Source of the DNA: Acetobacter malorum | Lineage (GTDB): Bacteria; Pseudomonadota; Alphaproteobacteria; Acetobacterales; Acetobacteraceae | Assembly: GCF_002153605.1 (NCBI RefSeq) | Contig: NZ_JOPG01000014.1 | Coordinates: forward strand, 1-64,000 | Reading direction: 5' to 3' | DNA length: 64,000 nt | Shown: in pieces, positions 1 through 64,000 of the stretch | Numbering within the stretch: the stretch's first letter is position 1 | How the letters are laid out: the number at the start of each line of letters is the position of its first letter | Notes under the pieces: generated by a model | What the model was told of the DNA's origin: nothing | Database searches by the model: none | Seen by the model: only the letters and a program-made list of their open reading frames with translations | Made by a program: the position numbers and the translations under genes

Positions 1-141
1 GCACTGGCGGGCCGTGTCGGTCAGGCGGTCACCATTGCGTCCACCCAGAAAGAGCCTGCGGCCGGGCCGGGCCAGCGTCAGAGCCAGCGAGCGCCCCAGC
101 CCGGATGACGCGCCGGTAATCAGAACGGTATCGTGTTTCAT
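1..141 (-). CDS. Short-chain dehydrogenase/reductase, N-terminal fragment
   Basis: Only the first 47 codons are in the window; the gene runs off the left edge. The translated start (MKHDTVLITGASSGLGRSLA) carries the TGxxxGxG cofactor-binding glycine motif of the classical SDR Rossmann fold, followed by a strand ending in GGRN. The family reduces or oxidises many carbonyl and alcohol substrates with NAD(P), so the substrate cannot be told from this part. It is divergent from gmk, with about 120 bp between the two starts. Confidence 0.75.
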   Translation of the reverse strand, partial: MKHDTVLITGASSGLGRSLALTLARPGRRLFLGGRNGDRLTDTARQC

Positions 142-261
142 GTCGCCCTCTTAACCCGAGACTGTTAGAAGATCTTCCCATTATGGCACCCAGACGGCGC
201 TTGTGGCAGAGACGCAGGGTGGGTGGTGAGTTGAGAACACGGAATAGGGTGGAACGGCGGT

Positions 262-912
262 ATGTCGAACGCAGCGTCTGAACAGGGTAAGGGCATCAAA
301 CGTCGGGGGGTGTGTTTTGTTATTTCCGCGCCGTCGGGCGCAGGGAAATCGACCATTGCCAACGCGTTGCGGGCGTCTGAACCCAAGCTGCGCCATTCTG
401 TGTCCGTCACCACACGGCAGCCGCGCCCCGGTGAGAAGGAAGGTGTGCATTATCACTTCCGCACGATGGAGCAGTTTGAAGAGATGGCCGCCAATGGCGA
501 GCTGCTGGAATGGGCCATTGTGTTTGGCCGGGGCTACGGCACCCCGCGCGCCCCGGTGGAAGAGGCGCTGAACGCCGGGCACGATATGGTGTTTGATATC
601 GACTGGCAGGGCCACCAGCAGATTCGCAAGGCGCTGCCGGATGATGTGGTCAGCCTGTTTGTGCTGCCGCCCTCTCTGGCAGAGCTGGAACGCCGCCTCC
701 ATTCCCGCGCCTCCGACCACCCGGATGAGATTGCCCGCCGGATGGCTGCCGCACGGGATGAAATTTCCCATTGGCGGGAGTTTGACCATGTAGTGGTCAA
801 TACGGAACTCGACCGCGCGATTTTTGAAGCCCGCGCCGTGCTGACTGCCGGACGGCTGCTGACGCGGCGGCAGACTGGTCTGGCCGATTTTGTGCAGACC
901 TTCGGAGGCTGA
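262..912 (+). CDS. gmk: Guanylate kinase
   Basis: This 216-aa protein phosphorylates GMP to GDP with ATP in the cytoplasm, an essential step of guanine nucleotide supply. The P-loop SAPSGAGKS lies at about residues 22-30, followed by the family's SVTTRQPRPGE stretch and the GVHYHF segment of the GMP-binding domain. Length matches the usual 200-220 aa. The chosen ATG is the first in the frame and puts the P-loop at the normal distance from the N-terminus. It ends 5 bp before hldE, so the two are probably cotranscribed. Confidence 0.96.
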   Translation: MSNAASEQGKGIKRRGVCFVISAPSGAGKSTIANALRASEPKLRHSVSVTTRQPRPGEKEGVHYHFRTMEQFEEMAANGELLEWAIVFGRGYGTPRAPVEEALNAGHDMVFDIDWQGHQQIRKALPDDVVSLFVLPPSLAELERRLHSRASDHPDEIARRMAAARDEISHWREFDHVVVNTELDRAIFEARAVLTAGRLLTRRQTGLADFVQTFGG

Positions 913-917
913 CGGGG

Positions 918-2351
918 ATGGATTTTTCTTCAGTTTCGGTCCTCTGCCTGGGGGACGTGATGCTGGACAGGTTCCTTTACGGAACCATGGAGCGGATCTC
1001 GCCAGAAGCGCCAGTGCCGGTGCTTCTGCTGGACTCCCGGCGGGAAATGCCGGGCGGGGCAGGGAACGTCGCCAATAACGTCATTTCTCTGGGTGGGCGC
1101 GCCATTCTGGTCGGGCTGGTCGGGCAGGATGAAGCCGGAGGGGTGCTGCGGCAGGCTCTTGTTAGTCAGCCCCGCGTGGTAGATGCCACCGTCTGTTCGC
1201 CTGCGCGGCCTACCATTTGCAAGACGCGGTTTATTGCCGTGCATCAGCAGGTGGTCCGTGCGGATGAGGAAAGCCGCGCTCCGCTCCAGCCGGAAGAGGC
1301 CGAGGCGCTGTGCCGCGCGATTGATGCACAGATTGATCAGGTTCAGGCCGTTGTGGTGTCCGACTATGGCAAGGGCGTATGCAGCCCTACCGTGCTGACA
1401 CATATCTTCACCATGGCCCGCGCGCGGGGCATCCCGGTGTTTGTGGACCCCAAGACGGCGGATTACACCCAGTATCGCGGGGCGACCTGTATCACGCCGA
1501 ACGCGAAGGAACTCGCTCTGGCCTCCGGCATGCCGGTGGGGACAGAAGCAGAGGCGGAACTGGCGGCGCGTACCGTGATGGCGCAGGCCGATGCCTCCGC
1601 CATTCTCGCCACGCGGTCGGAAAAAGGGATGATGCTGGTCCGACGGGATGGCCCGGTGTTGTCCGTGCCAGCCCGTGCGCGGGAAGTGTTCGATGTCTCC
1701 GGCGCGGGGGATACCGTCATCGCGACCATGGCGCTGGGCGTTGGCTCCGGCATGTCGTTCGAGCAGGCCATGCGCGTCGCCAATGCGGCAGCGGGCGTTG
1801 TGGTGGGCAAGCTCGGTACGGCTACGGCGGATATTCAGGAAGTGCAGCACGAGCTGGAGGAACAGTCCGGCCCGGATGACATTCCGCATCTGCTCCCGCT
1901 CTCCGCAGCCTGTGCGCAGGTGCAGCGCTGGCAGGCGCAGGGGTTGAAGGTTGGCTTTACCAATGGCTGCTTTGACATCATTCACCCCGGCCATGTCGGC
2001 CTGCTGGCGGAAGCCCGAGCTGCGTGTGACCGGTTGGTAGTGGCCCTCAATACAGATGCCAGCGTCAGCCGCCTGAAAGGCCCGACGCGGCCTGTGAATT
2101 CTCTGGACTCCCGTGCTCGCGTGATGGCCGCCATCCGCTACGTGGATGCCGTGGTGTCCTTTGATGAGGACACACCACTGGAAACCATTCGCGCACTGAT
2201 GCCAGATGTGCTGATTAAAGGGGCGGATTATAAACCGGAGCAGGTTGTGGGAGCAGATATTGTGCAGAGCAATGGCGGGCGGCTCGTGCTGGCCACTCTG
2301 GCCGCAGGGCATTCCACAACGGCTACGATTGGACGGATTCAGGGATCATGA
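918..2351 (+). CDS. hldE: Bifunctional heptose-7-phosphate kinase / heptose-1-phosphate adenylyltransferase
   Basis: The 477-aa protein makes ADP-heptose for the lipopolysaccharide inner core. Residues 1 to about 320 form a PfkB/ribokinase-type kinase with the N-terminal GGAGNVANN and the SGAGDTVIA anion-hole motif carrying the catalytic Asp. From about residue 340 there is a cytidylyltransferase-like domain beginning VGFTNGCFDIIHPGH, whose HPGH (about 356) is the HxGH nucleotide-binding signature. Length equals the E. coli enzyme. The stop codon overlaps the start of the next gene by ATGA, implying translational coupling. Confidence 0.96.
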   Translation: MDFSSVSVLCLGDVMLDRFLYGTMERISPEAPVPVLLLDSRREMPGGAGNVANNVISLGGRAILVGLVGQDEAGGVLRQALVSQPRVVDATVCSPARPTICKTRFIAVHQQVVRADEESRAPLQPEEAEALCRAIDAQIDQVQAVVVSDYGKGVCSPTVLTHIFTMARARGIPVFVDPKTADYTQYRGATCITPNAKELALASGMPVGTEAEAELAARTVMAQADASAILATRSEKGMMLVRRDGPVLSVPARAREVFDVSGAGDTVIATMALGVGSGMSFEQAMRVANAAAGVVVGKLGTATADIQEVQHELEEQSGPDDIPHLLPLSAACAQVQRWQAQGLKVGFTNGCFDIIHPGHVGLLAEARAACDRLVVALNTDASVSRLKGPTRPVNSLDSRARVMAAIRYVDAVVSFDEDTPLETIRALMPDVLIKGADYKPEQVVGADIVQSNGGRLVLATLAAGHSTTATIGRIQGS

Positions 2352-3568
2352 GTCGCACACTTCCTCCCAACCCTCTGACCGACGCGCAGACAGATGGCGC
2401 ACCGCTGCCGCTGGTGGCTGTGCGGGACCGGTTTTCTGACTGGCTGTTCCAGAAGGCTCTGCCTTTCTGGGCCACAACAGGATGCGACGGGACGCCGCAT
2501 GATCTGGCCTTGCTGGGCGCACAGGAATCTCTGACGCTGGAGGGAGAGCCTGCTCTGCCGCCGTTCAAGCGGGTGCGCGTGCAGGCGCGGCAGTTGTTTG
2601 CGTTCTCCTGGGCGGCACTGCAGGGGTGGGAAGAAGGGGTGTCCCGCGCCCACGGTATTTTCCGCTTCATGCTGCATGCGCGGCGTGAAGATGGCGGCTG
2701 GGTGCGGAACCTCACGCGGGAAGGCGGTGTGAAGGACAACACCGCAGACCTGTATGACCTCGCTTTTGTAGTGTTCGCGCTGGCCTGGTACGGGCGGCTG
2801 GAAGGCTCGGGGCGGGCTGAAACACTGGCGCGGGAAACACTGGTCTGGATTCAGAAAAATATGGCCACAGCAGAAGGTGGCTTTCTGAACTGCCTGCCGG
2901 ATGACGGCGCAGCGCGGCAGCAGAACCCGCACATGCATCTGCTGGAAGCCGTGCTGGCGCTGTATGGCACCACAAAGCATGAGCCTGATCTTGCTCTGGC
3001 GCATACGCTCTACCGGCTGTTCCGCACGCGCTTTTTTGAGCCTGTAACGGGCACGCTGGGTGAGTTCTTTACAAAGGATTGGCAGCTTGCTCCCGGTGAG
3101 GCCGGGCAATGGGTCGAGCCGGGGCACCATTTTGAATGGGTCTGGCTGCTGGGCGAATATAGCCGCCTGACGGGCGTTGATACGTCCGAACCCGCTATGC
3201 GGCTTGCCAGCTTTGCTACCCGTTTTGGCATGGTGCCGGAAACGGGCCGGGTGCGGGATGTGCTGAAGCGGGATGGCACGGTTCTGCGGGGCGGCTCCCG
3301 CTTGTGGGTGCAGGGGGAAGCCCTGCGGGGTGTGCTGAGCCAGGATAAGCAGGACAGCCGCGGTATGGCGGTGCGTCTGGCGGGAAATCTGCTGGATCAC
3401 TATTTTACCGGTTGCCCGGTGGGCACATGGGTAGACCAGCTGGATGCGGCGGGTGCGCCTGCGGTCACAAAAATTCCGACCAGCTCGCTCTACCACATCA
3501 TCACCGCGTTTGATTCGCTGGATCAGGCGGCAAAGCTGGCCACACAGGCTGCGCGTCCCCAGCTTTAG
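2348..3568 (+). CDS. AGE-family sugar epimerase/isomerase (N-acylglucosamine 2-epimerase fold)
   Basis: The 406-aa protein resembles the AGE / YihS / mannose-isomerase family with an (alpha/alpha)6 barrel. Visible family features are the VRVQARQLFAFSWA segment, the repeated His/Glu-bearing helices (HMHLLEAVLALYG, EPGHHFEWVWLLGEY) and the C-terminal LWVQGEALRG. Such enzymes interconvert aldoses and ketoses or epimerise N-acyl sugars; the actual substrate cannot be read from sequence. Overlap with hldE suggests a role in supplying a sugar precursor for LPS or surface polysaccharide, which is inference. Pipelines often label such proteins mannose-6-phosphate isomerase. Confidence 0.8.
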   Translation: MSRTLPPNPLTDAQTDGAPLPLVAVRDRFSDWLFQKALPFWATTGCDGTPHDLALLGAQESLTLEGEPALPPFKRVRVQARQLFAFSWAALQGWEEGVSRAHGIFRFMLHARREDGGWVRNLTREGGVKDNTADLYDLAFVVFALAWYGRLEGSGRAETLARETLVWIQKNMATAEGGFLNCLPDDGAARQQNPHMHLLEAVLALYGTTKHEPDLALAHTLYRLFRTRFFEPVTGTLGEFFTKDWQLAPGEAGQWVEPGHHFEWVWLLGEYSRLTGVDTSEPAMRLASFATRFGMVPETGRVRDVLKRDGTVLRGGSRLWVQGEALRGVLSQDKQDSRGMAVRLAGNLLDHYFTGCPVGTWVDQLDAAGAPAVTKIPTSSLYHIITAFDSLDQAAKLATQAARPQL

Positions 3569-3580
3569 GACGTTTAAAGC

Positions 3581-3697
3581 GTGATATTCTGGTCTGACTG
3601 CGGTCAGGCCATCTCCCGCATGCAGCGGGGGCGTATGCGTCTTGCCGGTGATGCCGGGAGACGTGTGCTTCAGGACCTGATAGAACAAATGGCGTGA
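3581..3697 (+). CDS. Possible 38-aa peptide upstream of dnaB (weak)
   Basis: A GTG-initiated frame of 38 codons fills most of the gap before dnaB and stops inside a GTGA that could also be a dnaB start. The product (beginning MIFWSDCGQAISRMQRGR) is basic and is not recognised. No clear ribosome-binding site precedes the GTG, so it may be only a chance frame in leader DNA. Confidence 0.2.
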   Translation: MIFWSDCGQAISRMQRGRMRLAGDAGRRVLQDLIEQMA

Positions 3698-3699
3698 GC

Positions 3700-5214
3700 A
3701 TGACCCAGACCCAACCCGCGCGGCAGGAAGAAGAAACACTTCTGTCGCTCTCCCTTCGCCATCCTCCTGCCAACCTTGAAGCAGAGCAGGCCCTTCTGGG
3801 CGCGCTGCTGACAAACAACCGGGCGTATGACCGCGTTTCGGACTTTCTGACCGGCGCGCATTTTGCCAATCAGGTGAATGGCCGCATTTATGATGCGATT
3901 GCCCGCCGGATTGAAAACGGCCAGCTGGCAGACCCCGTGACCCTGCGGGCGGAGCTGGAAAATTCCGGTATCCTGAATGACGTTGGCGGCATGGCCTATC
4001 TGGCCAAACTGCTGACTTCCATGGTTGGTATTATCAACGCCGGGGATTATGGCCGCGCCATTCATGATGCGTGGATCCGTCGCCAGTTGATTGATATTGG
4101 CGAGAACGTGGTGAACAGCGCGTTCGGCACAATCTCCGACCTTTCCGGCCCGGATCAGATTGCCGCGGGGGAAGAGGCGCTGTTCCGTCTGGCCACGGAA
4201 AAAGGACAGGACGGCGGCTTTGTGGTGTTTGACCGCGCCCTGACCGACGCCATTAAAACAGCCGAACTGGCCTTCCGGCGGGAAGGGCATGTGTCCGGCC
4301 TGACCTCCGGCCTGCGCGACCTTGATAAGAAAACCGGTGGTCTGCACCCGTCGGATCTGATGATTCTGGCCGGTCGTCCGGCAATGGGTAAAACCGCACT
4401 GGCCACCAAAATTGCCTTCTCCGCGGCCCGTGCGCTGATGATTGAGGCGGAAGAAAAAGGGCCGGGTGTCGAACCGACCGGCACCGTCGCTATTTTCTCG
4501 CTGGAAATGTCGGCGGAACAGCTGGCCACTCGTATTCTGTCCGAGCAGGCGGAAGTGTCCGGTGAAAAAATCCGTCGTGGTGACATTGGCCAGAAAGAGT
4601 TTGACCGCTTTGTGCGCGTGAGCCGTGAACTCTCCCGCCTGCCACTGGTCATTGACGATACGCCGGCTATCTCGCTCTCTGCCATGCGAACCCGTTGCCG
4701 CCGTTTGAAGCGGACGCGTGGACTAAGCCTTGTGGTGGTCGATTACCTCCAGCTGATGCGGCCCTCCGTTGGCACGCGCCCGGAAAGCCGCGTTCTGGAA
4801 ATTTCCATGATTACACAGGGGCTGAAGGCAATTGCGAAGGAACTGGAAGTGCCGGTAATCGCACTGTCCCAGCTCTCCCGTCAGGTAGAAAGCCGTGAAG
4901 ACAAACGCCCGATGCTCTCGGATTTGCGTGAATCCGGCTCGATTGAGCAGGACGCGGATTCCGTGATGTTTGTGTATCGAGACGAGTATTATCTCCAGCA
5001 GCGTATGCCCAAGGAAACAGCGTTTGATTCCATGGAGAAATATTCAGCGGCTCTTGATGACTGGCAGCGTAAAATGAGCCTTGTGCATAACAAGGCCGAA
5101 CTCATTCTGGAAAAACAGCGTCACGGCCCCACTGGCGTCGTGCATCTGTTCTTTGAAGGCGAATACACACGCTTTGCTGATCTGGATATGGTGCATGAGG
5201 AACCGCATCACTAA
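3700..5214 (+). CDS. dnaB: Replicative DNA helicase DnaB
   Basis: Hexameric 5'-3' helicase that unwinds DNA ahead of the replisome. The N-terminal dimerisation domain (about residues 20-120, with the PANLEAEQALLGALL start typical of DnaB) is followed by the RecA-like domain: Walker A GRPAMGKTAL near residue 225, Walker B LVVVDYLQLM near 343, and the downstream LSQLSRQVE and LRESGSIEQDAD motifs. At 504 aa the length is normal. ATG 3700 is chosen; an in-frame GTG at 3694 is an equal alternative and neither has a strong Shine-Dalgarno sequence. A strong terminator follows. Confidence 0.95.
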   Translation: MTQTQPARQEEETLLSLSLRHPPANLEAEQALLGALLTNNRAYDRVSDFLTGAHFANQVNGRIYDAIARRIENGQLADPVTLRAELENSGILNDVGGMAYLAKLLTSMVGIINAGDYGRAIHDAWIRRQLIDIGENVVNSAFGTISDLSGPDQIAAGEEALFRLATEKGQDGGFVVFDRALTDAIKTAELAFRREGHVSGLTSGLRDLDKKTGGLHPSDLMILAGRPAMGKTALATKIAFSAARALMIEAEEKGPGVEPTGTVAIFSLEMSAEQLATRILSEQAEVSGEKIRRGDIGQKEFDRFVRVSRELSRLPLVIDDTPAISLSAMRTRCRRLKRTRGLSLVVVDYLQLMRPSVGTRPESRVLEISMITQGLKAIAKELEVPVIALSQLSRQVESREDKRPMLSDLRESGSIEQDADSVMFVYRDEYYLQQRMPKETAFDSMEKYSAALDDWQRKMSLVHNKAELILEKQRHGPTGVVHLFFEGEYTRFADLDMVHEEPHH

Positions 5215-5255
5215 GGACTGTTGGGGAAACAGTCCTTAGGGGGCAGGGTGTTTTT

Positions 5256-5299
5256 CAGGCTGACCTTTTAAAGGCTGGGTCAGCCTGAACTGTTTTTGG
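5256..5299 (+). terminator. Rho-independent terminator after dnaB
   Basis: A 10-bp perfect stem (CAGGCTGACC / GGTCAGCCTG) is followed by a T tract at 5292-5296. A second 10-bp hairpin (AAGGACTGTT / AACAGTCCTT, 5213-5237) sits directly on the dnaB stop codon. Together they separate dnaB from the convergent tannase gene. Confidence 0.8.
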
Positions 5300-5308
5300 C
5301 ATTGGATG

Positions 5309-6916
5309 TCAGTGTGCTTTTACCGGCACCACACACGCAAAACTCGCCGCACCTTCCATGCTGCCTTTACCGTCATAGCGGGCAACAGCGGGCCAGGCGC
5401 AGAGCGGGCGGGTGCGGGTGATTTTGCCGTCTTCCACGCGGGCGGCAATCAGTTTGTCCGGGGCGGTCTGGTGGCTGACCCAGTTATCAATCGCACCCAG
5501 CTTGCTGAACGTATCACACCCTGCGCCGCCATAACAGTGGCCCATGCCGGGGATGGTGATCAGACGCATGGCATCCTTTGCGCTGCCGCCAGCATTTTTC
5601 ATCACAGCCTGATAATACTCAGCCAGCTGTTCCGGGTTGTGGCCGTCATTCCAGCCAATATACATCAGCAGTTTCCCACCGTGCTGGAAGAACGGCGTCA
5701 GGTTGTCATCCACATGCAGCAGGGGGCCAACGGTCTGTGTGGCCTTGGCAATGTCGGTGTCCCAGTTCAGGGTCGTCCAGTCCCAGTTCGGGTTCTGGAA
5801 GGCTGCGTATTTGAAAAGATCAAGGGCGACCGGAAAGGCTTTGCCATCGGCTGAAAAACCACCCTCGCTGCCTTTGGCTGGCCCCGGGAAAATCACCTGA
5901 TGCCTGCGCGGGTTGACCGGACCCTGATAAATCTGTTCGGCGGACTGCACTTCGGACGCCGTCAGGCAGCTGGAGGTATCCGCGCCCTTACAAAGCAGGT
6001 CTTTAGGTTCAAAATGGCAGGCGTCTGGTTCATCCAGAAACCCCTGCTTTTTGCCAACGGGCGTCGCGCAGGCGTTCATCACAGCCTTGTTCAAAAGCTG
6101 GAATTTCTCGCGCGGCACACGCAGGGCGGGATTATGGTAGCTCATCCACCCGGCCCAGAGCTGCTCGGCATTGAAATTTACAATGGGGTTGGGCGGGGCA
6201 CCCACAACAATGCCGTCATAATCCTCGGGGAAGCGTTTGGCTTCAATCAGCCCTTCCAGTCCGCCCAGTGAGCAGCCAATCCAGTAAGAATGGCTGGCGT
6301 TCTGGCCGTAAAAACTGTGGATGAGAGTTTTGGCTGTGGTGGTCATCAGGTGGTCGGCGCGGTAGGCGTAATCTACCATTTTTTCCGGGTGGCCAAGGGT
6401 AAAGCGACCGCCTTGTCCGTCCGGCGTGCTGTCGTCATGCCCGGTATCTGTGCTGGCTACGGCATAGCCTTCGCTCACGCCGGTTTCCATGCCCTGATAC
6501 ATCAGGGAGCCAGCCCAGCCGAAATTCCCAACCCCCAGAAAGCGACCATTCCAGCCTTTCAGCGGCATCCAGACTTCAATACGGATGGCGGAGTCAGAGG
6601 AGGGATGCAGCGTTGCGGCAACCCGACAGAAAGCGGGTGTGCTGCCGCGTGTGGGTTTGCCTGCCACATTCATGCCCGGTGCGGACATAATGCGCGTCAG
6701 CTGAGTCTGGGGTGCGTGCCATTGCCCGGCCTCCACCGTCTGCACGCTTGTAAAGGTGGTCTCGGGCAATGCCTGCCGGGCCAGATCTGCACAACTGGTA
6801 GCGTGGGCGTTTGTTGGGCAAAGGAGGGGGGCGGAGACCGCCAGAACAGCCGCAGCCAGACACAGTGTTTGTGTCCGGTGGGCCAGAACAGGCTTCAGAG
6901 AAGCACGGAAAGGCAT
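5309..6916 (-). CDS. Secreted tannase/feruloyl esterase family alpha/beta hydrolase
   Basis: This 535-aa protein begins with a long signal peptide (hydrophobic core LCLAAAVLAVSAPLL, cleavage near HATS), so it acts in the periplasm or outside. The tannase/feruloyl esterase fold is indicated by the nucleophile elbow GCSLGG (about residues 212-217, Ser nucleophile), the acidic region GWNDGHNPEQ and the catalytic His in GMGHC (about 460). Several Cys pairs typical of this family are present. Members hydrolyse gallate, ferulate or other aromatic esters from plant material; the substrate here is unknown. It diverges from the DUF3500 gene. Confidence 0.87.
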   Translation of the reverse strand: MPFRASLKPVLAHRTQTLCLAAAVLAVSAPLLCPTNAHATSCADLARQALPETTFTSVQTVEAGQWHAPQTQLTRIMSAPGMNVAGKPTRGSTPAFCRVAATLHPSSDSAIRIEVWMPLKGWNGRFLGVGNFGWAGSLMYQGMETGVSEGYAVASTDTGHDDSTPDGQGGRFTLGHPEKMVDYAYRADHLMTTTAKTLIHSFYGQNASHSYWIGCSLGGLEGLIEAKRFPEDYDGIVVGAPPNPIVNFNAEQLWAGWMSYHNPALRVPREKFQLLNKAVMNACATPVGKKQGFLDEPDACHFEPKDLLCKGADTSSCLTASEVQSAEQIYQGPVNPRRHQVIFPGPAKGSEGGFSADGKAFPVALDLFKYAAFQNPNWDWTTLNWDTDIAKATQTVGPLLHVDDNLTPFFQHGGKLLMYIGWNDGHNPEQLAEYYQAVMKNAGGSAKDAMRLITIPGMGHCYGGAGCDTFSKLGAIDNWVSHQTAPDKLIAARVEDGKITRTRPLCAWPAVARYDGKGSMEGAASFACVVPVKAH

Positions 6917-7060
6917 GGAAAGCTCCTGCTGTTAAGAGACTGAACTCTACGCCTGACAGACCATAGGGGAAGCACCTTGCTCCCGCCAGAATTGGGAGGC
7001 AGTCTGTGCTGCACAGAAGAGATGTTAAAATTGCCCGGCTGCGGGCGCGGAGTGCGTTTT

Positions 7061-8251
7061 ATGCAAAAGACTTTTGTTGTGGCGGCAGGATTACTTCTGG
7101 CTGCACCGTCTCTCGCGGGTCAGATGATGCAACCAGCCGTTGCAGCTTCCACTGAGGAGGAGGGGCCTGTGCAGCAGACACAAAAGGGCGTTGCGGCGGC
7201 ACAGGCGTTTCTCGCCACGTTCGACGCGCAGGGCAAAGCGACGGTGCAGTTTCCGTTTGTGGCGCAAAAATCTGCTGTGCTGGCGCGGTTCCGCCGCACG
7301 ACACCCGGTGGACCGGCTGAACCAGTAACAAGCGCCAATGCCAACGCTCCCGTAGCACGCGGGCCGGGGATGGGGCCGCCGGGCGGTTTTCTTGGTGAGC
7401 AATATGGCAAGGCCATGTGGTCCAACTTTCCGGTCAGCGACGTACCGCGCCCCGGTCGCCAGATGGGTAGTCTGACGGAGCCGCAGCGTGCTGCTGCCAT
7501 GACGCTTCTGAAAACACTCCTTAGCGAGAAGGGGTTTCAGAAAGTGCAGGACATTATGGGGTCGGATCAGGCTTTGACGGATGCCGGCACCAATTTCGCC
7601 TCCGGGAAAGCGGTTTACACCATCGCTATTTTTGGGGAGCCGAGTGCGACAACGCCGTGGATGGTGCAGTTTGGCGGCCATCATCTGGGCCTGAATATTG
7701 TGATTGATGGCGCACATGGCGTGATGACGCCTACGCTGACGGGCGCGCAGCCTGCGGTGTATCAGGCGGGTGGCAAGACCGTGCGTGTTCTGGCGGGTGA
7801 GAATGACAAGGCTTTTGCCCTGCTGGACGCCCTGACACCGGCCCAGCGCAAACAGGCCATTCTGCCTTACAAGGTGGAGGATCTGGTGATGGGGCCGGGG
7901 CATGACGGGGAAACCATTGTGCCGGAAGGGCTGAAAGGCTCGGCCATGACGCCCGCACAGAAGGCGCTGCTGCTGGATGTCATCCGTGAATGGGCCGGGA
8001 TTATCAATCCGGTTTATGCCGCGCCGCGTCTGAAAGAAATTGAGAGCGACCTGAACGAGACATGGTTTGCGTGGAGCGGCCCGACCACCCATGCACCCGA
8101 CCGCAATGGCTCTTCCTATTACCGTATTCAGGGGCCGCATCTGGTTATTGAGTTTTCCCCGCAGGGTGTGGGGGGTGACCCGACATTGCATGTGCATACG
8201 GTCTATCGGGACCCGACTAACAGTTACGGCAGCCGGTTTACCGTCAAATGA
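7061..8251 (+). CDS. DUF3500 secreted protein
   Basis: I place the start at ATG 7061, giving 396 aa, because GGAG lies 8 bp upstream and the product then begins with a clean signal peptide (MQKTFVVAAGLLLAAPSLAG). The body matches my recollection of DUF3500: FGEPSATTPWMVQFGGHHLGLN, a His-rich segment, and C-terminal YYRIQGPHLVIEFSPQG with HVHTVYRDP. These repeated histidines suggest metal binding. No reaction is established for the family as far as I know. The stop overlaps the next start by ATGA, so the two are one translational unit. Confidence 0.82.
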   Translation: MQKTFVVAAGLLLAAPSLAGQMMQPAVAASTEEEGPVQQTQKGVAAAQAFLATFDAQGKATVQFPFVAQKSAVLARFRRTTPGGPAEPVTSANANAPVARGPGMGPPGGFLGEQYGKAMWSNFPVSDVPRPGRQMGSLTEPQRAAAMTLLKTLLSEKGFQKVQDIMGSDQALTDAGTNFASGKAVYTIAIFGEPSATTPWMVQFGGHHLGLNIVIDGAHGVMTPTLTGAQPAVYQAGGKTVRVLAGENDKAFALLDALTPAQRKQAILPYKVEDLVMGPGHDGETIVPEGLKGSAMTPAQKALLLDVIREWAGIINPVYAAPRLKEIESDLNETWFAWSGPTTHAPDRNGSSYYRIQGPHLVIEFSPQGVGGDPTLHVHTVYRDPTNSYGSRFTVK

Positions 8252-8805
8252 GTGTGTGTAGGATAATCCGCAAAACAGCACTTATTGGCGGGCTGATGGG
8301 TCTGACCGGGGTGCATCCGGCCTCGGCCCACCGGCTGGATGAATATTTGCAGGCCACCACGGTGGATCTGGCGCGGGAGGGCGTGACACTCCGTTTGCGT
8401 CTGACACCCGGCGTGGATGTGGCAGACCGTGTGATCCCCCAGATTGACCGGAACGGGGATGGCGTGATTTCTGCGGAGGAACAGCAGGCCTATGCGGCCC
8501 GGATAGCCCATTCTCTGCGTGTTACGCTGAATGGAAAGCCGGTGTCCTTGCTGGTAAACTCAGCCAGTTTTCCCACACTCCCGGCGATCAAAGGTGGGGA
8601 AGGGGTTATTGCCCTTCAGTTTTCTGTGCCGGGTCGTTTAAAAAAAGGCTTGTATCATCTCGCCTATACCAATCACGGGGCGGGAGCCGACACGGTGTAT
8701 CTGGTGAACTGCCTGCAACCGCAGGATGAAACCATTCAGGTGCAGGCGCAAAAACGCTCAGCAGATCAGGCATTTTATCAGCTTGAGTTTGTTGTGACGC
8801 AGTAA
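8248..8805 (+). CDS. Small secreted protein resembling the N-terminal domain of HupE/UreJ_2 proteins
   Basis: This 185-aa protein has an N-terminal hydrophobic segment ending in HPASAHRLDEYLQ. The HRLDEYLQ start and the DRNGDGVISAEEQQAYA stretch (an EF-hand-like acidic loop, about residues 70-86) recall the extracytoplasmic domain that precedes the transmembrane part of long HupE/UreJ_2 proteins. The multi-helix membrane half is absent. It could be a stand-alone soluble derivative or a truncated gene. Its start overlaps the DUF3500 stop, so they are probably made together, perhaps in metal handling (inference). Confidence 0.65.
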   Translation: MSVCRIIRKTALIGGLMGLTGVHPASAHRLDEYLQATTVDLAREGVTLRLRLTPGVDVADRVIPQIDRNGDGVISAEEQQAYAARIAHSLRVTLNGKPVSLLVNSASFPTLPAIKGGEGVIALQFSVPGRLKKGLYHLAYTNHGAGADTVYLVNCLQPQDETIQVQAQKRSADQAFYQLEFVVTQ

Positions 8806-8845
8806 AGGCGGTTGAAGGCCTGCATCAGGCTGGTCTGCCAGCTCT

Positions 8846-10276
8846 TCAACACCGCTTGCGGCGCATCAGCCGGATACGGCGCATGCCGATAAGGACGCCT
8901 GACAGAAACACGCAGAGCACGCCACTCAGGAGCGGCAAGGCGATGCTCCAATGTGTGGGGGCCTCCCGCAACCATGGCCAGAAATCGAGATCGTGAAAGC
9001 CGTAAACCAGCCAGCGCGACTGCCGTGCAGGCTGGTCCAGCATGGCCTGCACAGCGCCGGACTGCGCATCCAGATAGATCAAAGTGCCGTCCACAGCCTG
9101 CGCGCGCCAGACAGGGAAGTGCCGTTTATGCGTCGGGCGGTCGAAGTAATAGGCGTCTCCGCTGGGGAGAAAAGTTAGACTTTCGGCGTTTCTGATCAGG
9201 CCTTTGGGGAGTAGGAGGTGGGCAAGCTGCTCTTTGCTCAAAGGAGCCGGGGTTAATGTTCCGTCCAGCCTTTGAGCGCCGGAAGCCTGCATGACGTGCA
9301 GGAAAGCATGCCCGCTCACCAAGGCACTTTTCACACCGGTCCAGCCGCTAGGGGCTGCGTCGCTAAGCCGGGAAAGCAGAGCCTGAAGTTCTGCGCCGGT
9401 CACGCTGCCAGTGACGCGCAACGGACTGACCACATCCGGGTTGCTGTGAAACAGGCCGCCGGGGGACATGGTGAGCAATCCGGTTGTTACCCACAGCAAA
9501 GCCAGCAAGCCAAACACTGTCCCGCTGATATGGTGGACACAGTGCCACCCCCGGTAAGGCGTGAAGCGGGAGCCGCGCCGGAGCCGCAGAACGCCAATCC
9601 ACAGCCCGGTGATCGTCAGAAAAACACCTGTGCCAGACAGCACAATCACGACCTGTTGCCAGAGAGCGGGATGTCTGCGCAGCACTGCCGGATAAAGCCA
9701 GTGCGGGATAGCGCCAGCCCACGCCCATAAACGGGTTGTGCGGGTTGTGGCCTGCATGACCTCGCCTGTCAGAGAGGAAACGTAAACCTGTATGTGGTTG
9801 GCATCAGGGAAAAGAAAACGATAAAACCCGTTTTCTCGCCCGTGGGTATCCAGAACCCACTGGTCATCCGTGGTGAGGCCGTCAAATACTGGCTGGCCTT
9901 GTGCGCCTGTGGCGCGGGCGTAGCGGCTGGCGCTGGAGGCGGCGTCTTCCGGGGGGATGCGACCAGCATGCCCAGTGCGCAGGTCGAGCGCAAAAGGCGG
10001 TCCGTCTTCGGGCGTAAGCGTCAGAACGGGTTCCTGACCGACCATGCTGATCTGAAACGCCTGAAAGCGTTTGTCTTTGTCCAGATCGCGTAAGTTCGGA
10101 ATGGAGGCGGGCCAGTGGAGTTCTGCCGGAACAGCGGCGAGGGCGCGTGCATCCGGCTGCGGCCACGTGTGCCAGAGCATGACAATGCCGGAGGCGCACC
10201 AGCCTGCCATAAGCAGGCCCATGCCGAGGCCGAGCCATCTGTGCGTCAGATAGAGCGCCCTGCGGAGCGCCTTCAT
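8846..10276 (-). CDS. PepSY-associated transmembrane protein under B12 control
   Basis: The 476-aa inner-membrane protein starts with YLTHRWLGLGMGLLMAGW, the first helix of PepSY_TM (PiuB-like) proteins. Two or three further helices lie near residues 180-215 and 240-270, and a last helix near the C-terminus (LPLLSGVLCVFLSGVLIG) precedes a basic tail. PepSY_TM proteins are commonly linked to iron or siderophore uptake and are proposed reductases. Its start overlaps the preceding 141-aa gene, and both lie downstream of a minus-strand cobalamin riboswitch, so expression is likely repressed by B12. The substrate is unknown. Confidence 0.82.
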   Translation of the reverse strand: MKALRRALYLTHRWLGLGMGLLMAGWCASGIVMLWHTWPQPDARALAAVPAELHWPASIPNLRDLDKDKRFQAFQISMVGQEPVLTLTPEDGPPFALDLRTGHAGRIPPEDAASSASRYARATGAQGQPVFDGLTTDDQWVLDTHGRENGFYRFLFPDANHIQVYVSSLTGEVMQATTRTTRLWAWAGAIPHWLYPAVLRRHPALWQQVVIVLSGTGVFLTITGLWIGVLRLRRGSRFTPYRGWHCVHHISGTVFGLLALLWVTTGLLTMSPGGLFHSNPDVVSPLRVTGSVTGAELQALLSRLSDAAPSGWTGVKSALVSGHAFLHVMQASGAQRLDGTLTPAPLSKEQLAHLLLPKGLIRNAESLTFLPSGDAYYFDRPTHKRHFPVWRAQAVDGTLIYLDAQSGAVQAMLDQPARQSRWLVYGFHDLDFWPWLREAPTHWSIALPLLSGVLCVFLSGVLIGMRRIRLMRRKRC

Positions 10277-10698
10277 GCTGGAGCGTTATACAGGCTCATG
10301 GCGGCGGCCTGTGCGCCACGGGCCCAATGCACGGCCACATAGGCCTCCACAATGCGTTGCGCGGCATCGGGCTCCATGTCCAGTGTGAGTGTGGGCATGG
10401 TTTCAAGAGAGTCCGTGGCGGTTAGCAGAAGGGGGCGAAAAGCCTCTTCCAGCATGGCCCCGCGTTCCCGGTGGGTTGCGGGCAGGCGGGGCATGAGTTT
10501 CAGGAAAAGAGCGTGGCCATTACGCGCAATACTGTCTTCCTGCTCCGGGGGCGGGAGCAGAGCCAGACGGGCGGCCTGCAGGGCATGGGTACGAGGCGGG
10601 CATGCGCGCAGCAGTCTGGCAAAAGCCGGATGATAAGCCTCGGCAGTGCGGTATGGCCGGGGCAAGCCGGAAAGGGATAAGGGTGAGAACGGTCTCAC
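10273..10698 (-). CDS. Hypothetical 141-aa protein, first gene behind a cobalamin riboswitch
   Basis: I choose GTG 10698 because AGGAG stands 9 bp upstream; the longer frame would run back into the riboswitch aptamer. The product (MRPFSPLSLSGLPRPYRTAE...) is Ala/Leu/Arg-rich, apparently soluble and alpha-helical, with no signal peptide or motif I recognise. Its stop overlaps the PepSY gene start by ATGA. Position alone says it works with the PepSY protein in a cobalamin- or cobalt-related process. Confidence 0.7.
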   Translation of the reverse strand: MRPFSPLSLSGLPRPYRTAEAYHPAFARLLRACPPRTHALQAARLALLPPPEQEDSIARNGHALFLKLMPRLPATHRERGAMLEEAFRPLLLTATDSLETMPTLTLDMEPDAAQRIVEAYVAVHWARGAQAAAMSLYNAPA

Positions 10699-10756
10699 GG
10701 TGTTACACTCCTGCCTTCCGGTACATCCCGCCCGGCGGCACGGTCTTGAACGACAA

Positions 10757-10940
10757 CAGCAGGTCTCCTGGCTCGCGGATATGCGTCTGAGCCTCACCTT
10801 CCCGGTTGTTCACCAGTGGCCTGCCGCATGGCAGAAAAAGCCCAGATAGACCGCCTACAGTTGCGGGAGCAGCGACCGACTGAGCCGTGCAAAACGGCCT
10901 CCGGTCTTCCCTTTTAACCCGCTTGCGCGGGGCTGTTGAC
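10757..10940 (-). promoter_or_regulatory. Cobalamin riboswitch (minus strand)
   Basis: Read on the minus strand, this stretch shows the ordered B12-aptamer landmarks: a GGGTTAAAAGGGAAG core, CTCCCGCAACTGTAGGCGG, a GCCACTGG arm, GGGAAGGTGAGGC, and the closing GCCAGGAGACCTGC. It ends about 60 nt before the 141-aa gene. In the known class, adenosyl- or aquocobalamin binding blocks translation or transcription downstream. Confidence 0.93.
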
Positions 10941-11095
10941 TGATGCGGGCAGAGTGTACGCAAACCCGGTTTTTCGCAACAGCCGGCATCACAGGGCCTC
11001 GCTGAGGCCGTGGCTTGCGGGCCGTTTTCAGGCTACGTGCAGCCCCACGTTCGTTGACAAGTTTTTGCGGAGCATGTTTAGGCTGCACGCAGCTA

Positions 11096-11275
11096 TGGTG
11101 CCTTCTGGCTGTGTCTGCCGCCGGAGGGCTAAGAGGGAAATCGGTTGAAGCCGATGCTGCCCCCGCAACTGTAAGCTGAGAGGACGAGCGGCATTCATGC
11201 CACTCCCCGTGCCGGGCATGGGGGGGAAGGCTGCTGCAAGATCCGATGACCAGCAAGCCAGGAGACCTGCCATTG
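11096..11275 (+). promoter_or_regulatory. Cobalamin riboswitch (plus strand)
   Basis: The plus strand carries GGTGCC, the AGAGGGAAATCGGTTGAAGC segment, GCTGCCCCCGCAACTGTAAGC, a variable hairpin, GATGACCAGC and the terminal AAGCCAGGAGACCTGCC. This is a complete cobalamin aptamer of about 180 nt. It lies roughly 100 nt before the start of the TonB-dependent receptor. It is back-to-back with the minus-strand copy, about 155 bp apart. Confidence 0.95.
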
Positions 11276-11375
11276 CCCGAAAGTCACGGACGGAGCTGCC
11301 ATACGGGGTGATGTGGCGGCGAGGCACGGTTTGCTCAGTGCTTCCACCGCGGTGACGTTTTTTGGAGCGAACCCC

Positions 11376-13658
11376 GTGCGTCCACTCTCTTACGCGCTCA
11401 GTCTTTTGCTGGGCCTGAATCCTGTTTCCGCAGTCTATGCGGCAACGCCCGATGAATCGGGAAATCCTCATGCCAGACCTTTAAAGAAATCCAAAAGGTC
11501 TCAGCCGGAAAGCTCTGCCGCAGTCCTGCACGCTGCCGGCCCGGAATATATTACGGCTTATGGCAAGACTGCGCCGCTTCAGGCTGTGCCAGCCGTAGGC
11601 GGGAAGCTCGGTCTGTCCATCCAGCATACACCGGGCACCATCAATGTAGTGTCTCATGACCTGATGATGCAGCGCGGCTACGCACAGGCCGAGGCAGCAG
11701 CGGACAGCGCCCCCGGTGTATCATCCGGTGGGTCTCCGGGCAGTCCGGCGCAGCTGATGATGCGCGGCTTTACCGGGAACCAGATTCTGGTGTTGCATGA
11801 CGGCCAGTATTTTGGCCCGACCACGATGGTCAACCGGCCCCAGAACAGTTTCAATCTGGAAAGCGTGCAGGTGCTTAAAGGCCCGTCCTCCGTGCTGTAT
11901 GGGCAGGGGGCTGTGGGCGGCACAGTGGACATGCGTTCCAGAACCCCGACTTTTGATGGCCCCCATGCGAATGCGCTGGTCTCCTATGGCAGTTTTAATA
12001 CATGGAATGCGGGCGTGGGTGGTTCCGTGCCCATTACGCAAACGCTGGCGTTACGCACGGACTTCAGTCGCATTTCTTCCGACGGGTTTGTAAAAGGGGC
12101 TGATCCGCACTCGGATGATTTCACCACGACTTTGCTCTGGAAGCCGACCTCAAAATTCACGGCACGGCTGAGCATGGATTATCTGACGGACCGGCTTTCA
12201 ACCTATTATGGCACACCGCTGGTGGACCTTTCCCAGACGGGCGGGCGCGTGGGCGGCCTGCTGAGTTCCAGCAAAGGCCTGGGCATTACCCGTGCTTCTA
12301 TGTGGCGGTATTATAATGTGCGGGATGGCAAGGCCGGGTCTGTCAACGCCACACCGACTTTGCATCTGGACTGGCGGATGAACAGCCATGTTCTGTTTCA
12401 TAACAGCAGCTACTTCATTTATTCCAAACGGCGCTGGAACAATGCGGAAAGCCTGAGCTATCTCAGCAGTCCCGGCAGTACGGATAGCGCAGGTAATGCC
12501 CTTGCGCCGGGGCGCATCGGGCGCGACCGGTTTTATGTGTATCAAAACCAGCATCAGGTGGGGGATACGCTGCACGCGCAGTTTGATTTTTCGCTCTTCG
12601 GTATGAAGAACCGTTTTGTGCTGGGTGGGGATGCCTATTATCTGCGCTTTATCCGGAACCGTGGCTTTCCGTCTGCGGATTATGCGGACAGTGTGTCTCT
12701 CACCAGCCCGGAGGCCACGCCGCTTGGGTCTTTTGCCGGGGAATATCCCTTCATGAAATCTCCCACCACCATGGTGCAGGCGGGGGTGTTTCTGGAAGAT
12801 GTTCTGACCGTTCGGGATAATCTGCGGCTTGTGGGCGGGTTCCGGTATGACTGGCTCTCGCTCGACCGGCAGAATTATACGCAGGCCGGGCAGTTTAACG
12901 CAGCGACCAGCTTTAAAGGCCATTATAACCCGGATAATTTCCGTATCGGGCCGGTGTTCGATATTACGAAAAACGTCAGCGTGTATGGTGTTTATACGAC
13001 GGGGGAAGACCCGCCGGGGTCTAACCTGTTTCTGGCCAACCGTGGGCAGTTTACCCGGCTGAGCCATTCAAGGCAGGGCGAAATTGGCGTGAAGGCCAGC
13101 CTGTGGGACGGACGCTTTACTACCACTCTGGCGCTGTATGATATTCGCCGCACCCGCATGCTGGTTTCCACCGGGCCGGATACGGTAGCGACTGCAGGTG
13201 TGCAGAAATCTCGCGGGGTGGAGTGGCAGGGGGACCTGACCCTTAACCGGCACTGGAGCCTGTCGGGCAACGTCGCGTACACTTATTCCCGTTACGGGTC
13301 TTTTCATCCCAGCGCCTCAGTGGATGCATCGGGCAATCAGGTGCCGGATGTGCCTGCGGTTACGGCCAATCTGTGGGCCATCTGGTCCCGTGTGGGGGAT
13401 CTGCCGCTCGATCTGGGGGCGGGGATGCGATACGTCTCGGCACGGAAAGGGGATTACGCGAATACCCTGTCTCTGAAAGACTATGCGCTGGTCAATGTTT
13501 TTGCAGGCTGGCATGCCTATAAGAACATTACGGTCTATGGCCGCATCGATAATATTGGCAACAAGCACTTCATCCAGTGGGCGGACACCAGCTACCCGAG
13601 TGAGGTGATGCTTGGTGCGCCACGGTCTTTTTCCATCAGCGCGCAGGCTGATTTCTAA
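11376..13658 (+). CDS. TonB-dependent outer-membrane receptor under B12 control
   Basis: Start GTG 11376 is preferred: GGAG lies 8 bp upstream and translation then begins with a signal peptide (MRPLSYALSLLLGLNPVSAVYA). The 760-aa product has a plug domain (about residues 80-200, with INVVSHDLMMQRGYAQ, RGFTGNQILVLHDGQ, ESVQVLKGPSSVLYGQGAVGG) and a 22-strand-type barrel ending in an aromatic residue (ISAQADF). The plug is of the FhuA/FecA ferric-siderophore type rather than clearly BtuB-like. The upstream riboswitch nevertheless points to cobalamin, cobinamide or cobalt-complex uptake (inference); a siderophore receptor recruited to B12 control is the alternative. Confidence 0.93.
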   Translation: MRPLSYALSLLLGLNPVSAVYAATPDESGNPHARPLKKSKRSQPESSAAVLHAAGPEYITAYGKTAPLQAVPAVGGKLGLSIQHTPGTINVVSHDLMMQRGYAQAEAAADSAPGVSSGGSPGSPAQLMMRGFTGNQILVLHDGQYFGPTTMVNRPQNSFNLESVQVLKGPSSVLYGQGAVGGTVDMRSRTPTFDGPHANALVSYGSFNTWNAGVGGSVPITQTLALRTDFSRISSDGFVKGADPHSDDFTTTLLWKPTSKFTARLSMDYLTDRLSTYYGTPLVDLSQTGGRVGGLLSSSKGLGITRASMWRYYNVRDGKAGSVNATPTLHLDWRMNSHVLFHNSSYFIYSKRRWNNAESLSYLSSPGSTDSAGNALAPGRIGRDRFYVYQNQHQVGDTLHAQFDFSLFGMKNRFVLGGDAYYLRFIRNRGFPSADYADSVSLTSPEATPLGSFAGEYPFMKSPTTMVQAGVFLEDVLTVRDNLRLVGGFRYDWLSLDRQNYTQAGQFNAATSFKGHYNPDNFRIGPVFDITKNVSVYGVYTTGEDPPGSNLFLANRGQFTRLSHSRQGEIGVKASLWDGRFTTTLALYDIRRTRMLVSTGPDTVATAGVQKSRGVEWQGDLTLNRHWSLSGNVAYTYSRYGSFHPSASVDASGNQVPDVPAVTANLWAIWSRVGDLPLDLGAGMRYVSARKGDYANTLSLKDYALVNVFAGWHAYKNITVYGRIDNIGNKHFIQWADTSYPSEVMLGAPRSFSISAQADF

Positions 13659-13662
13659 AAAG

Positions 13663-13693
13663 AAAAAGCCGGGTGAGAAGCCCGGCTTTTTTT
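13663..13693. terminator. Bidirectional terminator between receptor and MscS genes
   Basis: An AAAAAGCCGGG / CCCGGCTTTTT hairpin with a 7-nt loop has an A run on one side and a T run on the other. It can therefore terminate both the receptor transcript and the convergent mscS transcript. Confidence 0.9.
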
Positions 13694-13696
13694 ATT

Positions 13697-16129
13697 CTAT
13701 TGTTTGGGTGGGATCAGGGTGCTGGTGACCGTGACCGGAATCTGATTGTCCTGAAAGGCCTGCCACAGGGCGAACAGGGCCTGACTGCGCACGGTGGCGG
13801 TATCCATCCCCACACGGGCGCGGGCCGTGCCGGTCAGGATAGCGGAGCCGTCTGTTACTGACGTAATGCTGGCGGTTGGCACTGGCTGGGCTTCCACATT
13901 TTCGCAGGCGGCCAGCGTGCTGGTCATCACATTCATGGCTTTGTGCAGGTCAGACGTAAACGGCACCTGCAACGGAATGGTGAACACACCCGGCTTTTCT
14001 GCCCGCGTGGCGTTGCGCACCGCAGAGGTGATGAACTGCGAGTTTGGCACAATCATCGTGGAGCCATCAGCCAGCTTGATGTTGGTGGAACGCACACTGA
14101 TGCGCGCGACCTCCCCATGTGCCCCGGCAATATCGACCACATCACCGATGGAGACGGGGCGTTCGGCCATCAGGATAATGCCGGATACAAAGTTCTGCAC
14201 AATGGATTGCAGGCCAAAACCGATACCAACGGAGAGGGCACTGACAACCCATGTCATGCTTTTGACCGTGACCCCAAGGGCAGAGGCCATGCACAGGCCG
14301 ATGACGATCCAGGCGCTATAGGTGAGAATATTCAGGATGGACGCCTGCGCGCCAATATCCAGCCGCGTGGTGGGGAAGAAGTGCAGGCGGAACCAGTTTC
14401 TGACAATGCGGATGGCATAGTGGCCCAGAATAGGCAGCCCGGCACAGAGCAGCACCGCATCCAGCGAGAGGTTGAAGCTGCCTTCCGTTGCCGACTGGCC
14501 TTTGAAGATGGACAGAATACGGCGGCCAACCTGTGAGGGATCAAACTCCGCCCCGGCTGTGGCGACAGAAAAAGCAACAACCAGCAGAAAAACGCTGATC
14601 AGACCGGGGATGACCACGCTCGCCTGATCCACCAGCCGGGCAGGCAGACCCAGCTTGACCAGATGCGCGCCAACCGGGGCGCTGGAGGGAAAGACGCTGC
14701 TGCCCAGCGCCGTTGCCAGCAGGGCCACCAGCAGCAGGCCGGTCATGGTAATGGCCATGACGGACACCCATGAGATGATGGTGTAACCCAGCGGGATATA
14801 GCCCGTCAGCACCGCCCCCCAGCAGACAATGGCAATGGTGGTTACGAGTGTTCTTAAAAGTGGGGCAATTTCGGCAGAGTTGGTCGCCGGGTCATCCTGC
14901 TGGGCCGAAAGGCGCAACTGGCGGGGGATGGCAAACAGCAGCGGGCTGACGGTGAGCGTATAGAGCCCGTCCAGAAGCTGAATGGGCAGCAGCCCCAGCC
15001 CGCTCTGGGTATCCACATAGCGCAGAACGCCGCGCACAATCAGGGCCGAGGCAAACCAGAAGGGGAAAAGGCGCAGATTGCGCGCCAGCGTGTCCGGCAT
15101 GGGGAACACCCGCCATTCCGGCTTGCGGGAGAGAATGCTCATGCCCAGTTCCAGCACAAACCCGCACAGCGGCACCTGTGCCGCGACCATATCGGCCAGA
15201 GCAGACAGATCATCCGCAACCGCATCATTGTTGAAGCTGATTGCATTCCAGATGATCTGAAACGCCCCGCCCCACGCCACAACGCCAATCAGCGAACAAA
15301 TGACGGCGGCTGTAATGGGGCGAATGCGGCCCGTGGGCAGAAAGCGGGAGACCAGCATTCGCACAGGCGTGTGGCAGAAAAAATGGAACGCCAGCAGCAG
15401 GCCGGAGAGCGCCATGGCCCCCAGCGTGAGCAGTGCATGCTGGCCGGTAAAGGCATTTTTCAGCACCAGACCAATCTCGGAAACCAGAGCGGCTGCGCGG
15501 TCTCTGTCCTGTTTGGCGGTGCTGGAAAGCTGAGACCAGAAATTGACTCCCAGCGGGGTGGGGAACCGCTGCGTCATGGTGGCCTGCTGGATGGCCGTGC
15601 CATGCTGGCGGAGTTCCTGCATCAGTTGCTGGGCTTCCAGCTGGTAAAGCCGCAGGCGCGTCATGCGGCCGGAAATGTCCTGCTGCCGGGCTGTCAGCAT
15701 TTTGCGCTGCTGGGTGATGGAGGCGGGTTCCGATGCTTCCGGCTTGCCCAGAATGTCCACAAAATTCTGATAGACGGATTCATACGGCTTGATCTGCGCC
15801 AGCAGGGCCTCCGCCTTGGTGGAGACCGCTGTTGCGCGGCGCAGCAGCATGTTCAGGGCATTGGTATTCTGGGTTGTGGAGTAATCTTTGCGGCTGCCGA
15901 CGTAGATCGCGCGGATCTCATCCCCCATCGCGTTCAGCGTGGCGTCCGACGCAAACAGCGTGATGTCTGCAATCAATGGGGCTGGCGTTTGTGCCGGAGA
16001 GGCAGGTTGCGTCGCAGGGGCTTCTGCCTGAGCCGCCCATGCTGTCGAACCTGAAACTATCGGGTGGAAAAGCCCTGCCAGCACCATACACAGGACAGGA
16101 AGAAGAACGCGGAACGGCTGGCGGGTCAT
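13697..16129 (-). CDS. MscS-family mechanosensitive channel with DUF3772-type N-domain
   Basis: The 810-aa protein has a signal peptide, a periplasmic helical region (residues about 45-210, coiled and Gln-rich) and a series of membrane helices from about 220 to 560. The MscS pore and beta domain follow near residues 620-680: ALSVGIGFGLQSIVQNFVSG is the pore-lining helix and AERPVSIGDVVDIAGAHGEV the start of the beta domain. This is the architecture of large MscK/DUF3772 channels that release solutes on hypo-osmotic shock. It ends just before a terminator shared with the receptor gene. Confidence 0.92.
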   Translation of the reverse strand: MTRQPFRVLLPVLCMVLAGLFHPIVSGSTAWAAQAEAPATQPASPAQTPAPLIADITLFASDATLNAMGDEIRAIYVGSRKDYSTTQNTNALNMLLRRATAVSTKAEALLAQIKPYESVYQNFVDILGKPEASEPASITQQRKMLTARQQDISGRMTRLRLYQLEAQQLMQELRQHGTAIQQATMTQRFPTPLGVNFWSQLSSTAKQDRDRAAALVSEIGLVLKNAFTGQHALLTLGAMALSGLLLAFHFFCHTPVRMLVSRFLPTGRIRPITAAVICSLIGVVAWGGAFQIIWNAISFNNDAVADDLSALADMVAAQVPLCGFVLELGMSILSRKPEWRVFPMPDTLARNLRLFPFWFASALIVRGVLRYVDTQSGLGLLPIQLLDGLYTLTVSPLLFAIPRQLRLSAQQDDPATNSAEIAPLLRTLVTTIAIVCWGAVLTGYIPLGYTIISWVSVMAITMTGLLLVALLATALGSSVFPSSAPVGAHLVKLGLPARLVDQASVVIPGLISVFLLVVAFSVATAGAEFDPSQVGRRILSIFKGQSATEGSFNLSLDAVLLCAGLPILGHYAIRIVRNWFRLHFFPTTRLDIGAQASILNILTYSAWIVIGLCMASALGVTVKSMTWVVSALSVGIGFGLQSIVQNFVSGIILMAERPVSIGDVVDIAGAHGEVARISVRSTNIKLADGSTMIVPNSQFITSAVRNATRAEKPGVFTIPLQVPFTSDLHKAMNVMTSTLAACENVEAQPVPTASITSVTDGSAILTGTARARVGMDTATVRSQALFALWQAFQDNQIPVTVTSTLIPPKQ

Positions 16130-16250
16130 AAGGCTTCTCTAAACTCCGGCACAAGGAACATGCAGCTCCAACGTGCCAGAGAACCGGGTGGTTGCGAAGA
16201 GAAGGCTTTCAGGAGGCGGGAGGCTGTGTGTCCTCCCGGTCAGACTGAGA

Positions 16251-16496
16251 TCAGGAAGAGGACTTCTTTTTGCTCTTCTTGCTGTCTTTGGTCTTGTCGT
16301 TTTTATGCATCTGGAGCGGGTCGGCGTCGTCTGCGGTGGTGGATTTAGCGGTTTGCGCCGTTTCCTGCAGGTGGTCCTTGTAGCCGTATTTTTCCCACTG
16401 TGCCGCTGTCGTCATGTGGCGCGGCTCACTCTTGCCGAACATCCCGCAGGAGCAGAGCGTAAAAGCACATACCAGCATCAGAACCGCGTGTTTCAT
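16251..16496 (-). CDS. Small lipoprotein with Lys-rich tail
   Basis: From ATG 16496 (AGGA about 8 bp upstream) the 81-aa product opens MKHAVLMLVCAFTLCSCGMF, a signal peptide with an LCSC lipobox, so Cys at about 17 should be lipidated. The mature part is hydrophilic and ends in a run of Lys and Ser residues (KDSKKSKKKSSS). An in-frame Met seven codons upstream is less likely. I do not recognise the family. It lies between the mlaFE-type genes and the MscS gene on the same strand. Confidence 0.7.
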   Translation of the reverse strand: MKHAVLMLVCAFTLCSCGMFGKSEPRHMTTAAQWEKYGYKDHLQETAQTAKSTTADDADPLQMHKNDKTKDSKKSKKKSSS

Positions 16497-16585
16497 GGTC
16501 TTGTTCCTGTGTTTCAATCCGGTTGTGCTTCTATCTCACCCGGCGGGGAGGGGAGCAAGTGGAAAAGTCCGCCCAGGCGTAGCCT

Positions 16586-17362
16586 TTAGCGGCGGAGTTC
16601 CATGGTAATGGGGCCTTCACGCCGCCCGTGGGTAAACTGGTCCACCATGGCGTTCCCGCTATCCATCAGTGAGCTTGCCGGCCCCTGCCAGATCAGCTGG
16701 CCTTTATAGAGCATGGCGGCTTCATCCCCGATGCGCTGGGCGGAGGCCATGTCATGCGTAATGGCAATGGCGGTGGAACCGAGCTTTTTCACGCAGTCCA
16801 CAATCAGCCCGTCAATGACAGCGCCCATAATGGGGTCCAGCCCGGTTGTGGGTTCATCAAAAAACAGAATGTCCGGCTGGGCAGCAATGGCGCGGGCAAG
16901 GCCGACGCGCTTTTGCATGCCGCCGGAGAGTTCGGACGGGTAGAGTTCCCCAACGGACGGGTCCAGCCCGACCTGCGCAAGGATGCTCCCGGCATGGCCA
17001 CGGGCTTCCTTACGGTTCAGCCTTTTGAGGGCCAGCAGGCCGAAGGTCACGTTCTCCCACACCGGCAGGCTGTCAAACAGCGCGCCGTTCTGGAACAGCA
17101 TGCCAATCTTGCCGCGCAGAGCGTCCTGCCTGCGGGGGGAGGCGGTAATCATGTCCTCGCCGTCAATTTCAATGCTGCCCGTGTCCGGCGTGATCAGCCC
17201 CAGAATACAGCGCAGCAGAACGGATTTCCCGCTACCGGAGCCGCCGATAATCACAAAGGACGTGCCGGGCATGACATCCAGATTGATGCCATCCAGCACC
17301 TTTTTGGAACCGAAGGACTTGTGAAGGTCCCGAATACGGATTTTGGGGAGGGTGCCGGTCAT
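16586..17362 (-). CDS. mlaF: ABC transporter ATPase, MlaF type
   Basis: This 258-aa ATPase has Walker A GGSGSGKS (residues 40-47), signature LSGGMQKR (about 145-152), Walker B ILFFDEPTTGLDP (about 165-177) and a His switch in AITHD. The sequence closely follows MlaF/Ttg2A ATPases that power phospholipid transport between inner and outer membrane. Its ATG overlaps the upstream permease stop, so it is coupled to mlaE. No MlaD, MlaC or MlaB gene is adjacent. Confidence 0.9.
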   Translation of the reverse strand: MTGTLPKIRIRDLHKSFGSKKVLDGINLDVMPGTSFVIIGGSGSGKSVLLRCILGLITPDTGSIEIDGEDMITASPRRQDALRGKIGMLFQNGALFDSLPVWENVTFGLLALKRLNRKEARGHAGSILAQVGLDPSVGELYPSELSGGMQKRVGLARAIAAQPDILFFDEPTTGLDPIMGAVIDGLIVDCVKKLGSTAIAITHDMASAQRIGDEAAMLYKGQLIWQGPASSLMDSGNAMVDQFTHGRREGPITMELRR

Positions 17363-18183
17363 TGTGAGAAGAACAGGTCCGTCAGGAGGTAATCAAAGGC
17401 CAGCAGCAGGATGGATGCAGCCACCACGGCGGAGGTTGTGGCGGTGCCAACGCCTTCCGCGCCGCCTTTGCTATTATAGCCGTAATAGCAGCCCATCAGG
17501 GCGATCAGGAAGCCGAACAGGGCGGCTTTGACCAGCCCGACGGTGACATCAATCACCTTTACCGAATTCAGCGTGGCGGTGATGTAGGCGTGGGGAGAAA
17601 AGCCGAGCTTGACGACGGAGACAGTAAAGCCCCCGGCCACACCCAGCACGTCCGCCACCAGCACCAGCAGCGGCAGGGCAATCAGTCCCGCCAGCAGGCG
17701 CGGGGCCACCAGATACTTCATGGGGTTGGTGGAGAGGGTGGTGAGTGCATCCACCTGATCCGTCACCCGCATGGTGCCAATTTCCGCCGCCATGGCAGCA
17801 CCCACGCGGCCCGCCACCATCAGCCCGGCCAGAACAGGCCCCAGCTCACGGGTTACGGCCAGCACCACAATGCCTGCAATGGCGCTCTGCACATGGTACT
17901 GCGCAAAGCCGGTGTAGGATTGCAGGGCGATCACACCGCCAGAGAACAGGGCCGTCAGTGCCACCACAGGCAGTGAGAAAAACCCGGTTTCCAGAAACGT
18001 GGACAGGAACACGCGCCCGTAAAACGGCGGCCTGAAAATATGAGAGAGGCCGGAGAGCGCAAACAGCGTCAGAGACCCCGCTGCGCGGATCAGGCCGAGG
18101 GTAGTACGGCCCAGTTTGGCCACAAGATCGAGCAACATATCCATCCGGTCAGGCGGTCCGGTCCTGTTTCTGGGGTGAGTCAT
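17359..18183 (-). CDS. mlaE: MlaE-family ABC permease
   Basis: The 274-aa integral membrane protein shows the MlaE/DUF140 family hallmarks: an amphipathic N-terminal helix, ALTALFSGGVIALQSYTGF, ELGPVLAGLMVAGRVGAAMAAEIGTM, and the end MGCYYGYNSKGGAEGVGTAT. With MlaF it forms the inner-membrane core of a retrograde phospholipid transporter that keeps the outer leaflet asymmetric. It is first in the coupled pair and diverges from ugd. Confidence 0.92.
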   Translation of the reverse strand: MTHPRNRTGPPDRMDMLLDLVAKLGRTTLGLIRAAGSLTLFALSGLSHIFRPPFYGRVFLSTFLETGFFSLPVVALTALFSGGVIALQSYTGFAQYHVQSAIAGIVVLAVTRELGPVLAGLMVAGRVGAAMAAEIGTMRVTDQVDALTTLSTNPMKYLVAPRLLAGLIALPLLVLVADVLGVAGGFTVSVVKLGFSPHAYITATLNSVKVIDVTVGLVKAALFGFLIALMGCYYGYNSKGGAEGVGTATTSAVVAASILLLAFDYLLTDLFFSQ

Positions 18184-18341
18184 AAGGAACGTTCAGCCGT
18201 AGCGTGAAGTCAGGGGGCCGTCAAAGGTCCGGTTATAAAAATGCGACATCAAGCATTGCGACAATCGCCTGCGGAGGGCATTGGTGTCAGCCAGTTTTGA
18301 AGTCTACCCAATGGATAATGAGTAAGGCAGGAGGGCAGGGA

Positions 18342-19667
18342 ATGCGCATAGCCATGATCGGCGGCGGGTATGTCGGGCTTGTATCAGGCGCGTGTTTTGC
18401 CGAGTTCGGCATTAATGTCGCAATTGTTGAAACCAACCCCGCGCGTCTGTCCGCTTTGCGGGAAGGCCGTATTCCCATTTACGAGCCGGGGCTGGATGCG
18501 CTGGTAGCGTCCAACAGTCAGGCAGGCCGTCTGACGTTTGGAGATGATATTGCCAGCGCCGTGTCCGGGGCAGAGGCTGTGTTCATTGCCGTGGGCACGC
18601 CGCCCCGCAATGGCGATGGCGCTGCGGACATGCAGTATGTCCACGCCGCCGCCCGCCAGATTGCCGAGGCCCTGACCGGCTATGCCGTGATTGTCACCAA
18701 ATCCACCGTGCCGGTGGGCAGCAGCCGCCGTATTGCCGAGATTATCCGGCAGGCGCGCCCGGAGGCAGATTTTGATGTGGCCTCCAACCCGGAATTCCTG
18801 CGGGAGGGCAGCGCCATTGGCGACTTCATGCGGCCGGACCGTGTGATTATCGGGCTGGACCAGACGCGCCCGGAACGTGCGAGCCGGGCAGAAGATGTGC
18901 TGCGCCGGGTGTATCGCCCGCTGTCCGTGATTGAAGCGCCGCTGCTCTTCACCGGGCTGGAAACGGCGGAACTGACCAAATACGCCTCCAATTCCTTCCT
19001 GGCGATGAAGATCTCCTTCATCAATGAAATGGCCGATCTGTGCGAAACGCTGGGTGCGGACGTGCATGATCTGGCCCGCGGCATGGGGCTGGACGGGCGC
19101 ATTGGCCGCAAGTTCCTGCAACCCGGGCCCGGTTATGGGGGTTCCTGCTTCCCCAAGGATACGCTGGCCCTCTCCCGCATTGCGCAGGAAGCCCATAGCG
19201 CCTGCCGTCTGGTGGAAACCACGGTGCAGGTGAACGAGGCGCGGAAGGCCGGCATGGCCGGGCGCATTATTGCGGCCTGTGGCGGCTCGGTGGCGGGCAA
19301 GACGGTGGCCGTGCTGGGGCTGACCTTTAAGCCGGAAACAGATGATATGCGCGAATCCGCGTCTATCCCGATTCTGCATCGTCTGGCGGAAGCCGGCGCG
19401 GATATTCGGGCGTATGACCCGGTGGGTATGACAGCAGCCAGACCGCTGCTGCCGGAAAGTGTCACCTATTGTGCCGATGCGCTCGATGCGGCGGAGCAAG
19501 CGGATGTGCTGGTCGTGCTGACGGAGTGGAACATTTTCCGCGCGCTCTCCCCGGTGGAACTCAGCCAGCGGATGCGCACTCGTACCATTGTGGACCTGCG
19601 CAATATTTTTGACCCCGCCGCCATGCGCGCTGCCGGGTTTACCTATGAGTCCGTGGGGCGTCCGTAA
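18342..19667 (+). CDS. ugd: UDP-glucose 6-dehydrogenase
   Basis: Oxidises UDP-glucose to UDP-glucuronate with two NAD+, feeding exopolysaccharide and surface-glycan synthesis. ATG 18342 is preceded by GGAGGG and places the Rossmann motif (MRIAMIGGGYVGLVSGACFA) at the N-terminus; the longer open frame upstream is not supported. The catalytic Cys lies in GPGYGGSCFPKDTLAL (about residue 269). VTKSTVPVGSS and FKPETDDMRESAS are further family motifs. The length of 441 aa is standard. Confidence 0.95.
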   Translation: MRIAMIGGGYVGLVSGACFAEFGINVAIVETNPARLSALREGRIPIYEPGLDALVASNSQAGRLTFGDDIASAVSGAEAVFIAVGTPPRNGDGAADMQYVHAAARQIAEALTGYAVIVTKSTVPVGSSRRIAEIIRQARPEADFDVASNPEFLREGSAIGDFMRPDRVIIGLDQTRPERASRAEDVLRRVYRPLSVIEAPLLFTGLETAELTKYASNSFLAMKISFINEMADLCETLGADVHDLARGMGLDGRIGRKFLQPGPGYGGSCFPKDTLALSRIAQEAHSACRLVETTVQVNEARKAGMAGRIIAACGGSVAGKTVAVLGLTFKPETDDMRESASIPILHRLAEAGADIRAYDPVGMTAARPLLPESVTYCADALDAAEQADVLVVLTEWNIFRALSPVELSQRMRTRTIVDLRNIFDPAAMRAAGFTYESVGRP

Positions 19668-19734
19668 GCCCCGGCTCTTGAGAACCGGGGTGTCCGCCCC
19701 CAGATGAGCGATACGATGATGGGGGAGAACGCTC

Positions 19735-21123
19735 TTGGCTAAACGACCAGCCCGCCAGTTTGCCTGCCGGGCCTGTGGGGCGGTGTATCCCAAATGGATG
19801 GGCCAGTGCGAGGCCTGCGGTGAGTGGAATACGCTGGAGGAAATCGCGGTGGAGCCGCTGGCGGCGTCTTCCCCCCGCGCCAGCAGCAAAGGCCGGCGCG
19901 TCAAGCTGGAAGGGCTGGAGGGCATGGCCGCTCCGCCACCGCGTATCCAGACCAGCATTGCAGAACTGGACCGCGTGCTGGGTGGCGGGCTGGTTCCGGC
20001 CTCTGTGGTGCTGGTGGGGGGTGATCCGGGGATCGGGAAATCCACTCTGCTGCTTCAGGCTGCCTGTAAGCTGGCGGCGAAGAGCGAGCGCGTTCTGTAT
20101 ATCTCGGGCGAGGAAGCGGTAGACCAGATCCGTCTGCGCGCCCTGCGTCTGGGCGTAGGGCAGGCGACGCTGGACCTCGCGGCCTCCATCAACGTGGCCG
20201 ACATTGTCGCCACGCTGGAAGCCGAGCCGGATGTGCGGGTGGTGGTGATCGATTCCATCCAGACCATGTGGCTGGAAACGGTGGAAAGCGCGCCCGGCTC
20301 GGTTTCTCAGGTGCGGGCCTGCGCGTTTGAACTGATCCGTCTGGCCAAGCGCAAAGGGTTCAGCCTGATACTGGTCGGGCATGTCACCAAGGAAGGGGCT
20401 TTGGCTGGCCCACGTGTGCTGGAGCATATGGTCGATGCCGTCATGTATTTTGAGGGCGACCGGGGGCATCAGTTCCGCATTTTGCGCGCTGCCAAAAACC
20501 GGTTTGGCGCTACGGATGAGATTGGCGTGTTTGCCATGACGGACCGGGGGCTGGAGGAAGTCTCTAACCCCTCAGCCCTGTTCCTTGCGGAACGACGCGG
20601 CAATATTGCCGGATCTGCCGTGTTTGCCGGGCTGGAAGGCACGCGGCCTGTTTTGCTGGAAGTTCAGGCGCTGCTGGCCCCCAAAAGTGGGGACAACGCA
20701 CCCCGCCGTGCCGTGGTGGGCTGGGATAGTGGCCGCCTGTCCATGCTGCTGGCGGTGCTGGAAACACGCTGCGGCGTGAAGCTTTCTGGCATGGATGTCT
20801 ATCTGAATGTGGCTGGCGGCCTGAAAGTGGCCGAACCTGCGGCCGATCTGGCCGTGGCGGCTGCCCTGATTTCCGCAGCAACCGGCATGCCGACCAGCGC
20901 GGGTGAGGTCTATTTTGGCGAGGTCGGGTTGTCTGGCGAAGTGCGGCAGGTCTCACAGGCCGATGCGCGCCTGAAGGAAGCCGCCAAGCTGGGGTTTGAT
21001 AAAGCCGTGCTGCCGCGCCGTATTGCCCGTGGGAGTGCGCGCACCAAACCGCCTGAAGGCCTGACCCTGCGCGAGATTGGGCATGTGGCTGATCTGGTGA
21101 CGGCGGATATGGAGGCAGACTGA
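19735..21123 (+). CDS. radA: DNA repair protein RadA
   Basis: RadA is a RecA-like branch-migration helicase acting in recombinational repair. The 462-aa product begins with a four-Cys zinc finger (Cys 11, 14, 25, 28, in CRACG and CEACGEW), then Walker A GDPGIGKST (about 97-105), the diagnostic KNRFG, and a Lon-protease-like C-terminal domain. The TTG start at 19735 is fixed by the zinc finger's closeness to the N-terminus and a GGGGGAGAA purine stretch upstream. Confidence 0.96.
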   Translation: MAKRPARQFACRACGAVYPKWMGQCEACGEWNTLEEIAVEPLAASSPRASSKGRRVKLEGLEGMAAPPPRIQTSIAELDRVLGGGLVPASVVLVGGDPGIGKSTLLLQAACKLAAKSERVLYISGEEAVDQIRLRALRLGVGQATLDLAASINVADIVATLEAEPDVRVVVIDSIQTMWLETVESAPGSVSQVRACAFELIRLAKRKGFSLILVGHVTKEGALAGPRVLEHMVDAVMYFEGDRGHQFRILRAAKNRFGATDEIGVFAMTDRGLEEVSNPSALFLAERRGNIAGSAVFAGLEGTRPVLLEVQALLAPKSGDNAPRRAVVGWDSGRLSMLLAVLETRCGVKLSGMDVYLNVAGGLKVAEPAADLAVAAALISAATGMPTSAGEVYFGEVGLSGEVRQVSQADARLKEAAKLGFDKAVLPRRIARGSARTKPPEGLTLREIGHVADLVTADMEAD

Positions 21124-21150
21124 CTGCCGAAAAAAGCGAGAGAGAACGGA

Positions 21151-21179
21151 TTGTCAGGCCCGTTTGATCTCGCTATAGT
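21151..21179 (+). promoter_or_regulatory. Sigma-70-type promoter of tRNA-Gly
   Basis: TTGTCA (21151-21156) and TATAGT (21174-21179) are separated by exactly 17 bp. The predicted start falls some 8 bp before the mature tRNA 5' end. Confidence 0.75.
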
Positions 21180-21193
21180 GCGCGCCACGGTAT

Positions 21194-21267
21194 GCGGATG
21201 TAGTTCAATGGTAGAACGGCAGCTTCCCAAGCTGCATACGGGGGTTCGATTCCCCTCATCCGCTCCA
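21194..21267 (+). tRNA. tRNA-Gly (anticodon CCC)
   Basis: The 74-nt gene folds as a cloverleaf: acceptor GCGGATG / CATCCGC with U discriminator, anticodon stem GCAGC / GCTGC closing the loop TTCCCAA, and a T arm GGGGTTCGATTCCCC. The 3' CCA is encoded. The anticodon CCC reads GGG. An AT-rich accessory segment begins immediately downstream. Confidence 0.97.
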
Positions 21268-21608
21268 ATTCCCAAAAATCCAATAAAAACACCAAATTGC
21301 AGATGTGCAGTTGTTGCTGGTTGATGCCGTATTGGGTGTCGTTCTGCGATAATCTTTTATGTTGGGGGAAAATGCTGAAATGTTTGGTCGGAAGCCGGAC
21401 AGTCGGCGAATAAAAATTTTCGACGTTTGAGTGGAAGCATTTTGGTAAGGTTGAGCAGTATATCTGATGCATAAAGAAAAATATTAGTCGAAAAACTGAC
21501 GGAAATCTGGGCGCAAAATGTATTTGCGGGGTAGCCATGGAATAGATGAACTGATCGGATGCGTTAATGGGTGAGACAGAGGCAGCGTCATAGATAAATG
21601 ACGTACAC

Positions 21609-22247
21609 CTACTCGACATACTGGCCTACTTGCTGCTGCCCTTCATCAAACCAAAAAGGAGAAGACCAGTAAGCTTGGTTATTTTCGGTGATATCCAGTG
21701 GTGAAGAACCGAGAAAAGCTAGTTGAGAAAAATCTGGAAGATCAGCTTGAAATTTCGCGGGAGAGAAAAACTGTTTTCTACAAATGATGCCTGCTTTTGT
21801 AAACGCAACTCTATAGCCAAATTTACTGAATAGAGCTAAATAACACAGAGATAGTAATGAAATTATTGGGTTTTTGTGATTTATTTTATTAATTACTCCG
21901 TTTATTATTTTGTTTATATTTGTGTCGTATTTTGCTCCTTTCCATGAGTTGCAACCCTTCTCGGAATATTTTCGACCTTTAAGTTCCAAAGGAGTGTTGC
22001 ATAGTAACGTCAAGCCCGCTCGAGTATTCGTGGGAACCAATGTTCGAGCAGCCCTTAGGTCTGCTTTTAAAGCTTGTTGCGGAATTATATGTTCGAGTGA
22101 GAACTGATCTTTTGCGAGTAATCTTCCGCACATGCAGCACCTGATTTTATCAGTGTTTGCACTGCTGGGATCAAAAATAGAATGGTCTTGTTGTAATTTT
22201 AGGAAGAGTTCTTCTTTTATAGAAGGGTGGTCGATTTGTTGTGACAT
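21609..22247 (-). CDS. HNH-type endonuclease domain protein
   Basis: The 212-aa product has Cys pair CCMCGRLL, then FSLEHIIPQ and LLCNTPLELKGRKYSEKGCN, matching the zinc-ribbon plus beta-beta-alpha layout of HNH endonucleases (His in LEH, Asn in CN). ATG 22247 is chosen over a TTG 12 codons upstream; AAGGAT stands about 11 bp before it. Base composition is clearly lower in GC than flanking radA and poxB, and the gene sits between a tRNA and poxB, so it was probably acquired. It may be a defence or mobile-element nuclease; no partner gene is evident. Confidence 0.72.
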   Translation of the reverse strand: MSQQIDHPSIKEELFLKLQQDHSIFDPSSANTDKIRCCMCGRLLAKDQFSLEHIIPQQALKADLRAARTLVPTNTRAGLTLLCNTPLELKGRKYSEKGCNSWKGAKYDTNINKIINGVINKINHKNPIISLLSLCYLALFSKFGYRVAFTKAGIICRKQFFSPAKFQADLPDFSQLAFLGSSPLDITENNQAYWSSPFWFDEGQQQVGQYVE

Positions 22248-22465
22248 GTGAATGGGATGATCCTTAGTCAATATTATGCTCAAGGCTTCTGGTAAATTTT
22301 TCTATGTAATATTTTAAGTATGACCATAAGAGAATTCCAGACAGTCTGTTAGTTCTTAAATTTGAAAACACTTTTTCTAAAAAATGGATTGTCTGAATAA
22401 AAAAGAGGAGCATCACGCAAAAAAAGATGCCCCGCAACCAGAATTTCGAAAACTGCTGCCTTATT

Positions 22466-24199
22466 TTACCGGAGAAACGGAAGATTCGTTTTGGCAACAT
22501 CAAGTATTTCGTCACCCCGCCCGTTCATCACGGCTTTCAGGGCGTAGAGGCTAAAGCCGGTAATCTGGGCTTTTTCAATTTTGGGTGGCATGGCGAGTTC
22601 CTGCGTGTTGGTCACAGCATCCAGCACGGCGGGGCCGGGGTGGTTGAGAATTTCATCCACGGCAGCGGGCAGGTCCGCCGGATTTTCAACCCGCACGGCG
22701 TGCAGGCCCATGGCGCGAGCCATGGCGGCAAAGTCCGGGTTTTACAGGTTCACACCGGTTTCCAGATAACCTGCGGCTTTCATTTCCATCGCGACAAAGC
22801 CGAGCGAGCCATTGTTCACGATAATCAGCTTAACCGGCAGTTTTTCCTGCGTCAGTGTGATCAGGTCGCCCATCAGCATGGTAAAGCCACCGTCGCCCGA
22901 AAGGCTGATTACCTGCCGGCCAGGCTGCGCCACCTGTGCGCCAATGGCCTGCGGCAAGGCGTTGGCCATAGAGCCGTGGACAAAGGAGCCAATCAGCTGC
23001 CGCCGACCATTCATGGTCAGATAACGGGCGGCCCAGACGGTGGGGGTGCCAACATCTGCGGTGAAAATGGCATCATCGGCGGCGGCCTGATCGACAAGCC
23101 TTGTGAGGTATTGCGGGTGGATGGGGCCTTTGCCGCCGGTTGCCAGATCATCCAGCCCTTGCCGGGCTTTGGCATACAGTTCCAGACTGCGGTCCAGATG
23201 GCTGCGGTCGGTGCGCACGGGCAGGAGAGGTAACAGGGCGTCCAGTGTGGAGGCAACATCGCCCACCAGCCCCAGAGCCAGCGTGCAGCGGCGGCCAAGC
23301 TGTTCTGGCCGGATATCAATCTGCGCAATTTTGGCATTTTCCGGATAGAACTGCCGGTAAGGGAAGTCCGTGCCCAGCATCAGCACCACATCGGCGGCCA
23401 TCAGAGTGTGATAGCCGGAGGAAAAGCCGATCAGCCCCGTCATGCCGACATCATAGGGGTTATCGTATTCCACATGCTCCTTGCCGCCCAGCGCGTGGAC
23501 AATGGGAGCCTTCAGCGCTTCCGCCAGCTTTAAAAGCTGCTTATGGGCACCGGCACAGCCGCGCCCGGCCAGCAGGGTGATTTTCTTGCCGCTCTTTAAA
23601 AGCGTTGCCAGTGCGCTCAGCTCATCTTCTGACGGGATAACGCGCGGGGCTTTAGGCAGAAGAGCAGATTGTGCAGAAATAGCCGTTGTCACAGCCGTTT
23701 TCAGCGCGACATCACCGGGGATGACAATAACGGCCACGCCGCGCTGCCCCACGGCGGCGCGAATGGCTAGCTCAACAAGGCGCGGGGCCTGTTCAGGCGA
23801 GGAAATGGTCTCGCAATAATGGCTGCATTCCCGGAACAGGGCTTCCGGACGTGTTTCCTGAAAATAACCCGACCCCAGTTCCGGGCTGGGAATCTGGGCG
23901 GCAATGGCCAGAACCGGCACACGGGAGCGGTGCGCGTCATACAGCCCATTAATAAGGTGCAGGTTGCCCGGCCCGCAGGACCCCGCGCACACGGCCAGTT
24001 TGCCGGTCACATGGGCGGCACCAGCGGCGGCAAAAGCGGCGACTTCCTCGTGCCGGACATGCACCCAGCGGATTGATTTATGTTTGAGCAGGCTATCTGT
24101 AATGCCGTTCAGGCTGTCTCCCACCACGCCGTAAATGGCGTCCACACCAGCGGTTTCAAGCGTCTGGACAATAACTTCTGAAACATTGGGTTTAGCCAT
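22466..24199 (-). pseudogene. poxB: Pyruvate oxidase/dehydrogenase (quinone) PoxB interrupted by an in-frame TAA
   Basis: The frame encodes a full-length ThDP- and FAD-dependent pyruvate:quinone oxidase (pyruvate to acetate and CO2) of about 577 codons. TAA at 22742-22744 replaces codon 486, right after GYLETGVNL; the same frame then continues NPDFAAMARAMGLHAV... to the expected end FLR. No frameshift is needed, so one substitution explains the break. The 485-aa truncated product keeps the ThDP motif ([12 protein letters not shown]...NNGS) but lacks about 91 residues, including the region matching the C-terminal membrane-binding part of E. coli PoxB. Readthrough or a sequencing error are alternatives. 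Confidence 0.85.
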
Positions 24200-24936
24200 A
24201 TGGCGTCAGTTCCTTCTGGTTGGGCGGGAGGCGGAGCAGCGCGGTGTAATCCCTGTAATGACAGTGGGAACGGATCAGCCGGAAGCAGGTTGGAGGCGGG
24301 GGCCGTCACAATTTTGTGACGGACTGAGGGCGGGGAGGAACGCCCTCCGTGTTTTCTGCTGCTCGCAACGGCTCACGATTTTGTGTTGTCTGAGAAGGCC
24401 CGGAAATCTGCTTTCTTGCTCAGAGGCAAATCGAAAACGAATAATTTTTTTGTTTCGGGTTCGTATAGTATTAAGCAGATAATCTACAACATCATTCTCT
24501 TTTCAAAACTATATGTTTAGAGAAATGTCTTTTTATTCTTTGTCTTTTCCATGTGGAATATGTTAATAATCCCACCGTGCGGTAATAATCGTAAAAGCAC
24601 GTTACGCTTGAAAATAATATAATATCGTGCAAACCTCATATTGTTATGAAGTTGTTATAATATTTTAGAGCGTTGTCCGGGCTCTGTACGTCCAGCCTTC
24701 TGGCTGGTGTGTGCGGTTGACTGGCGGAGCCTGATGTCTGGTCTTCGCACATCTGTGCGCAGGGTTTTTCCAGACAGAGGCTGGAATTTTATGTGGAGGA
24801 AGAAAGGGATCTTCTGGTCCCAAATGTCAGAGCCTCAGGGGCAGAAGCACAAGATGTGCCCCGAGGCAAAAAGAGGGAGTGTTATGGCATGAGACAGAGT
24901 ATGGCGGCCTGTTGCCGCAGTGTGTGCTAGGGCACC
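24200..24936. other. 737-bp intergenic region, AT-rich in the middle
   Basis: No convincing gene is seen. The segment about 24420-24670 is strongly AT-rich and has TATAAT-like hexamers (24618-24623 and 24656-24661) without good -35 partners. A small CCAGCC/GGCTGG hairpin occurs at about 24691-24706. It probably holds the promoter regions of poxB and of the downstream porin gene. Confidence 0.4.
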
Positions 24937-26481
24937 ATGCGCAAGACAGTTCATTCTCTTGTTCTGGGCGGTCTGGGCCTGTGTATGTCTTTTGGGATGC
25001 AAAGCCAAAGCGCACAGGCGGATACAACGCTGGTGTCTGTGCGTGGTCTGACGCTGCAGGGCGGTCTGGACATTGGGGGTTCAGCCTTTTTTGTTCCCAA
25101 TGCCAACTTTGGCGCGGGTTCTTACGCACCCCAGAAAAACGGTGCCTATCAGCGGCATAAAAACCCTGTTTATGGTGAGTTTTACGGCAAACCCATTCTG
25201 ACCGGCCAGTGGGCGCTGGGGCATGGTTTTACGGTTATTGGCAGAGCCTCCGCCCTCGGTGCGACGACGCTGGGCAACGGGGATGCGGAAGAGGTGTCTC
25301 AAACCTCCGGCACACCCCGTTCTATTTATCTGGAAGAAGCCAATCTGGGCGTGGAAATGCCCGTCAAGCTTTTCGGAAATCCTAACAAACTGACAATTCT
25401 GGGTGGCAGGCAGGCCTTTGCGGTGGATGATGGCTTCCTGATTGGCAAAGGCACCTACAGTGCCGGCAACCGTGGCGCATGGTGGTATGCACCGCGCTTT
25501 GCCTTTTCCGGCCCCGGTGTCATCAAGCTGGAAGGCAACCCGGTGCGCGCCGATGTCTTCATGCTGGAGAGCAACTCCGATAATGATATCGACAAGGGGT
25601 ATGACCGCCCTAAAACCAAGTTTGTCGGGTTTGACGTCAGCTGGTTTGTCAATCGTCCCGGCGGGCATGGGGAAAACACCTATGCGGACCGCGCGGCGTT
25701 TGTAACGCTTACCTACTTCCATGTGCGTGAGGCCGATACGTCCGCACACTATGATTATTCCGCCCGTGCGGACAGGGAGGGGATGAACGTGGCCTCCCTG
25801 AGCTGGGGCGGCACGTTATTCCCCATCAAACAGCTTGGCATTTCCAAGAACTTTACGTTCTACGGAGATTTTGTATCCGAGCAGAACAGTCACGCTGGCA
25901 ATGGGTATCAATCTGTTGAGGCCTACGGCATGTTTCTTGAGCCCGGCTACAGATTTTCCATGCTGCCCTGGCAGCCCTCCCTGTTCTATCGCTATACGCG
26001 CTATAGCGGTGCCAGAAACCCGGAAGGCTCCGTCAAACGGAGTTACGACACGTTCTTCCTGTATGACGGTAAGCGCTATTGTTATGGCGGGTACTGGCCG
26101 GGGGAAATTGTGGGGATGTATCTGGCCCCGCTTTCCAATCTGGAAGTGCATCAGATTGACCTGACAGCCACTCCGCCCGTGCATCTGATGAACCCGCAGG
26201 ACAGCCTGAAGCTTGGTCTGCATTATTATGATCTGTCTTTGCTTTATGCCACAGGGGCAGGCCTCAAACCCCATACCGGGCGGCATATTTCAGACGAGCT
26301 GGATGTCTCGGCTGAATATACGCTCAACGCCACAACATCCGCCGCGCTGACCGGAGGCGTTGCGTTTTCCGGCCCTGCCGGAAAGGCGCTGGCCCGCGCT
26401 GGCGTGCCCCAAAACTATGCCCTGCCGGACCTTGGCCACCATGCCGGTATTATCGAGGCTTACTTCTTCAAGCATTTCTAA
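24937..26481 (+). CDS. Outer-membrane beta-barrel porin (alginate-export-like)
   Basis: The 514-aa protein starts with a signal peptide (SLVLGGLGLCMSFGMQSQSAQA). It then shows alternating aromatic/hydrophobic strands and ends in EAYFFKHF, a C-terminal Phe typical of outer-membrane barrels. EEANLGVEM, GRQAFAVDDGFLIG and the Tyr/Trp-rich strands recall AlgE-like alginate-export or substrate-specific porins. The solute is not identifiable. Spacing to the downstream amino-acid permease is 70 bp on the same strand, so a joint uptake role is possible. Confidence 0.75.
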   Translation: MRKTVHSLVLGGLGLCMSFGMQSQSAQADTTLVSVRGLTLQGGLDIGGSAFFVPNANFGAGSYAPQKNGAYQRHKNPVYGEFYGKPILTGQWALGHGFTVIGRASALGATTLGNGDAEEVSQTSGTPRSIYLEEANLGVEMPVKLFGNPNKLTILGGRQAFAVDDGFLIGKGTYSAGNRGAWWYAPRFAFSGPGVIKLEGNPVRADVFMLESNSDNDIDKGYDRPKTKFVGFDVSWFVNRPGGHGENTYADRAAFVTLTYFHVREADTSAHYDYSARADREGMNVASLSWGGTLFPIKQLGISKNFTFYGDFVSEQNSHAGNGYQSVEAYGMFLEPGYRFSMLPWQPSLFYRYTRYSGARNPEGSVKRSYDTFFLYDGKRYCYGGYWPGEIVGMYLAPLSNLEVHQIDLTATPPVHLMNPQDSLKLGLHYYDLSLLYATGAGLKPHTGRHISDELDVSAEYTLNATTSAALTGGVAFSGPAGKALARAGVPQNYALPDLGHHAGIIEAYFFKHF

Positions 26482-26551
26482 CGGAAATTTCCCTCTTTCT
26501 TCCGAATGAGCAATAATCTCCCGGATAACAACAACACAGGACGCCGCGCTT

Positions 26552-27907
26552 ATGGTCGATCAGGACAGCACCCCACCCACCACACAGCCTGCGGGTTTAA
26601 GAAACCGGCATATAGCGATGATCGCTCTGGGCGGCATTATTGGTGCGGGGCTGTTCGTCGGAAGTAGTGCGGCCATTGCCGCAACTGGCCCGGCCGTGCT
26701 GCTGGCGTTTCTGGCCGTCGGTTTTCTGGTCATTCTGGTCATGCGTATGCTGGGGGAGATGGTCACGGCGGACCCGGGACGTGGCTCCTTTGTGGAATAT
26801 ATCCGCGCAGCACATGGGGATAAGCTGGGCTTTACCGCAGGCTGGCTCTACTGGTTTTTCTGGGTTGTGGTGCTGGGGAGCGAGGCAATTGCCGGCGCCC
26901 TTCTGTTACAGGACTGGATTGCCATGCCGGTCTGGCTGCTGTCCATTGCCCTGATTGTGCTGCTTAAGCTGGTCAATTTTGCAGCCCCCCGCGTGTTTGG
27001 GGAGTGTGAATTCTGGCTTTCCATGATCAAGGTCATCAGCATTGTCGCCTTTATCGGGGCGGCTCTGCTGTATGTTTTCCATGTGTTTGGACCGGGTGTG
27101 CCAGTGCGTGAAAACGTGCTTGGGCATGGCGGCTTTTTCCCGCATGGGCCGGTGGCGGTTCTGTCCATTATCCCCACCATTCTGTTCACCATGATGGGGT
27201 CTGAAATTGCGACCGTTGCAGCAGCAGAATCCCCGGAACCGGGCAAGAACGTCGCACGGGTGACGCGCAGTATCGGCACCCGTGTCACGCTGTTTTATCT
27301 GGCGTCCGTCGCCATGATCCTGATGGTTGTGCCATGGCCTTCCATTATTCCGGGCCGCTCTCCGTTTGTAACGGCCATGGACGTTATGGGTGTTCCGGGT
27401 GCTGGCCTGCTGATGCGCATTGTGGTGCTGAGTGCGGTGCTGTCCTGCCTCAATTCCAGCATGTATATTACGTCCCGTATTCTGACGGAACTGGCCGGGG
27501 GCGGTGATGCTCCGGCCATTCTGGCACGTAAATCCCATACGCACACACCGCGTCTGGCCATTACGGTCAGCAGTGTGGCGGGCACGCTGGTGGCGTTTTC
27601 CTCCATCCTTGCGCCCAACACTATTTTTGCTTTCCTGCTGAGCTGTAGCGGTGGCGTCATTCTGGTGGTGTATTGCCTGATTGTCTCCGCTTATGTGCAA
27701 ACACGGCGCCGGGCGGAGCAGGCGGGGCAGGGGGATGGCTTCAACCTGCCGCTGTTCCCGTTCTGCAATTATGCAACGCTGCTGGCTGTGGCCTTTGTGT
27801 TCATCGCCATGATGTTCAACCCGTCAGAACGGATGACCGCCATTGCCAGCCTTAGCACCTCGGTCTTCTTCTTCGTTCTGGCATCGCTGAAGAACAAGAG
27901 CGCTTAA
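26552..27907 (+). CDS. APC-superfamily amino-acid permease
   Basis: The 451-aa protein has about twelve hydrophobic helices and begins with LRNRHIAMIALGGIIGAGLF, the conserved first-helix motif of the AAT family (GabP, CycA, AnsP). EFWLSMIKVISIV and GSEIATVAAAESPEPGKNV are family landmarks in the middle. Members import amino acids such as GABA, D-Ala/D-Ser/Gly or aromatic amino acids by proton symport; specificity is not clear here. AGGA lies upstream of the ATG, and a strong terminator follows. Confidence 0.9.
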   Translation: MVDQDSTPPTTQPAGLRNRHIAMIALGGIIGAGLFVGSSAAIAATGPAVLLAFLAVGFLVILVMRMLGEMVTADPGRGSFVEYIRAAHGDKLGFTAGWLYWFFWVVVLGSEAIAGALLLQDWIAMPVWLLSIALIVLLKLVNFAAPRVFGECEFWLSMIKVISIVAFIGAALLYVFHVFGPGVPVRENVLGHGGFFPHGPVAVLSIIPTILFTMMGSEIATVAAAESPEPGKNVARVTRSIGTRVTLFYLASVAMILMVVPWPSIIPGRSPFVTAMDVMGVPGAGLLMRIVVLSAVLSCLNSSMYITSRILTELAGGGDAPAILARKSHTHTPRLAITVSSVAGTLVAFSSILAPNTIFAFLLSCSGGVILVVYCLIVSAYVQTRRRAEQAGQGDGFNLPLFPFCNYATLLAVAFVFIAMMFNPSERMTAIASLSTSVFFFVLASLKNKSA

Positions 27908-27938
27908 AAGCGGGCGGTCTTTTTCGCGCCAGATAAGA

Positions 27939-27981
27939 GGGGCGCTGACTGATGTTTCGGCACAGTCAGCGCCCTTTTTTT
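27939..27981 (+). terminator. Rho-independent terminator after the permease
   Basis: A 12-bp stem (GGGCGCTGACTG / CAGTCAGCGCCC) is followed by a run of seven T. Confidence 0.9.
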
Positions 27982-28127
27982 ATGATGAACATCTGGCTTC
28001 ATTTAAAATGGAAACCTTCTGTCTGCACGGCGTTCTGTTGTAATGCCCCTTAAACACGCCGGATAAAATGTCCTGCCGTCTTCCCGTGTGAGGGGCGCTT
28101 TTTCACAGATCAATGTGAGGTTGTGTC

Positions 28128-28289
28128 ATGGTCGATAAAAAAGACAAAAACGGCAAACGACAGATTCAGGAAGAAAATCTGGACGACACTCTGGACGATA
28201 GCTTTCCGGCGAGCGATCCGCCGTCCCACAGCGGGGTAACGGGAGACCGGGACCCTCCGAAAAAACCTGAAAAGTCTCCCAAAAAATAG
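28128..28289 (+). CDS. Conserved 53-aa hydrophilic small protein (SFPASDPP motif)
   Basis: ATG 28128 has GAGG 7 bp upstream. The product is very hydrophilic: a Lys-rich start (MVDKKDKNGKRQ), an acidic middle (EENLDDTLDDSFPASDPPS) and a Pro/Lys-rich end. DxFPASDPP-type cores recur in short uncharacterised alphaproteobacterial proteins, from memory. It is probably intrinsically disordered; function is unknown. It lies alone between a terminator and a convergent peptidase gene. Confidence 0.7.
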   Translation: MVDKKDKNGKRQIQEENLDDTLDDSFPASDPPSHSGVTGDRDPPKKPEKSPKK

Positions 28290-28367
28290 TCTCGCTATGA
28301 CCGGGGCTGCATAGGCTGGGGCACGCACGACAAGACGCAGGTTATGTGCCCATTTTCAGGATGTGCT

Positions 28368-29822
28368 TTAGCGGGATAAGACAGACCGCAAGAGGGCGCG
28401 AAATCTTGAAAAAGGCACATGGCCGAAGTGTTTTTTCGGGAGTGTGACGAGTGCTGTGGCAACGCGTGCGAACGTCATGATCTGCTGAGAAGCATACTCA
28501 GCATTCAGGCGTTCCAGCCCGCCGCCGGGCAGGATCTGGCACAGATAATCGGGGATAGGGCAGGTTGAGATAACGGGGATGCCAGCGCTATAGAGCGGCT
28601 GTCCTTCACCCAGCATGGTCTTTTTCAGGCGTGGGAAGACGGTCACAGCGCGTAGCCGCGTCTGGAGCCGGGCGGCCTGACAGTAAATCTGGTTGAACTG
28701 ACGATTGGTTGTGTAAACAATGTCCCGTTCCAGCTCTCCTGTCGCCTCAGGGGTCCCGGTCGTCGGGTTGTCCCGCCATTCCATACAGCCCAGATGTTCC
28801 AGCGTTATTCCGGCAACGGCGCGGGCATGGCCTGCTTTGCCGTCCCACAATGGCTGATTGGCAGCCAGCCAGGCAGAGGTGGCCTGATCACCCTTCAGGC
28901 CAATTTGCGGGATCTGGAAGTGGCCCGTTGCCAGCACAAAGATCAATGTTCTCTGGCGAGCCTGTAGCGGGAGGCCGGAAAAATAGTGTGCCAACGCCAG
29001 AACGCCGGCTGCTCCGTTTTCCTCGCACGCATTAGGGCCGTCCGTATGCGTAGTGATCAGGAGCGTTTCATCCTGTCGTTGCCCCGGTAACACAGCATGA
29101 AGTGAGCGTGTCTGCACCGGTTCTACAGTTGCTTTGAGTGTCAGCGTAACTTTCTGGCCGGTGGTGGCGAGTGCTTTCAGGCGCGTGCGTTCAGACGCAC
29201 TGACCCAGAGAGCAGGCAGATCCGCATAGGGGGTTGTGAACGGCACAACCTGTCCGGCCAGTTGTGGGGGAGAAACACCCTCGAACAGGCAGATCACACC
29301 CCGCACACCCGCCTTGCGGGCCTTATCCAGCGCAACGCCCATCAGTCCCGTAAGAAGCGGTGTTTTGATCCGGGCGGGAAAGCTGGCGCTTTGATCTGGC
29401 AGGCTGTTTTTGCGTTTCATGAACAGGCTGATCAGGAAACGCGTCAGATCGATCCGCTTAAGGAGGATAACGGCGATTTTGCCCTGTGCTTTCCGAAAAG
29501 AATGCGGCTTGCCGTCATACCAGACGAGTTCTGCGCTCACGCCCTCTGCCGGGGTCTGGCCAGAATATGGATAAGGGGCGGCAACTGGAATGGGGCCATC
29601 CGGCCCGCTTAAGGACACATGCTCAGGCGTCCAGCGGGTGATGGAATGAACGGTTTCTTCGGCTTTCAGCCCTATTTTTTCAAGTTCGGTCGCGAGGAAG
29701 GCAAGAGAGGCCTCGTGCGCGGGCGTGCCGGTCAGACGCGGGCCAAAACTATTGAGCTGCTCAATCCAGTGCCAACACGCGTCTTTGGAGGGGAGTGTGG
29801 GGAAAGCCGCAGGCGGTTCCAC
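28368..29822 (-). CDS. M28-family metallopeptidase-like protein
   Basis: The 484-aa protein has an N-terminal Asn-Ser-Phe-Gly-Pro-Arg region common in M28 peptidases and an inserted region (about 110-230) resembling a PA domain. The metal-site core follows: HTDGPNACEENGAAGVLALA (His-x-Asp, then Glu-Glu-Asn in place of the usual DDGSG). The replacement of the classical Asp-Asp-Gly may mean altered activity. No clear signal peptide is visible. It lies 3 bp from the DUF1275 gene upstream on the same strand, so they are probably cotranscribed. Confidence 0.72.
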   Translation of the reverse strand: MEPPAAFPTLPSKDACWHWIEQLNSFGPRLTGTPAHEASLAFLATELEKIGLKAEETVHSITRWTPEHVSLSGPDGPIPVAAPYPYSGQTPAEGVSAELVWYDGKPHSFRKAQGKIAVILLKRIDLTRFLISLFMKRKNSLPDQSASFPARIKTPLLTGLMGVALDKARKAGVRGVICLFEGVSPPQLAGQVVPFTTPYADLPALWVSASERTRLKALATTGQKVTLTLKATVEPVQTRSLHAVLPGQRQDETLLITTHTDGPNACEENGAAGVLALAHYFSGLPLQARQRTLIFVLATGHFQIPQIGLKGDQATSAWLAANQPLWDGKAGHARAVAGITLEHLGCMEWRDNPTTGTPEATGELERDIVYTTNRQFNQIYCQAARLQTRLRAVTVFPRLKKTMLGEGQPLYSAGIPVISTCPIPDYLCQILPGGGLERLNAEYASQQIMTFARVATALVTLPKKHFGHVPFSRFRALLRSVLSR

Positions 29823-29825
29823 AAA

Positions 29826-30509
29826 TTAATGCACCGTAATCCGGTCCAGATGCGCCAGCAGTTTATGCTCGCGCACGTGCAGCAGGGCGCCGGCGGTGAG
29901 GATCGTTCCGGCGGCTACGGCAATGGCGAGGGAAACGCTGTGGCTGGATGTCAGTGTGCCAATGACAGCCCCCACAAACAGGCTACTGATGGCGGCCAGC
30001 CGACGCCATGTGCCGGGGTTGGTGCCCCCGGCAAACGTGCTGTTATGTGCCAGACCATGCAGGAGCATGGTGGCGGCGGGCAGGCTCATATCCGCAACCT
30101 TGGCGTGGCGGGTGGCGGAGGTTTGCAGCCCCATGGCAAAGGCCAGCAGGCCGAGCGTGATATAGGTGCAGCCCGGCGGTTGCGCAGCCCATTCCAGTGC
30201 AGTCAGCCCAACAATGGTGCCCACCACCAGCAGAACATCGCCCACAGCAAGGCGCACGGTGCGGTCCCGCCGCACAAGGCGGCCACCCGTCAGTGCGCCC
30301 AGCAGATACAGGCCAATGGCTTCAAAGCCGGATAGCACCACGCTTTCTGATGTGGCGATATGCACGGCCATCAGCAGGACGGTGGCGGTCATGTATCCGG
30401 CAAAAATCTTCAGATGCAGCAGGGAAATAGCGTCCAGCATGCCCATGGCCATGGTTACCAGAATGATGCTGATAACCAGTCGGGGGTCATGTCCTGCACG
30501 GGTGCTCAT
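29826..30509 (-). CDS. YoaK/DUF1275 family membrane protein
   Basis: The 227-aa protein has about six hydrophobic segments with the family's early AISLLHLKIFAGYMTATVLL, a variant of the DAxxFxxLxxxFxxxxTGN pattern, and GLQTSATRHAKVADM followed by FVGAVIGTL. No transport activity is established for this family. It precedes the M28 gene in the same orientation with almost no gap. Confidence 0.85.
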   Translation of the reverse strand: MSTRAGHDPRLVISIILVTMAMGMLDAISLLHLKIFAGYMTATVLLMAVHIATSESVVLSGFEAIGLYLLGALTGGRLVRRDRTVRLAVGDVLLVVGTIVGLTALEWAAQPPGCTYITLGLLAFAMGLQTSATRHAKVADMSLPAATMLLHGLAHNSTFAGGTNPGTWRRLAAISSLFVGAVIGTLTSSHSVSLAIAVAAGTILTAGALLHVREHKLLAHLDRITVH

Positions 30510-30551
30510 AGGGTCTCCACTTAAAAAATAAACACGGGAAAAAGATCCGGT

Positions 30552-30584
30552 AAGCCGGGCGTCATATCATTATTCGCCCGGCTT
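30552..30584 (-). terminator. Hairpin between putA and the DUF1275 gene
   Basis: A perfect 10-bp stem (AAGCCGGGCG / CGCCCGGCTT) with a 13-nt AT-rich loop lies just beyond the putA stop. No T tract follows on the minus strand, so it may be an attenuating or processing hairpin rather than a full terminator. Confidence 0.5.
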
Positions 30585-30636
30585 GTGTGGAGTCTCTTGC
30601 CTGCTTTGTCCGGAGTGCAGGGGTAGGGCGGAAGGT

Positions 30637-33600
30637 TTAGCCCAGCGCCATCAGGCTGGCATTCCCCCCCGCCGCAGTGGTGTTAATGCTGCGGCACTGT
30701 TCCTCCACCACGCTTTCCGGCGCAGGCAGACCTGCCGCCGTCAGCCATGCGGAGGCAATCGGGCGCTCACTGGTGCTCAGTGCCTTACGGGCTTCGGCAA
30801 ACGCAGCGTCATCCTGTTCCCCCAGCACAATGGCGCAGGCCTCTTCCGTGGCTGAGGTGACCGGGCGGATAACCAGTTGCAACGCATCCGGCAGGGTTGC
30901 AATCCAGCACGTCAGGCTTGCATCCGCCAGAACAAGAGCGGCGTTATCCCCGGACAGAGCCAGAGAAATCTGGTCATACAGCCCCGCTTTTGTCTGGGCG
31001 ATGCACAGGATATTGCCGCGCCGCGTCAGGCTGTAGAGGTTGCTTTCTCCGACCGGGCCGGGGAGGGCGATCTGCCCGCCCACCAGTGTCTGGCGGCTGA
31101 GAGCAGCAGCCGTGCAGGCGGCTTTGCTCTCGCCCTGCTCCCGCAGCCAGTCCGTCCAGCGGGCCATGGTGGCAGGGATACGCCCACGCACCAGCGGAGG
31201 CAGGGCCGGAGCCTGCGCCAGCAGACGGCGCAGAATGAGCGGACCACCCGCCTTGGGGCCAGTACCGGACAGGCCACGCCCACCAAACGGCTGCACACCG
31301 ACTACCGCGCCAATGGTATTGCGGTTGACGTAGAGGTTCCCGGCATCAATGCGCGAGAGCACATGTTGCACGGTGGATTCAATGCGGGTGTGCAGGCCAA
31401 AGGTCAGACCATAGCCCGTCTCGTTAATGCTGGAGAGCATTGTATCCAGCGTGCTGCGGGAATAGCGCAGCACATGCAGAACGGGGCCGAACACTTCCGG
31501 GCCAATTTCCCGAATGTTGGCAACTTCAATCAGCGTGGGGGCTACAAAGCTGCCGTTGGCGCAGTGTTCCGGCAGGGGCAGCGCATAAACAGGCGCTTTT
31601 TTCTGGCGGAACGTCTCGACGTGTTTGGTAATGCCTTCCGCTGCGTCTGCCGTAATCACCGGGCCAACATCGGTGGAGAGCAAGGCGGGATTGCCAATAC
31701 GCAACTCCCGCATGGCACCGCGCAGCATGGTCAGCACATGGTCGGCGCAATCTTCCTGCACGCACAGCACGCGCAGGGCGGAGCAGCGCTGCCCGGCGCT
31801 GTCAAACGCGGAGGCGACAACATCCATCACCACCTGCTCGGCCAGTGCAGAGGAATCCACAATCATGGCGTTCTGGCCGCCGGTTTCCGCAATAAACGGT
31901 ACCGGCTGGCCAGTGTGGGTGCGGCGACCTTCAAGCTGACGATTGATGATCTGGGCCACGACGGTGGAGCCGGTGAACATTACGCCGGATACGCGCTCAT
32001 CCCCCACCAGAGCAGCCCCAATGTCGCCTTCACCCGGCAGCAGTTGCAGAGCCGCGGCGGGCACCCCGGCCTCGCGCAGAATAGTCACAGCGAGGGCGGC
32101 GATCAGCGGTGTTTCTTCTGCCGGTTTGGCCAGCACCACGTTGCCAGCGGCAAGGGCTGCGGCCACCTGACCGAGGAAGATGGCCAGCGGGAAGTTCCAC
32201 GGGCTGATACACGCCACCACGCCCAGCGGGGCATGGGTTGCGTTGTCAAAATCCCTTGCAATGGTGGCAGCGTAATAGCGGAGGAAGTCCACGGCTTCCC
32301 GCACTTCCGCCACGCCATTGGGCAGGGATTTCCCAGCCTCGCGGGAGAGCAGGGCCAGCAGTTCATCACGGTGGGCTTCAAGGCTGTCAGACGCCTTGAT
32401 CAGAATATCAGCACGTGCCTGCGGGGTGAGGTCAGACCAGCTTGCCTGCCCTTTAACAGCGGCAGCAGCGGCCTTTTTCACGCTATCCGGGGTGGCGTAT
32501 TCCACCGTGCCCACCACATCGCGCCGGTCGGACGGGTTGGTGACAGGCTGGGTTTTTTTGCCGGGTTTGACGCCAACCACCATTGGCGCGGCCTGCCAGG
32601 GGCCGGAGGCTTTGGTCAGGCCCTCCAGCAGATCGGACAGCACGCTGTCATCCGCCAGATCGGTCCCGGCAGAGTTGCGGCGTTCGGCCCCGAACAGGGC
32701 AGGCGGTTTACGAATATCCGGGTGCGATGCGCCATACGGCGTAAAGCTGTGCGCAACCTGAATGGGGTCTTCCACCAGACTGGACACCGGAATGGCCGGG
32801 TCGCCAATCTGGTTAACGAAGGAGGAATTCGCGCCGTTTTCAAGCAGACGGCGCACCAGATACGCCAGAAGCGTTTCATGCGTGCCGACGGGCGCATAAA
32901 TACGGGCCGGACGGTTGAGTTTGCCTGCCCCCACAACCTGTTTGTAAAGCGGTTCCCCCATGCCGTGCAGGCACTGGAATTCATAGGAGCCAACTTCAAA
33001 TTTCTCGCCTGCCAGTGTGTAAATGGTAGCAAGTGTGCGGGCATTATGGGTGGCGAACTGCGGGAAGATCACATCCCGTGCGTTCAGCAGCTTTCGCGCG
33101 CAGGCAATATAGCTGATGTCCGTGTGGGCTTTGCGGGTATAGACCGGGAAGTCTTTCAGGCCTTCAACCTGACCCTTTTTAATCTCGCTGTCCCAGTAAG
33201 CGCCTTTAACCAGACGCACCATGATACGGCGGTCGCTGCGGCGGGCGAGGTCAATAATGTAATCCAGCACATACGGGCAGCGCTTGCCGTAAGCCTGCAC
33301 CACAAAGCCAATGCCGTTCCAGCCTTCCAGACCCGGCGTGTGGCACAGGGCTTCCAGCAGGTCGAGCGAGACGTCCAGACGCTCGGTTTCTTCGGCATCA
33401 ATATTCAGGCCGATGTCATATTTGCGGGCCAGAAGAGTGAGTTCCTGCACAACCGGCAGCAGTTCCGTCATTACGCGTTCATGCTGGGCGCGGGCATAAC
33501 GCGGATGCAGGGCAGAGAGCTTGATGGAAATGCCGGGGCGTTCATACACATTTGCCCCCTGCGCGCTGCGGCCAATGGCGCGAATGGCGGTCAGGTAATC

Positions 33601-34272
33601 CTGCTTGTAACGCTCGGCATCACGCGCGGTGAGGGCGGCTTCTCCCAGCATGTCATAGGAATAGGAAAAGCCGAGTGCTTCCAGCTTGCTGCTGTTAGCG
33701 CGGGCTTTTTCAATGGTTTCCCCCAGCACAAACTGCTCGCCCATCATGCGCATGGCGGCATCGACGGCCTTGCGGATCACCGGCTTGGTGCCGCGACTGA
33801 CAAAGCCGAGCAGAGCGGATTTCAGGCTGCTGTCATCCTGCGGGGTGACGAGCTTGCCTGTTACGGCCAGCCCCCATGCCGCAGCATTGGCAAAAATCGG
33901 CGTGCTGCGGGAAATGTGGGAGAGCCAGTCGCCCTCACCAATCTTGTCACGGATCAGCGCATCACGCGTTGCGGTATCGGGGATGCGCAGCAGGGCTTCT
34001 GCCAGACACATCAGCGCCACGCCCTCGGCTGAGGAAAGGGCGAATTCCTGCACCAGACTTTCCACAATACCGGGGTTGCGTTCCGCCCGGAGGGATGTGG
34101 CCAGACCGGCCGCAAGATCGGTAACGCGTTTGCCGTCTTCTGCCGTAAGTGTGGCATCGGGCGTGAGAGCCGCCACGCAGTGCTCTTCCGGTTGGCGCAT
34201 GGCCCGGATAATCGCCTGACGCAGCGGGCTTCGGGAGGCGAATGCAGGCGCAAAAGAGTCAGATAAGGACAT
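30637..34272 (-). CDS. putA: Bifunctional proline dehydrogenase / P5C dehydrogenase (PutA, type B)
   Basis: Converts proline to glutamate in two channelled steps with FAD then NAD+. From ATG 34272 the protein is 1211 aa. The PRODH barrel (about 60-460) shows ISIKLSALHPRY, RLVKGAYWDSEIK and EFQCLHGMGEPLY. The P5CDH domain (about 530-1000) shows VACISPWNFPLAIF, VMFTGSTVVA, FIAETGGQNAM and the catalytic Cys in SAGQRCSALRV. A further C-terminal domain makes it type B. There is no N-terminal ribbon-helix-helix DNA-binding domain, so it cannot self-repress. A perfect palindrome upstream and an adjacent GntR gene suggest who does. Confidence 0.95.
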   Translation of the reverse strand: MSLSDSFAPAFASRSPLRQAIIRAMRQPEEHCVAALTPDATLTAEDGKRVTDLAAGLATSLRAERNPGIVESLVQEFALSSAEGVALMCLAEALLRIPDTATRDALIRDKIGEGDWLSHISRSTPIFANAAAWGLAVTGKLVTPQDDSSLKSALLGFVSRGTKPVIRKAVDAAMRMMGEQFVLGETIEKARANSSKLEALGFSYSYDMLGEAALTARDAERYKQDYLTAIRAIGRSAQGANVYERPGISIKLSALHPRYARAQHERVMTELLPVVQELTLLARKYDIGLNIDAEETERLDVSLDLLEALCHTPGLEGWNGIGFVVQAYGKRCPYVLDYIIDLARRSDRRIMVRLVKGAYWDSEIKKGQVEGLKDFPVYTRKAHTDISYIACARKLLNARDVIFPQFATHNARTLATIYTLAGEKFEVGSYEFQCLHGMGEPLYKQVVGAGKLNRPARIYAPVGTHETLLAYLVRRLLENGANSSFVNQIGDPAIPVSSLVEDPIQVAHSFTPYGASHPDIRKPPALFGAERRNSAGTDLADDSVLSDLLEGLTKASGPWQAAPMVVGVKPGKKTQPVTNPSDRRDVVGTVEYATPDSVKKAAAAAVKGQASWSDLTPQARADILIKASDSLEAHRDELLALLSREAGKSLPNGVAEVREAVDFLRYYAATIARDFDNATHAPLGVVACISPWNFPLAIFLGQVAAALAAGNVVLAKPAEETPLIAALAVTILREAGVPAAALQLLPGEGDIGAALVGDERVSGVMFTGSTVVAQIINRQLEGRRTHTGQPVPFIAETGGQNAMIVDSSALAEQVVMDVVASAFDSAGQRCSALRVLCVQEDCADHVLTMLRGAMRELRIGNPALLSTDVGPVITADAAEGITKHVETFRQKKAPVYALPLPEHCANGSFVAPTLIEVANIREIGPEVFGPVLHVLRYSRSTLDTMLSSINETGYGLTFGLHTRIESTVQHVLSRIDAGNLYVNRNTIGAVVGVQPFGGRGLSGTGPKAGGPLILRRLLAQAPALPPLVRGRIPATMARWTDWLREQGESKAACTAAALSRQTLVGGQIALPGPVGESNLYSLTRRGNILCIAQTKAGLYDQISLALSGDNAALVLADASLTCWIATLPDALQLVIRPVTSATEEACAIVLGEQDDAAFAEARKALSTSERPIASAWLTAAGLPAPESVVEEQCRSINTTAAGGNASLMALG

Positions 34273-34366
34273 GGCATGAATTCCGAACAGGACAAGCCTG
34301 ACTTCGCTGGCTGCGGGAAGACTCAGGAAGTTTTGGCTCCACAACGATTTTTCCTCGTTACACGAT

Positions 34367-34393
34367 ATTATATGATTTGCAAAATCATATAAT
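34367..34393. promoter_or_regulatory. 27-bp perfect palindrome, probable putA operator
   Basis: ATTATATGATTT and AAATCATATAAT flank GCA, giving 12-bp arms without mismatch. On the minus strand the distal arm contains TATAAT with a weak TGATTA 17 bp before it, so the site overlaps a candidate putA promoter about 95 bp upstream of the gene. A bound repressor, plausibly the neighbouring GntR protein, would occlude the polymerase. Confidence 0.7.
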
Positions 34394-34583
34394 CAGAGCG
34401 TGGCTAAGCCTGTGTTTTCGCCAGATTTCTGCGGGATATGGGGGTGTTCAGACTCGTGTGGGGCAGGCCGTTTCAGGCCGGTTTCACACATCAAGCAGGC
34501 AAACGGGCTGATTCCAGAGAATCATCCGGTAGCCTCTTCAGCCTCTACGCATGTGTCCTTCGGCGGAGCGCCGCAGGGTTTTG

Positions 34584-35288
34584 TTAGCTGGCCTCATCCA
34601 GATTGTTCTTCTTGCGGAAGACATCAGCGGAGATATGGGCAGCTTCCAGAATATGCTCGCGCGTGAGGCGGGCGGCGAGATCGGCATCCCGGGCGCGGCA
34701 GGCTTCCATAATGGCCCGGTGTTCCGCATCGGTTACGGTCTTGCGGCCTTCCAGAACCAGGTGCCCGCGAATGTAGCGGTCCAGCCGGTTGTGCAGGTCG
34801 TCAATCATTTCCAGCAGGCGGGGCTTACGGGCTGCTGCATAAATAGCGTTGTGGAAGGCCCGGTTCAGCGCGCCGGAAGGGCGGGAGGTATCCGGGTTGC
34901 GGGTGCCTTCCACAAAAGCCTCATAGGCATCTTCTATATGGGCAAGGTCCACGCGGGTCAGGTTCGCCACAGCATCCCGCGCGGCCTGCTCTTCCAGCAA
35001 CGCGCGGATTTGCGAGTATTCCAGAATGTCCTCGGCATCCAGCCCCATCACCATCGCGCCCCGGTTGGGCTGGAATGTCACCAGCCCTTCGGCTTCCAGA
35101 TGCTTCAGGGCTTCCCGCACGGGAATAATACTGACCCCAAAGCCAGCGGCGAGTTCGGACTGTGGGAGTGCCTGCCCCGCGCGGAGGCTATCCGCCAGAA
35201 TAGCTTTGCGCAGCGCGTCGCAAATGGTTTCCGATGCCTTGCCGTGGCCTGCAAACTCGGTCTGGTGAAAAAGACTGGCCGGCAGCAT
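34584..35288 (-). CDS. GntR-family transcriptional regulator (FadR/FCD subfamily)
   Basis: The 234-aa protein has an N-terminal winged helix-turn-helix (about 20-85: LRKAILADSLRAGQALPQ, ELAAGFGVSIIPVREALKHL, FQPNRGAMV) and an all-helical FCD ligand domain after residue 95. His residues around ALNRAFHNAIYAAA and CRARDADLAARLTREHI fit the metal/carboxylate site of FCD proteins. It lies upstream of putA on the same strand, about 310 bp away, with the 27-bp palindrome between; control of proline catabolism is the simplest inference. A separate inverted repeat precedes its own start. Confidence 0.9.
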   Translation of the reverse strand: MLPASLFHQTEFAGHGKASETICDALRKAILADSLRAGQALPQSELAAGFGVSIIPVREALKHLEAEGLVTFQPNRGAMVMGLDAEDILEYSQIRALLEEQAARDAVANLTRVDLAHIEDAYEAFVEGTRNPDTSRPSGALNRAFHNAIYAAARKPRLLEMIDDLHNRLDRYIRGHLVLEGRKTVTDAEHRAIMEACRARDADLAARLTREHILEAAHISADVFRKKNNLDEAS

Positions 35289-35322
35289 GGGCGACGGCTC
35301 CCTTCAGATCGTTTCTGACTCG

Positions 35323-35341
35323 TGACTATCTATCATAGTCA
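35323..35341. promoter_or_regulatory. 19-bp inverted repeat upstream of the GntR gene
   Basis: TGACTAT and ATAGTCA are separated by CTATC, 35 bp before the regulator's ATG. The size suits a GntR operator and autoregulation, but the half-sites differ from the putA palindrome. Confidence 0.45.
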
Positions 35342-35837
35342 GCACAGGCCTTCTGTCCAATCAGTTTGCATAAAGCTGCCGGAACAGGGGCTTGGGCGCT
35401 CTGGTCACACTATCGTGAACGGTGCAGAGGGGGAGAGGCTCAGGGTTTGGGGCGTGGTGTGAGGAGAGGCGCAAGGCAGGAACGGAGGGGCGATCACAGT
35501 GCCCCGGTGCGCTGCCGGGGGGAGAGTGCTCTGGCGAATAAAGCGGGCGTCTCTGCTTTGTGGATAAGGCCAAAAGCGCCTCTCTCATCAAGGTGTTTTG
35601 TTATCAGATCAAAAATGAGGGTGGTGGCAAGGCAGGCCGGAACAGCGGCCACTCATTTGCCCGATGGCCAGAAAGCGGCAGGCGGGCAGGCCTCTTTTTG
35701 GGCCGGCCGGGCCGTGCGCTGGTAAGAAAGCCGCGGCTGACCTGTGGTCTGCCATGCTCCCGGTGCGCAGGGGGCTGGCTTGATCTTTCCCAAATTTGCA
35801 GGCCACTTTGGCGCATATTCCGCTAGGGAGATTCTGA
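35342..35837. other. About 500 bp with no supported gene
   Basis: Short open frames on both strands lack recognisable protein character or ribosome-binding sites. GC-rich hairpin-capable stretches (for example around 35500-35525 and 35685-35715) leave room for an unannotated RNA, but I see no known RNA family signature. Confidence 0.4.
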
Positions 35838-36290
35838 ATGAAACTGATTTCCGTACGTGCCCTGTCGGCGCTTGCTGTTACGACTATGCTGGCCGGCGCG
35901 CCGCTGTTTGCTCATGCTGCCGATACCCCGGCCCCTGTCTCCAAAGGGGGCGAACAGGCTGAATCTGGTGGTAAAACGGCGACGCTGACCGATACGGACC
36001 TGTCCGGTTATGTTGGTTCCATCGACCCGGCTGAAGTGGGTGGCCTGCTGAACTATTGTACGCAGGGCAACTACGTTCCTGATTATGACGACGCCTTTAA
36101 GGTGCTTCAGTCCTATAATCAGAAAACCAATGCCGTGCCGGATGGTCAGGAAGGCAACATGTTCTACGCGCGTGGAACAGCAGGCCAGCTGCAGGCCAAT
36201 GGCAAGACCTATTCTATTGCCACGTCCAGCATTCCTGTGCGCCAGAAAACCTGTAAGGCCGTTCTGGATCGCGCCAGAGCCGCTCTGTAA
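35838..36290 (+). CDS. Small secreted protein, DUF2501-like
   Basis: The 150-aa product has a signal peptide cleaved near AHAADT. The mature part contains GLLNYCTQGNYV and VRQKTCKAVLDRARAAL, the two-Cys arrangement I associate with DUF2501/YjjA-type periplasmic proteins, where a disulfide is likely. Function is unknown. AGGGAG lies 7 bp or so before the ATG, and a clear terminator follows, so it is a single-gene unit. Confidence 0.65.
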   Translation: MKLISVRALSALAVTTMLAGAPLFAHAADTPAPVSKGGEQAESGGKTATLTDTDLSGYVGSIDPAEVGGLLNYCTQGNYVPDYDDAFKVLQSYNQKTNAVPDGQEGNMFYARGTAGQLQANGKTYSIATSSIPVRQKTCKAVLDRARAAL

Positions 36291-36356
36291 GGCATCGCCT
36301 GATCTCTCTTTTGGGCTGAGGGGACAGTCTCCCAGCACCGGAAGAGCAGAGTTTTG

Positions 36357-36392
36357 CAAAAAGGTCAGTCGCAGTGCGGCTGGCCTTTTTTG
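36357..36392 (+). terminator. Rho-independent terminator after the DUF2501-like gene
   Basis: AAAAAGGTCAGTCGC pairs with GCGGCTGGCCTTTTTT around a 3-nt loop, followed by further T residues. Confidence 0.8.
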
Positions 36393-36525
36393 TGTTGTAA
36401 TGAACGAAGTTTAATCCTCTCGATCAAGTCGCTGTGCCTTTCCCCCTGGCCCCCGATGTGATCAAAACCATTCTGTCCCTGTAACCAGACAGAACGGGGC
36501 TACAAAGATAAGGAGCGGAACGAGC

Positions 36526-38451
36526 GTGCCAGAAGTGTTTAAAGCTCCGGCTGGAGTGGGTCTGACAGCCGGGCAATATGGGGATATGGTGCATAAGGCA
36601 CATCAGGATCCTGACACCTTCTGGCTTGAGCAGGCCCGTAAGCTGGCCTGGCATGTTCCACCACAACACGCATCCCGCTCTGACTTTAAGAATGATGTAC
36701 GGATTGACTGGTTTTCTGACGGGCGGCTGAATGTCTCGGAAAACTGTCTGGACCGGCATGTCCGGACCCAGCCTGATAAGATCGCGCTGATCTGGCAGGG
36801 GCAGGATGAGGACCAGAAGGAAAGCCTGACTTATCAGGAGCTGCACGTCCGCGTTTGCCGTCTCGCCAATGTGCTGCGGCGGCTTGGTGTCAAGAAGGGC
36901 GATTGCGTCGCCATCCATCTGCCCATGGTGGCGGAAGGGGTGATTGCCATGCTGGCCTGCGCCCGTATTGGGGCGGTACATGTCGTGCTGTTCGGCGGCT
37001 TTTCCGCCGATGGTCTGGCTGAGCGTCTGAGCGATAGCGGGGCCGTGCTGGTGCTGACGGCGGATGTAGCCCGCCGGGGCGACAAGCGCATTCCCAGCAA
37101 AACGACCATGGATGAGGCCATTACGCGCTGCGGTGCGGAAAGCCGCGTGCGGCATGTTCTGGTGGTGGCCGTAACCGGGGCCGATGTGCCGATGCAGCCG
37201 GGACGGGATCTTTCTTACGCGGATGAAGTGGCGCAGGAGCAGCCAGACTGCCCGGCGGAAAGCATGAGCGCGCTGGACCCGCTCTTTCTGCTCTACACCT
37301 CCGGCAGCACCGGGCGCCCCAAGGGGCTGGTGCATGGCTCTGGCGGCTATCTGGTCTGGGCGGCGTTTACGCATGCCACGGTGTTTGACCATAAGCCGGA
37401 CGATATTTTCTGGTGCACGGCGGATACCAGCTGGATTACCGGCCACACCTATGTGGTCTATGGCCCGCTGACCAATGGCGGCACCATTCTGGTGTATGAA
37501 GGTCTGCCCTCATGGCCCGCGCCGGGCCGCTGGTGGGACGTGATCGACCAGTATGGTGTGACGGCTTTCTATTCTTCCCCAACGGTGGTGCGTGCTGCCA
37601 TGCGGGAAGGGGATGATGTGGTGCGCAGCCGCTCGCTGGCCAGCCTGCGGGTGATTGGGACAGTCGGGGAGCCGATCAGCCCGGAAGCCTGGCAGTGGTT
37701 CCATGATGAAGTTGGCAAAGGCCGGTGCCCGGTGGTGGACACATGGTGGCAGACGGAAACCGGCGGCGTGATGATCACCGCTGCCGCTGGCTGCGTGACC
37801 CCGCGGCCCGGTGCGGCCTGCCTGCCTCTGCCGGGTGTAAGCGCTGCTCTGCTGGATACGCAGGGGCAACTGGTGGAAGGCCCGGGTGAAGGGCTGCTGT
37901 GCATGGCACGCTCATGGCCGGGACAGGCTCTGTCCATCTGGAAAGATCACGACCGCTTCCGCCAGACCTACTTCACCACCTGTCCGGGCTACTACTTTAC
38001 CGGGGATGGCGCTCGGCGGGAGGCCGATGGCTATTACTGGATTACAGGCCGCGTGGATGATGTGGTGAATGTCTCCGGCCACCGGATTGGCACGGCGGAA
38101 ATTGAAGATGCCGTGGCGATGGACCATGAGGTGGTGGAAAGTGCCGCCGTCGGTATTCCGCATGACCTGAAAGGGCAGGGGCTGGTGGTCTTTGTGGTGC
38201 CGAAGGAAGAGGGCGTGTTTCACCCGTCTGCCGTCAACCGTGCGGTAGCCGCCGGGGTTGGGCGTTATGCTGTGCCCGAGAAAATCTATGTGGTGCGGGA
38301 TCTGCCCAAAACCCGGTCTGGCAAAATTGTCCGCCGTCTGCTGCGCAAAATTGCCATGCATGATCTGGAAGGACTGGGTGACCTGTCTACACTGGCCGAC
38401 CCCGACATTGTGCCGGAACTGATTGCACTGGTGAAGGCGCAGGCCGCGTAA
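36526..38451 (+). CDS. acs: Acetyl-CoA synthetase
   Basis: Activates acetate to acetyl-CoA via acetyl-AMP. The 641-aa enzyme carries the adenylate-forming motifs YTSGSTGRPKGLVH, WCTADTSWITGHTYVVYGPL, DTWWQTETGG and YYFTGDGARRE, and the C-terminal TRSGKIVRRLLRK with the acetylatable catalytic Lys. The GTG start at 36526 has AAGGAG about 11 bp upstream; length agrees with Acs of other bacteria. In an acetic acid bacterium it would serve acetate reassimilation. Monocistronic, bounded by a strong terminator. Confidence 0.95.
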   Translation: MPEVFKAPAGVGLTAGQYGDMVHKAHQDPDTFWLEQARKLAWHVPPQHASRSDFKNDVRIDWFSDGRLNVSENCLDRHVRTQPDKIALIWQGQDEDQKESLTYQELHVRVCRLANVLRRLGVKKGDCVAIHLPMVAEGVIAMLACARIGAVHVVLFGGFSADGLAERLSDSGAVLVLTADVARRGDKRIPSKTTMDEAITRCGAESRVRHVLVVAVTGADVPMQPGRDLSYADEVAQEQPDCPAESMSALDPLFLLYTSGSTGRPKGLVHGSGGYLVWAAFTHATVFDHKPDDIFWCTADTSWITGHTYVVYGPLTNGGTILVYEGLPSWPAPGRWWDVIDQYGVTAFYSSPTVVRAAMREGDDVVRSRSLASLRVIGTVGEPISPEAWQWFHDEVGKGRCPVVDTWWQTETGGVMITAAAGCVTPRPGAACLPLPGVSAALLDTQGQLVEGPGEGLLCMARSWPGQALSIWKDHDRFRQTYFTTCPGYYFTGDGARREADGYYWITGRVDDVVNVSGHRIGTAEIEDAVAMDHEVVESAAVGIPHDLKGQGLVVFVVPKEEGVFHPSAVNRAVAAGVGRYAVPEKIYVVRDLPKTRSGKIVRRLLRKIAMHDLEGLGDLSTLADPDIVPELIALVKAQAA

Positions 38452-38468
38452 GGTCTGACCGGACAGTA

Positions 38469-38506
38469 AAAAGGGGGCGACCCATGTGGGCCACCCCCTT
38501 TTTTTC
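38469..38506. terminator. Bidirectional terminator between acs and the CHRD gene
   Basis: An AAAAAGGGGG / CCCCCTTTTTTT stem with A and T runs on opposite sides serves both convergent genes. Confidence 0.85.
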
Positions 38507-38532
38507 TCAACACTTAGGCGGATGTGTTCAGA

Positions 38533-38982
38533 TTATTTGGTGTTGGTGCCCGGAGCCGGGATCAGCTGCGCGCGCACTTCACCATGCGGATGGGATGCTG
38601 TGCCCAGACCCACAAACAGCTGGCCGTGGCGATACAGATCAATCTGATCCGCGCTGAGAGTGATGGTGCCCGTCAGCGGTGCAAGATACGGGCCCTTCAG
38701 GTCCGCAACCTTTTCCGCGGTTTTGGACAGGTCTTTCGCCGCCAGCAGTTCAGCCCCCGTCACCGGGCCGGACAGGTTGTTCCAGGTGATGGTATAGCTG
38801 AGCAGATTGTTCTCGGTTTCCAGCGTGGCGCGCACGCCGCCTGTCACGCGGGACGGGGTTGCTTTCGCGCTGGCAAAATTGCCTTCAGACTGGATAGTCT
38901 CTGCGTGGGAAAGTGCTGGAGCGAAAGCCAGAGCGCCGGTCAGCAGAGCAGCACTAAGCGTAAAATGTTTTTTTGAAATCAT
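38533..38982 (-). CDS. CHRD-domain secreted protein
   Basis: The 149-aa protein has a signal peptide (ALLTGALAFAPALSHA) and then a single CHRD domain: LSYTITWNNLSGPVTGAEL, the internal GTITLSADQIDLYRHGQLFVGL and the closing HPHGEVRAQL. CHRD domains are beta-rich, extracellular and of unknown role in bacteria. An unusual nested repeat lies just upstream of the gene. Confidence 0.85.
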   Translation of the reverse strand: MISKKHFTLSAALLTGALAFAPALSHAETIQSEGNFASAKATPSRVTGGVRATLETENNLLSYTITWNNLSGPVTGAELLAAKDLSKTAEKVADLKGPYLAPLTGTITLSADQIDLYRHGQLFVGLGTASHPHGEVRAQLIPAPGTNTK

Positions 38983-39028
38983 AATCGTCTCCTGTCGAAG
39001 TATAATTGTCTTACAGGAGGTCTAAACG

Positions 39029-39081
39029 CGCTCTTTCTAAAAAGGTTCCGAATAGGTTTTTAGAAAGATTCCGAAAGAGCG
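39029..39081. repeat. Nested inverted and direct repeat upstream of the CHRD gene
   Basis: CGCTCTTTC (39029-39037) mirrors GAAAGAGCG (39073-39081), and TCTAAAAA mirrors TTTTTAGA inside. AAAGGTTCCGAA and AAAGATTCCGAA form a direct repeat with 23-bp spacing. The combination looks like a two-site operator or a structured element on the CHRD promoter side. Confidence 0.55.
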
Positions 39082-39154
39082 TCGTTCTGTGTTGTGGATG
39101 GGCTCTCTATTTCTAAAGAGGGCGTTGGTGAATAGTTTTGAAATCGTTATTTAT

Positions 39155-39403
39155 TCACTGATCAGAAGACGCAATGGGAGCAAAACGCGGCACACCGTTT
39201 ACAGTTTCCTGCCACATGGCCAGAGGGCGCACCCAGTAATCCCCCCGTGCTTCACTCCGGTAAGTGACCAGCCATTCCTCGGTCTCGCTGTGGCGCCCCA
39301 CGCAAATCACGGTATAAAGTCCACCTTTATAATGTCGGTATGGGCCGGGGCGCGGATGGTCGGGTTCGGACGTATCGAACGTATTGGGATCGTGCATTTT
39401 CAT
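39155..39403 (-). CDS. DUF1653 family small protein
   Basis: The 82-aa product from ATG 39403 contains YRHYKGGLYTVICVGRHSET and the later WLVTYRSEARGDYWVRPLAMW, a good fit to DUF1653 (short cytoplasmic beta proteins of unknown function). The longer open frame reaching upstream overlaps the start of the divergent gene and is not supported. AGAAG precedes the chosen ATG. Confidence 0.82.
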   Translation of the reverse strand: MKMHDPNTFDTSEPDHPRPGPYRHYKGGLYTVICVGRHSETEEWLVTYRSEARGDYWVRPLAMWQETVNGVPRFAPIASSDQ

Positions 39404-39443
39404 GGTAGTCTTCTGTTCCACAGCTTGCGGGAGGATCGCAACC

Positions 39444-40058
39444 TTGAACCGACATGTTCTTTCAGGCCGGGTGCTGGCAGGCCTTGCCGTGCTGGCGTTG
39501 AGCGCCGTGCCCGGCCATGCCGCAACACAAGGAAAGGCCAGCACGCACAAAAGCAGCGCGCATAAAGGGCATGCCAGCAAGGGGACGGCGCAGCAGAGCG
39601 GGGACCCGGTGATTATGACCAGCCAGCCCGGCTCCGCGCTGGATAAACAGGCCCGCATCCTGAATGCGGAGGATCTGGCTTCTGCCGCGCGGCATCATGA
39701 AAAACCGCTGGTGCTGATCGGCTCAGCCCCCCTGTCTACTACGGGAAAGAGCATTGGCCTGTTTGTGCAGGTACAGTCCGCCAGCCTGTGCGGCTCTGCG
39801 GGGTGCTCCACGGACGTTTACCTCCAGCAGAAGGGCAACTGGACCAAGGTGCTGGATTCTGTCAGCGGCCCTATCAGCCTGCTGCCGACAACGCATGGCA
39901 TCATGAAAGATATTCTGGTGGACGGGTCTGATCGCTGGATCTGGAAAAAAGGCACCTATACCGACACGCTGGTGGCGACTGACCTGCCGGGCTTTAAAAC
40001 CTCCATCCGTCGCCATCAGGCGGCTATGAAAAAAAGCGGCCATCCGGTTTCTGAATAA
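39444..40058 (+). CDS. Secreted hypothetical protein with basic N-terminal linker
   Basis: A TTG at 39444 with GGGAGG 9 bp upstream opens a signal peptide (VLAGLAVLALSAVPGHA) that the longer frame would bury. The 204-aa product then has a His/Lys/Ser-rich linker and a compact domain with a Cys pair in SLCGSAGCSTDVY, likely a disulfide. It ends KKSGHPVSE. No family is recognised. It diverges from the DUF1653 gene and is followed at 38 bp by a small membrane protein gene. Confidence 0.7.
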   Translation: MNRHVLSGRVLAGLAVLALSAVPGHAATQGKASTHKSSAHKGHASKGTAQQSGDPVIMTSQPGSALDKQARILNAEDLASAARHHEKPLVLIGSAPLSTTGKSIGLFVQVQSASLCGSAGCSTDVYLQQKGNWTKVLDSVSGPISLLPTTHGIMKDILVDGSDRWIWKKGTYTDTLVATDLPGFKTSIRRHQAAMKKSGHPVSE

Positions 40059-40096
40059 GGACCGGCTGCAATGACCTGAAACATGACGGAGACTGC

Positions 40097-40399
40097 ATGC
40101 CGGATAAAAGGCACCCCCCGACTGCCGCAGGCAGCATCGGGCGCACCCTGCTGAAAACAGTGTGCGCTGTCGCTCTGACAGCTTTGTTGATTTCCCTGCT
40201 GCGGGAAGGACTGAGCCTGCTGCCGTGGGTGGATCGTAAAACGGGCCAGCATGCCGGGGCTTCAGTGCTTCAGGTTCTGGCCGCCGATGGCAACACCAGC
40301 CAGCAGCAGATGATTGCCGCTGGCCTGATGGTGCTGTGTTTCCTGCTGGCGATTGTTCTGGTGCGCTGGGGCGAGCGGTTGTTAGACCGCAGCCGCTGA
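40097..40399 (+). CDS. Hypothetical two-helix membrane protein
   Basis: The 100-aa protein has one helix near residues 19-41 (LKTVCAVALTALLISLL) and another near 72-90 (AAGLMVLCFLLAIVLV), ending RWGERLLDRSR. No family recognised. Its 3' end overlaps the convergent methyltransferase gene by 18 bp. It may be cotranscribed with the secreted protein upstream. Confidence 0.65.
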   Translation: MPDKRHPPTAAGSIGRTLLKTVCAVALTALLISLLREGLSLLPWVDRKTGQHAGASVLQVLAADGNTSQQQMIAAGLMVLCFLLAIVLVRWGERLLDRSR

Positions 40400-41326
40400 G
40401 GCCGCCTCCGCCTGCGACCAGAAAAACGTCAGCTCATGCTTGTTATGGGCCAGATGCCGCAGGCTGCCACCGGGAATGGCCTCAAAAGCCGTTACGGTCT
40501 CATGGTCCGTTTCGCCCTGAAATTTGACGGTCAGCACCATGTTTTTGGTGCGGCCTGACTCAATCCAGCGTCTGGCCAGCGCCAGCAGGCGGGCCGGATA
40601 GGCGATAATATCTGAAAACACCCAGTCCACTTCCGGGAAGGAAGAGGGTTCCAGCCCAAAGGCGCTGCCCTGCTGGAACTGGACGTGCGGCATGGCGGCC
40701 ACGGCGGGGTCCAGCGGGGCGCGGTCAATGGCGGTAACGTCTGCACCAAGCTGGGCAATGGCCCATGTCCAGCCGCCGGGTGTGGCTCCCAGATCCAGAC
40801 AGGTTTCGCCCGGCTGCGGCCAGCGGCGCAGCAGCGTGCAGGCTTCCCACAGTTTCAGATAAGCACGGGATGGCGGTCCCGTCCGGTTTTCCACAAATTT
40901 TGGCGCACCGTTGATAAACGGGCTGCTTTTGCGGGCGGAAAACAGCATGGTCTCCGGGCTCAGCAGGGTCCACGCGCCAAGGGGGGCAGTTGGTGCTGCC
41001 GTGGGGAAGGTGAGGAGAGCGGCTTTGATGGGTGGCAGATTGTCTTCAATCAGTGCAGCCCGTCGGAAGAAGTCGGCGGCATACAAACCCCAGTTCCGCT
41101 GGCGGGCACGCAGGATTTTTGCAGCCCCCTTGATGGAGGGGATGGTGACCAGTTCCGGCTCTTCCCACACATCCAGCGCCCAGGGGGAAAATACGGAGGG
41201 CTGGGATGAGAGGGCAAGCTGGCCGTGCCAGCGGTCCACGGTTACGCCGCGTCGCTGCAAATCCTGCTCCAGAACAGCTTCCAGCCCTTCCGGCCCCAGC
41301 CATGCGCCACGAATAGTTTCAGTCAT
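40382..41326 (-). CDS. RlmM-like 23S rRNA 2'-O-ribose methyltransferase
   Basis: From ATG 41326 the 314-aa protein has an N-terminal THUMP-like region and an FtsJ-type SAM-binding domain: SRAYLKLWEA (first catalytic Lys), CLDLGATPGGWTWAIAQLGA, VDWVFSDI (Asp) and MVLTVKFQGE (second Lys). These match the K-D-K-E 2'-O-methyltransferase tetrad. E. coli RlmM modifies C2498 of 23S rRNA; the same target is inferred. The start overlaps the DUF423 stop by ATGA, so the longer reading frame upstream is rejected. Confidence 0.85.
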   Translation of the reverse strand: MTETIRGAWLGPEGLEAVLEQDLQRRGVTVDRWHGQLALSSQPSVFSPWALDVWEEPELVTIPSIKGAAKILRARQRNWGLYAADFFRRAALIEDNLPPIKAALLTFPTAAPTAPLGAWTLLSPETMLFSARKSSPFINGAPKFVENRTGPPSRAYLKLWEACTLLRRWPQPGETCLDLGATPGGWTWAIAQLGADVTAIDRAPLDPAVAAMPHVQFQQGSAFGLEPSSFPEVDWVFSDIIAYPARLLALARRWIESGRTKNMVLTVKFQGETDHETVTAFEAIPGGSLRHLAHNKHELTFFWSQAEAASAAAV

Positions 41327-41706
41327 CCGCGCACCCATCCGGCAGCAAGGCAGAGCCATGAAAGAATGAGAATGCTCCCGCCGGTCGGGGCAACATGCGC
41401 GGCATGCTGGCCGGTAAAGGCCGTGTAATACACGCCCCCGCAGAACAGCAGGGTGCCGAGCAGCAGGCCGCAGCCGCCCAGCGCCAGCGGTTTGGTGGGG
41501 CGGCCCTGTGTGGTCAGGCCCAGCACAAGCAGGGCGAGGGCGTGCCACATCTGCATTTCCAGTGCGCCATGCGCCATCAGGCGGCCACCGGGGCCGAAGT
41601 CAGCCTCCGGCAGATGGGCGGTGAGCGCGCCCATAATGGTGCCGATGCCAGCAAGCAGAGCGCCGCAGACGCGCCATGAACGGGGAAGACTGGATAATGA
41701 AAGCAT
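41323..41706 (-). CDS. DUF423 (YgdD-type) membrane protein
   Basis: The 127-aa protein has four hydrophobic segments and the family's start pattern AGIGTIMGALTAH, followed by MWHALALLVLG and LLFCGGVYYTAFTG. In E. coli ygdD neighbours rlmM as well, so this pairing supports both assignments. Function is unknown. Translationally coupled to the methyltransferase. Confidence 0.88.
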   Translation of the reverse strand: MLSLSSLPRSWRVCGALLAGIGTIMGALTAHLPEADFGPGGRLMAHGALEMQMWHALALLVLGLTTQGRPTKPLALGGCGLLLGTLLFCGGVYYTAFTGQHAAHVAPTGGSILILSWLCLAAGWVRG

Positions 41707-41779
41707 GATGCCGCCTTATAGAGGCAGAACCGGGCAGGGCGGAAGCAGAAACCTGCCTGAATGAGAAGAGGATGAGCGC

Positions 41780-42358
41780 ATGAGTATCCGCATTGATCGT
41801 GTTGTGACCCGTGGCGGGGATGCCGGGCAGACTTCTCTGGGCGACGGCTCCCGCGTGGCCAAGGATAGTGCCCGGATTGAAGCTATGGGCTGTCTGGATG
41901 AACTCAATGCCGTGGTGGGGCTGGTGCGTAGTCATGTGCCCGCAGAGAGCAAAGACGCCGCCCAGTTGGCACAGCTCCAGAACTGGCTTTTTGATATGGG
42001 GGCCGACCTCTGCCAGCCGGAAGGCCCAAAAGCGCAGAAAGCCAGCCGGTTGAGTGGAGAAATTGTGCTGGAACTGGAACTCTGGGTGGAGCAGTTACGG
42101 CAGACGCAGGCCCCTTTGACCAGTTTTGTGCTGCCCGGTGGCACGCAAGCCGCAGCATGGGCGCATCTGGCCCGCACTCAGACGCGCACAACAGAGCGGC
42201 GTGTGGTCGCACTTGCGCAGCAGGAGGTGCTGAACCCGGAACTTTTAAAATGCTTGAATCGGTTGTCTGATTATTTCTTCGTGCTGGCACGGCATTTTAA
42301 TCAGGACGGTAAGACGGACCTTGTCTGGACCCCTGCGGCGCAGCGGCCCGCGGTATAA
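41780..42358 (+). CDS. Cob(I)alamin adenosyltransferase, PduO type
   Basis: Transfers adenosyl from ATP to cob(I)alamin to form coenzyme B12. The 192-aa protein begins with TRGGDAGQTSLGDGSRVAK, the ATP-binding N-terminal loop. It then has RIEAMGCLDELNAVVGLVRS and ARTQTRTTERRVVAL, the Arg/Glu-rich active-site helix. It is a single-domain enzyme of normal length. No riboswitch is evident directly upstream. A terminator hairpin follows. Confidence 0.93.
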   Translation: MSIRIDRVVTRGGDAGQTSLGDGSRVAKDSARIEAMGCLDELNAVVGLVRSHVPAESKDAAQLAQLQNWLFDMGADLCQPEGPKAQKASRLSGEIVLELELWVEQLRQTQAPLTSFVLPGGTQAAAWAHLARTQTRTTERRVVALAQQEVLNPELLKCLNRLSDYFFVLARHFNQDGKTDLVWTPAAQRPAV

Positions 42359-42368
42359 AATCAGATTG

Positions 42369-42404
42369 ACGGGTGGTTGTTTTTCTAAAACCACCCGTGT
42401 TTTT
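42369..42404 (+). terminator. Rho-independent terminator after the adenosyltransferase
   Basis: ACGGGTGGTT pairs perfectly with AACCACCCGT around a 10-nt loop and is followed by GTTTTT. Confidence 0.88.
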
Positions 42405-42821
42405 GAAGTAATAACACTAAAAAATGATTATAATATTCTGCCAAAGAATTTTCTAAAATACAGTCTGTTTTGCAAAGAGATTTCAAGATTTCTTCTTGGA
42501 CTGTTTTAGCCGGAACGGGCGGTATGTTGCGCTAAATGACGGATTTTTCATAGAAAAGAAGGGTGTTCTTCCCAGAAACCCTTTGAAAACCGTGAAATGC
42601 GTGATAAGCAGGAGCAACGAACCCGTCTAACTGCTTTTAAAGCTCAGGCAGGTCTTTACCAACAAATATCATGGAACCTGTTGGGTCATACCCACCTTGC
42701 CTCGGGCAGGGAAAAACGTTTTCCGGGTTGCTCTGGCTGGAGTGGGCGCATCGTCCAGCATCAGTTTTGTGTGGCAAATCCGGTTTTCATGTTTGACAGA
42801 GTCAGGAAAGTATAAAGAAGC
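42405..42821. other. 417-bp stretch with no supported gene
   Basis: The first 150 bp are AT-rich, the rest mixed. An open frame at 42597-42815 codes for an unconvincing 72-aa peptide. Long leader or small RNA content is possible (for example the CCTGTTGGGTCATACCCACC and GGGCAGGGAAAAACG parts can fold), but no known RNA family is recognised. Confidence 0.35.
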
Positions 42822-43502
42822 GTGACTTCCGAATTTATGAAGACACCATCATTTTTATCCACCTCACGAGGTGAAGACAAACGTGATGAGGCTTTTGAAG
42901 AAGCCTCCCTGCGCAACGCTCTGGAACGGCTTGGATCGCCCAGCCGCGCCCGCGCCGGAACGCCCCGCCCGGCATCTGATCCCGCTCAGGGCAAACGCCG
43001 TCGTTTTGTAAAAGATGGTGATGTGCAGGTGGAAAAACATTCTCTGGCGCGCACAACGCCCCGCACACTGGCCATGCCGCGGACGGGTACAACCTCTCGC
43101 GCTGTGCATTTTTCCGATGAAGAAAATTCGGAAGTTTCCAAGCTGCGTCGTCAGCTGGCTGATGAAAAGCTGCGTTTTGAAGACGCTGAACGCCAGATTG
43201 AGTCTTTGCAGACCACGCAGCGCGGGCTTGAAACCCGGCAGGCCCATGCGGATATCATGGTGCGGGAACTGAAAAGCAAGCTGGCCGAGCGTGAGGAAGA
43301 GCTGACTGAAGCCGGACGCGCCCTGCGGAGCGCCCAGCGCACTGTGGAAGCGCTGGAAGAAGAAATGCAGGCCCTGCGTAAAAAGCTGGAAGCCCGCCCG
43401 CGTGGTCGCCCGCGTCTGAAGCCGCTTGAAACGGTGGAAGAAGATGAGGTGCTGGTGGTGGAAAATGATGAGCCGCAGCCCGTTAAGTGGTGGAAAGACT
43501 GA
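42822..43502 (+). CDS. Coiled-coil protein of unknown function
   Basis: The 226-aa product has a basic, Arg/Pro/Thr-rich N-terminal half and a continuous heptad-rich helix from about residue 100 to 195 (KLRRQLADEKLRFEDAERQI, later LEALEEEMQ-like repeats). An RPRGRPRLKP motif resembling an AT-hook follows, and the tail is acidic, ending KWWKD. The AT-hook-like patch hints at nucleic-acid contact, which is inference. Start GTG 42822 has AGGAAAG about 11 bp upstream; ATG 42837 is possible. A small membrane protein gene follows. Confidence 0.7.
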   Translation: MTSEFMKTPSFLSTSRGEDKRDEAFEEASLRNALERLGSPSRARAGTPRPASDPAQGKRRRFVKDGDVQVEKHSLARTTPRTLAMPRTGTTSRAVHFSDEENSEVSKLRRQLADEKLRFEDAERQIESLQTTQRGLETRQAHADIMVRELKSKLAEREEELTEAGRALRSAQRTVEALEEEMQALRKKLEARPRGRPRLKPLETVEEDEVLVVENDEPQPVKWWKD

Positions 43503-43534
43503 AATCCTGACACATTTTGCAGTAAAGTGCGGGC

Positions 43535-44002
43535 ATGAAGAATAATTCTGTCACGCCCGCACTTGTCGTTCTGGTTGTGGATGTCGCGCTCGGGGTGGCA
43601 TTTGTTCTGCTGCCTCCGGTGGTGATGAGCTTTCTGACGCTGCTCAAAGATGTGTTTGGCGTGCTGATCCTGCCGTTCACCTTCCTGTTCGGACTGGCTG
43701 GCTGGTCGTCAGACATGTCCTCTCTGGACAGTGTGATGGGCGGTCTTACGCCGAGCATGCTGCGTCATCCGTTCCGCGCCATCATCGCGGCGGCCTTTAT
43801 TGCCGTGGGTGGCCTGTGCTCTGTTCTGGCCTGTGGCAGCCCACGCGCGGCCCATGTGGAGCGGATTATTGCTCCGCTCCTGACCATTGCGGCCATCGGG
43901 CTGATGGGTGTGGACGTGGGTGTGATCCTGCTGCCAGCCCTGCTGCTTCAGCTCTCCGCGCTGCGGTATCCTGAAATGGATTTCTTCTCGCGCAATAAAT
44001 AA
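43535..44002 (+). CDS. Hypothetical membrane protein, about four helices
   Basis: The 155-aa protein has hydrophobic segments near residues 6-27, 36-52, 82-103 and 112-135, ending in a short cytoplasmic-type tail (YPEMDFFSRNK). No family recognised. It lies 32 bp after the coiled-coil gene in the same orientation, and a strong terminator closes the pair, so the two are likely one operon. Confidence 0.68.
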   Translation: MKNNSVTPALVVLVVDVALGVAFVLLPPVVMSFLTLLKDVFGVLILPFTFLFGLAGWSSDMSSLDSVMGGLTPSMLRHPFRAIIAAAFIAVGGLCSVLACGSPRAAHVERIIAPLLTIAAIGLMGVDVGVILLPALLLQLSALRYPEMDFFSRNK

Positions 44003-44079
44003 ATGCGTGTTTGCGTGAGTGGCTTTTAAAGCCTGCCGAGGCGTTGAAATCTGCGCTCGGCTTTATCGGTCTCTCTTAA

Positions 44080-44119
44080 CAGCGCCTGTCCTGAAATTAT
44101 CAGGGCAGGCGCTGTTTTT
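44080..44119. terminator. Strong terminator between membrane-protein and FAD-dehydrogenase genes
   Basis: A perfect 15-bp stem (CAGCGCCTGTCCTGA / TCAGGGCAGGCGCTG) with loop AATTA is followed by TTTTT on the plus strand. The convergent gene ends 8 bp beyond, so it may serve both. Confidence 0.9.
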
Positions 44120-44127
44120 CTTTAAGC

Positions 44128-45555
44128 TTACGGAAAAATTTTGCCCGGGTTCATCAGGGTTTTCGGGTCCAGTGCGGCTTTGATCTTGCGCATGGCATCC
44201 AGTTCCGCACCACCACGCCAGGACGGCATCATGTAGGTTTTCAACTGCCCGACACCATGTTCGGCAGAGAAAGACCCGTCCAGGGTGCGGACAATATTGG
44301 CGACAGTGTCCATCATCGCATGGTCCTGCGCGAGGAAGGCCTTCGGGTCCATACCTTCCGGCTGCACCAGATTGAAGTGGATGTTGCCATCCCCAATATG
44401 CCCGAACGGGGCCACGCGGATGCCGGGGATCAGCGCCTCACACGCCACCGTCGCTTTGGTGATGAACTCCGGAATGGCGGAGAGCGGGACGGAAACATCG
44501 TTTTTGACGGAGGCCCCGGCGCGTTTCTGGGCTTCTGCATGTTCCTCACGGATCACCCACAGAGCCTGACGCTGGCCTTCACTTTCTGCCAGAACGGCAT
44601 CGGTCACCAGTCCATCTTCCAGAGCCTGCCCCAGAACCTCTTCCATCAGGGTGCGCAGGCTGTCATCCGCGCGCGGGCTGCCGAGTTCCACCAGAGCGTA
44701 AGCCGGGGCGGGTTCGGAAAGCGGCAGGGAGGCTCCTTCAATCAGGTTGTTGACCAGCGCCATGCTGGTGCCGGACATATATTCAAACGCCTGAATGGCG
44801 GCCGGGTCCTGCCTACGGAAAGCGGCAAACAGGTCCAGCACGCCCTGTGGGTCAGCCAGCGCACACAGCGCGGTCTCGCGGGAGCGCGGGGCGGGCTGAA
44901 GCTGAATAATGGCGGTGGTGATAATCCCCAGCGTGCCTTCCGAGCCAATCAGCAACTGTCGCAGGGCGTAGCCGGTATTGTCCTTGCGGAGGCGGCGCAT
45001 CAGGTTCAGTACCTGTCCGTCTGGCAGAACCGCTTCCAGCCCCAGCGCCAGTTCCCGCGCATTGCCATAACGCACGGTGTTGTTGCCGCCTGCGTTGGTG
45101 GCCAGAATGCCGCCAATTTCAGCAGAGCCTTCCGAGGAAATGGAAAGCGGCAGCATCAGCCCTTCCGCCGCTGCGGCATCCTGTGCGGCTTTGAGCGTGA
45201 CGCCAGCCTCGACTGTCATGGTCAGGTCGGCATGGTCAATGGCGTGAACACGGGTCATGCGGTTGGTGGAAATAACAACAGCCTTGCCGCTTTCATCCGG
45301 CGTGGCACCGCCCACCATGCTGGTATTGCCACCCTGCGGCACCATCGGCACGCCGTATTCTGCACACAGGGCCACAGCCTTTGCGCATTCTTCCGTATTG
45401 GCCGGGCGCAGCACCGCGGCGCAGCGGCCATGATAGAGCATGCGCCAGTCTGTGCAGAACGGGTCCGTATCCCCGGCTTCGGTCAGCAGCCCGGACGGAC
45501 CAAGCAGGGCAGACAGAGCATCAAGAAGAGCGGAGGGCAGGGGAGTGTCGGACAT
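44128..45555 (-). CDS. FAD-linked 2-hydroxyacid dehydrogenase (GlcD / D-lactate / D-2-hydroxyglutarate type)
   Basis: The 475-aa flavoprotein has the PCMH-type FAD domain (PMVPQGGNTSMVGGATPDE; VHAIDHADLTMTVEAGVTL; SEGSAEIGGILATNAGG) and the C-terminal substrate domain with FGHIGDGNIHFNLV and SFSAEHGVGQLKTYMM. The last two carry the His/Glu residues that bind the 2-hydroxyacid and metal. It would oxidise D-lactate, D-2-hydroxyglutarate or glycolate and pass electrons to a carrier or quinone; the exact acid is not decided by sequence. No GlcE/GlcF genes are adjacent. Confidence 0.88.
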   Translation of the reverse strand: MSDTPLPSALLDALSALLGPSGLLTEAGDTDPFCTDWRMLYHGRCAAVLRPANTEECAKAVALCAEYGVPMVPQGGNTSMVGGATPDESGKAVVISTNRMTRVHAIDHADLTMTVEAGVTLKAAQDAAAAEGLMLPLSISSEGSAEIGGILATNAGGNNTVRYGNARELALGLEAVLPDGQVLNLMRRLRKDNTGYALRQLLIGSEGTLGIITTAIIQLQPAPRSRETALCALADPQGVLDLFAAFRRQDPAAIQAFEYMSGTSMALVNNLIEGASLPLSEPAPAYALVELGSPRADDSLRTLMEEVLGQALEDGLVTDAVLAESEGQRQALWVIREEHAEAQKRAGASVKNDVSVPLSAIPEFITKATVACEALIPGIRVAPFGHIGDGNIHFNLVQPEGMDPKAFLAQDHAMMDTVANIVRTLDGSFSAEHGVGQLKTYMMPSWRGGAELDAMRKIKAALDPKTLMNPGKIFP

Positions 45556-45622
45556 GGAGCAAGCCTTGATCGGGGATCAGAGTATCATAAACAAGAGACT
45601 GTGAGCAGATCACGCATTTTTC

Positions 45623-46168
45623 TTAATAGAGGTAGCGTGCGTTATCTGTCACGGGATGAAACGCGTTATAAAACAGGTGGAAAAGCTGTGTGCCGGCAAT
45701 GCCAGCCAGCAACCCGGCCATAACGGCGACGAAAATAATCATCAGCCGGGGGTAGCTGTTTTCCATCATCTTCATGCTGAGCATATGTCTTGCTTCCGCA
45801 TGGGCTGTCTGCATGACATGCAGCTGAGATTTCAGGTTTTCATTATTGCCGCGCACAATGCGCAGATTATGCTCCATCCGGTTCAGCACTTCTCCGCGGT
45901 CATGCAACTGGATGCGGAGGGTATGAATGGTGCTTTCCAGAGTGCGGATTTCGGTATCTTCCCGCGCTTTGCGGGCGGCTGTCAGGCGGTCAATATCCGG
46001 AGCGAGGGTCTGGAACAGGTTTTTCAGTGCGCCACCGGTAATGCCATCCCGGCGGGCGCGGGCTTTGATGGCTTCCAGCGCGGTCTCAGACTGTCCCTTC
46101 TGATCTTCCAGCACGAGCGCCAGAATATCGGAGAGAATCTTGATTTCTCTGGGGTCCATCTGGCTCAT
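45623..46168 (-). CDS. Hypothetical coiled-coil protein with one C-terminal membrane helix
   Basis: The 181-aa protein has an N-terminal helical segment (ILSDILALVLEDQKGQSETA...), a coiled coil over about residues 60-125 and a single transmembrane helix near 143-165 (LMIIFVAVMAGLLAGIAGTQ), leaving a short tail. No family is recognised. Its start overlaps the end of the Sua5 gene by ATGA, so it is translationally coupled to it. Confidence 0.72.
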   Translation of the reverse strand: MSQMDPREIKILSDILALVLEDQKGQSETALEAIKARARRDGITGGALKNLFQTLAPDIDRLTAARKAREDTEIRTLESTIHTLRIQLHDRGEVLNRMEHNLRIVRGNNENLKSQLHVMQTAHAEARHMLSMKMMENSYPRLMIIFVAVMAGLLAGIAGTQLFHLFYNAFHPVTDNARYLY

Positions 46169-47157
46169 GGCAGATCGTGTTCCGCAGGCCGGGGGGCGGC
46201 GGCACGGTGCAAACGGTCCTGAATAGCAAGGCCAAGCCCGTGCGAAGGGATAGGCTGCACGGCAAGGCCGGTCAGATCAAACGTCGGCTGCTGGCTGTCC
46301 AGAAAACGCAGGCCGGAAAACAGGCGGGCGGCGGCTTCTTCCAGATCACCGGTCGGGCTGAGGTTCCATGTGACTGCCGCACCCGGCAGCGGAGTGGGGC
46401 CAAAGGCCAGAAGCCCTTCCTGCGGGCCAACGCTGGTCGCGTTCAGGCGCACGGGCAGGCTGGGGGCGTAATGGGAGAGCATGCGGCCCGGAGAAAGCGG
46501 CGCGGCATCGGCTTCTGTTTCCGGTCGGGCGAGGGGGCCGCACACCGCTTCCAGTTCCTCAACCGAGACACCGCCGGGGCGCAGCAGGCAGGGGCGGTCC
46601 GGGTTGGTCAGGTCCAGCACGGTGCTTTCCAGCCCCACGGCGCAGGGGCCGGTATCCAGCACGGCATCAATCCGGCCTGACAATTCTTCCAGCACATGGC
46701 TGGCGTCGGAGGGGCTGATACGGCCGGAACGGTTGGCAGAGGGAGCCGCGACCGGACGCCCGACTTCCTCCAGCAATGCCAGAACGGCCTCACCGCGGGG
46801 AACGCGCACGGCGAGGGAGGACAGGCCATCGGCGGCCAGATCGCTCACCGTGCTGCCGGGGGCGCGCGGCAGAACCAGTGTGAGCGGACCGGGCCAGAAT
46901 TTTTCTGCCAGTTTCTGCGCCAGCGGGTTGGCCTGCACCTGCGTAAAGGCGGCCTTAGCGCTGGCAAAATGGCTGATCAGCGGGTTGAAGCGCGGGCGGT
47001 TCTTGGCTTCAAAAATCCGGGCCACGGCTGCGGGTTGCGTGGCGTCTCCGCCCAGCCCGTAAACGGTCTCCGTGCCGAACGCCACCAGTCCGCCGGCCTG
47101 CAGAATACGGGCGGCGGTGGCAATGCCAGAAGGGGTGGCAGCAAGGCGTTCGGTCAT
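46165..47157 (-). CDS. Threonylcarbamoyl-AMP synthase (Sua5/TsaC)
   Basis: Makes threonylcarbamoyl-AMP for the t6A modification of ANN-decoding tRNAs. From ATG 47157 the 330-aa protein has the YrdC domain (GGLVAFGTETVYGLGGDATQ; IFEAKNRPRFNPLI; FWPGPLTLVLPR; VRVPRGEAVLALL; GRPVAAPSANRSG) and a C-terminal Sua5 domain after about residue 215. It is thus the long Sua5 form rather than TsaC. The cysQ-type gene ends 5 bp upstream on the same strand, so three genes form an operon. Confidence 0.93.
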   Translation of the reverse strand: MTERLAATPSGIATAARILQAGGLVAFGTETVYGLGGDATQPAAVARIFEAKNRPRFNPLISHFASAKAAFTQVQANPLAQKLAEKFWPGPLTLVLPRAPGSTVSDLAADGLSSLAVRVPRGEAVLALLEEVGRPVAAPSANRSGRISPSDASHVLEELSGRIDAVLDTGPCAVGLESTVLDLTNPDRPCLLRPGGVSVEELEAVCGPLARPETEADAAPLSPGRMLSHYAPSLPVRLNATSVGPQEGLLAFGPTPLPGAAVTWNLSPTGDLEEAAARLFSGLRFLDSQQPTFDLTGLAVQPIPSHGLGLAIQDRLHRAAAPRPAEHDLP

Positions 47158-47162
47158 AAAAG

Positions 47163-47933
47163 TCAGAGTTTTCCGGTGCAGACAAAAGGCGGATTTTTCC
47201 AGTCCGGCTTGCCATAGAGCAGCGGGGAACCATCCAGCAGCGTGATGTGGCCGCCAGCGGCTTCCACAATAGCCTGCGGGGCTGCGGTGTCCCACTCCAT
47301 GGTCGGGCCGAGGCGCGGATAGAAATCAACCGCCCCTTCTGCTACGCGCGCAAATTTGACGGCGGAACCGATATTACCCACGGAGGCAATGCGGCGTTCC
47401 CCCAGATACGCGGCCAGACGCGGATCATCCGCATAATGGCGGGAGGCCAGAACGCTCAGCCCTTCAGCGGGCGGTGTGCGGGTGTGAATGGCAGTGGTGC
47501 CGTTCTTGTCCCGGCGCTGCGCAGGCAGGCCGACGCCACCGGTGTAAAGCTGATAATAAGCGGGGAGCGCCATGGCTCCCAGCACGGCGCGGCCATTGCG
47601 CACAAGGCCGATATTGACGGTAAAGTCATCTCGCCCGGCGGCAAATTCCCGCGTGCCGTCCAGCGGGTCCACCAGCCAGTAGGCCTCGGACACAGCGCCA
47701 CGCAGCCCGGAGGCCACTTCCTCTTCCGCGATCACCGGAATATCGGGCACGGCAGCGCGCAGGCCCTTGAGGATATGGGCTTCTGCCGCGTGGTCCGCTT
47801 CCGTCACCGGCGAGGAGTCGGTTTTGGTCAGCGTTTCAAAACCCCGCGCGCGAATGGTGCGGATAATTTCGGCGGCTTCATCCGCCAGTCTGGCGGCAAG
47901 GGCCAGCAGGTCAGCGTCGGTATGGGTGCTCAT
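47163..47933 (-). CDS. cysQ: 3'(2'),5'-bisphosphate nucleotidase / inositol monophosphatase family
   Basis: The 256-aa protein (ATG 47933) contains SPVTEADHAAE, VIAEEEVASG, the Mg-binding DPLDGTREF and the C-terminal WDTAAPQAIVEAAGG, the Li+-sensitive phosphatase signatures. CysQ removes 3'-phosphate from PAP made in sulfate assimilation; an inositol monophosphatase-like role is the alternative. A further in-frame start 27 codons upstream lacks support. It heads the group with Sua5 and the coiled-coil gene. Confidence 0.86.
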   Translation of the reverse strand: MSTHTDADLLALAARLADEAAEIIRTIRARGFETLTKTDSSPVTEADHAAEAHILKGLRAAVPDIPVIAEEEVASGLRGAVSEAYWLVDPLDGTREFAAGRDDFTVNIGLVRNGRAVLGAMALPAYYQLYTGGVGLPAQRRDKNGTTAIHTRTPPAEGLSVLASRHYADDPRLAAYLGERRIASVGNIGSAVKFARVAEGAVDFYPRLGPTMEWDTAAPQAIVEAAGGHITLLDGSPLLYGKPDWKNPPFVCTGKL

Positions 47934-48078
47934 TTGCCCATCATACGCCAGGAACGGCGGCGCGTCATGCCCTGCCTGTTTTTTTAAGAGCCGGTCCGGC
48001 TGCCCTATTGCCAAGGGGCGAGGCGGGACGTACCCAAGTCAGGCAAAAGCTAAGACGTCTTAAGGAGGCCAGCGCGCA

Positions 48079-49548
48079 ATGCTTCAGATTTCATTTTCTC
48101 CCGAGACCCTGCCCGATGGTGGGGCACTGGCTCTTCTGCTGGCCGAAGGGCAGGACCGCCCGGCCATTTTTGACGCCGCAGACAAAGCCACCAACGGCGC
48201 ACTGACCCGCGCTGCCGAAGCCGATGATTTTACCGGCAAAGACGGCTCCACCTGCGTGGTGCTGGCACCGGGCGCTGGCTTTTCCCGCATTGTGCTGATT
48301 GGCGTTGGCAAGCTGGACGCTTTTGGCGCGAAAGAAGCTGAAGCCGCTGGTGGCATTGCGGCCTCTGTTTTTGGGGTGCAGGAAAAAGCGACCGTTGCAC
48401 TGGGTAATGTGCCGCAGGGCTTTGCCGCCTCTGTAGCGCAGGGTGCGGTGCTGGGTGCGTATCACTTCTCACTGTATCACAGTGCTCCGGCGGTTGAGAA
48501 AAAGCACCGTCTGGCAAGCGTGACGGTGCTGACGGCTGATCCCGCCGCAGCAGATGCCGCGTTCGCTCCGCTGGCCGCTGTGGCCCGCGGCGTGATCCTG
48601 ACGCGGGATCTGGTGACGGAACCGGCCAACGTGCTGAACCCGGAAGAATTCACCGCCCGCGTGACGACACTGCGCAGCCTTGGACTTGAGGTCGAGGTGC
48701 TTGAGCAGGCCGATATGGAAAAGCTCGGCTTTGGTGCCCTGCTGGGTGTGGCACAGGGCAGTGCAAACGCACCGCGCACTGTGGTGATGCGCTGGAACGG
48801 CGGCGCGAAGGATGAAGCTCCGCTGGCCTTTATTGGCAAGGGCGTGACCTTTGACTCTGGTGGCATTTCCATCAAGCCGGCTGCTGGCATGGAAGAAATG
48901 AAAGAAGACATGGCCGGTGCCGCTACCGTGACCGGTCTGATGACAGCGCTCGCTGGCCGTAAGGCGAAAGTGAACGCTGTTGGCGTGATCGGGCTGGTGG
49001 AAAACATGGTGTCCGGCACGGCCCAGCGCCCCGGTGACGTGGTGCGCAGTGCTTCCGGGCAGACCATTGAAGTGCTGAACACGGACGCCGAGGGGCGCCT
49101 CGTTCTGGCAGATATCCTCTGGTATGCGCGGGACCGTTTTGCGCCGAAGCTGATGGTGGACCTTGCTACGCTGACGGGTGCCATCATCATCAGCCTTGGC
49201 CATGAATATGCAGGCCTGTTCTCCAACAATGACGATCTTTCTGCCAACCTGACGGCAGCGGGCGTGGCAACGGGTGACAAGCTGTGGCGTATGCCGATGG
49301 GCGCTGAGTATGACGCCATGCTGAAATCCGACATTGCCGACATGAAAAACATCGGTGGCCGTCCGGGTGGTTCCATCACTGCCGCTCAGTTCCTCAAGCG
49401 CTTTGTGGGTGAAACCCCGTGGGCGCATCTGGACATTGCCGGAACAGCCTGGAGCAAAACCCCGCGCAACGGCCAGCCCAAAGGTGCCACCGGCTTTGGC
49501 GTGCGCCTGCTAAATGAGTTTGTGCAGAAGAACTACGAAACCGTTTGA
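48079..49548 (+). CDS. pepA: Leucyl aminopeptidase
   Basis: The 489-aa M17 enzyme removes N-terminal residues from peptides with two divalent metals. The catalytic half shows GKGVTFDSGGISIKPAAGM with the metal Lys/Asp, the M17 signature NTDAEGRLVLAD, and DLATLTGAIIISLGHEYAGL. Length agrees with E. coli PepA (503). AAGGAGG stands upstream of the ATG. A strong terminator follows, marking the left border of an AT-rich insert. Confidence 0.95.
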   Translation: MLQISFSPETLPDGGALALLLAEGQDRPAIFDAADKATNGALTRAAEADDFTGKDGSTCVVLAPGAGFSRIVLIGVGKLDAFGAKEAEAAGGIAASVFGVQEKATVALGNVPQGFAASVAQGAVLGAYHFSLYHSAPAVEKKHRLASVTVLTADPAAADAAFAPLAAVARGVILTRDLVTEPANVLNPEEFTARVTTLRSLGLEVEVLEQADMEKLGFGALLGVAQGSANAPRTVVMRWNGGAKDEAPLAFIGKGVTFDSGGISIKPAAGMEEMKEDMAGAATVTGLMTALAGRKAKVNAVGVIGLVENMVSGTAQRPGDVVRSASGQTIEVLNTDAEGRLVLADILWYARDRFAPKLMVDLATLTGAIIISLGHEYAGLFSNNDDLSANLTAAGVATGDKLWRMPMGAEYDAMLKSDIADMKNIGGRPGGSITAAQFLKRFVGETPWAHLDIAGTAWSKTPRNGQPKGATGFGVRLLNEFVQKNYETV

Positions 49549-49573
49549 GGTTTTCGGGGTTTGGTTTGACGCG

Positions 49574-49601
49574 AAAAGGGCCTCTTTTGAGGCCCTTTTT
49601 T
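49574..49601 (+). terminator. Rho-independent terminator after pepA
   Basis: AAAAGGGCCTC / GAGGCCCTTTT, an 11-bp perfect stem with a 4-nt loop and trailing T residues. Confidence 0.92.
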
Positions 49602-49717
49602 GTAACTGATAGTCATGGAGTTTATTTTTTAAAATTATAAATATTAACAAACATTATAATGCACCTTTAAAAATTCACAAAATTATTCTATTTAGAAAAT
49701 ACTAGAAATTTCATTTT

Positions 49718-50359
49718 TTATTTCTTTGACCATTCATTAAAACGCACAGCATTAGAGACGGCCAAAGCGCTAGCGGGCTCTGTTCCTTTCAGTAGACTAG
49801 AACATGGCAGCACAATTTTTTCAAAAAATGCTTGTCGATTGCTGATTGTTGAGAGTGGGATACTGAAAAACCAATCTGTTTCGTCCAAAGGGACCTTGGG
49901 ACGCTCAGTCGTATTATTTTTTTCTCCCCATACAACTAGTTCCGGAACGTCAGGATATAAATAACAATTGTCCCTAGTGTAATCATCCGCGGGATATCCA
50001 TTTTCATCCGCCAGTACCATCTGTAAACTCCAGAGATCTTTGTATGCTGGCGTGTAAGCGCATGTTATCAAAGCAGAGTTGGAGTGCTCCCAAGATGAAT
50101 GACTAACAGGACGGTACATTTCAAAAGCGATCAACAGCCCTCTATGTTTTTTGCTCTTTGGAAGAAATAATTTATAGGAATAGCATGAGCTGCTCGCAAT
50201 AACATCTTGGAAAGAGGCTTCATCATAATCATTTTCTTGTAAATCAAGAGATAAGCCAGTTTTATGGAACATCTCTGGCGCTTCTTCAGATAAGCGCTCT
50301 ACTTCCCTCCATGTTGTATCAGAATTTAAAAACGACTTGAAAATATTGCATTCATTCAT
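49718..50359 (-). CDS. Unknown 213-aa partner of a PD-(D/E)XK protein
   Basis: The protein has no signal peptide or membrane helix and is rich in Ser, Glu, Trp and Tyr. It starts MNECNIFKSFLNSDTTWREV, has a central stretch of predicted strands (YSYKLFLPKSKKHRGLLIAF) and ends NAVRFNEWSKK. I recognise no domain. Its ATG overlaps the stop of the upstream nuclease-like gene (ATGA), so it is made with it. The DNA is clearly AT-richer than pepA and the DUF2252 gene, a sign of acquisition. It could be an immunity, sensor or specificity partner; this is open. Confidence 0.72.
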   Translation of the reverse strand: MNECNIFKSFLNSDTTWREVERLSEEAPEMFHKTGLSLDLQENDYDEASFQDVIASSSCYSYKLFLPKSKKHRGLLIAFEMYRPVSHSSWEHSNSALITCAYTPAYKDLWSLQMVLADENGYPADDYTRDNCYLYPDVPELVVWGEKNNTTERPKVPLDETDWFFSIPLSTISNRQAFFEKIVLPCSSLLKGTEPASALAVSNAVRFNEWSKK

Positions 50360-51033
50360 TTTGGTTGCTCCGTGAATTGGAATTTAATTTTTTCTACTGA
50401 AAGGGTATGAAAGCCAGAAAATGATATCTGTTTAGCTTTTTCTAAGAATGTGCTCACTTGTTTCCCCCACTCTCGGACTGGTGTAGCAAAAGTTTCTGAC
50501 TTCAGTTGGTGGGCTATGCGATGCACATCAGTCCATCGTATATTTATAACGCCTGCACGTTTGATTGGACCTGCGGTCTGGGTCAGGGCCACAATCAGTC
50601 TCCGAGACCGAGGATATGCCTTTTTTATGGCTTCCTGTTCGCGAACGATTTCATACAATAATTCATTTGTAGCCATAATCCATGTCCACTTCATTTCCCA
50701 TGTGATGATAAGTGAACGGATGTCATCAAACTGAAACTGCATCACAAGATCGGGTTCACAGCGGGAAGTGGAATCTCCATTTCGCGCTTGAGCTTTCAGT
50801 CCATTTGGCCACAACTGGATTTCATGCGCGTTAGGATGCCGTGTTGCGTAATCAGAGAGTAGATCTGGTCCAAGTAGGGTTTTGACGACTAACCAAGCGT
50901 CTACTGCTCGCATAAAGGCAAGCGGAGAAAAGACCATGGATGTAATGGCATCTTCGTTCTTATTGTTCGTATGTTCCTCGTGCCGGTTACATAGAACGCG
51001 GCGAACACCTTTTTGGTTGAATGCGTGCAACAT
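50356..51033 (-). CDS. PD-(D/E)XK nuclease-superfamily protein (motif-based)
   Basis: In this 225-aa protein Pro94-Asp95 (in CEPDLVMQFQFDD) is followed 17 residues later by Glu113-x-Lys115 (LIITWEMKWTW), the PD-...-ExK core of restriction-type nucleases. Upstream Glu71 (AHEIQLWP) and the N-terminal NNKNEDAITSMVFSPLAF, with ED at 27-28, resemble the entry region of several PD-(D/E)XK families. A helix with Glu/Gln and the strand RRLIVALTQ follow, as in the fold. The first ATG lacks a clear Shine-Dalgarno sequence. It heads a two-gene AT-rich cassette; a DNA-targeting defence function is inferred. Confidence 0.7.
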   Translation of the reverse strand: MLHAFNQKGVRRVLCNRHEEHTNNKNEDAITSMVFSPLAFMRAVDAWLVVKTLLGPDLLSDYATRHPNAHEIQLWPNGLKAQARNGDSTSRCEPDLVMQFQFDDIRSLIITWEMKWTWIMATNELLYEIVREQEAIKKAYPRSRRLIVALTQTAGPIKRAGVINIRWTDVHRIAHQLKSETFATPVREWGKQVSTFLEKAKQISFSGFHTLSVEKIKFQFTEQPK

Positions 51034-51279
51034 AGTAAAATAGTATCTGCCTTTGTGGCGCCCGAGACAATTCTTTATATGTAAAGTAAGAACATTTCAG
51101 TTATGCATCACGAATAGTAAAATTTAGGAATGCTCTTAATAATTTGAGCAGGATCTGGATAATCAGCAATTTCAGCCCAAATCGTCAGCGAGCAAAGGCG
51201 GTCATTTTTTCAATAATAAAATTTGTGGACAGAGTTGCAACCTAGAGTATGCTAGCGCTACCAAGACGTTTCAGAAAGA

Positions 51280-52722
51280 TCAAGAGTATATATTGGAATC
51301 TTCTGGCGCTTTCTTCTCTGTGCCGGGTAATTGCGCAGAAATCCTCCCCTTCTTAATCGCCGCACAAAACGCTTTCCAGTCGGCTTTAGTCTGGTCGGCG
51401 TAGGCGGTGGAGAAGGTGGCGATGGCATCGGCAAAGGCGCGGCCTGCGCCGAGATAGCCGGAGAGGGTGGCAACGTCGCCAGAGCGGGCGTGGGCGCGGG
51501 CCAGTGTGCGGCCACACAGCAGGGCGTAGTCTGGCAGGCCAATCTGGGCAAATTCCGCGCCAATGGCGGCCAGTCTCTGGTCTTTCAGGCGGCGGACGTA
51601 AAACTGGCGCTGGCCGATGGGCTGGGTGCCGGTCTCACCGTCCACTTCATCCGTGCCGCCGCTATGTGTCCAGCCCAGAAAAGCGTCAGATGCGGTCTGC
51701 ATAATCCGCTGGCCCGTCACCACCCGTTCCCCCTGATTGCGGAACGGGGAGGGGGCAAGATGCGGGGCCAGAACAGAGGTCTGCGCTTCCTTGATCTGGA
51801 GCAGCAGCACCTCATTATCCGGTGTGGCAAACAGACCAATGGCGCAGAAGGTGCCCACGCTACCCACGCCCACAACTTTAAAAATCACATCCTGCAACGT
51901 GTAGCGGGAGAGCAGAATGGCGCGTTCCGGCGGCTGTGTGGCGAGGTAACGGGCAAAGGCGGCGCGGATGGTGTCATCCTGTTCCGGCAGACGCACCACC
52001 AGCGGTGGTTTTTCCGTCAGGCGCGGGGTGCCGCCCTCATCCGCTACAAGGCCAAAGTGGCTGCGGGCACTTTCCAGCCGCGCATCCAGCAGGCTTTGCA
52101 CCTTTTTGCGCGCCTGCTTGTCCTGAAAACCGGCAATGGCGGCGGACAGGTCAATCCGTTCAGCCCAGATCGCCAGCGGGTTCAGCGGGGCCAGTTTTGC
52201 CATTTCCTGTGCATACGTCTGGGCCATGGTGCGGGCCAGCGCGCGGGAGGCACTTTCGGACAGGCCACCTTCACGCCCGGCCAGCACCAGAGAGGTGCCT
52301 AAACGCTTCACGTCCCATTCAAACGGGGCGGAGAGCGTTTCATCAAAATCATTGATGTCAAAAACAGGGATGCCTTCTGGGGAGGCATAACTGCCAAAAT
52401 TAGCCAGATGGCAATCGCCACAGCTCTGCACTTTGGGGCCAGCAGAGAGCGTTCCGGCCAGATCTGACGCCATGACAGCCGCAGCCCCGCGCAGGAAGGC
52501 AAAGGGAGAGGCCGCCATGCGCGCATACCGCACCGGCATCAGCGCTGTAATGCGATGCGTGCCCTGTTCCACAAGGATGGAAACCGGGTCCTTCCGGTTT
52601 TTAGGGGGCTGCCAGTCTGCCTGTTTGGTGCGGGGCGCGCTCTTGCGGAGCTTCACGCCTTCAGCACGGCGGATGGCGCGGGGGCGGAGGCTGGCGGTCT
52701 GGGCCGGGCGGGCTGATGTCAT
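51280..52722 (-). CDS. DUF2252 family protein
   Basis: The 480-aa protein shows RYARMAASPFAFLRGAAAVM, the kinase-like core CGDCHLANFGSYASPEG...FDINDFDET and FEWDVKRLGTSLVLAG, all marks of DUF2252, distantly related to aminoglycoside-phosphotransferase-like folds. It ends in a Lys-rich tail. The phosphoacceptor, if any, is unknown. GC content returns to the genomic level here, so it marks the right border of the AT-rich insert. Confidence 0.88.
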   Translation of the reverse strand: MTSARPAQTASLRPRAIRRAEGVKLRKSAPRTKQADWQPPKNRKDPVSILVEQGTHRITALMPVRYARMAASPFAFLRGAAAVMASDLAGTLSAGPKVQSCGDCHLANFGSYASPEGIPVFDINDFDETLSAPFEWDVKRLGTSLVLAGREGGLSESASRALARTMAQTYAQEMAKLAPLNPLAIWAERIDLSAAIAGFQDKQARKKVQSLLDARLESARSHFGLVADEGGTPRLTEKPPLVVRLPEQDDTIRAAFARYLATQPPERAILLSRYTLQDVIFKVVGVGSVGTFCAIGLFATPDNEVLLLQIKEAQTSVLAPHLAPSPFRNQGERVVTGQRIMQTASDAFLGWTHSGGTDEVDGETGTQPIGQRQFYVRRLKDQRLAAIGAEFAQIGLPDYALLCGRTLARAHARSGDVATLSGYLGAGRAFADAIATFSTAYADQTKADWKAFCAAIKKGRISAQLPGTEKKAPEDSNIYS

Positions 52723-52831
52723 AAGACATTTTTAGGCACAGCCCGAAGGCCGTGCCAACATGTTAACGCCATAGCCGGTCAGCTATGCGCCGCGTTCACT
52801 GCAAACGCGGCCTTGCACAGGGCTGTGCGGT

Positions 52832-55042
52832 TTAACCGGATATTTTCAGATTGACGTAAAAGTTGCGTCCCTGTTCCGGGTAGCCGCCCACCATCTGGTA
52901 GTTCTGGTCCAGCAGGTTGGAGGCATTCGCGCCAATCTGCACGTTGGGGGTAATCTGGTAGTCCACGCGGGCGGAGATGTTCACATTATGCCCGGTGCGG
53001 AAATAGGTTGTGCCCATGGAGTTCATGGTCCAGCGATTGGAGGAAATTGCTACGTTCGGCATAAAACGCAGCTTTTTGATAGGCGACCATTCCACATAGG
53101 CAAATGCCTTGTGAGACGGCACATCTGTTGGCCGGTAGCGTGGGGAGGACCCCGGCGCGCTCACATCCTGATGCGTGTAGGTATAGTTGCCGCCAATCAG
53201 CAGGTCCTTCCGCACCGGAATGGCCAGAGAAATTTCCGCCCCGGCATAGTTCCCGCTGTTGATGTTCCGGCTCTGGGAGACGGTGGTGCCGTTATAGTGC
53301 ACGGGGAACGACGCAATCAGGTCTGTCAGGTGAGAATAGAAAAGAGCGCCGGAGACCTCGATCTTTCCAAAGGTATGGGACCCGCCCAGCTCATAGTTCT
53401 GGGCGCGTTCCGGGCGCAGGCCGGGGTTAGAGACAGCACCGCCAAAACGGGTGCTGAAGCGCTCAAACAAAGTAGGGAAGCGCACGCGGTCCGACACGCT
53501 GATATGCAGTTCAGACACTTTGTCCGGCCGCCAGCTCAGGCGAGCCTGCCCGTTGGGCGCGCCACGGTTGCGGGTGGGGTAATGGATAATCCCGCTGGAA
53601 TAACCCTGCGCCTTGTCCAGCACGCGCCAGTCATAACTGACGCCGGTTGTCAAATCGAGGTTGGGCAGAAAGCGAAACACGTTTTCGCCCGCAATACTGT
53701 AGCTTTCTTCAACCGAACTGACGGTGGGCTGGTAAGCGCCACTGGGAAAAACCTGCTCGTTTTCGGAATGTTCATCCCGACGACCATAGAACGCAATGCC
53801 CAGCGTATCCTGCCGGGAGAGTTCGGCATCCAGACGGACGTTCCCGCCCCAGGCTGTGTCATTATAATAGCTGTTAAAGGCTTTGGGTTTTGTCTGGGTA
53901 TTCAGCTCAGCGTTATCAAAACTTCTGAGAAGATTATAGAAGGTATTGCGATACAGGCGGGAGCGCAGGGTCAGTCGGTCACCCAGTTTTGTGCGGGAGG
54001 TGAGGGAGAGGCTGTCCAGATCCCACGCGGGCCATGTCCAGTCCTTCTGCGCGCTGACAGAGTCCGTCACGCTAAACGGCGCGCGCTTTTCACCGCTTTG
54101 GCGGGTGTAGTTAATGGTGTATTCGTCCGTGGCGTTCGGTGTGTAGCCAACCTTAAAGTTCACGCGCCAGTCTTCAGAATCTGTCAGCAGGCGTTTGCCT
54201 TTGCCCTGAGACGGCGTGGGGTCATAATTGGAAGAAAGGTCCGTATGGTCCACGTTATTGATGGCGAAATTGGCCTGCGCGTACCATTTTTCATGCTTGG
54301 TGCCGATCAGCCCGAACACGTTATAGCCTGAATACCCGCCATCATGCCCCAGCATGCTGCCGCCGCGCAGTTCGCCTTCCAGCTCCTTATGGGGTTTTCT
54401 GGTCACAAGGTTGACCATGCCGCCCATAGCGTCCGGGCCGTCCAGCACGGAGGCATAGCCTTTGGCGACCTGAATTTCCGCAATGTCCGGTGTCAGAAAA
54501 CGCCCGTAATCCAGCCGGTTATCCGCAGGAAGATAAATGCGGATACCGTCCACCATCAGCGGGACCTGAAAGCGGTTGAACCCACGCACCAGAATGGTGC
54601 GCTCATTCCGCGTGCCCCCGGTGTTGGCTGAGTTTACGCCGGGGATCAGATTGGCAGCTTCATCCAGCGTGTTTTTATTCAAAGTATAAATAGCATCGGC
54701 GGAGACGGTGGAATTGCCTACCAGCGCATTCCGGTGCGGGGTGCCATATACCGTAATTTCACCGGGGCCATAAATGTCAGAATTGGAGCGGTCCGCCACC
54801 ACGCTGTTATAGGTGGGGGTGCCGGTTGTCAGCGCATCATAGGCGCTGTCGGCCCGTGTCTGCGGGGCCGCAGGAGGCGCGGACGGCGTTGGTTTGGAAG
54901 CCTTCTGTTTAACCTGATGGCGGTCCGGCGCGGCAATAAGTGAAGATGTTTCGGCAAAGGCTGCGCTTGCAACTGTGGAAAGCAGGCTGGCCAGTGTCAC
55001 GGCAGAAAGGGTGCGCGTGGTCGCCGGGAGGAAGGCTTTCAT
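52832..55042 (-). CDS. TonB-dependent outer-membrane receptor
   Basis: The 736-aa protein has a signal peptide (cleavage near SAAFAETS), a Pro/Ala-rich periplasmic stretch and a plug at about 95-220 (LDEAANLIPGVNSANTGGTR, ERTILVRGFNRFQVPLMVDG, DIAEIQVAKGYASVLDGPDA). The barrel ends NFYVNLKISG. It should import a metal complex or other large ligand with TonB energy; the substrate is not clear. It is divergent from a His-rich secreted protein and di-haem peroxidase pair, and an inverted repeat lies in the shared 73-bp gap, so all three may be co-regulated. Confidence 0.93.
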   Translation of the reverse strand: MKAFLPATTRTLSAVTLASLLSTVASAAFAETSSLIAAPDRHQVKQKASKPTPSAPPAAPQTRADSAYDALTTGTPTYNSVVADRSNSDIYGPGEITVYGTPHRNALVGNSTVSADAIYTLNKNTLDEAANLIPGVNSANTGGTRNERTILVRGFNRFQVPLMVDGIRIYLPADNRLDYGRFLTPDIAEIQVAKGYASVLDGPDAMGGMVNLVTRKPHKELEGELRGGSMLGHDGGYSGYNVFGLIGTKHEKWYAQANFAINNVDHTDLSSNYDPTPSQGKGKRLLTDSEDWRVNFKVGYTPNATDEYTINYTRQSGEKRAPFSVTDSVSAQKDWTWPAWDLDSLSLTSRTKLGDRLTLRSRLYRNTFYNLLRSFDNAELNTQTKPKAFNSYYNDTAWGGNVRLDAELSRQDTLGIAFYGRRDEHSENEQVFPSGAYQPTVSSVEESYSIAGENVFRFLPNLDLTTGVSYDWRVLDKAQGYSSGIIHYPTRNRGAPNGQARLSWRPDKVSELHISVSDRVRFPTLFERFSTRFGGAVSNPGLRPERAQNYELGGSHTFGKIEVSGALFYSHLTDLIASFPVHYNGTTVSQSRNINSGNYAGAEISLAIPVRKDLLIGGNYTYTHQDVSAPGSSPRYRPTDVPSHKAFAYVEWSPIKKLRFMPNVAISSNRWTMNSMGTTYFRTGHNVNISARVDYQITPNVQIGANASNLLDQNYQMVGGYPEQGRNFYVNLKISG

Positions 55043-55073
55043 TTAGGATAAGGGTCCTTTATCAATATTCCGA

Positions 55074-55098
55074 TATATACAATATCCGTTGGTATATA
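55074..55098. promoter_or_regulatory. 25-bp inverted repeat in a divergent promoter region
   Basis: TATATAC and GTATATA are separated by 11 bp in the short gap between the TonB receptor and the His-rich gene. Overlapping ATATTCCG / ATATCCG direct copies are also present. It could be one operator serving both directions. Confidence 0.45.
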
Positions 55099-55115
55099 GA
55101 TGGAGCGTGAGGCGT

Positions 55116-55721
55116 ATGGCAATTGGGAAACAGTTTGCGTTAAAGGCTGTGACAATTTTATCACTTGGGTTTGTGGGCGCAGGGGCCGTGCCGGGTTTTC
55201 CGGGGGCGTCGGCTCAGGCTCAGCAGATGGATCAGGGCCACAGTGAGCATGCAGAGCATGGTGGCCACGGCATGCAGAATTGCCCAAAGGAAGCAGCGCC
55301 TCTGCCAGACGCGCTAAAGGGCTGGGCGGGACCAGCCCCCGTAACAGCCGCCGCGACCACAGATGAACTGGACGGCGTCAAACTCACAGCCGGAAAAGCC
55401 GTGGCCGCGCAGCTCCGCTCCACCGCAGACATGCATTATGCCGTGCGGCCTGAGCAGCCGGGTGGCAAGGTGAGTTCCGGCGGCATGTTTGCGTTTGATG
55501 CGCCAGCAGCAGGTACGTATCGCGTCATGCTGGGCAGCCGGGCCTGGCTGGATGTGGTGCAGGGCGGCAAAACCATTCTCTCCTCCGGCCATAATCGCGG
55601 GCCAGCCTGTAGCGGCATTGGCAAAATGGTGGATTTCCCACTGGCAGCCGGACGCGCAGTGATTGAAGTGAGTGGCAGCGGCAAGCCGGACATGACGCTG
55701 ATGGTGATCCCGACCCCATGA
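55116..55721 (+). CDS. Secreted His-rich protein, partner of a di-haem peroxidase
   Basis: From ATG 55116 (GGAG 10 bp upstream) the 201-aa product has a signal peptide and a short mature N-terminus loaded with metal ligands (HSEHAEHGGHGMQNC). A beta-rich domain follows (GGMFAFDAPAAGTYRVMLG, AWLDVVQGGKTIL) with a second Cys in GPACSGIG. A metal-binding exported protein is the natural reading; no family is named with confidence. It overlaps the downstream peroxidase gene by ATGA. Confidence 0.75.
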   Translation: MAIGKQFALKAVTILSLGFVGAGAVPGFPGASAQAQQMDQGHSEHAEHGGHGMQNCPKEAAPLPDALKGWAGPAPVTAAATTDELDGVKLTAGKAVAAQLRSTADMHYAVRPEQPGGKVSSGGMFAFDAPAAGTYRVMLGSRAWLDVVQGGKTILSSGHNRGPACSGIGKMVDFPLAAGRAVIEVSGSGKPDMTLMVIPTP

Positions 55722-56626
55722 GGTCAGTCGGTTCTGTTGTGCGTTTTGTGGTGGGTATGTGTCTGGCGTCCGCGTTCATCGCTCCGGCAGAGAGCGCGCC
55801 TTTGTCAGATGACGAGGCGCGTATTCAGCTTGGGCGCCGGTTGTTTTATGATGCGGATCTGTCGGGCGATGGCAGCATGTCCTGCGCCTCCTGCCATGAG
55901 CAGCGGCATGCGTTTGCGGATGGGATGCCAACCCATGCAGGCATTACGGATGATGCCGGGGTGCGCAACGTGCCATCACTCGGGAATGTTGGCGGGTTAA
56001 AAACGCTGACATGGCTGGACCAGCATATTACCTCGCTGGAGCAGCAGGTCTCCACGCCCGTCTTCGGGCATGGTCCGGTGGAAATGGGCATGCCGGACTG
56101 GACGACGTTGTTGCATCGGGTATCTGCTGATGCCTGTTATCAGAAGCTTTTTGCGCGTGCTTTCAAAAATGAAAACGGGCGTATTGATGCCCATACCGTG
56201 CCGGAGGCGCTGGCCGCGTTTGAGCGCACGCTGATCTCGCAAAACAGTCTGTGGGATCAGGCGCAGAAAAAACAGGCCCGTCTGCCGGATGATGCGCAAC
56301 GCGGGGCGACGCTATTTTTCGGGCAGGCTCACTGTGCGTCCTGCCATAGTGGCTCTTTGTTCACGGATCAGTCTTTCCACAGCATTAACGCCGCCCATCC
56401 GGCGCGGGTCAGAACGCCATCGCTGCGCAATGTCGGGGTGACCGCGCCTTATCTGCATGATGGCTCAGCTCCCACGCTGAGTGCTGCTTTGCAGGCGCAT
56501 ACGTACAGCCCCGCCTTGTCTCCGATGGACGAGCAGGCGCTGGAGGCCTTCCTTCAGACGCTGACAGACCCGAGCTTTCTGCATAATCCGGCTCTGGCCC
56601 TGCCGCCGGAAGGTTGCCCCCTGTAA
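55718..56626 (+). CDS. Di-haem cytochrome c peroxidase / MauG family protein
   Basis: The 302-aa protein has a signal peptide and two haem-binding CxxCH sites: CASCHEQRHAFADG (about residue 47) and CASCHSGSLFTD (about 206). RTPSLRNVGVTAPYLHDGS is a family landmark near the second haem. The group includes H2O2-reducing peroxidases and MauG/MbnH-type enzymes that oxidise partner proteins. Coupling to the His-rich protein and divergence from a TonB receptor favour a partner-modifying role (inference). At 302 aa it is close to the usual size. Confidence 0.9.
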   Translation: MRSVGSVVRFVVGMCLASAFIAPAESAPLSDDEARIQLGRRLFYDADLSGDGSMSCASCHEQRHAFADGMPTHAGITDDAGVRNVPSLGNVGGLKTLTWLDQHITSLEQQVSTPVFGHGPVEMGMPDWTTLLHRVSADACYQKLFARAFKNENGRIDAHTVPEALAAFERTLISQNSLWDQAQKKQARLPDDAQRGATLFFGQAHCASCHSGSLFTDQSFHSINAAHPARVRTPSLRNVGVTAPYLHDGSAPTLSAALQAHTYSPALSPMDEQALEAFLQTLTDPSFLHNPALALPPEGCPL

Positions 56627-56717
56627 GGGCACGCTCTGCGCAGGGTTTTCTTACGCGGGGCATGCAACTTTCCGTGTGCCCACGTGTTCACTATAAAGCC
56701 TGTTTATGATGTCATGA

Positions 56718-56734
56718 CGACAAACGCTTTGTCG
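56718..56734. promoter_or_regulatory. 17-bp palindrome upstream of cioA
   Basis: CGACAAA and TTTGTCG flank CGC perfectly. It lies in the 254-bp gap between the peroxidase and oxidase genes and could be an operator or part of a terminator for the former (no T run). Confidence 0.4.
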
Positions 56735-56774
56735 CGTGGGGTGTGCTGGTGGCACATCCAGGCAGAACGCGACG

Positions 56775-56802
56775 ACATTTCAGGCGCATGCATCGGAAAT
56801 GT
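56775..56802. promoter_or_regulatory. Inverted repeat ACATTTC-N14-GAAATGT upstream of cioA
   Basis: Seven-base arms, with partial outer pairing (GCGA / CGC), about 80 bp before the oxidase start. Candidate regulatory site for the oxidase operon. Confidence 0.4.
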
Positions 56803-56880
56803 TTCGCACTAAAACCGCGTTCGTGTCGTCGAGACCAGGTTTTGAAGGCGCGTACGTTCTGAGAATGGAGTACGGGCCTC

Positions 56881-58314
56881 GTGGGCGCACTGGATCCCTT
56901 ATTTCTGGCACGATTGCAATTTGCATTCACTGTCGGATTTCATATTGTTTTTCCCGCTTTTTCTATCGGGCTGGCCGCGTTTCTGGCGGTGCTGGAAGGC
57001 CTGTGGCTTAAAACCGGGCGGCAGGTTTATCTGGACCTGTTCCGCTACTGGCTGCGGGCATTTTCTATTGTTTTTGGCATGGGCGTGGTCTCCGGGCTGG
57101 TCATGTCGTACGAATTCGGCACCAACTGGGCGCAGTTTTCGCAAAAAGCCGGGCCTATTCTGGGGCCACTGCTTGGCTATGAGGTGATGACCGCCTTCTT
57201 CCTGGAGGCAGGCTTTCTCGGCATCATGCTGTTTGGCATGAACAAGGTGGGGCGGAAGCTGCACTTTTTCGCCACCTGCGTGGTCTCACTGGGCACGCTG
57301 ATTTCCATGAGCTGGATCCTGTCTTCCAACTCCTGGATGCAAACTCCGCAAGGCTACGCGATTGAGCCCGGCACAGGCCGCTTTATCCCGGCAGACTGGT
57401 GGGCCATTGTCTTCAACCCATCCTTCCCGTTCCGCCTTGTGCACATGGCGCTGGCCGCCTTCCTGTGCGTGGCGTTTGTGGTGGGTGGCGTAGGAGCCTG
57501 GCATCTGCTGCGGGCCAGACGGGCAGGGCGTGCCCCGACGGAAGCGGTGAAGGTCATGTTCTCCATGGCCATGTGGATGGCTGCCATTGTTGCGCCGCTG
57601 CAAATTCTGGCGGGTGATACGCAGGGCCTGAACACACTGAAATATCAGCCAGCCAAGATTGCCGCCATGGAAGGCGACTGGGACAGCCAGAGCCGCGCGC
57701 CGGAACTGCTGTTTGGTATCCCGGACATGGAGCATGAAACCACTCATTATAAAGTGGAAATTCCGCTGCTTGGCTCCCTTATTCTGACGCATAGCCTTGA
57801 TGGCAAAGTGCCTGGCCTGAAGGATTATCCTAAAGACCAGCGCGCGCCGTCTTACGTGGTGTTCTTCACGTTCCGCATTATGGTGGCGCTGGGTGTGCTG
57901 ATGGCCGTGCTGGGCGTATATTCGCTCTGGCTGCGCTGGCGCAAGCGCCTGTGTTCGGACGTGCTGTTGCAGCGGTTTGCACTGGTTATGGCGCCTGCCG
58001 GGTTTATCGCCATGCTGTGCGGCTGGGTAACGACGGAAGTGGGGCGGCAGCCCTTCACCGTCTACGGCCTGCTGCGCACGGCAGACAGTGCCTCGCCGGT
58101 GGCTGCGGGCAGCATTGCCTCCACGCTGGTTGTTTTCGTCATTGTGTATTTCATTGTTTTTGCGTCGGGCATCAGCATTCTTCTGCGGGGCTTTGCGCAG
58201 GAACCGCATGTGGGTGAAGTCGGGCCGGATGCGCATGATCCGCAGCGTGCGGCCTCCATGCAGGCTGCCGTTTCCAACACAGCCGCCGCAGGCGAAACAG
58301 GGAAGGAAAGCTGA
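56881..58314 (+). CDS. cioA: Cyanide-insensitive bd-type quinol oxidase subunit I
   Basis: The 477-aa membrane protein oxidises ubiquinol and reduces O2 in the inner membrane. LARLQFAFTVGFHIVFPAFS carries the first haem His. GVVSGLVMSYEFGTNWAQFS, GFLGIMLFG, SSNSWMQTPQGY, GDTQGLNTLKYQPAKIAAME and GWVTTEVGRQPFTVYG are the conserved subunit I blocks. The region after the last-but-one block is short, giving a small Q-loop as in the CIO subgroup. GTG 56881 has GGAG 10 bp upstream. Subunit II follows after 2 bp. Confidence 0.95.
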   Translation: MGALDPLFLARLQFAFTVGFHIVFPAFSIGLAAFLAVLEGLWLKTGRQVYLDLFRYWLRAFSIVFGMGVVSGLVMSYEFGTNWAQFSQKAGPILGPLLGYEVMTAFFLEAGFLGIMLFGMNKVGRKLHFFATCVVSLGTLISMSWILSSNSWMQTPQGYAIEPGTGRFIPADWWAIVFNPSFPFRLVHMALAAFLCVAFVVGGVGAWHLLRARRAGRAPTEAVKVMFSMAMWMAAIVAPLQILAGDTQGLNTLKYQPAKIAAMEGDWDSQSRAPELLFGIPDMEHETTHYKVEIPLLGSLILTHSLDGKVPGLKDYPKDQRAPSYVVFFTFRIMVALGVLMAVLGVYSLWLRWRKRLCSDVLLQRFALVMAPAGFIAMLCGWVTTEVGRQPFTVYGLLRTADSASPVAAGSIASTLVVFVIVYFIVFASGISILLRGFAQEPHVGEVGPDAHDPQRAASMQAAVSNTAAAGETGKES

Positions 58315-58316
58315 TC

Positions 58317-59348
58317 ATGGATATGACCGGTGCGGCCTACTGGCTCCCCATTGTCTGGGCGGTTCTCGCGGCTCTGGCCATCTTCATCTACATTGTGCTG
58401 GATGGATTTGACCTGGGGCTTGGTATTCTCTTTCTTGCCGAGCGCGACAAGACCTATCGGAACGTGATGGTGCAAACCATTGCGCCCGTCTGGGACGGCA
58501 ACGAGACATGGATGATTTTTGGCGGTGCTGCGCTGTATGGCGTGTTCCCCAACGCCTACGCCACCATCCTGCCAGCGTTGTATCTGCCCATCCTGATTAT
58601 GCTGTTTGCGCTGATTATGCGCGGGGTGGCGTTTGAATTCCGCTCCCGCATGCATACGCAGCAGATGCGGGATTTGTGGGATGTCGGGTTCTGTGGTGGC
58701 TCGCTTGTCGCGGCTGTCATGCAGGGCATTATTCTCGGCACGCTGGTGTCCGGCATTCATGTTGAAAACAATGCCTTTGTGGGCAGCGGGTTTGACTGGC
58801 TGGCCCCGTTCCCGCTGTTCTGCGGTCTGGCTGTGGCCTGTGGTTACACGCTGCTGGGTGCCACATGGCTGGTCTGGCGGACAGAAAACACCCTGCAGGA
58901 CACCATGCGCAAATGGTCCGGCATTCTGTCCATCGCCATGCTGGTGATGATCGCCGGTGTCTCGCTGTGGACCCCCGCGCTGCATGCCGCCTATATGCAG
59001 AACTGGACGGAATGGCCCCGCATCCTCTTTGTCGCTCCGGTGCCGGTCGCGGTGATTGCGCTGGCGTTGCTCATGTTTGTGGCGCTGCGTCGCAAGGTGT
59101 CCCGCCGCATTCCGTTCTTCTGTGCGCTTGGCTGGTTTTTCCTGTCCTTCTCGGGGCTGGGTATTTCCATCTGGCCGTATATCGTGCCGCCGGGCATGAC
59201 CATCTGGGATGCCTCGGCTCCGCCAGCCAGTCAGGCGTTTCTGCTGGTGGGTGCTGCGGTGCTGATCCCGCTGATCCTGTCCTACACGGCGTTTGCCTAC
59301 CATGTGTTCCGTGGCACGGTGAACGAGCATAGTGAGAGCTACCATTGA
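58317..59348 (+). CDS. cioB: Cyanide-insensitive bd-type quinol oxidase subunit II
   Basis: The 343-aa partner of subunit I begins with the family's WAVLAALAIFIYIVLDGFDLG, then has PVWDGNETWMIFGGAALYGVFP and RGVAFEFR, all diagnostic of CydB/CioB. Eight or nine helices are expected. It is essential for quinol oxidase assembly. It ends 11 bp before a short DUF2474 gene, so the operon is cioA-cioB-DUF2474. Confidence 0.95.
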   Translation: MDMTGAAYWLPIVWAVLAALAIFIYIVLDGFDLGLGILFLAERDKTYRNVMVQTIAPVWDGNETWMIFGGAALYGVFPNAYATILPALYLPILIMLFALIMRGVAFEFRSRMHTQQMRDLWDVGFCGGSLVAAVMQGIILGTLVSGIHVENNAFVGSGFDWLAPFPLFCGLAVACGYTLLGATWLVWRTENTLQDTMRKWSGILSIAMLVMIAGVSLWTPALHAAYMQNWTEWPRILFVAPVPVAVIALALLMFVALRRKVSRRIPFFCALGWFFLSFSGLGISIWPYIVPPGMTIWDASAPPASQAFLLVGAAVLIPLILSYTAFAYHVFRGTVNEHSESYH

Positions 59349-59359
59349 GGGAGGCGACC

Positions 59360-59482
59360 ATGCCGCAAACAGCAGAACGCCCCCTGTGGCTTCGGTTGCT
59401 CTGGTTTGTGGGGCTGTGGGTAGGGGGAGTTGCCGCACTGGGCGTTGTGGCCGGTGCGCTGCGGCTTCTGATCCATCCGTGA
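59360..59482 (+). CDS. DUF2474 small membrane peptide (CydX-like position)
   Basis: A 40-aa single-helix peptide: a short polar start (MPQTAERPLW), a transmembrane stretch with WFVGLWVGGVAALGVVAGAL, and the end LLIHP. DUF2474 genes commonly follow cioB-type genes, and CydX is the analogous small subunit that stabilises E. coli cytochrome bd. GAGG-type purines precede the ATG. It is too short for most automatic gene calls. Confidence 0.85.
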   Translation: MPQTAERPLWLRLLWFVGLWVGGVAALGVVAGALRLLIHP

Positions 59483-59510
59483 TCTGAAAACAGAGTTTTG
59501 CCTTTCTAGC

Positions 59511-59554
59511 AGGGCGCGTTCGCTTTTTCCGGCGGACGCGCTCTGTCTGTTTTT
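59511..59554 (+). terminator. Terminator of the oxidase operon
   Basis: AGGGCGCGTTCGC pairs with GCGGACGCGCTCT (one mismatch) and TGTCTGTTTTT follows. Confidence 0.75.
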
Positions 59555-59633
59555 GGGGCGCCCTGTTGCTTTGTGAAAACTGTCCTGACTATTGTTGCGA
59601 CACCATTCCTTTACCCAATGCAGGACAGACACA

Positions 59634-61403
59634 ATGCGCACAACACAGACAACGGGCCGGTGCAGGACGTCACGAGACGGAGGGCTGCGCGCTTTGCGGC
59701 AAGGCCTGCTGGTCTGTGCCGTTTCGGTCACCGCTCTTGCATCGGGGCTCACTGGTCCTCACGGGCTTTCCGGCGTGGCGCAGGCTGCGGAGGTTTCTCC
59801 CTCTGTTTACGCGCCGATCAGCCCGGAGCGGATGTCGGACGCCATGAAGGTTCTGGGGTCTGATGCGTTTGAAGGCCGCGCTCCCGGTTCTCCGGGGGAA
59901 GCGCGGACCGTCGCCTGGCTGATTGAGCAGTATAAGCAGATTGGTCTGGAACCTGCGGGCGAGAACGGTGGCTGGACGCAGCGTGTGCCGTTGCAGCATA
60001 CCCGCGTGGGGAAGCCTGATCTCCTGCAGGTGGCCTTTGCCAAAAACACGCTGCCGCTGGAACAGACGAAAGACGTCTATTTCACCACCGGGCGGGGCGT
60101 GGATCGCCTTAAAATTCAGAACGCGCCGCTGGTGTTCGTCGGGTATGGCGTGCATGCGCCGGAGCGTGGGTGGGATGATTTCAAAGGCGTGGATCTGAAA
60201 GGCAAGATTGCCGTCTTCCTGATTAACGACCCGGATTTTGACGCCAAACCGGATGAAGCCGTGGCCGGTAAATTTGGCGGTCGGGCCATGACCTATTATG
60301 GCCGCTGGACCTATAAATATGAGGAAGCCGCCCGACGGGGTGCGATTGGTGCGCTGATTGTGCATGACACGCCCGGAGCGGCGTATGGCTGGTCCACGGT
60401 TATTGCGCCGGGTGGAGAGTCCTTTGACATTGCCCAGAGCGGTGAAAACCAGCCGGTGCTGATGCAGGGCTGGATTTCCACCCCCGCTGCCACAAAGGTT
60501 TTTGCGCAGGCCGGTCTGGATCTGCCCGCTTTGCGCATGCAGGCGCGGCAGGCCTCTTTCAAGCCAGTGACACTGCCCAAAGCGCGTTTCTCGCTCGATG
60601 TGCCGGTTGAGGTCTCGCATCTGGAAAGCCAGAACGTGCTGGGCAAACTGACCGGCAGCAAGCACCCGGATGAAACCGTGATGTTTGGTGCGCACTGGGA
60701 TGCGTTTGGCATGAGCAAGGATGCGCAGGGCCATGAGGTGATCCGCCACGGCGCGATTGATGATGGCTCCGGCGTGGCCGGTGTTCTGGAAATTGCCCGT
60801 GCGTTCAAGGCCGGTCCGCAGCCGGAGCGCACGGTGATGTTTGCCTCATGGACGGCTGAGGAACGCGGGCTGCTCGGTTCGGCATGGTATGCCGCGCACC
60901 CCATGGCGCCGCTGGAAAAAACAGCTGCGAATTTCACTATGGATGTGTTGCAGATGGCGGGGCCGTCTCACAACGTCTTTATGGTTGGGGCAGGGCAGGA
61001 CACCGTGCAGGATGACGTGGCCGCCGCTGCGGAAAAACAGGGCCGCGTGATGCTGCCGGAAGCCATGCCGGAACGCGGGGCTTTCTATCGTGCCGACCAT
61101 CTGCCGTTTGCCCGCGCTGGTGTGCCGGTGGCAGCGCTCATGGATATGGCGGGCTACCCGGATCTGCTGAAAGGCGGCGTGGAAGCCGGGCGGAAATGGT
61201 TGCAGGATTATATGGTCTGCTACCATCAGGCCTGTGACGCATGGAGCCCAGACTGGGATGTGCGTGGTGCGGCGGAAGATGTTGCGCTGCTTTATACCGT
61301 TGGGCGCACTCTGGCGTTTTCGCAAAACTGGCCGCAGTGGAAGCCGGGGTCAGAATTTGCCGACACGCGCGCAAAGAGTGCGGCTGTACGGGGTGGCCAG
61401 TAA
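59634..61403 (+). CDS. Secreted M28-family metallopeptidase with PA domain
   Basis: ATG 59634 is chosen (AGGA about 9 bp upstream). The 589-aa protein has a long signal peptide (LLVCAVSVTALASGL...), an N-terminal GSDAFEGRAPGSPGEARTV segment, an inserted PA domain (about 120-330) and the two-zinc catalytic core: GAHWDAFG (His/Asp), GAIDDGSGVAGVLEIA (Asp), WTAEERGLLGS (Glu pair) and YRADHLPFARAGVP (His). It is an aminopeptidase-type enzyme acting in the periplasm or outside. It has its own unit after the oxidase operon. Confidence 0.9.
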   Translation: MRTTQTTGRCRTSRDGGLRALRQGLLVCAVSVTALASGLTGPHGLSGVAQAAEVSPSVYAPISPERMSDAMKVLGSDAFEGRAPGSPGEARTVAWLIEQYKQIGLEPAGENGGWTQRVPLQHTRVGKPDLLQVAFAKNTLPLEQTKDVYFTTGRGVDRLKIQNAPLVFVGYGVHAPERGWDDFKGVDLKGKIAVFLINDPDFDAKPDEAVAGKFGGRAMTYYGRWTYKYEEAARRGAIGALIVHDTPGAAYGWSTVIAPGGESFDIAQSGENQPVLMQGWISTPAATKVFAQAGLDLPALRMQARQASFKPVTLPKARFSLDVPVEVSHLESQNVLGKLTGSKHPDETVMFGAHWDAFGMSKDAQGHEVIRHGAIDDGSGVAGVLEIARAFKAGPQPERTVMFASWTAEERGLLGSAWYAAHPMAPLEKTAANFTMDVLQMAGPSHNVFMVGAGQDTVQDDVAAAAEKQGRVMLPEAMPERGAFYRADHLPFARAGVPVAALMDMAGYPDLLKGGVEAGRKWLQDYMVCYHQACDAWSPDWDVRGAAEDVALLYTVGRTLAFSQNWPQWKPGSEFADTRAKSAAVRGGQ

Positions 61404-61416
61404 GTCAATTTATAAA

Positions 61417-61448
61417 CTGGCAGACAGCCTTACCGGGCCGTCTGCCAG
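61417..61448 (+). terminator. Hairpin after the M28 gene
   Basis: CTGGCAGAC pairs with GTCTGCCAG, with inner GCC/GGC pairing, just beyond the stop codon. No T run follows, so termination strength is uncertain. Confidence 0.5.
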
Positions 61449-61510
61449 TGGTGGGCCTGCCGTGTAAAGTGTGGAAGCTGACCGATTTTCGGCAGCTTCC
61501 GGCAACGCCA

Positions 61511-61891
61511 TCAGGCCGGCGTTTTGGCCGTGTGCTGGGTGCCGGATTTATCGGTAATATAGAGCAGAGCGACCGGCCCCTGTGTCTCCTGCCGGTGCCA
61601 TGAACCGCCGGGTACAAAAAGAACATCACCTTTTTTACCGACGAGAGTGAGTTCTTCTTCGTCTTTTTTCAGAACGACCGTTGTCTGCCCTTCCACAACA
61701 AGCAGAAATTCATCATGCGGGTGTTCTTCCCACGGGGTAGAGCCTTCAAACCGGACCATGCCGATATTGTGCTGGCCGAATGCAAAAAGCGTTGTCATGC
61801 TTTTTGATGCAAAATCATCTGTCTGCTGGTTGAGGTGCAGAATAGAAAGCGTGGCGGCAACCTGTTCAAGATTATAGTGAAGCATTTGCAA
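61511..61891 (-). CDS. Cupin-domain protein
   Basis: The 126-aa protein is a single cupin: TPWEEHPHDEFLLVVEG carries motif 1 (His-x-His...Glu) and GDVLFVPGGSWHRQE motif 2 with its His. FAFGQHNIGMVRFEG forms the strand before it. The metal-binding His/Glu set is intact, so a mononuclear metal enzyme or a small ligand-binding protein is possible. It ends the minus-strand group after the MFS transporter, 9 bp apart, suggesting cotranscription. Confidence 0.85.
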   Translation of the reverse strand: MQMLHYNLEQVAATLSILHLNQQTDDFASKSMTTLFAFGQHNIGMVRFEGSTPWEEHPHDEFLLVVEGQTTVVLKKDEEELTLVGKKGDVLFVPGGSWHRQETQGPVALLYITDKSGTQHTAKTPA

Positions 61892-61900
61892 GTCTTTCTG

Positions 61901-63172
61901 TCATAGGATTGCAGGAAGAGACTGATTGGTTGAAGCGTGGTCGCAACAAAGCGGGGCCAGACGACGGGCCGCGAGAAACAGCGGGACAAGCAACACAAGC
62001 CCGCAGAGCCAGACCATCAGAAACGCCAGAGAATATCCCGCACAGGCAGCCAGTGGCATGATGGCCGAGGCCGCCAGAACATTGGCGATGCTTTCACCAC
62101 ATTGCAGAAAACTATAGTCCAGGCCGGGACGTTCTGCGGAGGACCAGTTCATCAATAAGGACCAGAGCGCGACGTAAAACCCGCCATCAAAAAAATTCTC
62201 TGTGCCAAGAGCAAGATATAGAACCGGGGCGGAAAGAGTGTGCGTTGCCTGCAAAATCCATAAAGTCCCCAGCAGACATGCAGAGGGGAGGGCCAGACAG
62301 CAAACAGCTTTGCAACTGCCAGCTTTTCTGACCATGAGCGTGCCCAGTAAAGCCCCGCCAAGCGCGCCGCACAGAAGATTTGAGATTTGCAGCGTGCCGA
62401 TGGTTTCAACGGCGATATGCTGGTCGATCAGGAACGGTTGCAGAAGCGCTAAAAGTGCTCCGCCCGCAAATTTAAATGCCAGAGAACAGGTCATCGCCCA
62501 CCCAAAGCCTTTTTGGCGGAAAAAATCCTTCAGGCGAGAGGGATGGGTAATCCGGCTGGTGTCTGGCTCCACATATTTCCGGAGAGGCAAAAGGATCAGG
62601 CAAAGCAGGAAAAGAGCCGCCGCCATGGCGCATAGCATGCCACTCCAGCCAGCCTGTGCGTAAACCAGCAGGCTTCCGCCCCCACCCGCGAGCATGCCCA
62701 GCAGAAAGGCGACAACCTGAATACCATTGGCCAGCCCCGCATTGCGCCCTTGCAGATGGGAGACCGCGGCCGCATTGGTAAGAATATCCTGTGTTGCAAA
62801 CACGGTATTGAGCAGGATGATGCCGGCCAGTGAGAGCGCAAAACTGTGTTCTGGTGGGAAAAACGCCAGGACGAGACAGACCAGAATGGCGAGGAGTTGC
62901 GTTTGCAGGATCAAAGCCCCGTAACCCCGGCGTTTTCCGGCATTGTCTGTCGGGCCAGCCCAGAGAAATTTTAAAGCCCAGGGCAGAAACGTCAGGCCGC
63001 TCCAGCCAATGGTGTGAAGAGAAACACCACTTTCCCGCAAAATAGTGGCGTAGGCATTAAAGGCCAGTCCCGCAGGAATGCCTTGCCCGGCATACATCAG
63101 CCCCAGCGTGATGACGCGCTTCCAGACCAGAGGCAGAGTGGAAAACGGGGAGAAAAAAAGGCTCTTTTCCAT
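61901..63172 (-). CDS. MFS transporter, AmpG-related / RhtX-FptX-like
   Basis: The 423-aa protein has about twelve helices and starts VITLGLMYAGQGIPAGLAFNAYATILRESG-like (LMYAGQGIPAGLAFNAYATI), the pattern of PAT/AmpG-type transporters and of RhtX/FptX siderophore importers. SLHTIGWSGLTFLPWALKFLW and QDILTNAAAVSHLQGRNAGL support this. The upstream AraC gene and lack of peptidoglycan genes favour siderophore import over muropeptide uptake, but that is inference. ATG 63172 is preferred to a TTG three codons upstream. Confidence 0.78.
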   Translation of the reverse strand: MEKSLFFSPFSTLPLVWKRVITLGLMYAGQGIPAGLAFNAYATILRESGVSLHTIGWSGLTFLPWALKFLWAGPTDNAGKRRGYGALILQTQLLAILVCLVLAFFPPEHSFALSLAGIILLNTVFATQDILTNAAAVSHLQGRNAGLANGIQVVAFLLGMLAGGGGSLLVYAQAGWSGMLCAMAAALFLLCLILLPLRKYVEPDTSRITHPSRLKDFFRQKGFGWAMTCSLAFKFAGGALLALLQPFLIDQHIAVETIGTLQISNLLCGALGGALLGTLMVRKAGSCKAVCCLALPSACLLGTLWILQATHTLSAPVLYLALGTENFFDGGFYVALWSLLMNWSSAERPGLDYSFLQCGESIANVLAASAIMPLAACAGYSLAFLMVWLCGLVLLVPLFLAARRLAPLCCDHASTNQSLPAIL

Positions 63173-63242
63173 AGAGAGCAAGGATAGGCGACCGGCTGTG
63201 CAGGGCCACCCGAATCAGCCCGCTGCCCCGATCAGACAGAAT

Positions 63243-64000
63243 TTAACCTTCCTTACGGTAGAGGTGGGGGGCTTTGCCAATCTGCCGTTTAAACGCCGCG
63301 CTGAAGTGGCTCATATTGCTGTAGCCAAGCTCCATGGCAGTTTCTGTCACGGAGTGGGTCTTTAAAAGCTTTTTGGCGTGCTCCATGCGGTGCGCCTGAA
63401 ACAGGCTGTAAGGGCCGCATCCAAAGAGAATGCGGAACCCCATTTTCAGCCGCGTGGCGTTGAGTCCGCTATAGCGGGCCAGTTCAATAATGGTGGGCGC
63501 TTTATCCATGCGGGCCAGCAGAAAGGAACGTGCCTTATGCAGGCAGGATTTTTCATGATGGGAGAGGGAAGGCCCTTGCGGTGCAGCCTCAATCTGTTCA
63601 AAGGACAGGCCCAGAATGGTCAGGGCTGCGGCACAGCTCAGAGGGCCATTGGTCTGGTTTTTCTGTAAGTTCTGGCACAGCCCGATGGCAGCCTTGTGCA
63701 CGGATGTGTTCGCCTTGAGGCTGCTGAAAAATGGCGTGTGGGGGGAGAGGTCTGCCGTGCCCCATGGGGGAGGTGTGTGCATTTCCTGCAGGAGTTCGGG
63801 CGTAATGTGCACCTCAAGGCAGGAGAAATCTGCACTGGTCGCAATCTGGAAGTGAGTTGCCGGCAGGTAGGCGGTGGCTACGTCCCGCGCCTGAAACAGA
63901 TGGGTTTTGCCCCCAAAAACGATTTCACACGCGCCGGACAGCATAATGGAACAGCGCAGGACTGCCGGACAGTCATCCATTTCCCCATGCAGCGTGGTGG
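63243..64000 (-). CDS. AraC-family transcriptional regulator, 5' end outside the window
   Basis: The reading frame stays open through the right edge, so the gene starts beyond 64000; an internal Met at 63980 is not assumed to be the start. The visible part has an effector-binding region (SIMLSGACEIVFGGKTHLFQ) and a C-terminal double HTH: PTIIELARYSGLNATRLKMG, then EHAKKLLKTHSVTETAMELG and YSNMSHFSAAFKRQIGKAP. This arrangement recalls PchR-type iron-siderophore regulators. It probably controls the MFS transporter and cupin downstream. Confidence 0.88.
   Translation of the reverse strand, partial: TTLHGEMDDCPAVLRCSIMLSGACEIVFGGKTHLFQARDVATAYLPATHFQIATSADFSCLEVHITPELLQEMHTPPPWGTADLSPHTPFFSSLKANTSVHKAAIGLCQNLQKNQTNGPLSCAAALTILGLSFEQIEAAPQGPSLSHHEKSCLHKARSFLLARMDKAPTIIELARYSGLNATRLKMGFRILFGCGPYSLFQAHRMEHAKKLLKTHSVTETAMELGYSNMSHFSAAFKRQIGKAPHLYRKEG

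Follow-up and report, generated by a model that had tools for sequence, protein, structure and literature searches.

A two-gene insert with a predicted PD-(D/E)XK nuclease, related to the candidate anti-phage pair PDC-M15, in a variable slot of Acetobacter malorum

The closest described counterpart of the locus analysed here is PDC-M15, a candidate defence family of the 2023 PADLOC-DB in which PDC-M15A comes first and PDC-M15B is adjacent to it on the same strand, the pair lying inside or beside a known immune system; our literature search found no paper on this family. The PD-(D/E)XK nuclease superfamily is recognized by an alpha-beta-beta-beta-alpha-beta core and by a P-D...E-x-K motif accompanied by an acidic residue upstream. 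In the window (the whole 64,000-nucleotide stretch of A. malorum contig NZ_JOPG01000014.1 that was analysed), the initial annotation had singled out two genes as a possibly undescribed pair of this kind. ‘Undescribed’ is not supported in that form: the first gene matches PDC-M15A. The pair nevertheless has features of its own.

The two genes lie on the minus strand. Gene A (50356..51033) encodes 225 aa and, from its ORF, PADLOC, AlphaFold and fold matches in the PDB, is a predicted PD-(D/E)XK nuclease resembling PDC-M15A; gene B (49718..50359), defined by its ORF and a profile match, encodes an acidic partner of 213 aa (pI 4.9) without known family. As first annotated, the ORFs overlap by an ATGA (four bases, 50356..50359, minus strand) that holds the stop of A and the start of B. 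The AT-richer block described around them is also evident, the GC content being 38–47% in 500-base windows over 49500–51249 compared with about 60–63% on both sides. The block is flanked on the left by a putative pepA (48079..49548, plus strand) and on the right by a putative DUF2252 gene (51280..52722, minus strand), both placed by their ORFs and by the aligned edges discussed below. A promoter and terminator scan yielded nothing usable (nine promoter-like sites compared with 3.7 expected, and no terminator-like sites).

In an alignment of 40 rows of A homologues, the residues Pro94, Asp95, Glu113 and Lys115 noticed from the single sequence are invariant (40/40), which rules out a chance motif. 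The PD half corresponds to the codons of E93-P94-D95 (50749..50757, minus strand), with E93 kept in 39 of 40 rows, and the ExK half to those of E113-M114-K115 (50689..50697, minus strand). A possible first acidic active-site position is found in E27-D28-x-x-T31 (50941..50955, minus strand): residue 27 is Glu in 39 rows and Asp in one, and D28 and T31 are each present in all 40. Residue 128, which is Glu in the window and Gln in 38 of the 40 rows, counts against the explanation favoured below. The AlphaFold model of A (pLDDT 80.3, pTM 0.78) places helices at 23–40 and 43–54, strands at 69–74, 96–101 and 108–114, a helix at 122–139 and a strand at 144–151; both the core order and the motif with its upstream acidic residue are those of the superfamily. 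The top PDB fold matches of this model are mostly nucleases, the best with a Z score of 8.8 over 112 residues at 2.9 Å; as this Z is middling by the tool’s own note, the fold assignment leans on motif and fold together. The nucleases matched include AF1548, EndoMS, the small subunit of R.BspD6I, Can2, Card1, SduA, McrBC and LmuA, all of which we take to belong to the PD-(D/E)XK class, and an XisH structure is also among the matches. Comparison of A with the sequences of solved structures gave no convincing match, and profile searches of PDB sequences reached E = 0.29 at best. The structure prediction thus supports the proposal that gene A encodes a nuclease of predicted PD-(D/E)XK fold.

Gene B is not an accidental neighbour of A. 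A leave-one-out profile test found a B homologue directly downstream of A at 44 of 45 loci, the sole exception being L055, where the downstream ORF was matched by neither B profile; the pair is therefore conserved across genomes, and a conserved two-gene unit is supported. The 45 loci are not independent, since L005/L024 and L006/L058 are apparently the same loci and L052/L053, L016/L017, L022/L027 and L023/L040 are apparent near-copies; L040, where the ORF scan missed A but tblastn shows both A and B, lies outside the 45. A tree of A proteins (42 rows, with L026, L034 and L052 left out) divides exactly by B type, and the window-like A proteins form a separate clade with support of 99/93.

Gene B itself matched nothing in Pfam, PADLOC or NCBIfam, in line with the earlier remark that it has no recognizable domain, but a profile built from the eight remaining window-type B proteins detects it (E = 3.6e-10). 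It varies far more than its partner, with two invariant columns compared with 12 in A over eight window-type loci. B is acidic in all 12 proteins measured (pI 4.2–5.6) and A is also acidic at seven of 12 loci, so that acidity is not peculiar to B (L016 and others were left out of the pI and invariant-column measurements). For B, the predicted structure is of low confidence (pLDDT 61, pTM 0.61) and gave no PDB match with Foldseek at E 0.001; Mediator subunits head the VIA-align rows, with Z of at most 7.9 for a model of pLDDT 61, and we claim no fold from them.

How, then, does the pair stand to PDC-M15? Gene A matches four PDC-M15A models with E values of 1.7e-9 to 2.9e-5 (PADLOC-DB 2.0.0, a library without curated cut-off), which assigns it to PDC-M15A, and the layout of the two genes is that of PDC-M15. 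PDC-M15B models recognize the partners of two PDC-M15A relatives but, even with E values up to 10 admitted, not the window B, and B as a plain PDC-M15B was rejected. A profile of 34 other-type B proteins (L034 and L055 left out) reached at best E = 1.1 (Z = 1000) among the nine window-type B proteins and 3.4 for that of the window, and a forced global profile alignment of both B types gave P = 5.5e-4 but a probability of 12.5%; a remote kinship of the two types may exist. With an A that matches PDC-M15A, a B that does not match PDC-M15B, a clade of its own and a B type of its own, the window pair is, judged by sequence, a divergent relative of the candidate anti-phage pair listed in PADLOC-DB, and so would be a variant of a known candidate rather than an undescribed system.

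The pair occupies a variable AT-rich slot (49602..51257), delimited by composition and by DNA alignment to same-genus genomes; the left edge falls at 49601–49603 and the right edge, which varies with the genome compared, at 51258, 51304 or 51332, close to the limits of 49620–51280 first drawn for the cassette. Five same-genus genomes have other cargo in the slot. G009, where the slot was read from the ends of two contigs, carries a PD-Lambda-5_A homologue there and G034 a dGTPase homologue; the genes of G024 and G040 look regulatory or metabolic, and G010 has an Rce1-like protein. The PADLOC run on this cargo covered three ORFs of G009, three of G024, four of G040 (where further ones are present) and one each of G034 and G010. 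dGTPases may also have housekeeping roles. One G024 protein, apparently a methyltransferase, matches mad2 over 116 of its residues and was left out of the defence count. The insert is present or absent at otherwise alike sites, since G007 carries 1387 bp of 39% GC with A and B where G045 has 72 bp, and no third gene of at least 100 aa was found in the G007 insert. These alignments support the view that the AT-rich cassette is a clean, movable two-gene insert.

Counting the genome of the window in each case, A was found in two of 49 same-genus genomes, two of 100 relatives, five of 299 genomes in the family, three of 385 in the class (one of them, G880, by a short weak match) and, with one PDC-M15A model, four of 398 in the phylum; in the class of G267 it was found in one of 78, G267 itself. 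The B profile searches gave four and three of 299 genomes (own genome included). In G263, which belongs to the second of these searches, a B-like gene was found without an A match. A pair of PDC-M15 type is present in one phage contig; searches with the window A returned no match, either in 50,697 phage records (E 0.01) or in a first scan of IMG/VR. A search of plasmid records with the window B also returned no match but was too insensitive, since the profile recognizes window-type B at two plasmid loci, L003 and L004.

The expected proximity to defence genes holds for the other clade and not for that of the window. Type I restriction genes of PF02384 lie within 10 kb of PDC-M15-type pairs in nine of 24 genomes compared with about 0.22 expected from density, in a scan whose four-row query included two loci beside restriction genes (L005, which equals L024, and L023, a near-copy of L040), and at four Vibrio and Shewanella loci the pair sits between hsdS and hsdR. 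In the flanks examined, an HsdM-like gene was found at none of the nine window-type loci and was lacking at 27 of the 37 others; tblastn gave no HsdM-like match at 40001–62000 of the window, and no defence gene was found adjoining the pair there. The link to restriction therefore rests on the other clade. Neighbouring ORFs at 37 loci (277 in all, without L052, L017, the window, L018, L003, L004, L023 and L022) were also scanned with PADLOC. Among the 25 families listed per set, type I methyltransferase models matched at most three of 122 and at most five of 114 ORFs per model and type I specificity models at most two of 41; these are family counts, and other models may match other ORFs. Together with the phage contig and with the PD-Lambda-5_A and dGTPase homologues in the slot, the restriction neighbourhood of the other clade lends indirect support to a link of the pair to defence.

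We lean, with some reserve, towards a mobile two-gene anti-phage module with A as nuclease effector and B as acidic regulator or sensor. What computation contributes is the predicted fold, the conservation of the active site and of the pair, a clean insert of two genes, and the defence-related surroundings of the relatives and of the slot. Against it count that no defence gene was found adjoining the pair in the window, that the restriction link comes from the other clade, that some cargo of the slot is of other kinds, that the B model is poor and that A shares the acidity of B at seven of 12 loci. A would be a metal-dependent endonuclease, presumably acting on DNA, and B, which is made together with A, acidic and rapidly changing, most likely binds it. 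B would keep A inactive, or direct it, until a phage cue, upon which A would cut phage or cell DNA and so may protect against phage. With 225 aa, A has no space for a large fused sensor domain, so that control would need an outside source, for which B is the candidate. With no HsdM-like methyltransferase found at 40001–62000 of the window, the pair resembles a triggered nuclease system more closely than restriction–modification, where a cognate DNA methyltransferase accompanies the nuclease.

The tight coupling and joint divergence of the genes, the acidic B, an insert of two genes alone and carriage by plasmid and phage would also suit a toxin–antitoxin pair, in which A is a toxic nuclease, B its acidic immunity protein and the cassette is kept by addiction and not for stopping phage. 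We consider this rather unlikely, because listed defence genes occupy the same slot and type I restriction genes are overrepresented around pairs of PDC-M15 type; some defence pairs also act as toxin–antitoxin systems, so the two readings overlap. It is improbable that the pair is an accessory or back-up of type I restriction that helps or protects hsd systems, for instance through detecting when they are inhibited: the four loci between hsdS and hsdR and the nearby PF02384 genes in nine of 24 genomes would be explained, but not the lack of an HsdM-like match at 9/9 window-type and 27/37 other loci and at 40001–62000 of the window. Finally, EndoMS and XisH among the fold matches and the movable nature of the insert would agree with a DNA repair, recombination or element-mobility factor of such a kind carried as cargo; this seems very improbable, given that in G007 no further gene of at least 100 aa accompanies the pair in the insert and that the pair is sporadic (two of 49 same-genus genomes, own included), unlike a core repair factor.

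What is new here is a divergent clade, with an unlisted type of partner, of a candidate defence pair, and a slot with changing cargo. There is about an even chance that the pair represents a second PDC-M15 subtype not yet listed, in which the same nuclease is joined by an acidic control partner from another family, and that relatives swap complete anti-phage modules (the present pair, PD-Lambda-5, dGTPase) at the pepA–DUF2252 slot. A nuclease kept while its partner alters almost beyond recognition offers a natural experiment on the role of the partner, in a pair that is small and easily tested, and a slot with small modules that vary between genomes, two of which are listed as defence, could be mined for more.

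Among known systems, the PD-(D/E)XK superfamily shares with gene A the predicted core fold and the motif residues, although no solved structure matches A convincingly in sequence. The PD-Lambda-5 and dGTPase defence families have homologues in the same slot (G009 and G034), with proteins unrelated to the window pair, the genomic site alone being common. PDC-M15 comes closest: the window pair differs from it in a B that matches no PDC-M15B model, in an A that falls in a separate clade (99/93) and in the 9/9 window-type loci without an HsdM-like neighbour, whereas it has the same two-gene order and motif, an A that matches PDC-M15A and a partner of similar size that is likewise acidic.

Gene A (50356-51033, minus strand) is an ORF of 225 aa encoding the predicted PD-(D/E)XK nuclease, and gene B, directly downstream on the same strand (49718-50359), is an ORF of 213 aa encoding its acidic partner. 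The two ORFs overlap by ATGA. Their placement and overlap, as described in the initial annotation, were confirmed from the sequence, as were the AT-richer block (38-47% GC over A and B, compared with about 60-63% in either flank) and the motif residues P94-D95 and E113-M114-K115 of A.

A has no match in Pfam, NCBIfam or a sequence search of solved structures, but four models of the candidate defence family PDC-M15A in PADLOC-DB match it (best E 1.7e-9). Residues D28, T31, W75, P94, D95, E113, K115 and W167 are invariant in all 40 aligned homologues, and E27, P76 and E93 are identical in 39 of them. The AlphaFold model of A, built from 36 rows (mean pLDDT 80.3, pTM 0.78), contains helices at residues 23-40, 43-54 and 122-139, two further helices, and strands at 69-74, 79-81, 90-92, 96-101, 108-114, 144-151 and 162-166, with D95 immediately before strand 96-101 and E113 at the C-terminal end of the 108-114 strand. 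Foldseek gave a single match below E 0.001, 9a5m, which superposes poorly (rmsd 12.8); the next ranks are mostly restriction, nicking, Cas4-family, XisH and Cap4 structures, together with some unrelated ones. VIA-align, whose own guidance rates Z values of this size as middling, ranked AF1548 at the top (Z 8.8, 2.9 Å, 112 residues), followed by EndoMS and the R.BspD6I small subunit (both Z 8.1) and, at Z 5-7, by nicking enzymes, Can2, SduA, Card1, McrBC and others. Most of these structures we take to be nucleases of the PD-(D/E)XK class. Because most match titles are nucleases and the motif sits where expected, the PD-(D/E)XK fold initially proposed for A can be considered established at the level of prediction. 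It should be noted that residue 128 (codon 50650-50652), which the model places in the helix following the ExK strand, is a glutamate in the window, compared with a glutamine in 38 of the 40 homologues.

Whole-genome searches and plasmid records supplied homologues, and scanning GTDB contigs supplied 35 loci. Using B profiles built without the tested locus and its near-copies, we found a same-strand B homologue past A, ending 605-929 bases beyond it, in 44 of the 45 loci with a clear A; at L055, the single exception, these profiles found no downstream B homologue. The suspicion that the two genes belong together is thus borne out. The commonest A/B offset, -4 (19 of 45 loci), is one that the start-picking rule favours. 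The B proteins fall into two types, PDC-M15B-like (35 loci) and window-type (nine loci: the window, L018, L003, L004, L021, L014, L015, L016 and L017). The A tree (42 rows) separates completely by B type (support 99/93), L055 carrying no type. Branches are long for several rows, the window among them, and according to a warning of the tree tool the grouping of the window with L018 may be false; the two-type split is independent of this grouping. As the A tree splits by B type, A and B appear to diverge jointly as a unit.

Window B has no family match in Pfam, PADLOC or NCBIfam, and is recovered by a profile of the other eight window-type B proteins (E 3.6e-10). Of the B proteins scanned with the PDC-M15B models, those of loci L005 and L006 match, and the five of the window type (window, L002 from the L018 locus, L003, L004, and L007 from the L021 locus) do not. 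A profile built from 34 PDC-M15B-like proteins likewise misses window-type B (best E 1.1 at Z=1000). Profile-profile comparison of the two types gave a probability of 21.9% over 90 columns, and a forced global alignment 12.5% (P 5.5e-4, 186 columns); remote kinship is possible. Invariant columns are few in B compared with A, both in the window type (2 versus 12, eight loci; mean identity 19.7% versus 24.5%) and in the other type (3 versus 16, 31 loci), which weakly suggests a role for B in recognition or control rather than as an enzyme. The 12 B proteins measured have pI values of 4.2-5.6, all in the acidic range. Among the eight window-type A proteins five are basic (9.5 for window A); at the other seven of these 12 loci A is acidic. 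The B model, for which 22 rows were used, is weak (pLDDT 61.0, pTM 0.61). It shows a long helix at the N-terminus, strands, and one strand and one helix at the C-terminus, and has no match in the PDB at E 0.001. A contig of only 3381 bases (G263:C16) carries a B-like gene (L090:1114-1833; 70 positions matched by the profile at E 1.3e-6) and no recognized A. The gene lies downstream of one for an AAA ATPase that IetA models match, and the B domain may there serve another system.

The insertion envisaged in the initial annotation is seen in genome G007, of the same genus, where the pair lies between two genes other than the window's flanks: relative to genome G045 (flanks 96.7 and 97.0% identical), 1387 bases of 39% GC, containing A and B and no other ORF of at least 100 aa, replace 72 bases. 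In the window, the slot between pepA and the DUF2252 gene starts at about 49602 and ends between 51257 and 51331, and it holds other cargo in five same-genus genomes (L075, L076, L077, L078, L079 and L080). In G009 (flanks 93-94% identical) it contains both termini of a PD-Lambda-5_A homologue (E 4.6e-36 and 2.7e-26), at the ends of two contigs with agreeing order and strand, which we infer to be one gene in one slot. G034 carries a dGTPase homologue (PADLOC E 3.1e-65), G010 an Rce1-like protein, and G024 and G040 regulatory and metabolic-looking genes, with no convincing defence match among those scanned. A listed defence family (PD-Lambda-5_A or dGTPase) thus occurs in two of the five other slot contents, a number too small for a test. 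According to PMC9519451, PD-Lambda-5 in E. coli altered plating or plaque size for all tested phages but one. Past the dGTPase gene of G034 (L078), the match to the DUF2252 gene extends over only about 300 bases, and that gene is possibly a remnant there.

The gene order in a V. rumoiensis record is hsdM-hsdS-Fic-[A-B]-hsdR, and tblastn places HsdM and HsdS before the pair and HsdR after it at L030, L038 and L040; an HsdM-like gene occurs in 10 of 46 loci. A PF02384 family search of 24 source genomes (122 Mb) found 55 genes. With genes assigned to loci by hand via coordinates, one lies within 10 kb of the pair in nine of 24 loci (L024, L030, L038, L039, L040, L047, L048, L050 and L053), compared with about 0.22 expected from density alone (Poisson 3e-12, which ignores defence-gene clustering, relatedness and query make-up). 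The anticipated defence neighbourhood therefore holds for PDC-M15-type pairs, some of which have restriction genes nearby, but not for the window type, with an HsdM-like gene in none of nine loci, some with short flanks. On a plasmid of Pseudomonas luteola, the gene next to a window-type pair encodes an HNH protein with matches to PDC-S36 and DUF7669 (L003:4692-5819). Another such pair, with a longer B, lies between a TraU-family gene and an IS5 transposase on a conjugative Moellerella plasmid (L004:7908-9550). On a 14-kb IMG/VR contig with portal and endolysin genes (PHROGs matches for four of eight non-pair proteins scanned), a PDC-M15-type pair (L084:9224-10781) lies on the strand opposite to the phage genes, flanked by a head-protease gene and an ORF next to the major-head gene; superinfection defence is a possible role.

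The pair is real, conserved and mobile. That it is a nuclease pair is very likely, and an anti-phage role is probable. In the best-supported mechanism, the predicted nuclease A is the effector, and the acidic B would be its dedicated partner, controlling or directing it. B might inhibit A, in toxin-immunity style, or activate and target it. As no methyltransferase partner was seen by tblastn for HsdM-like proteins in 40001-62000, the cell would have to be protected from A through B's control or through a phage-made cue. The value of the locus lies in the mechanism of this candidate pair and in a slot with changing cargo. PADLOC's PDC families in general are traced by PMC12988326, which terms them unvalidated, to a screen by guilt-by-embedding that appeared as a preprint in 2024; the open-access literature, with subscription papers and preprints outside reach, yielded no paper on PDC-M15. 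Window A matches PDC-M15A, whereas window B fails the PDC-M15B models, and because of this failure the pair is filed as a variant of the PDC-M15 candidate kind and not as a plain member.
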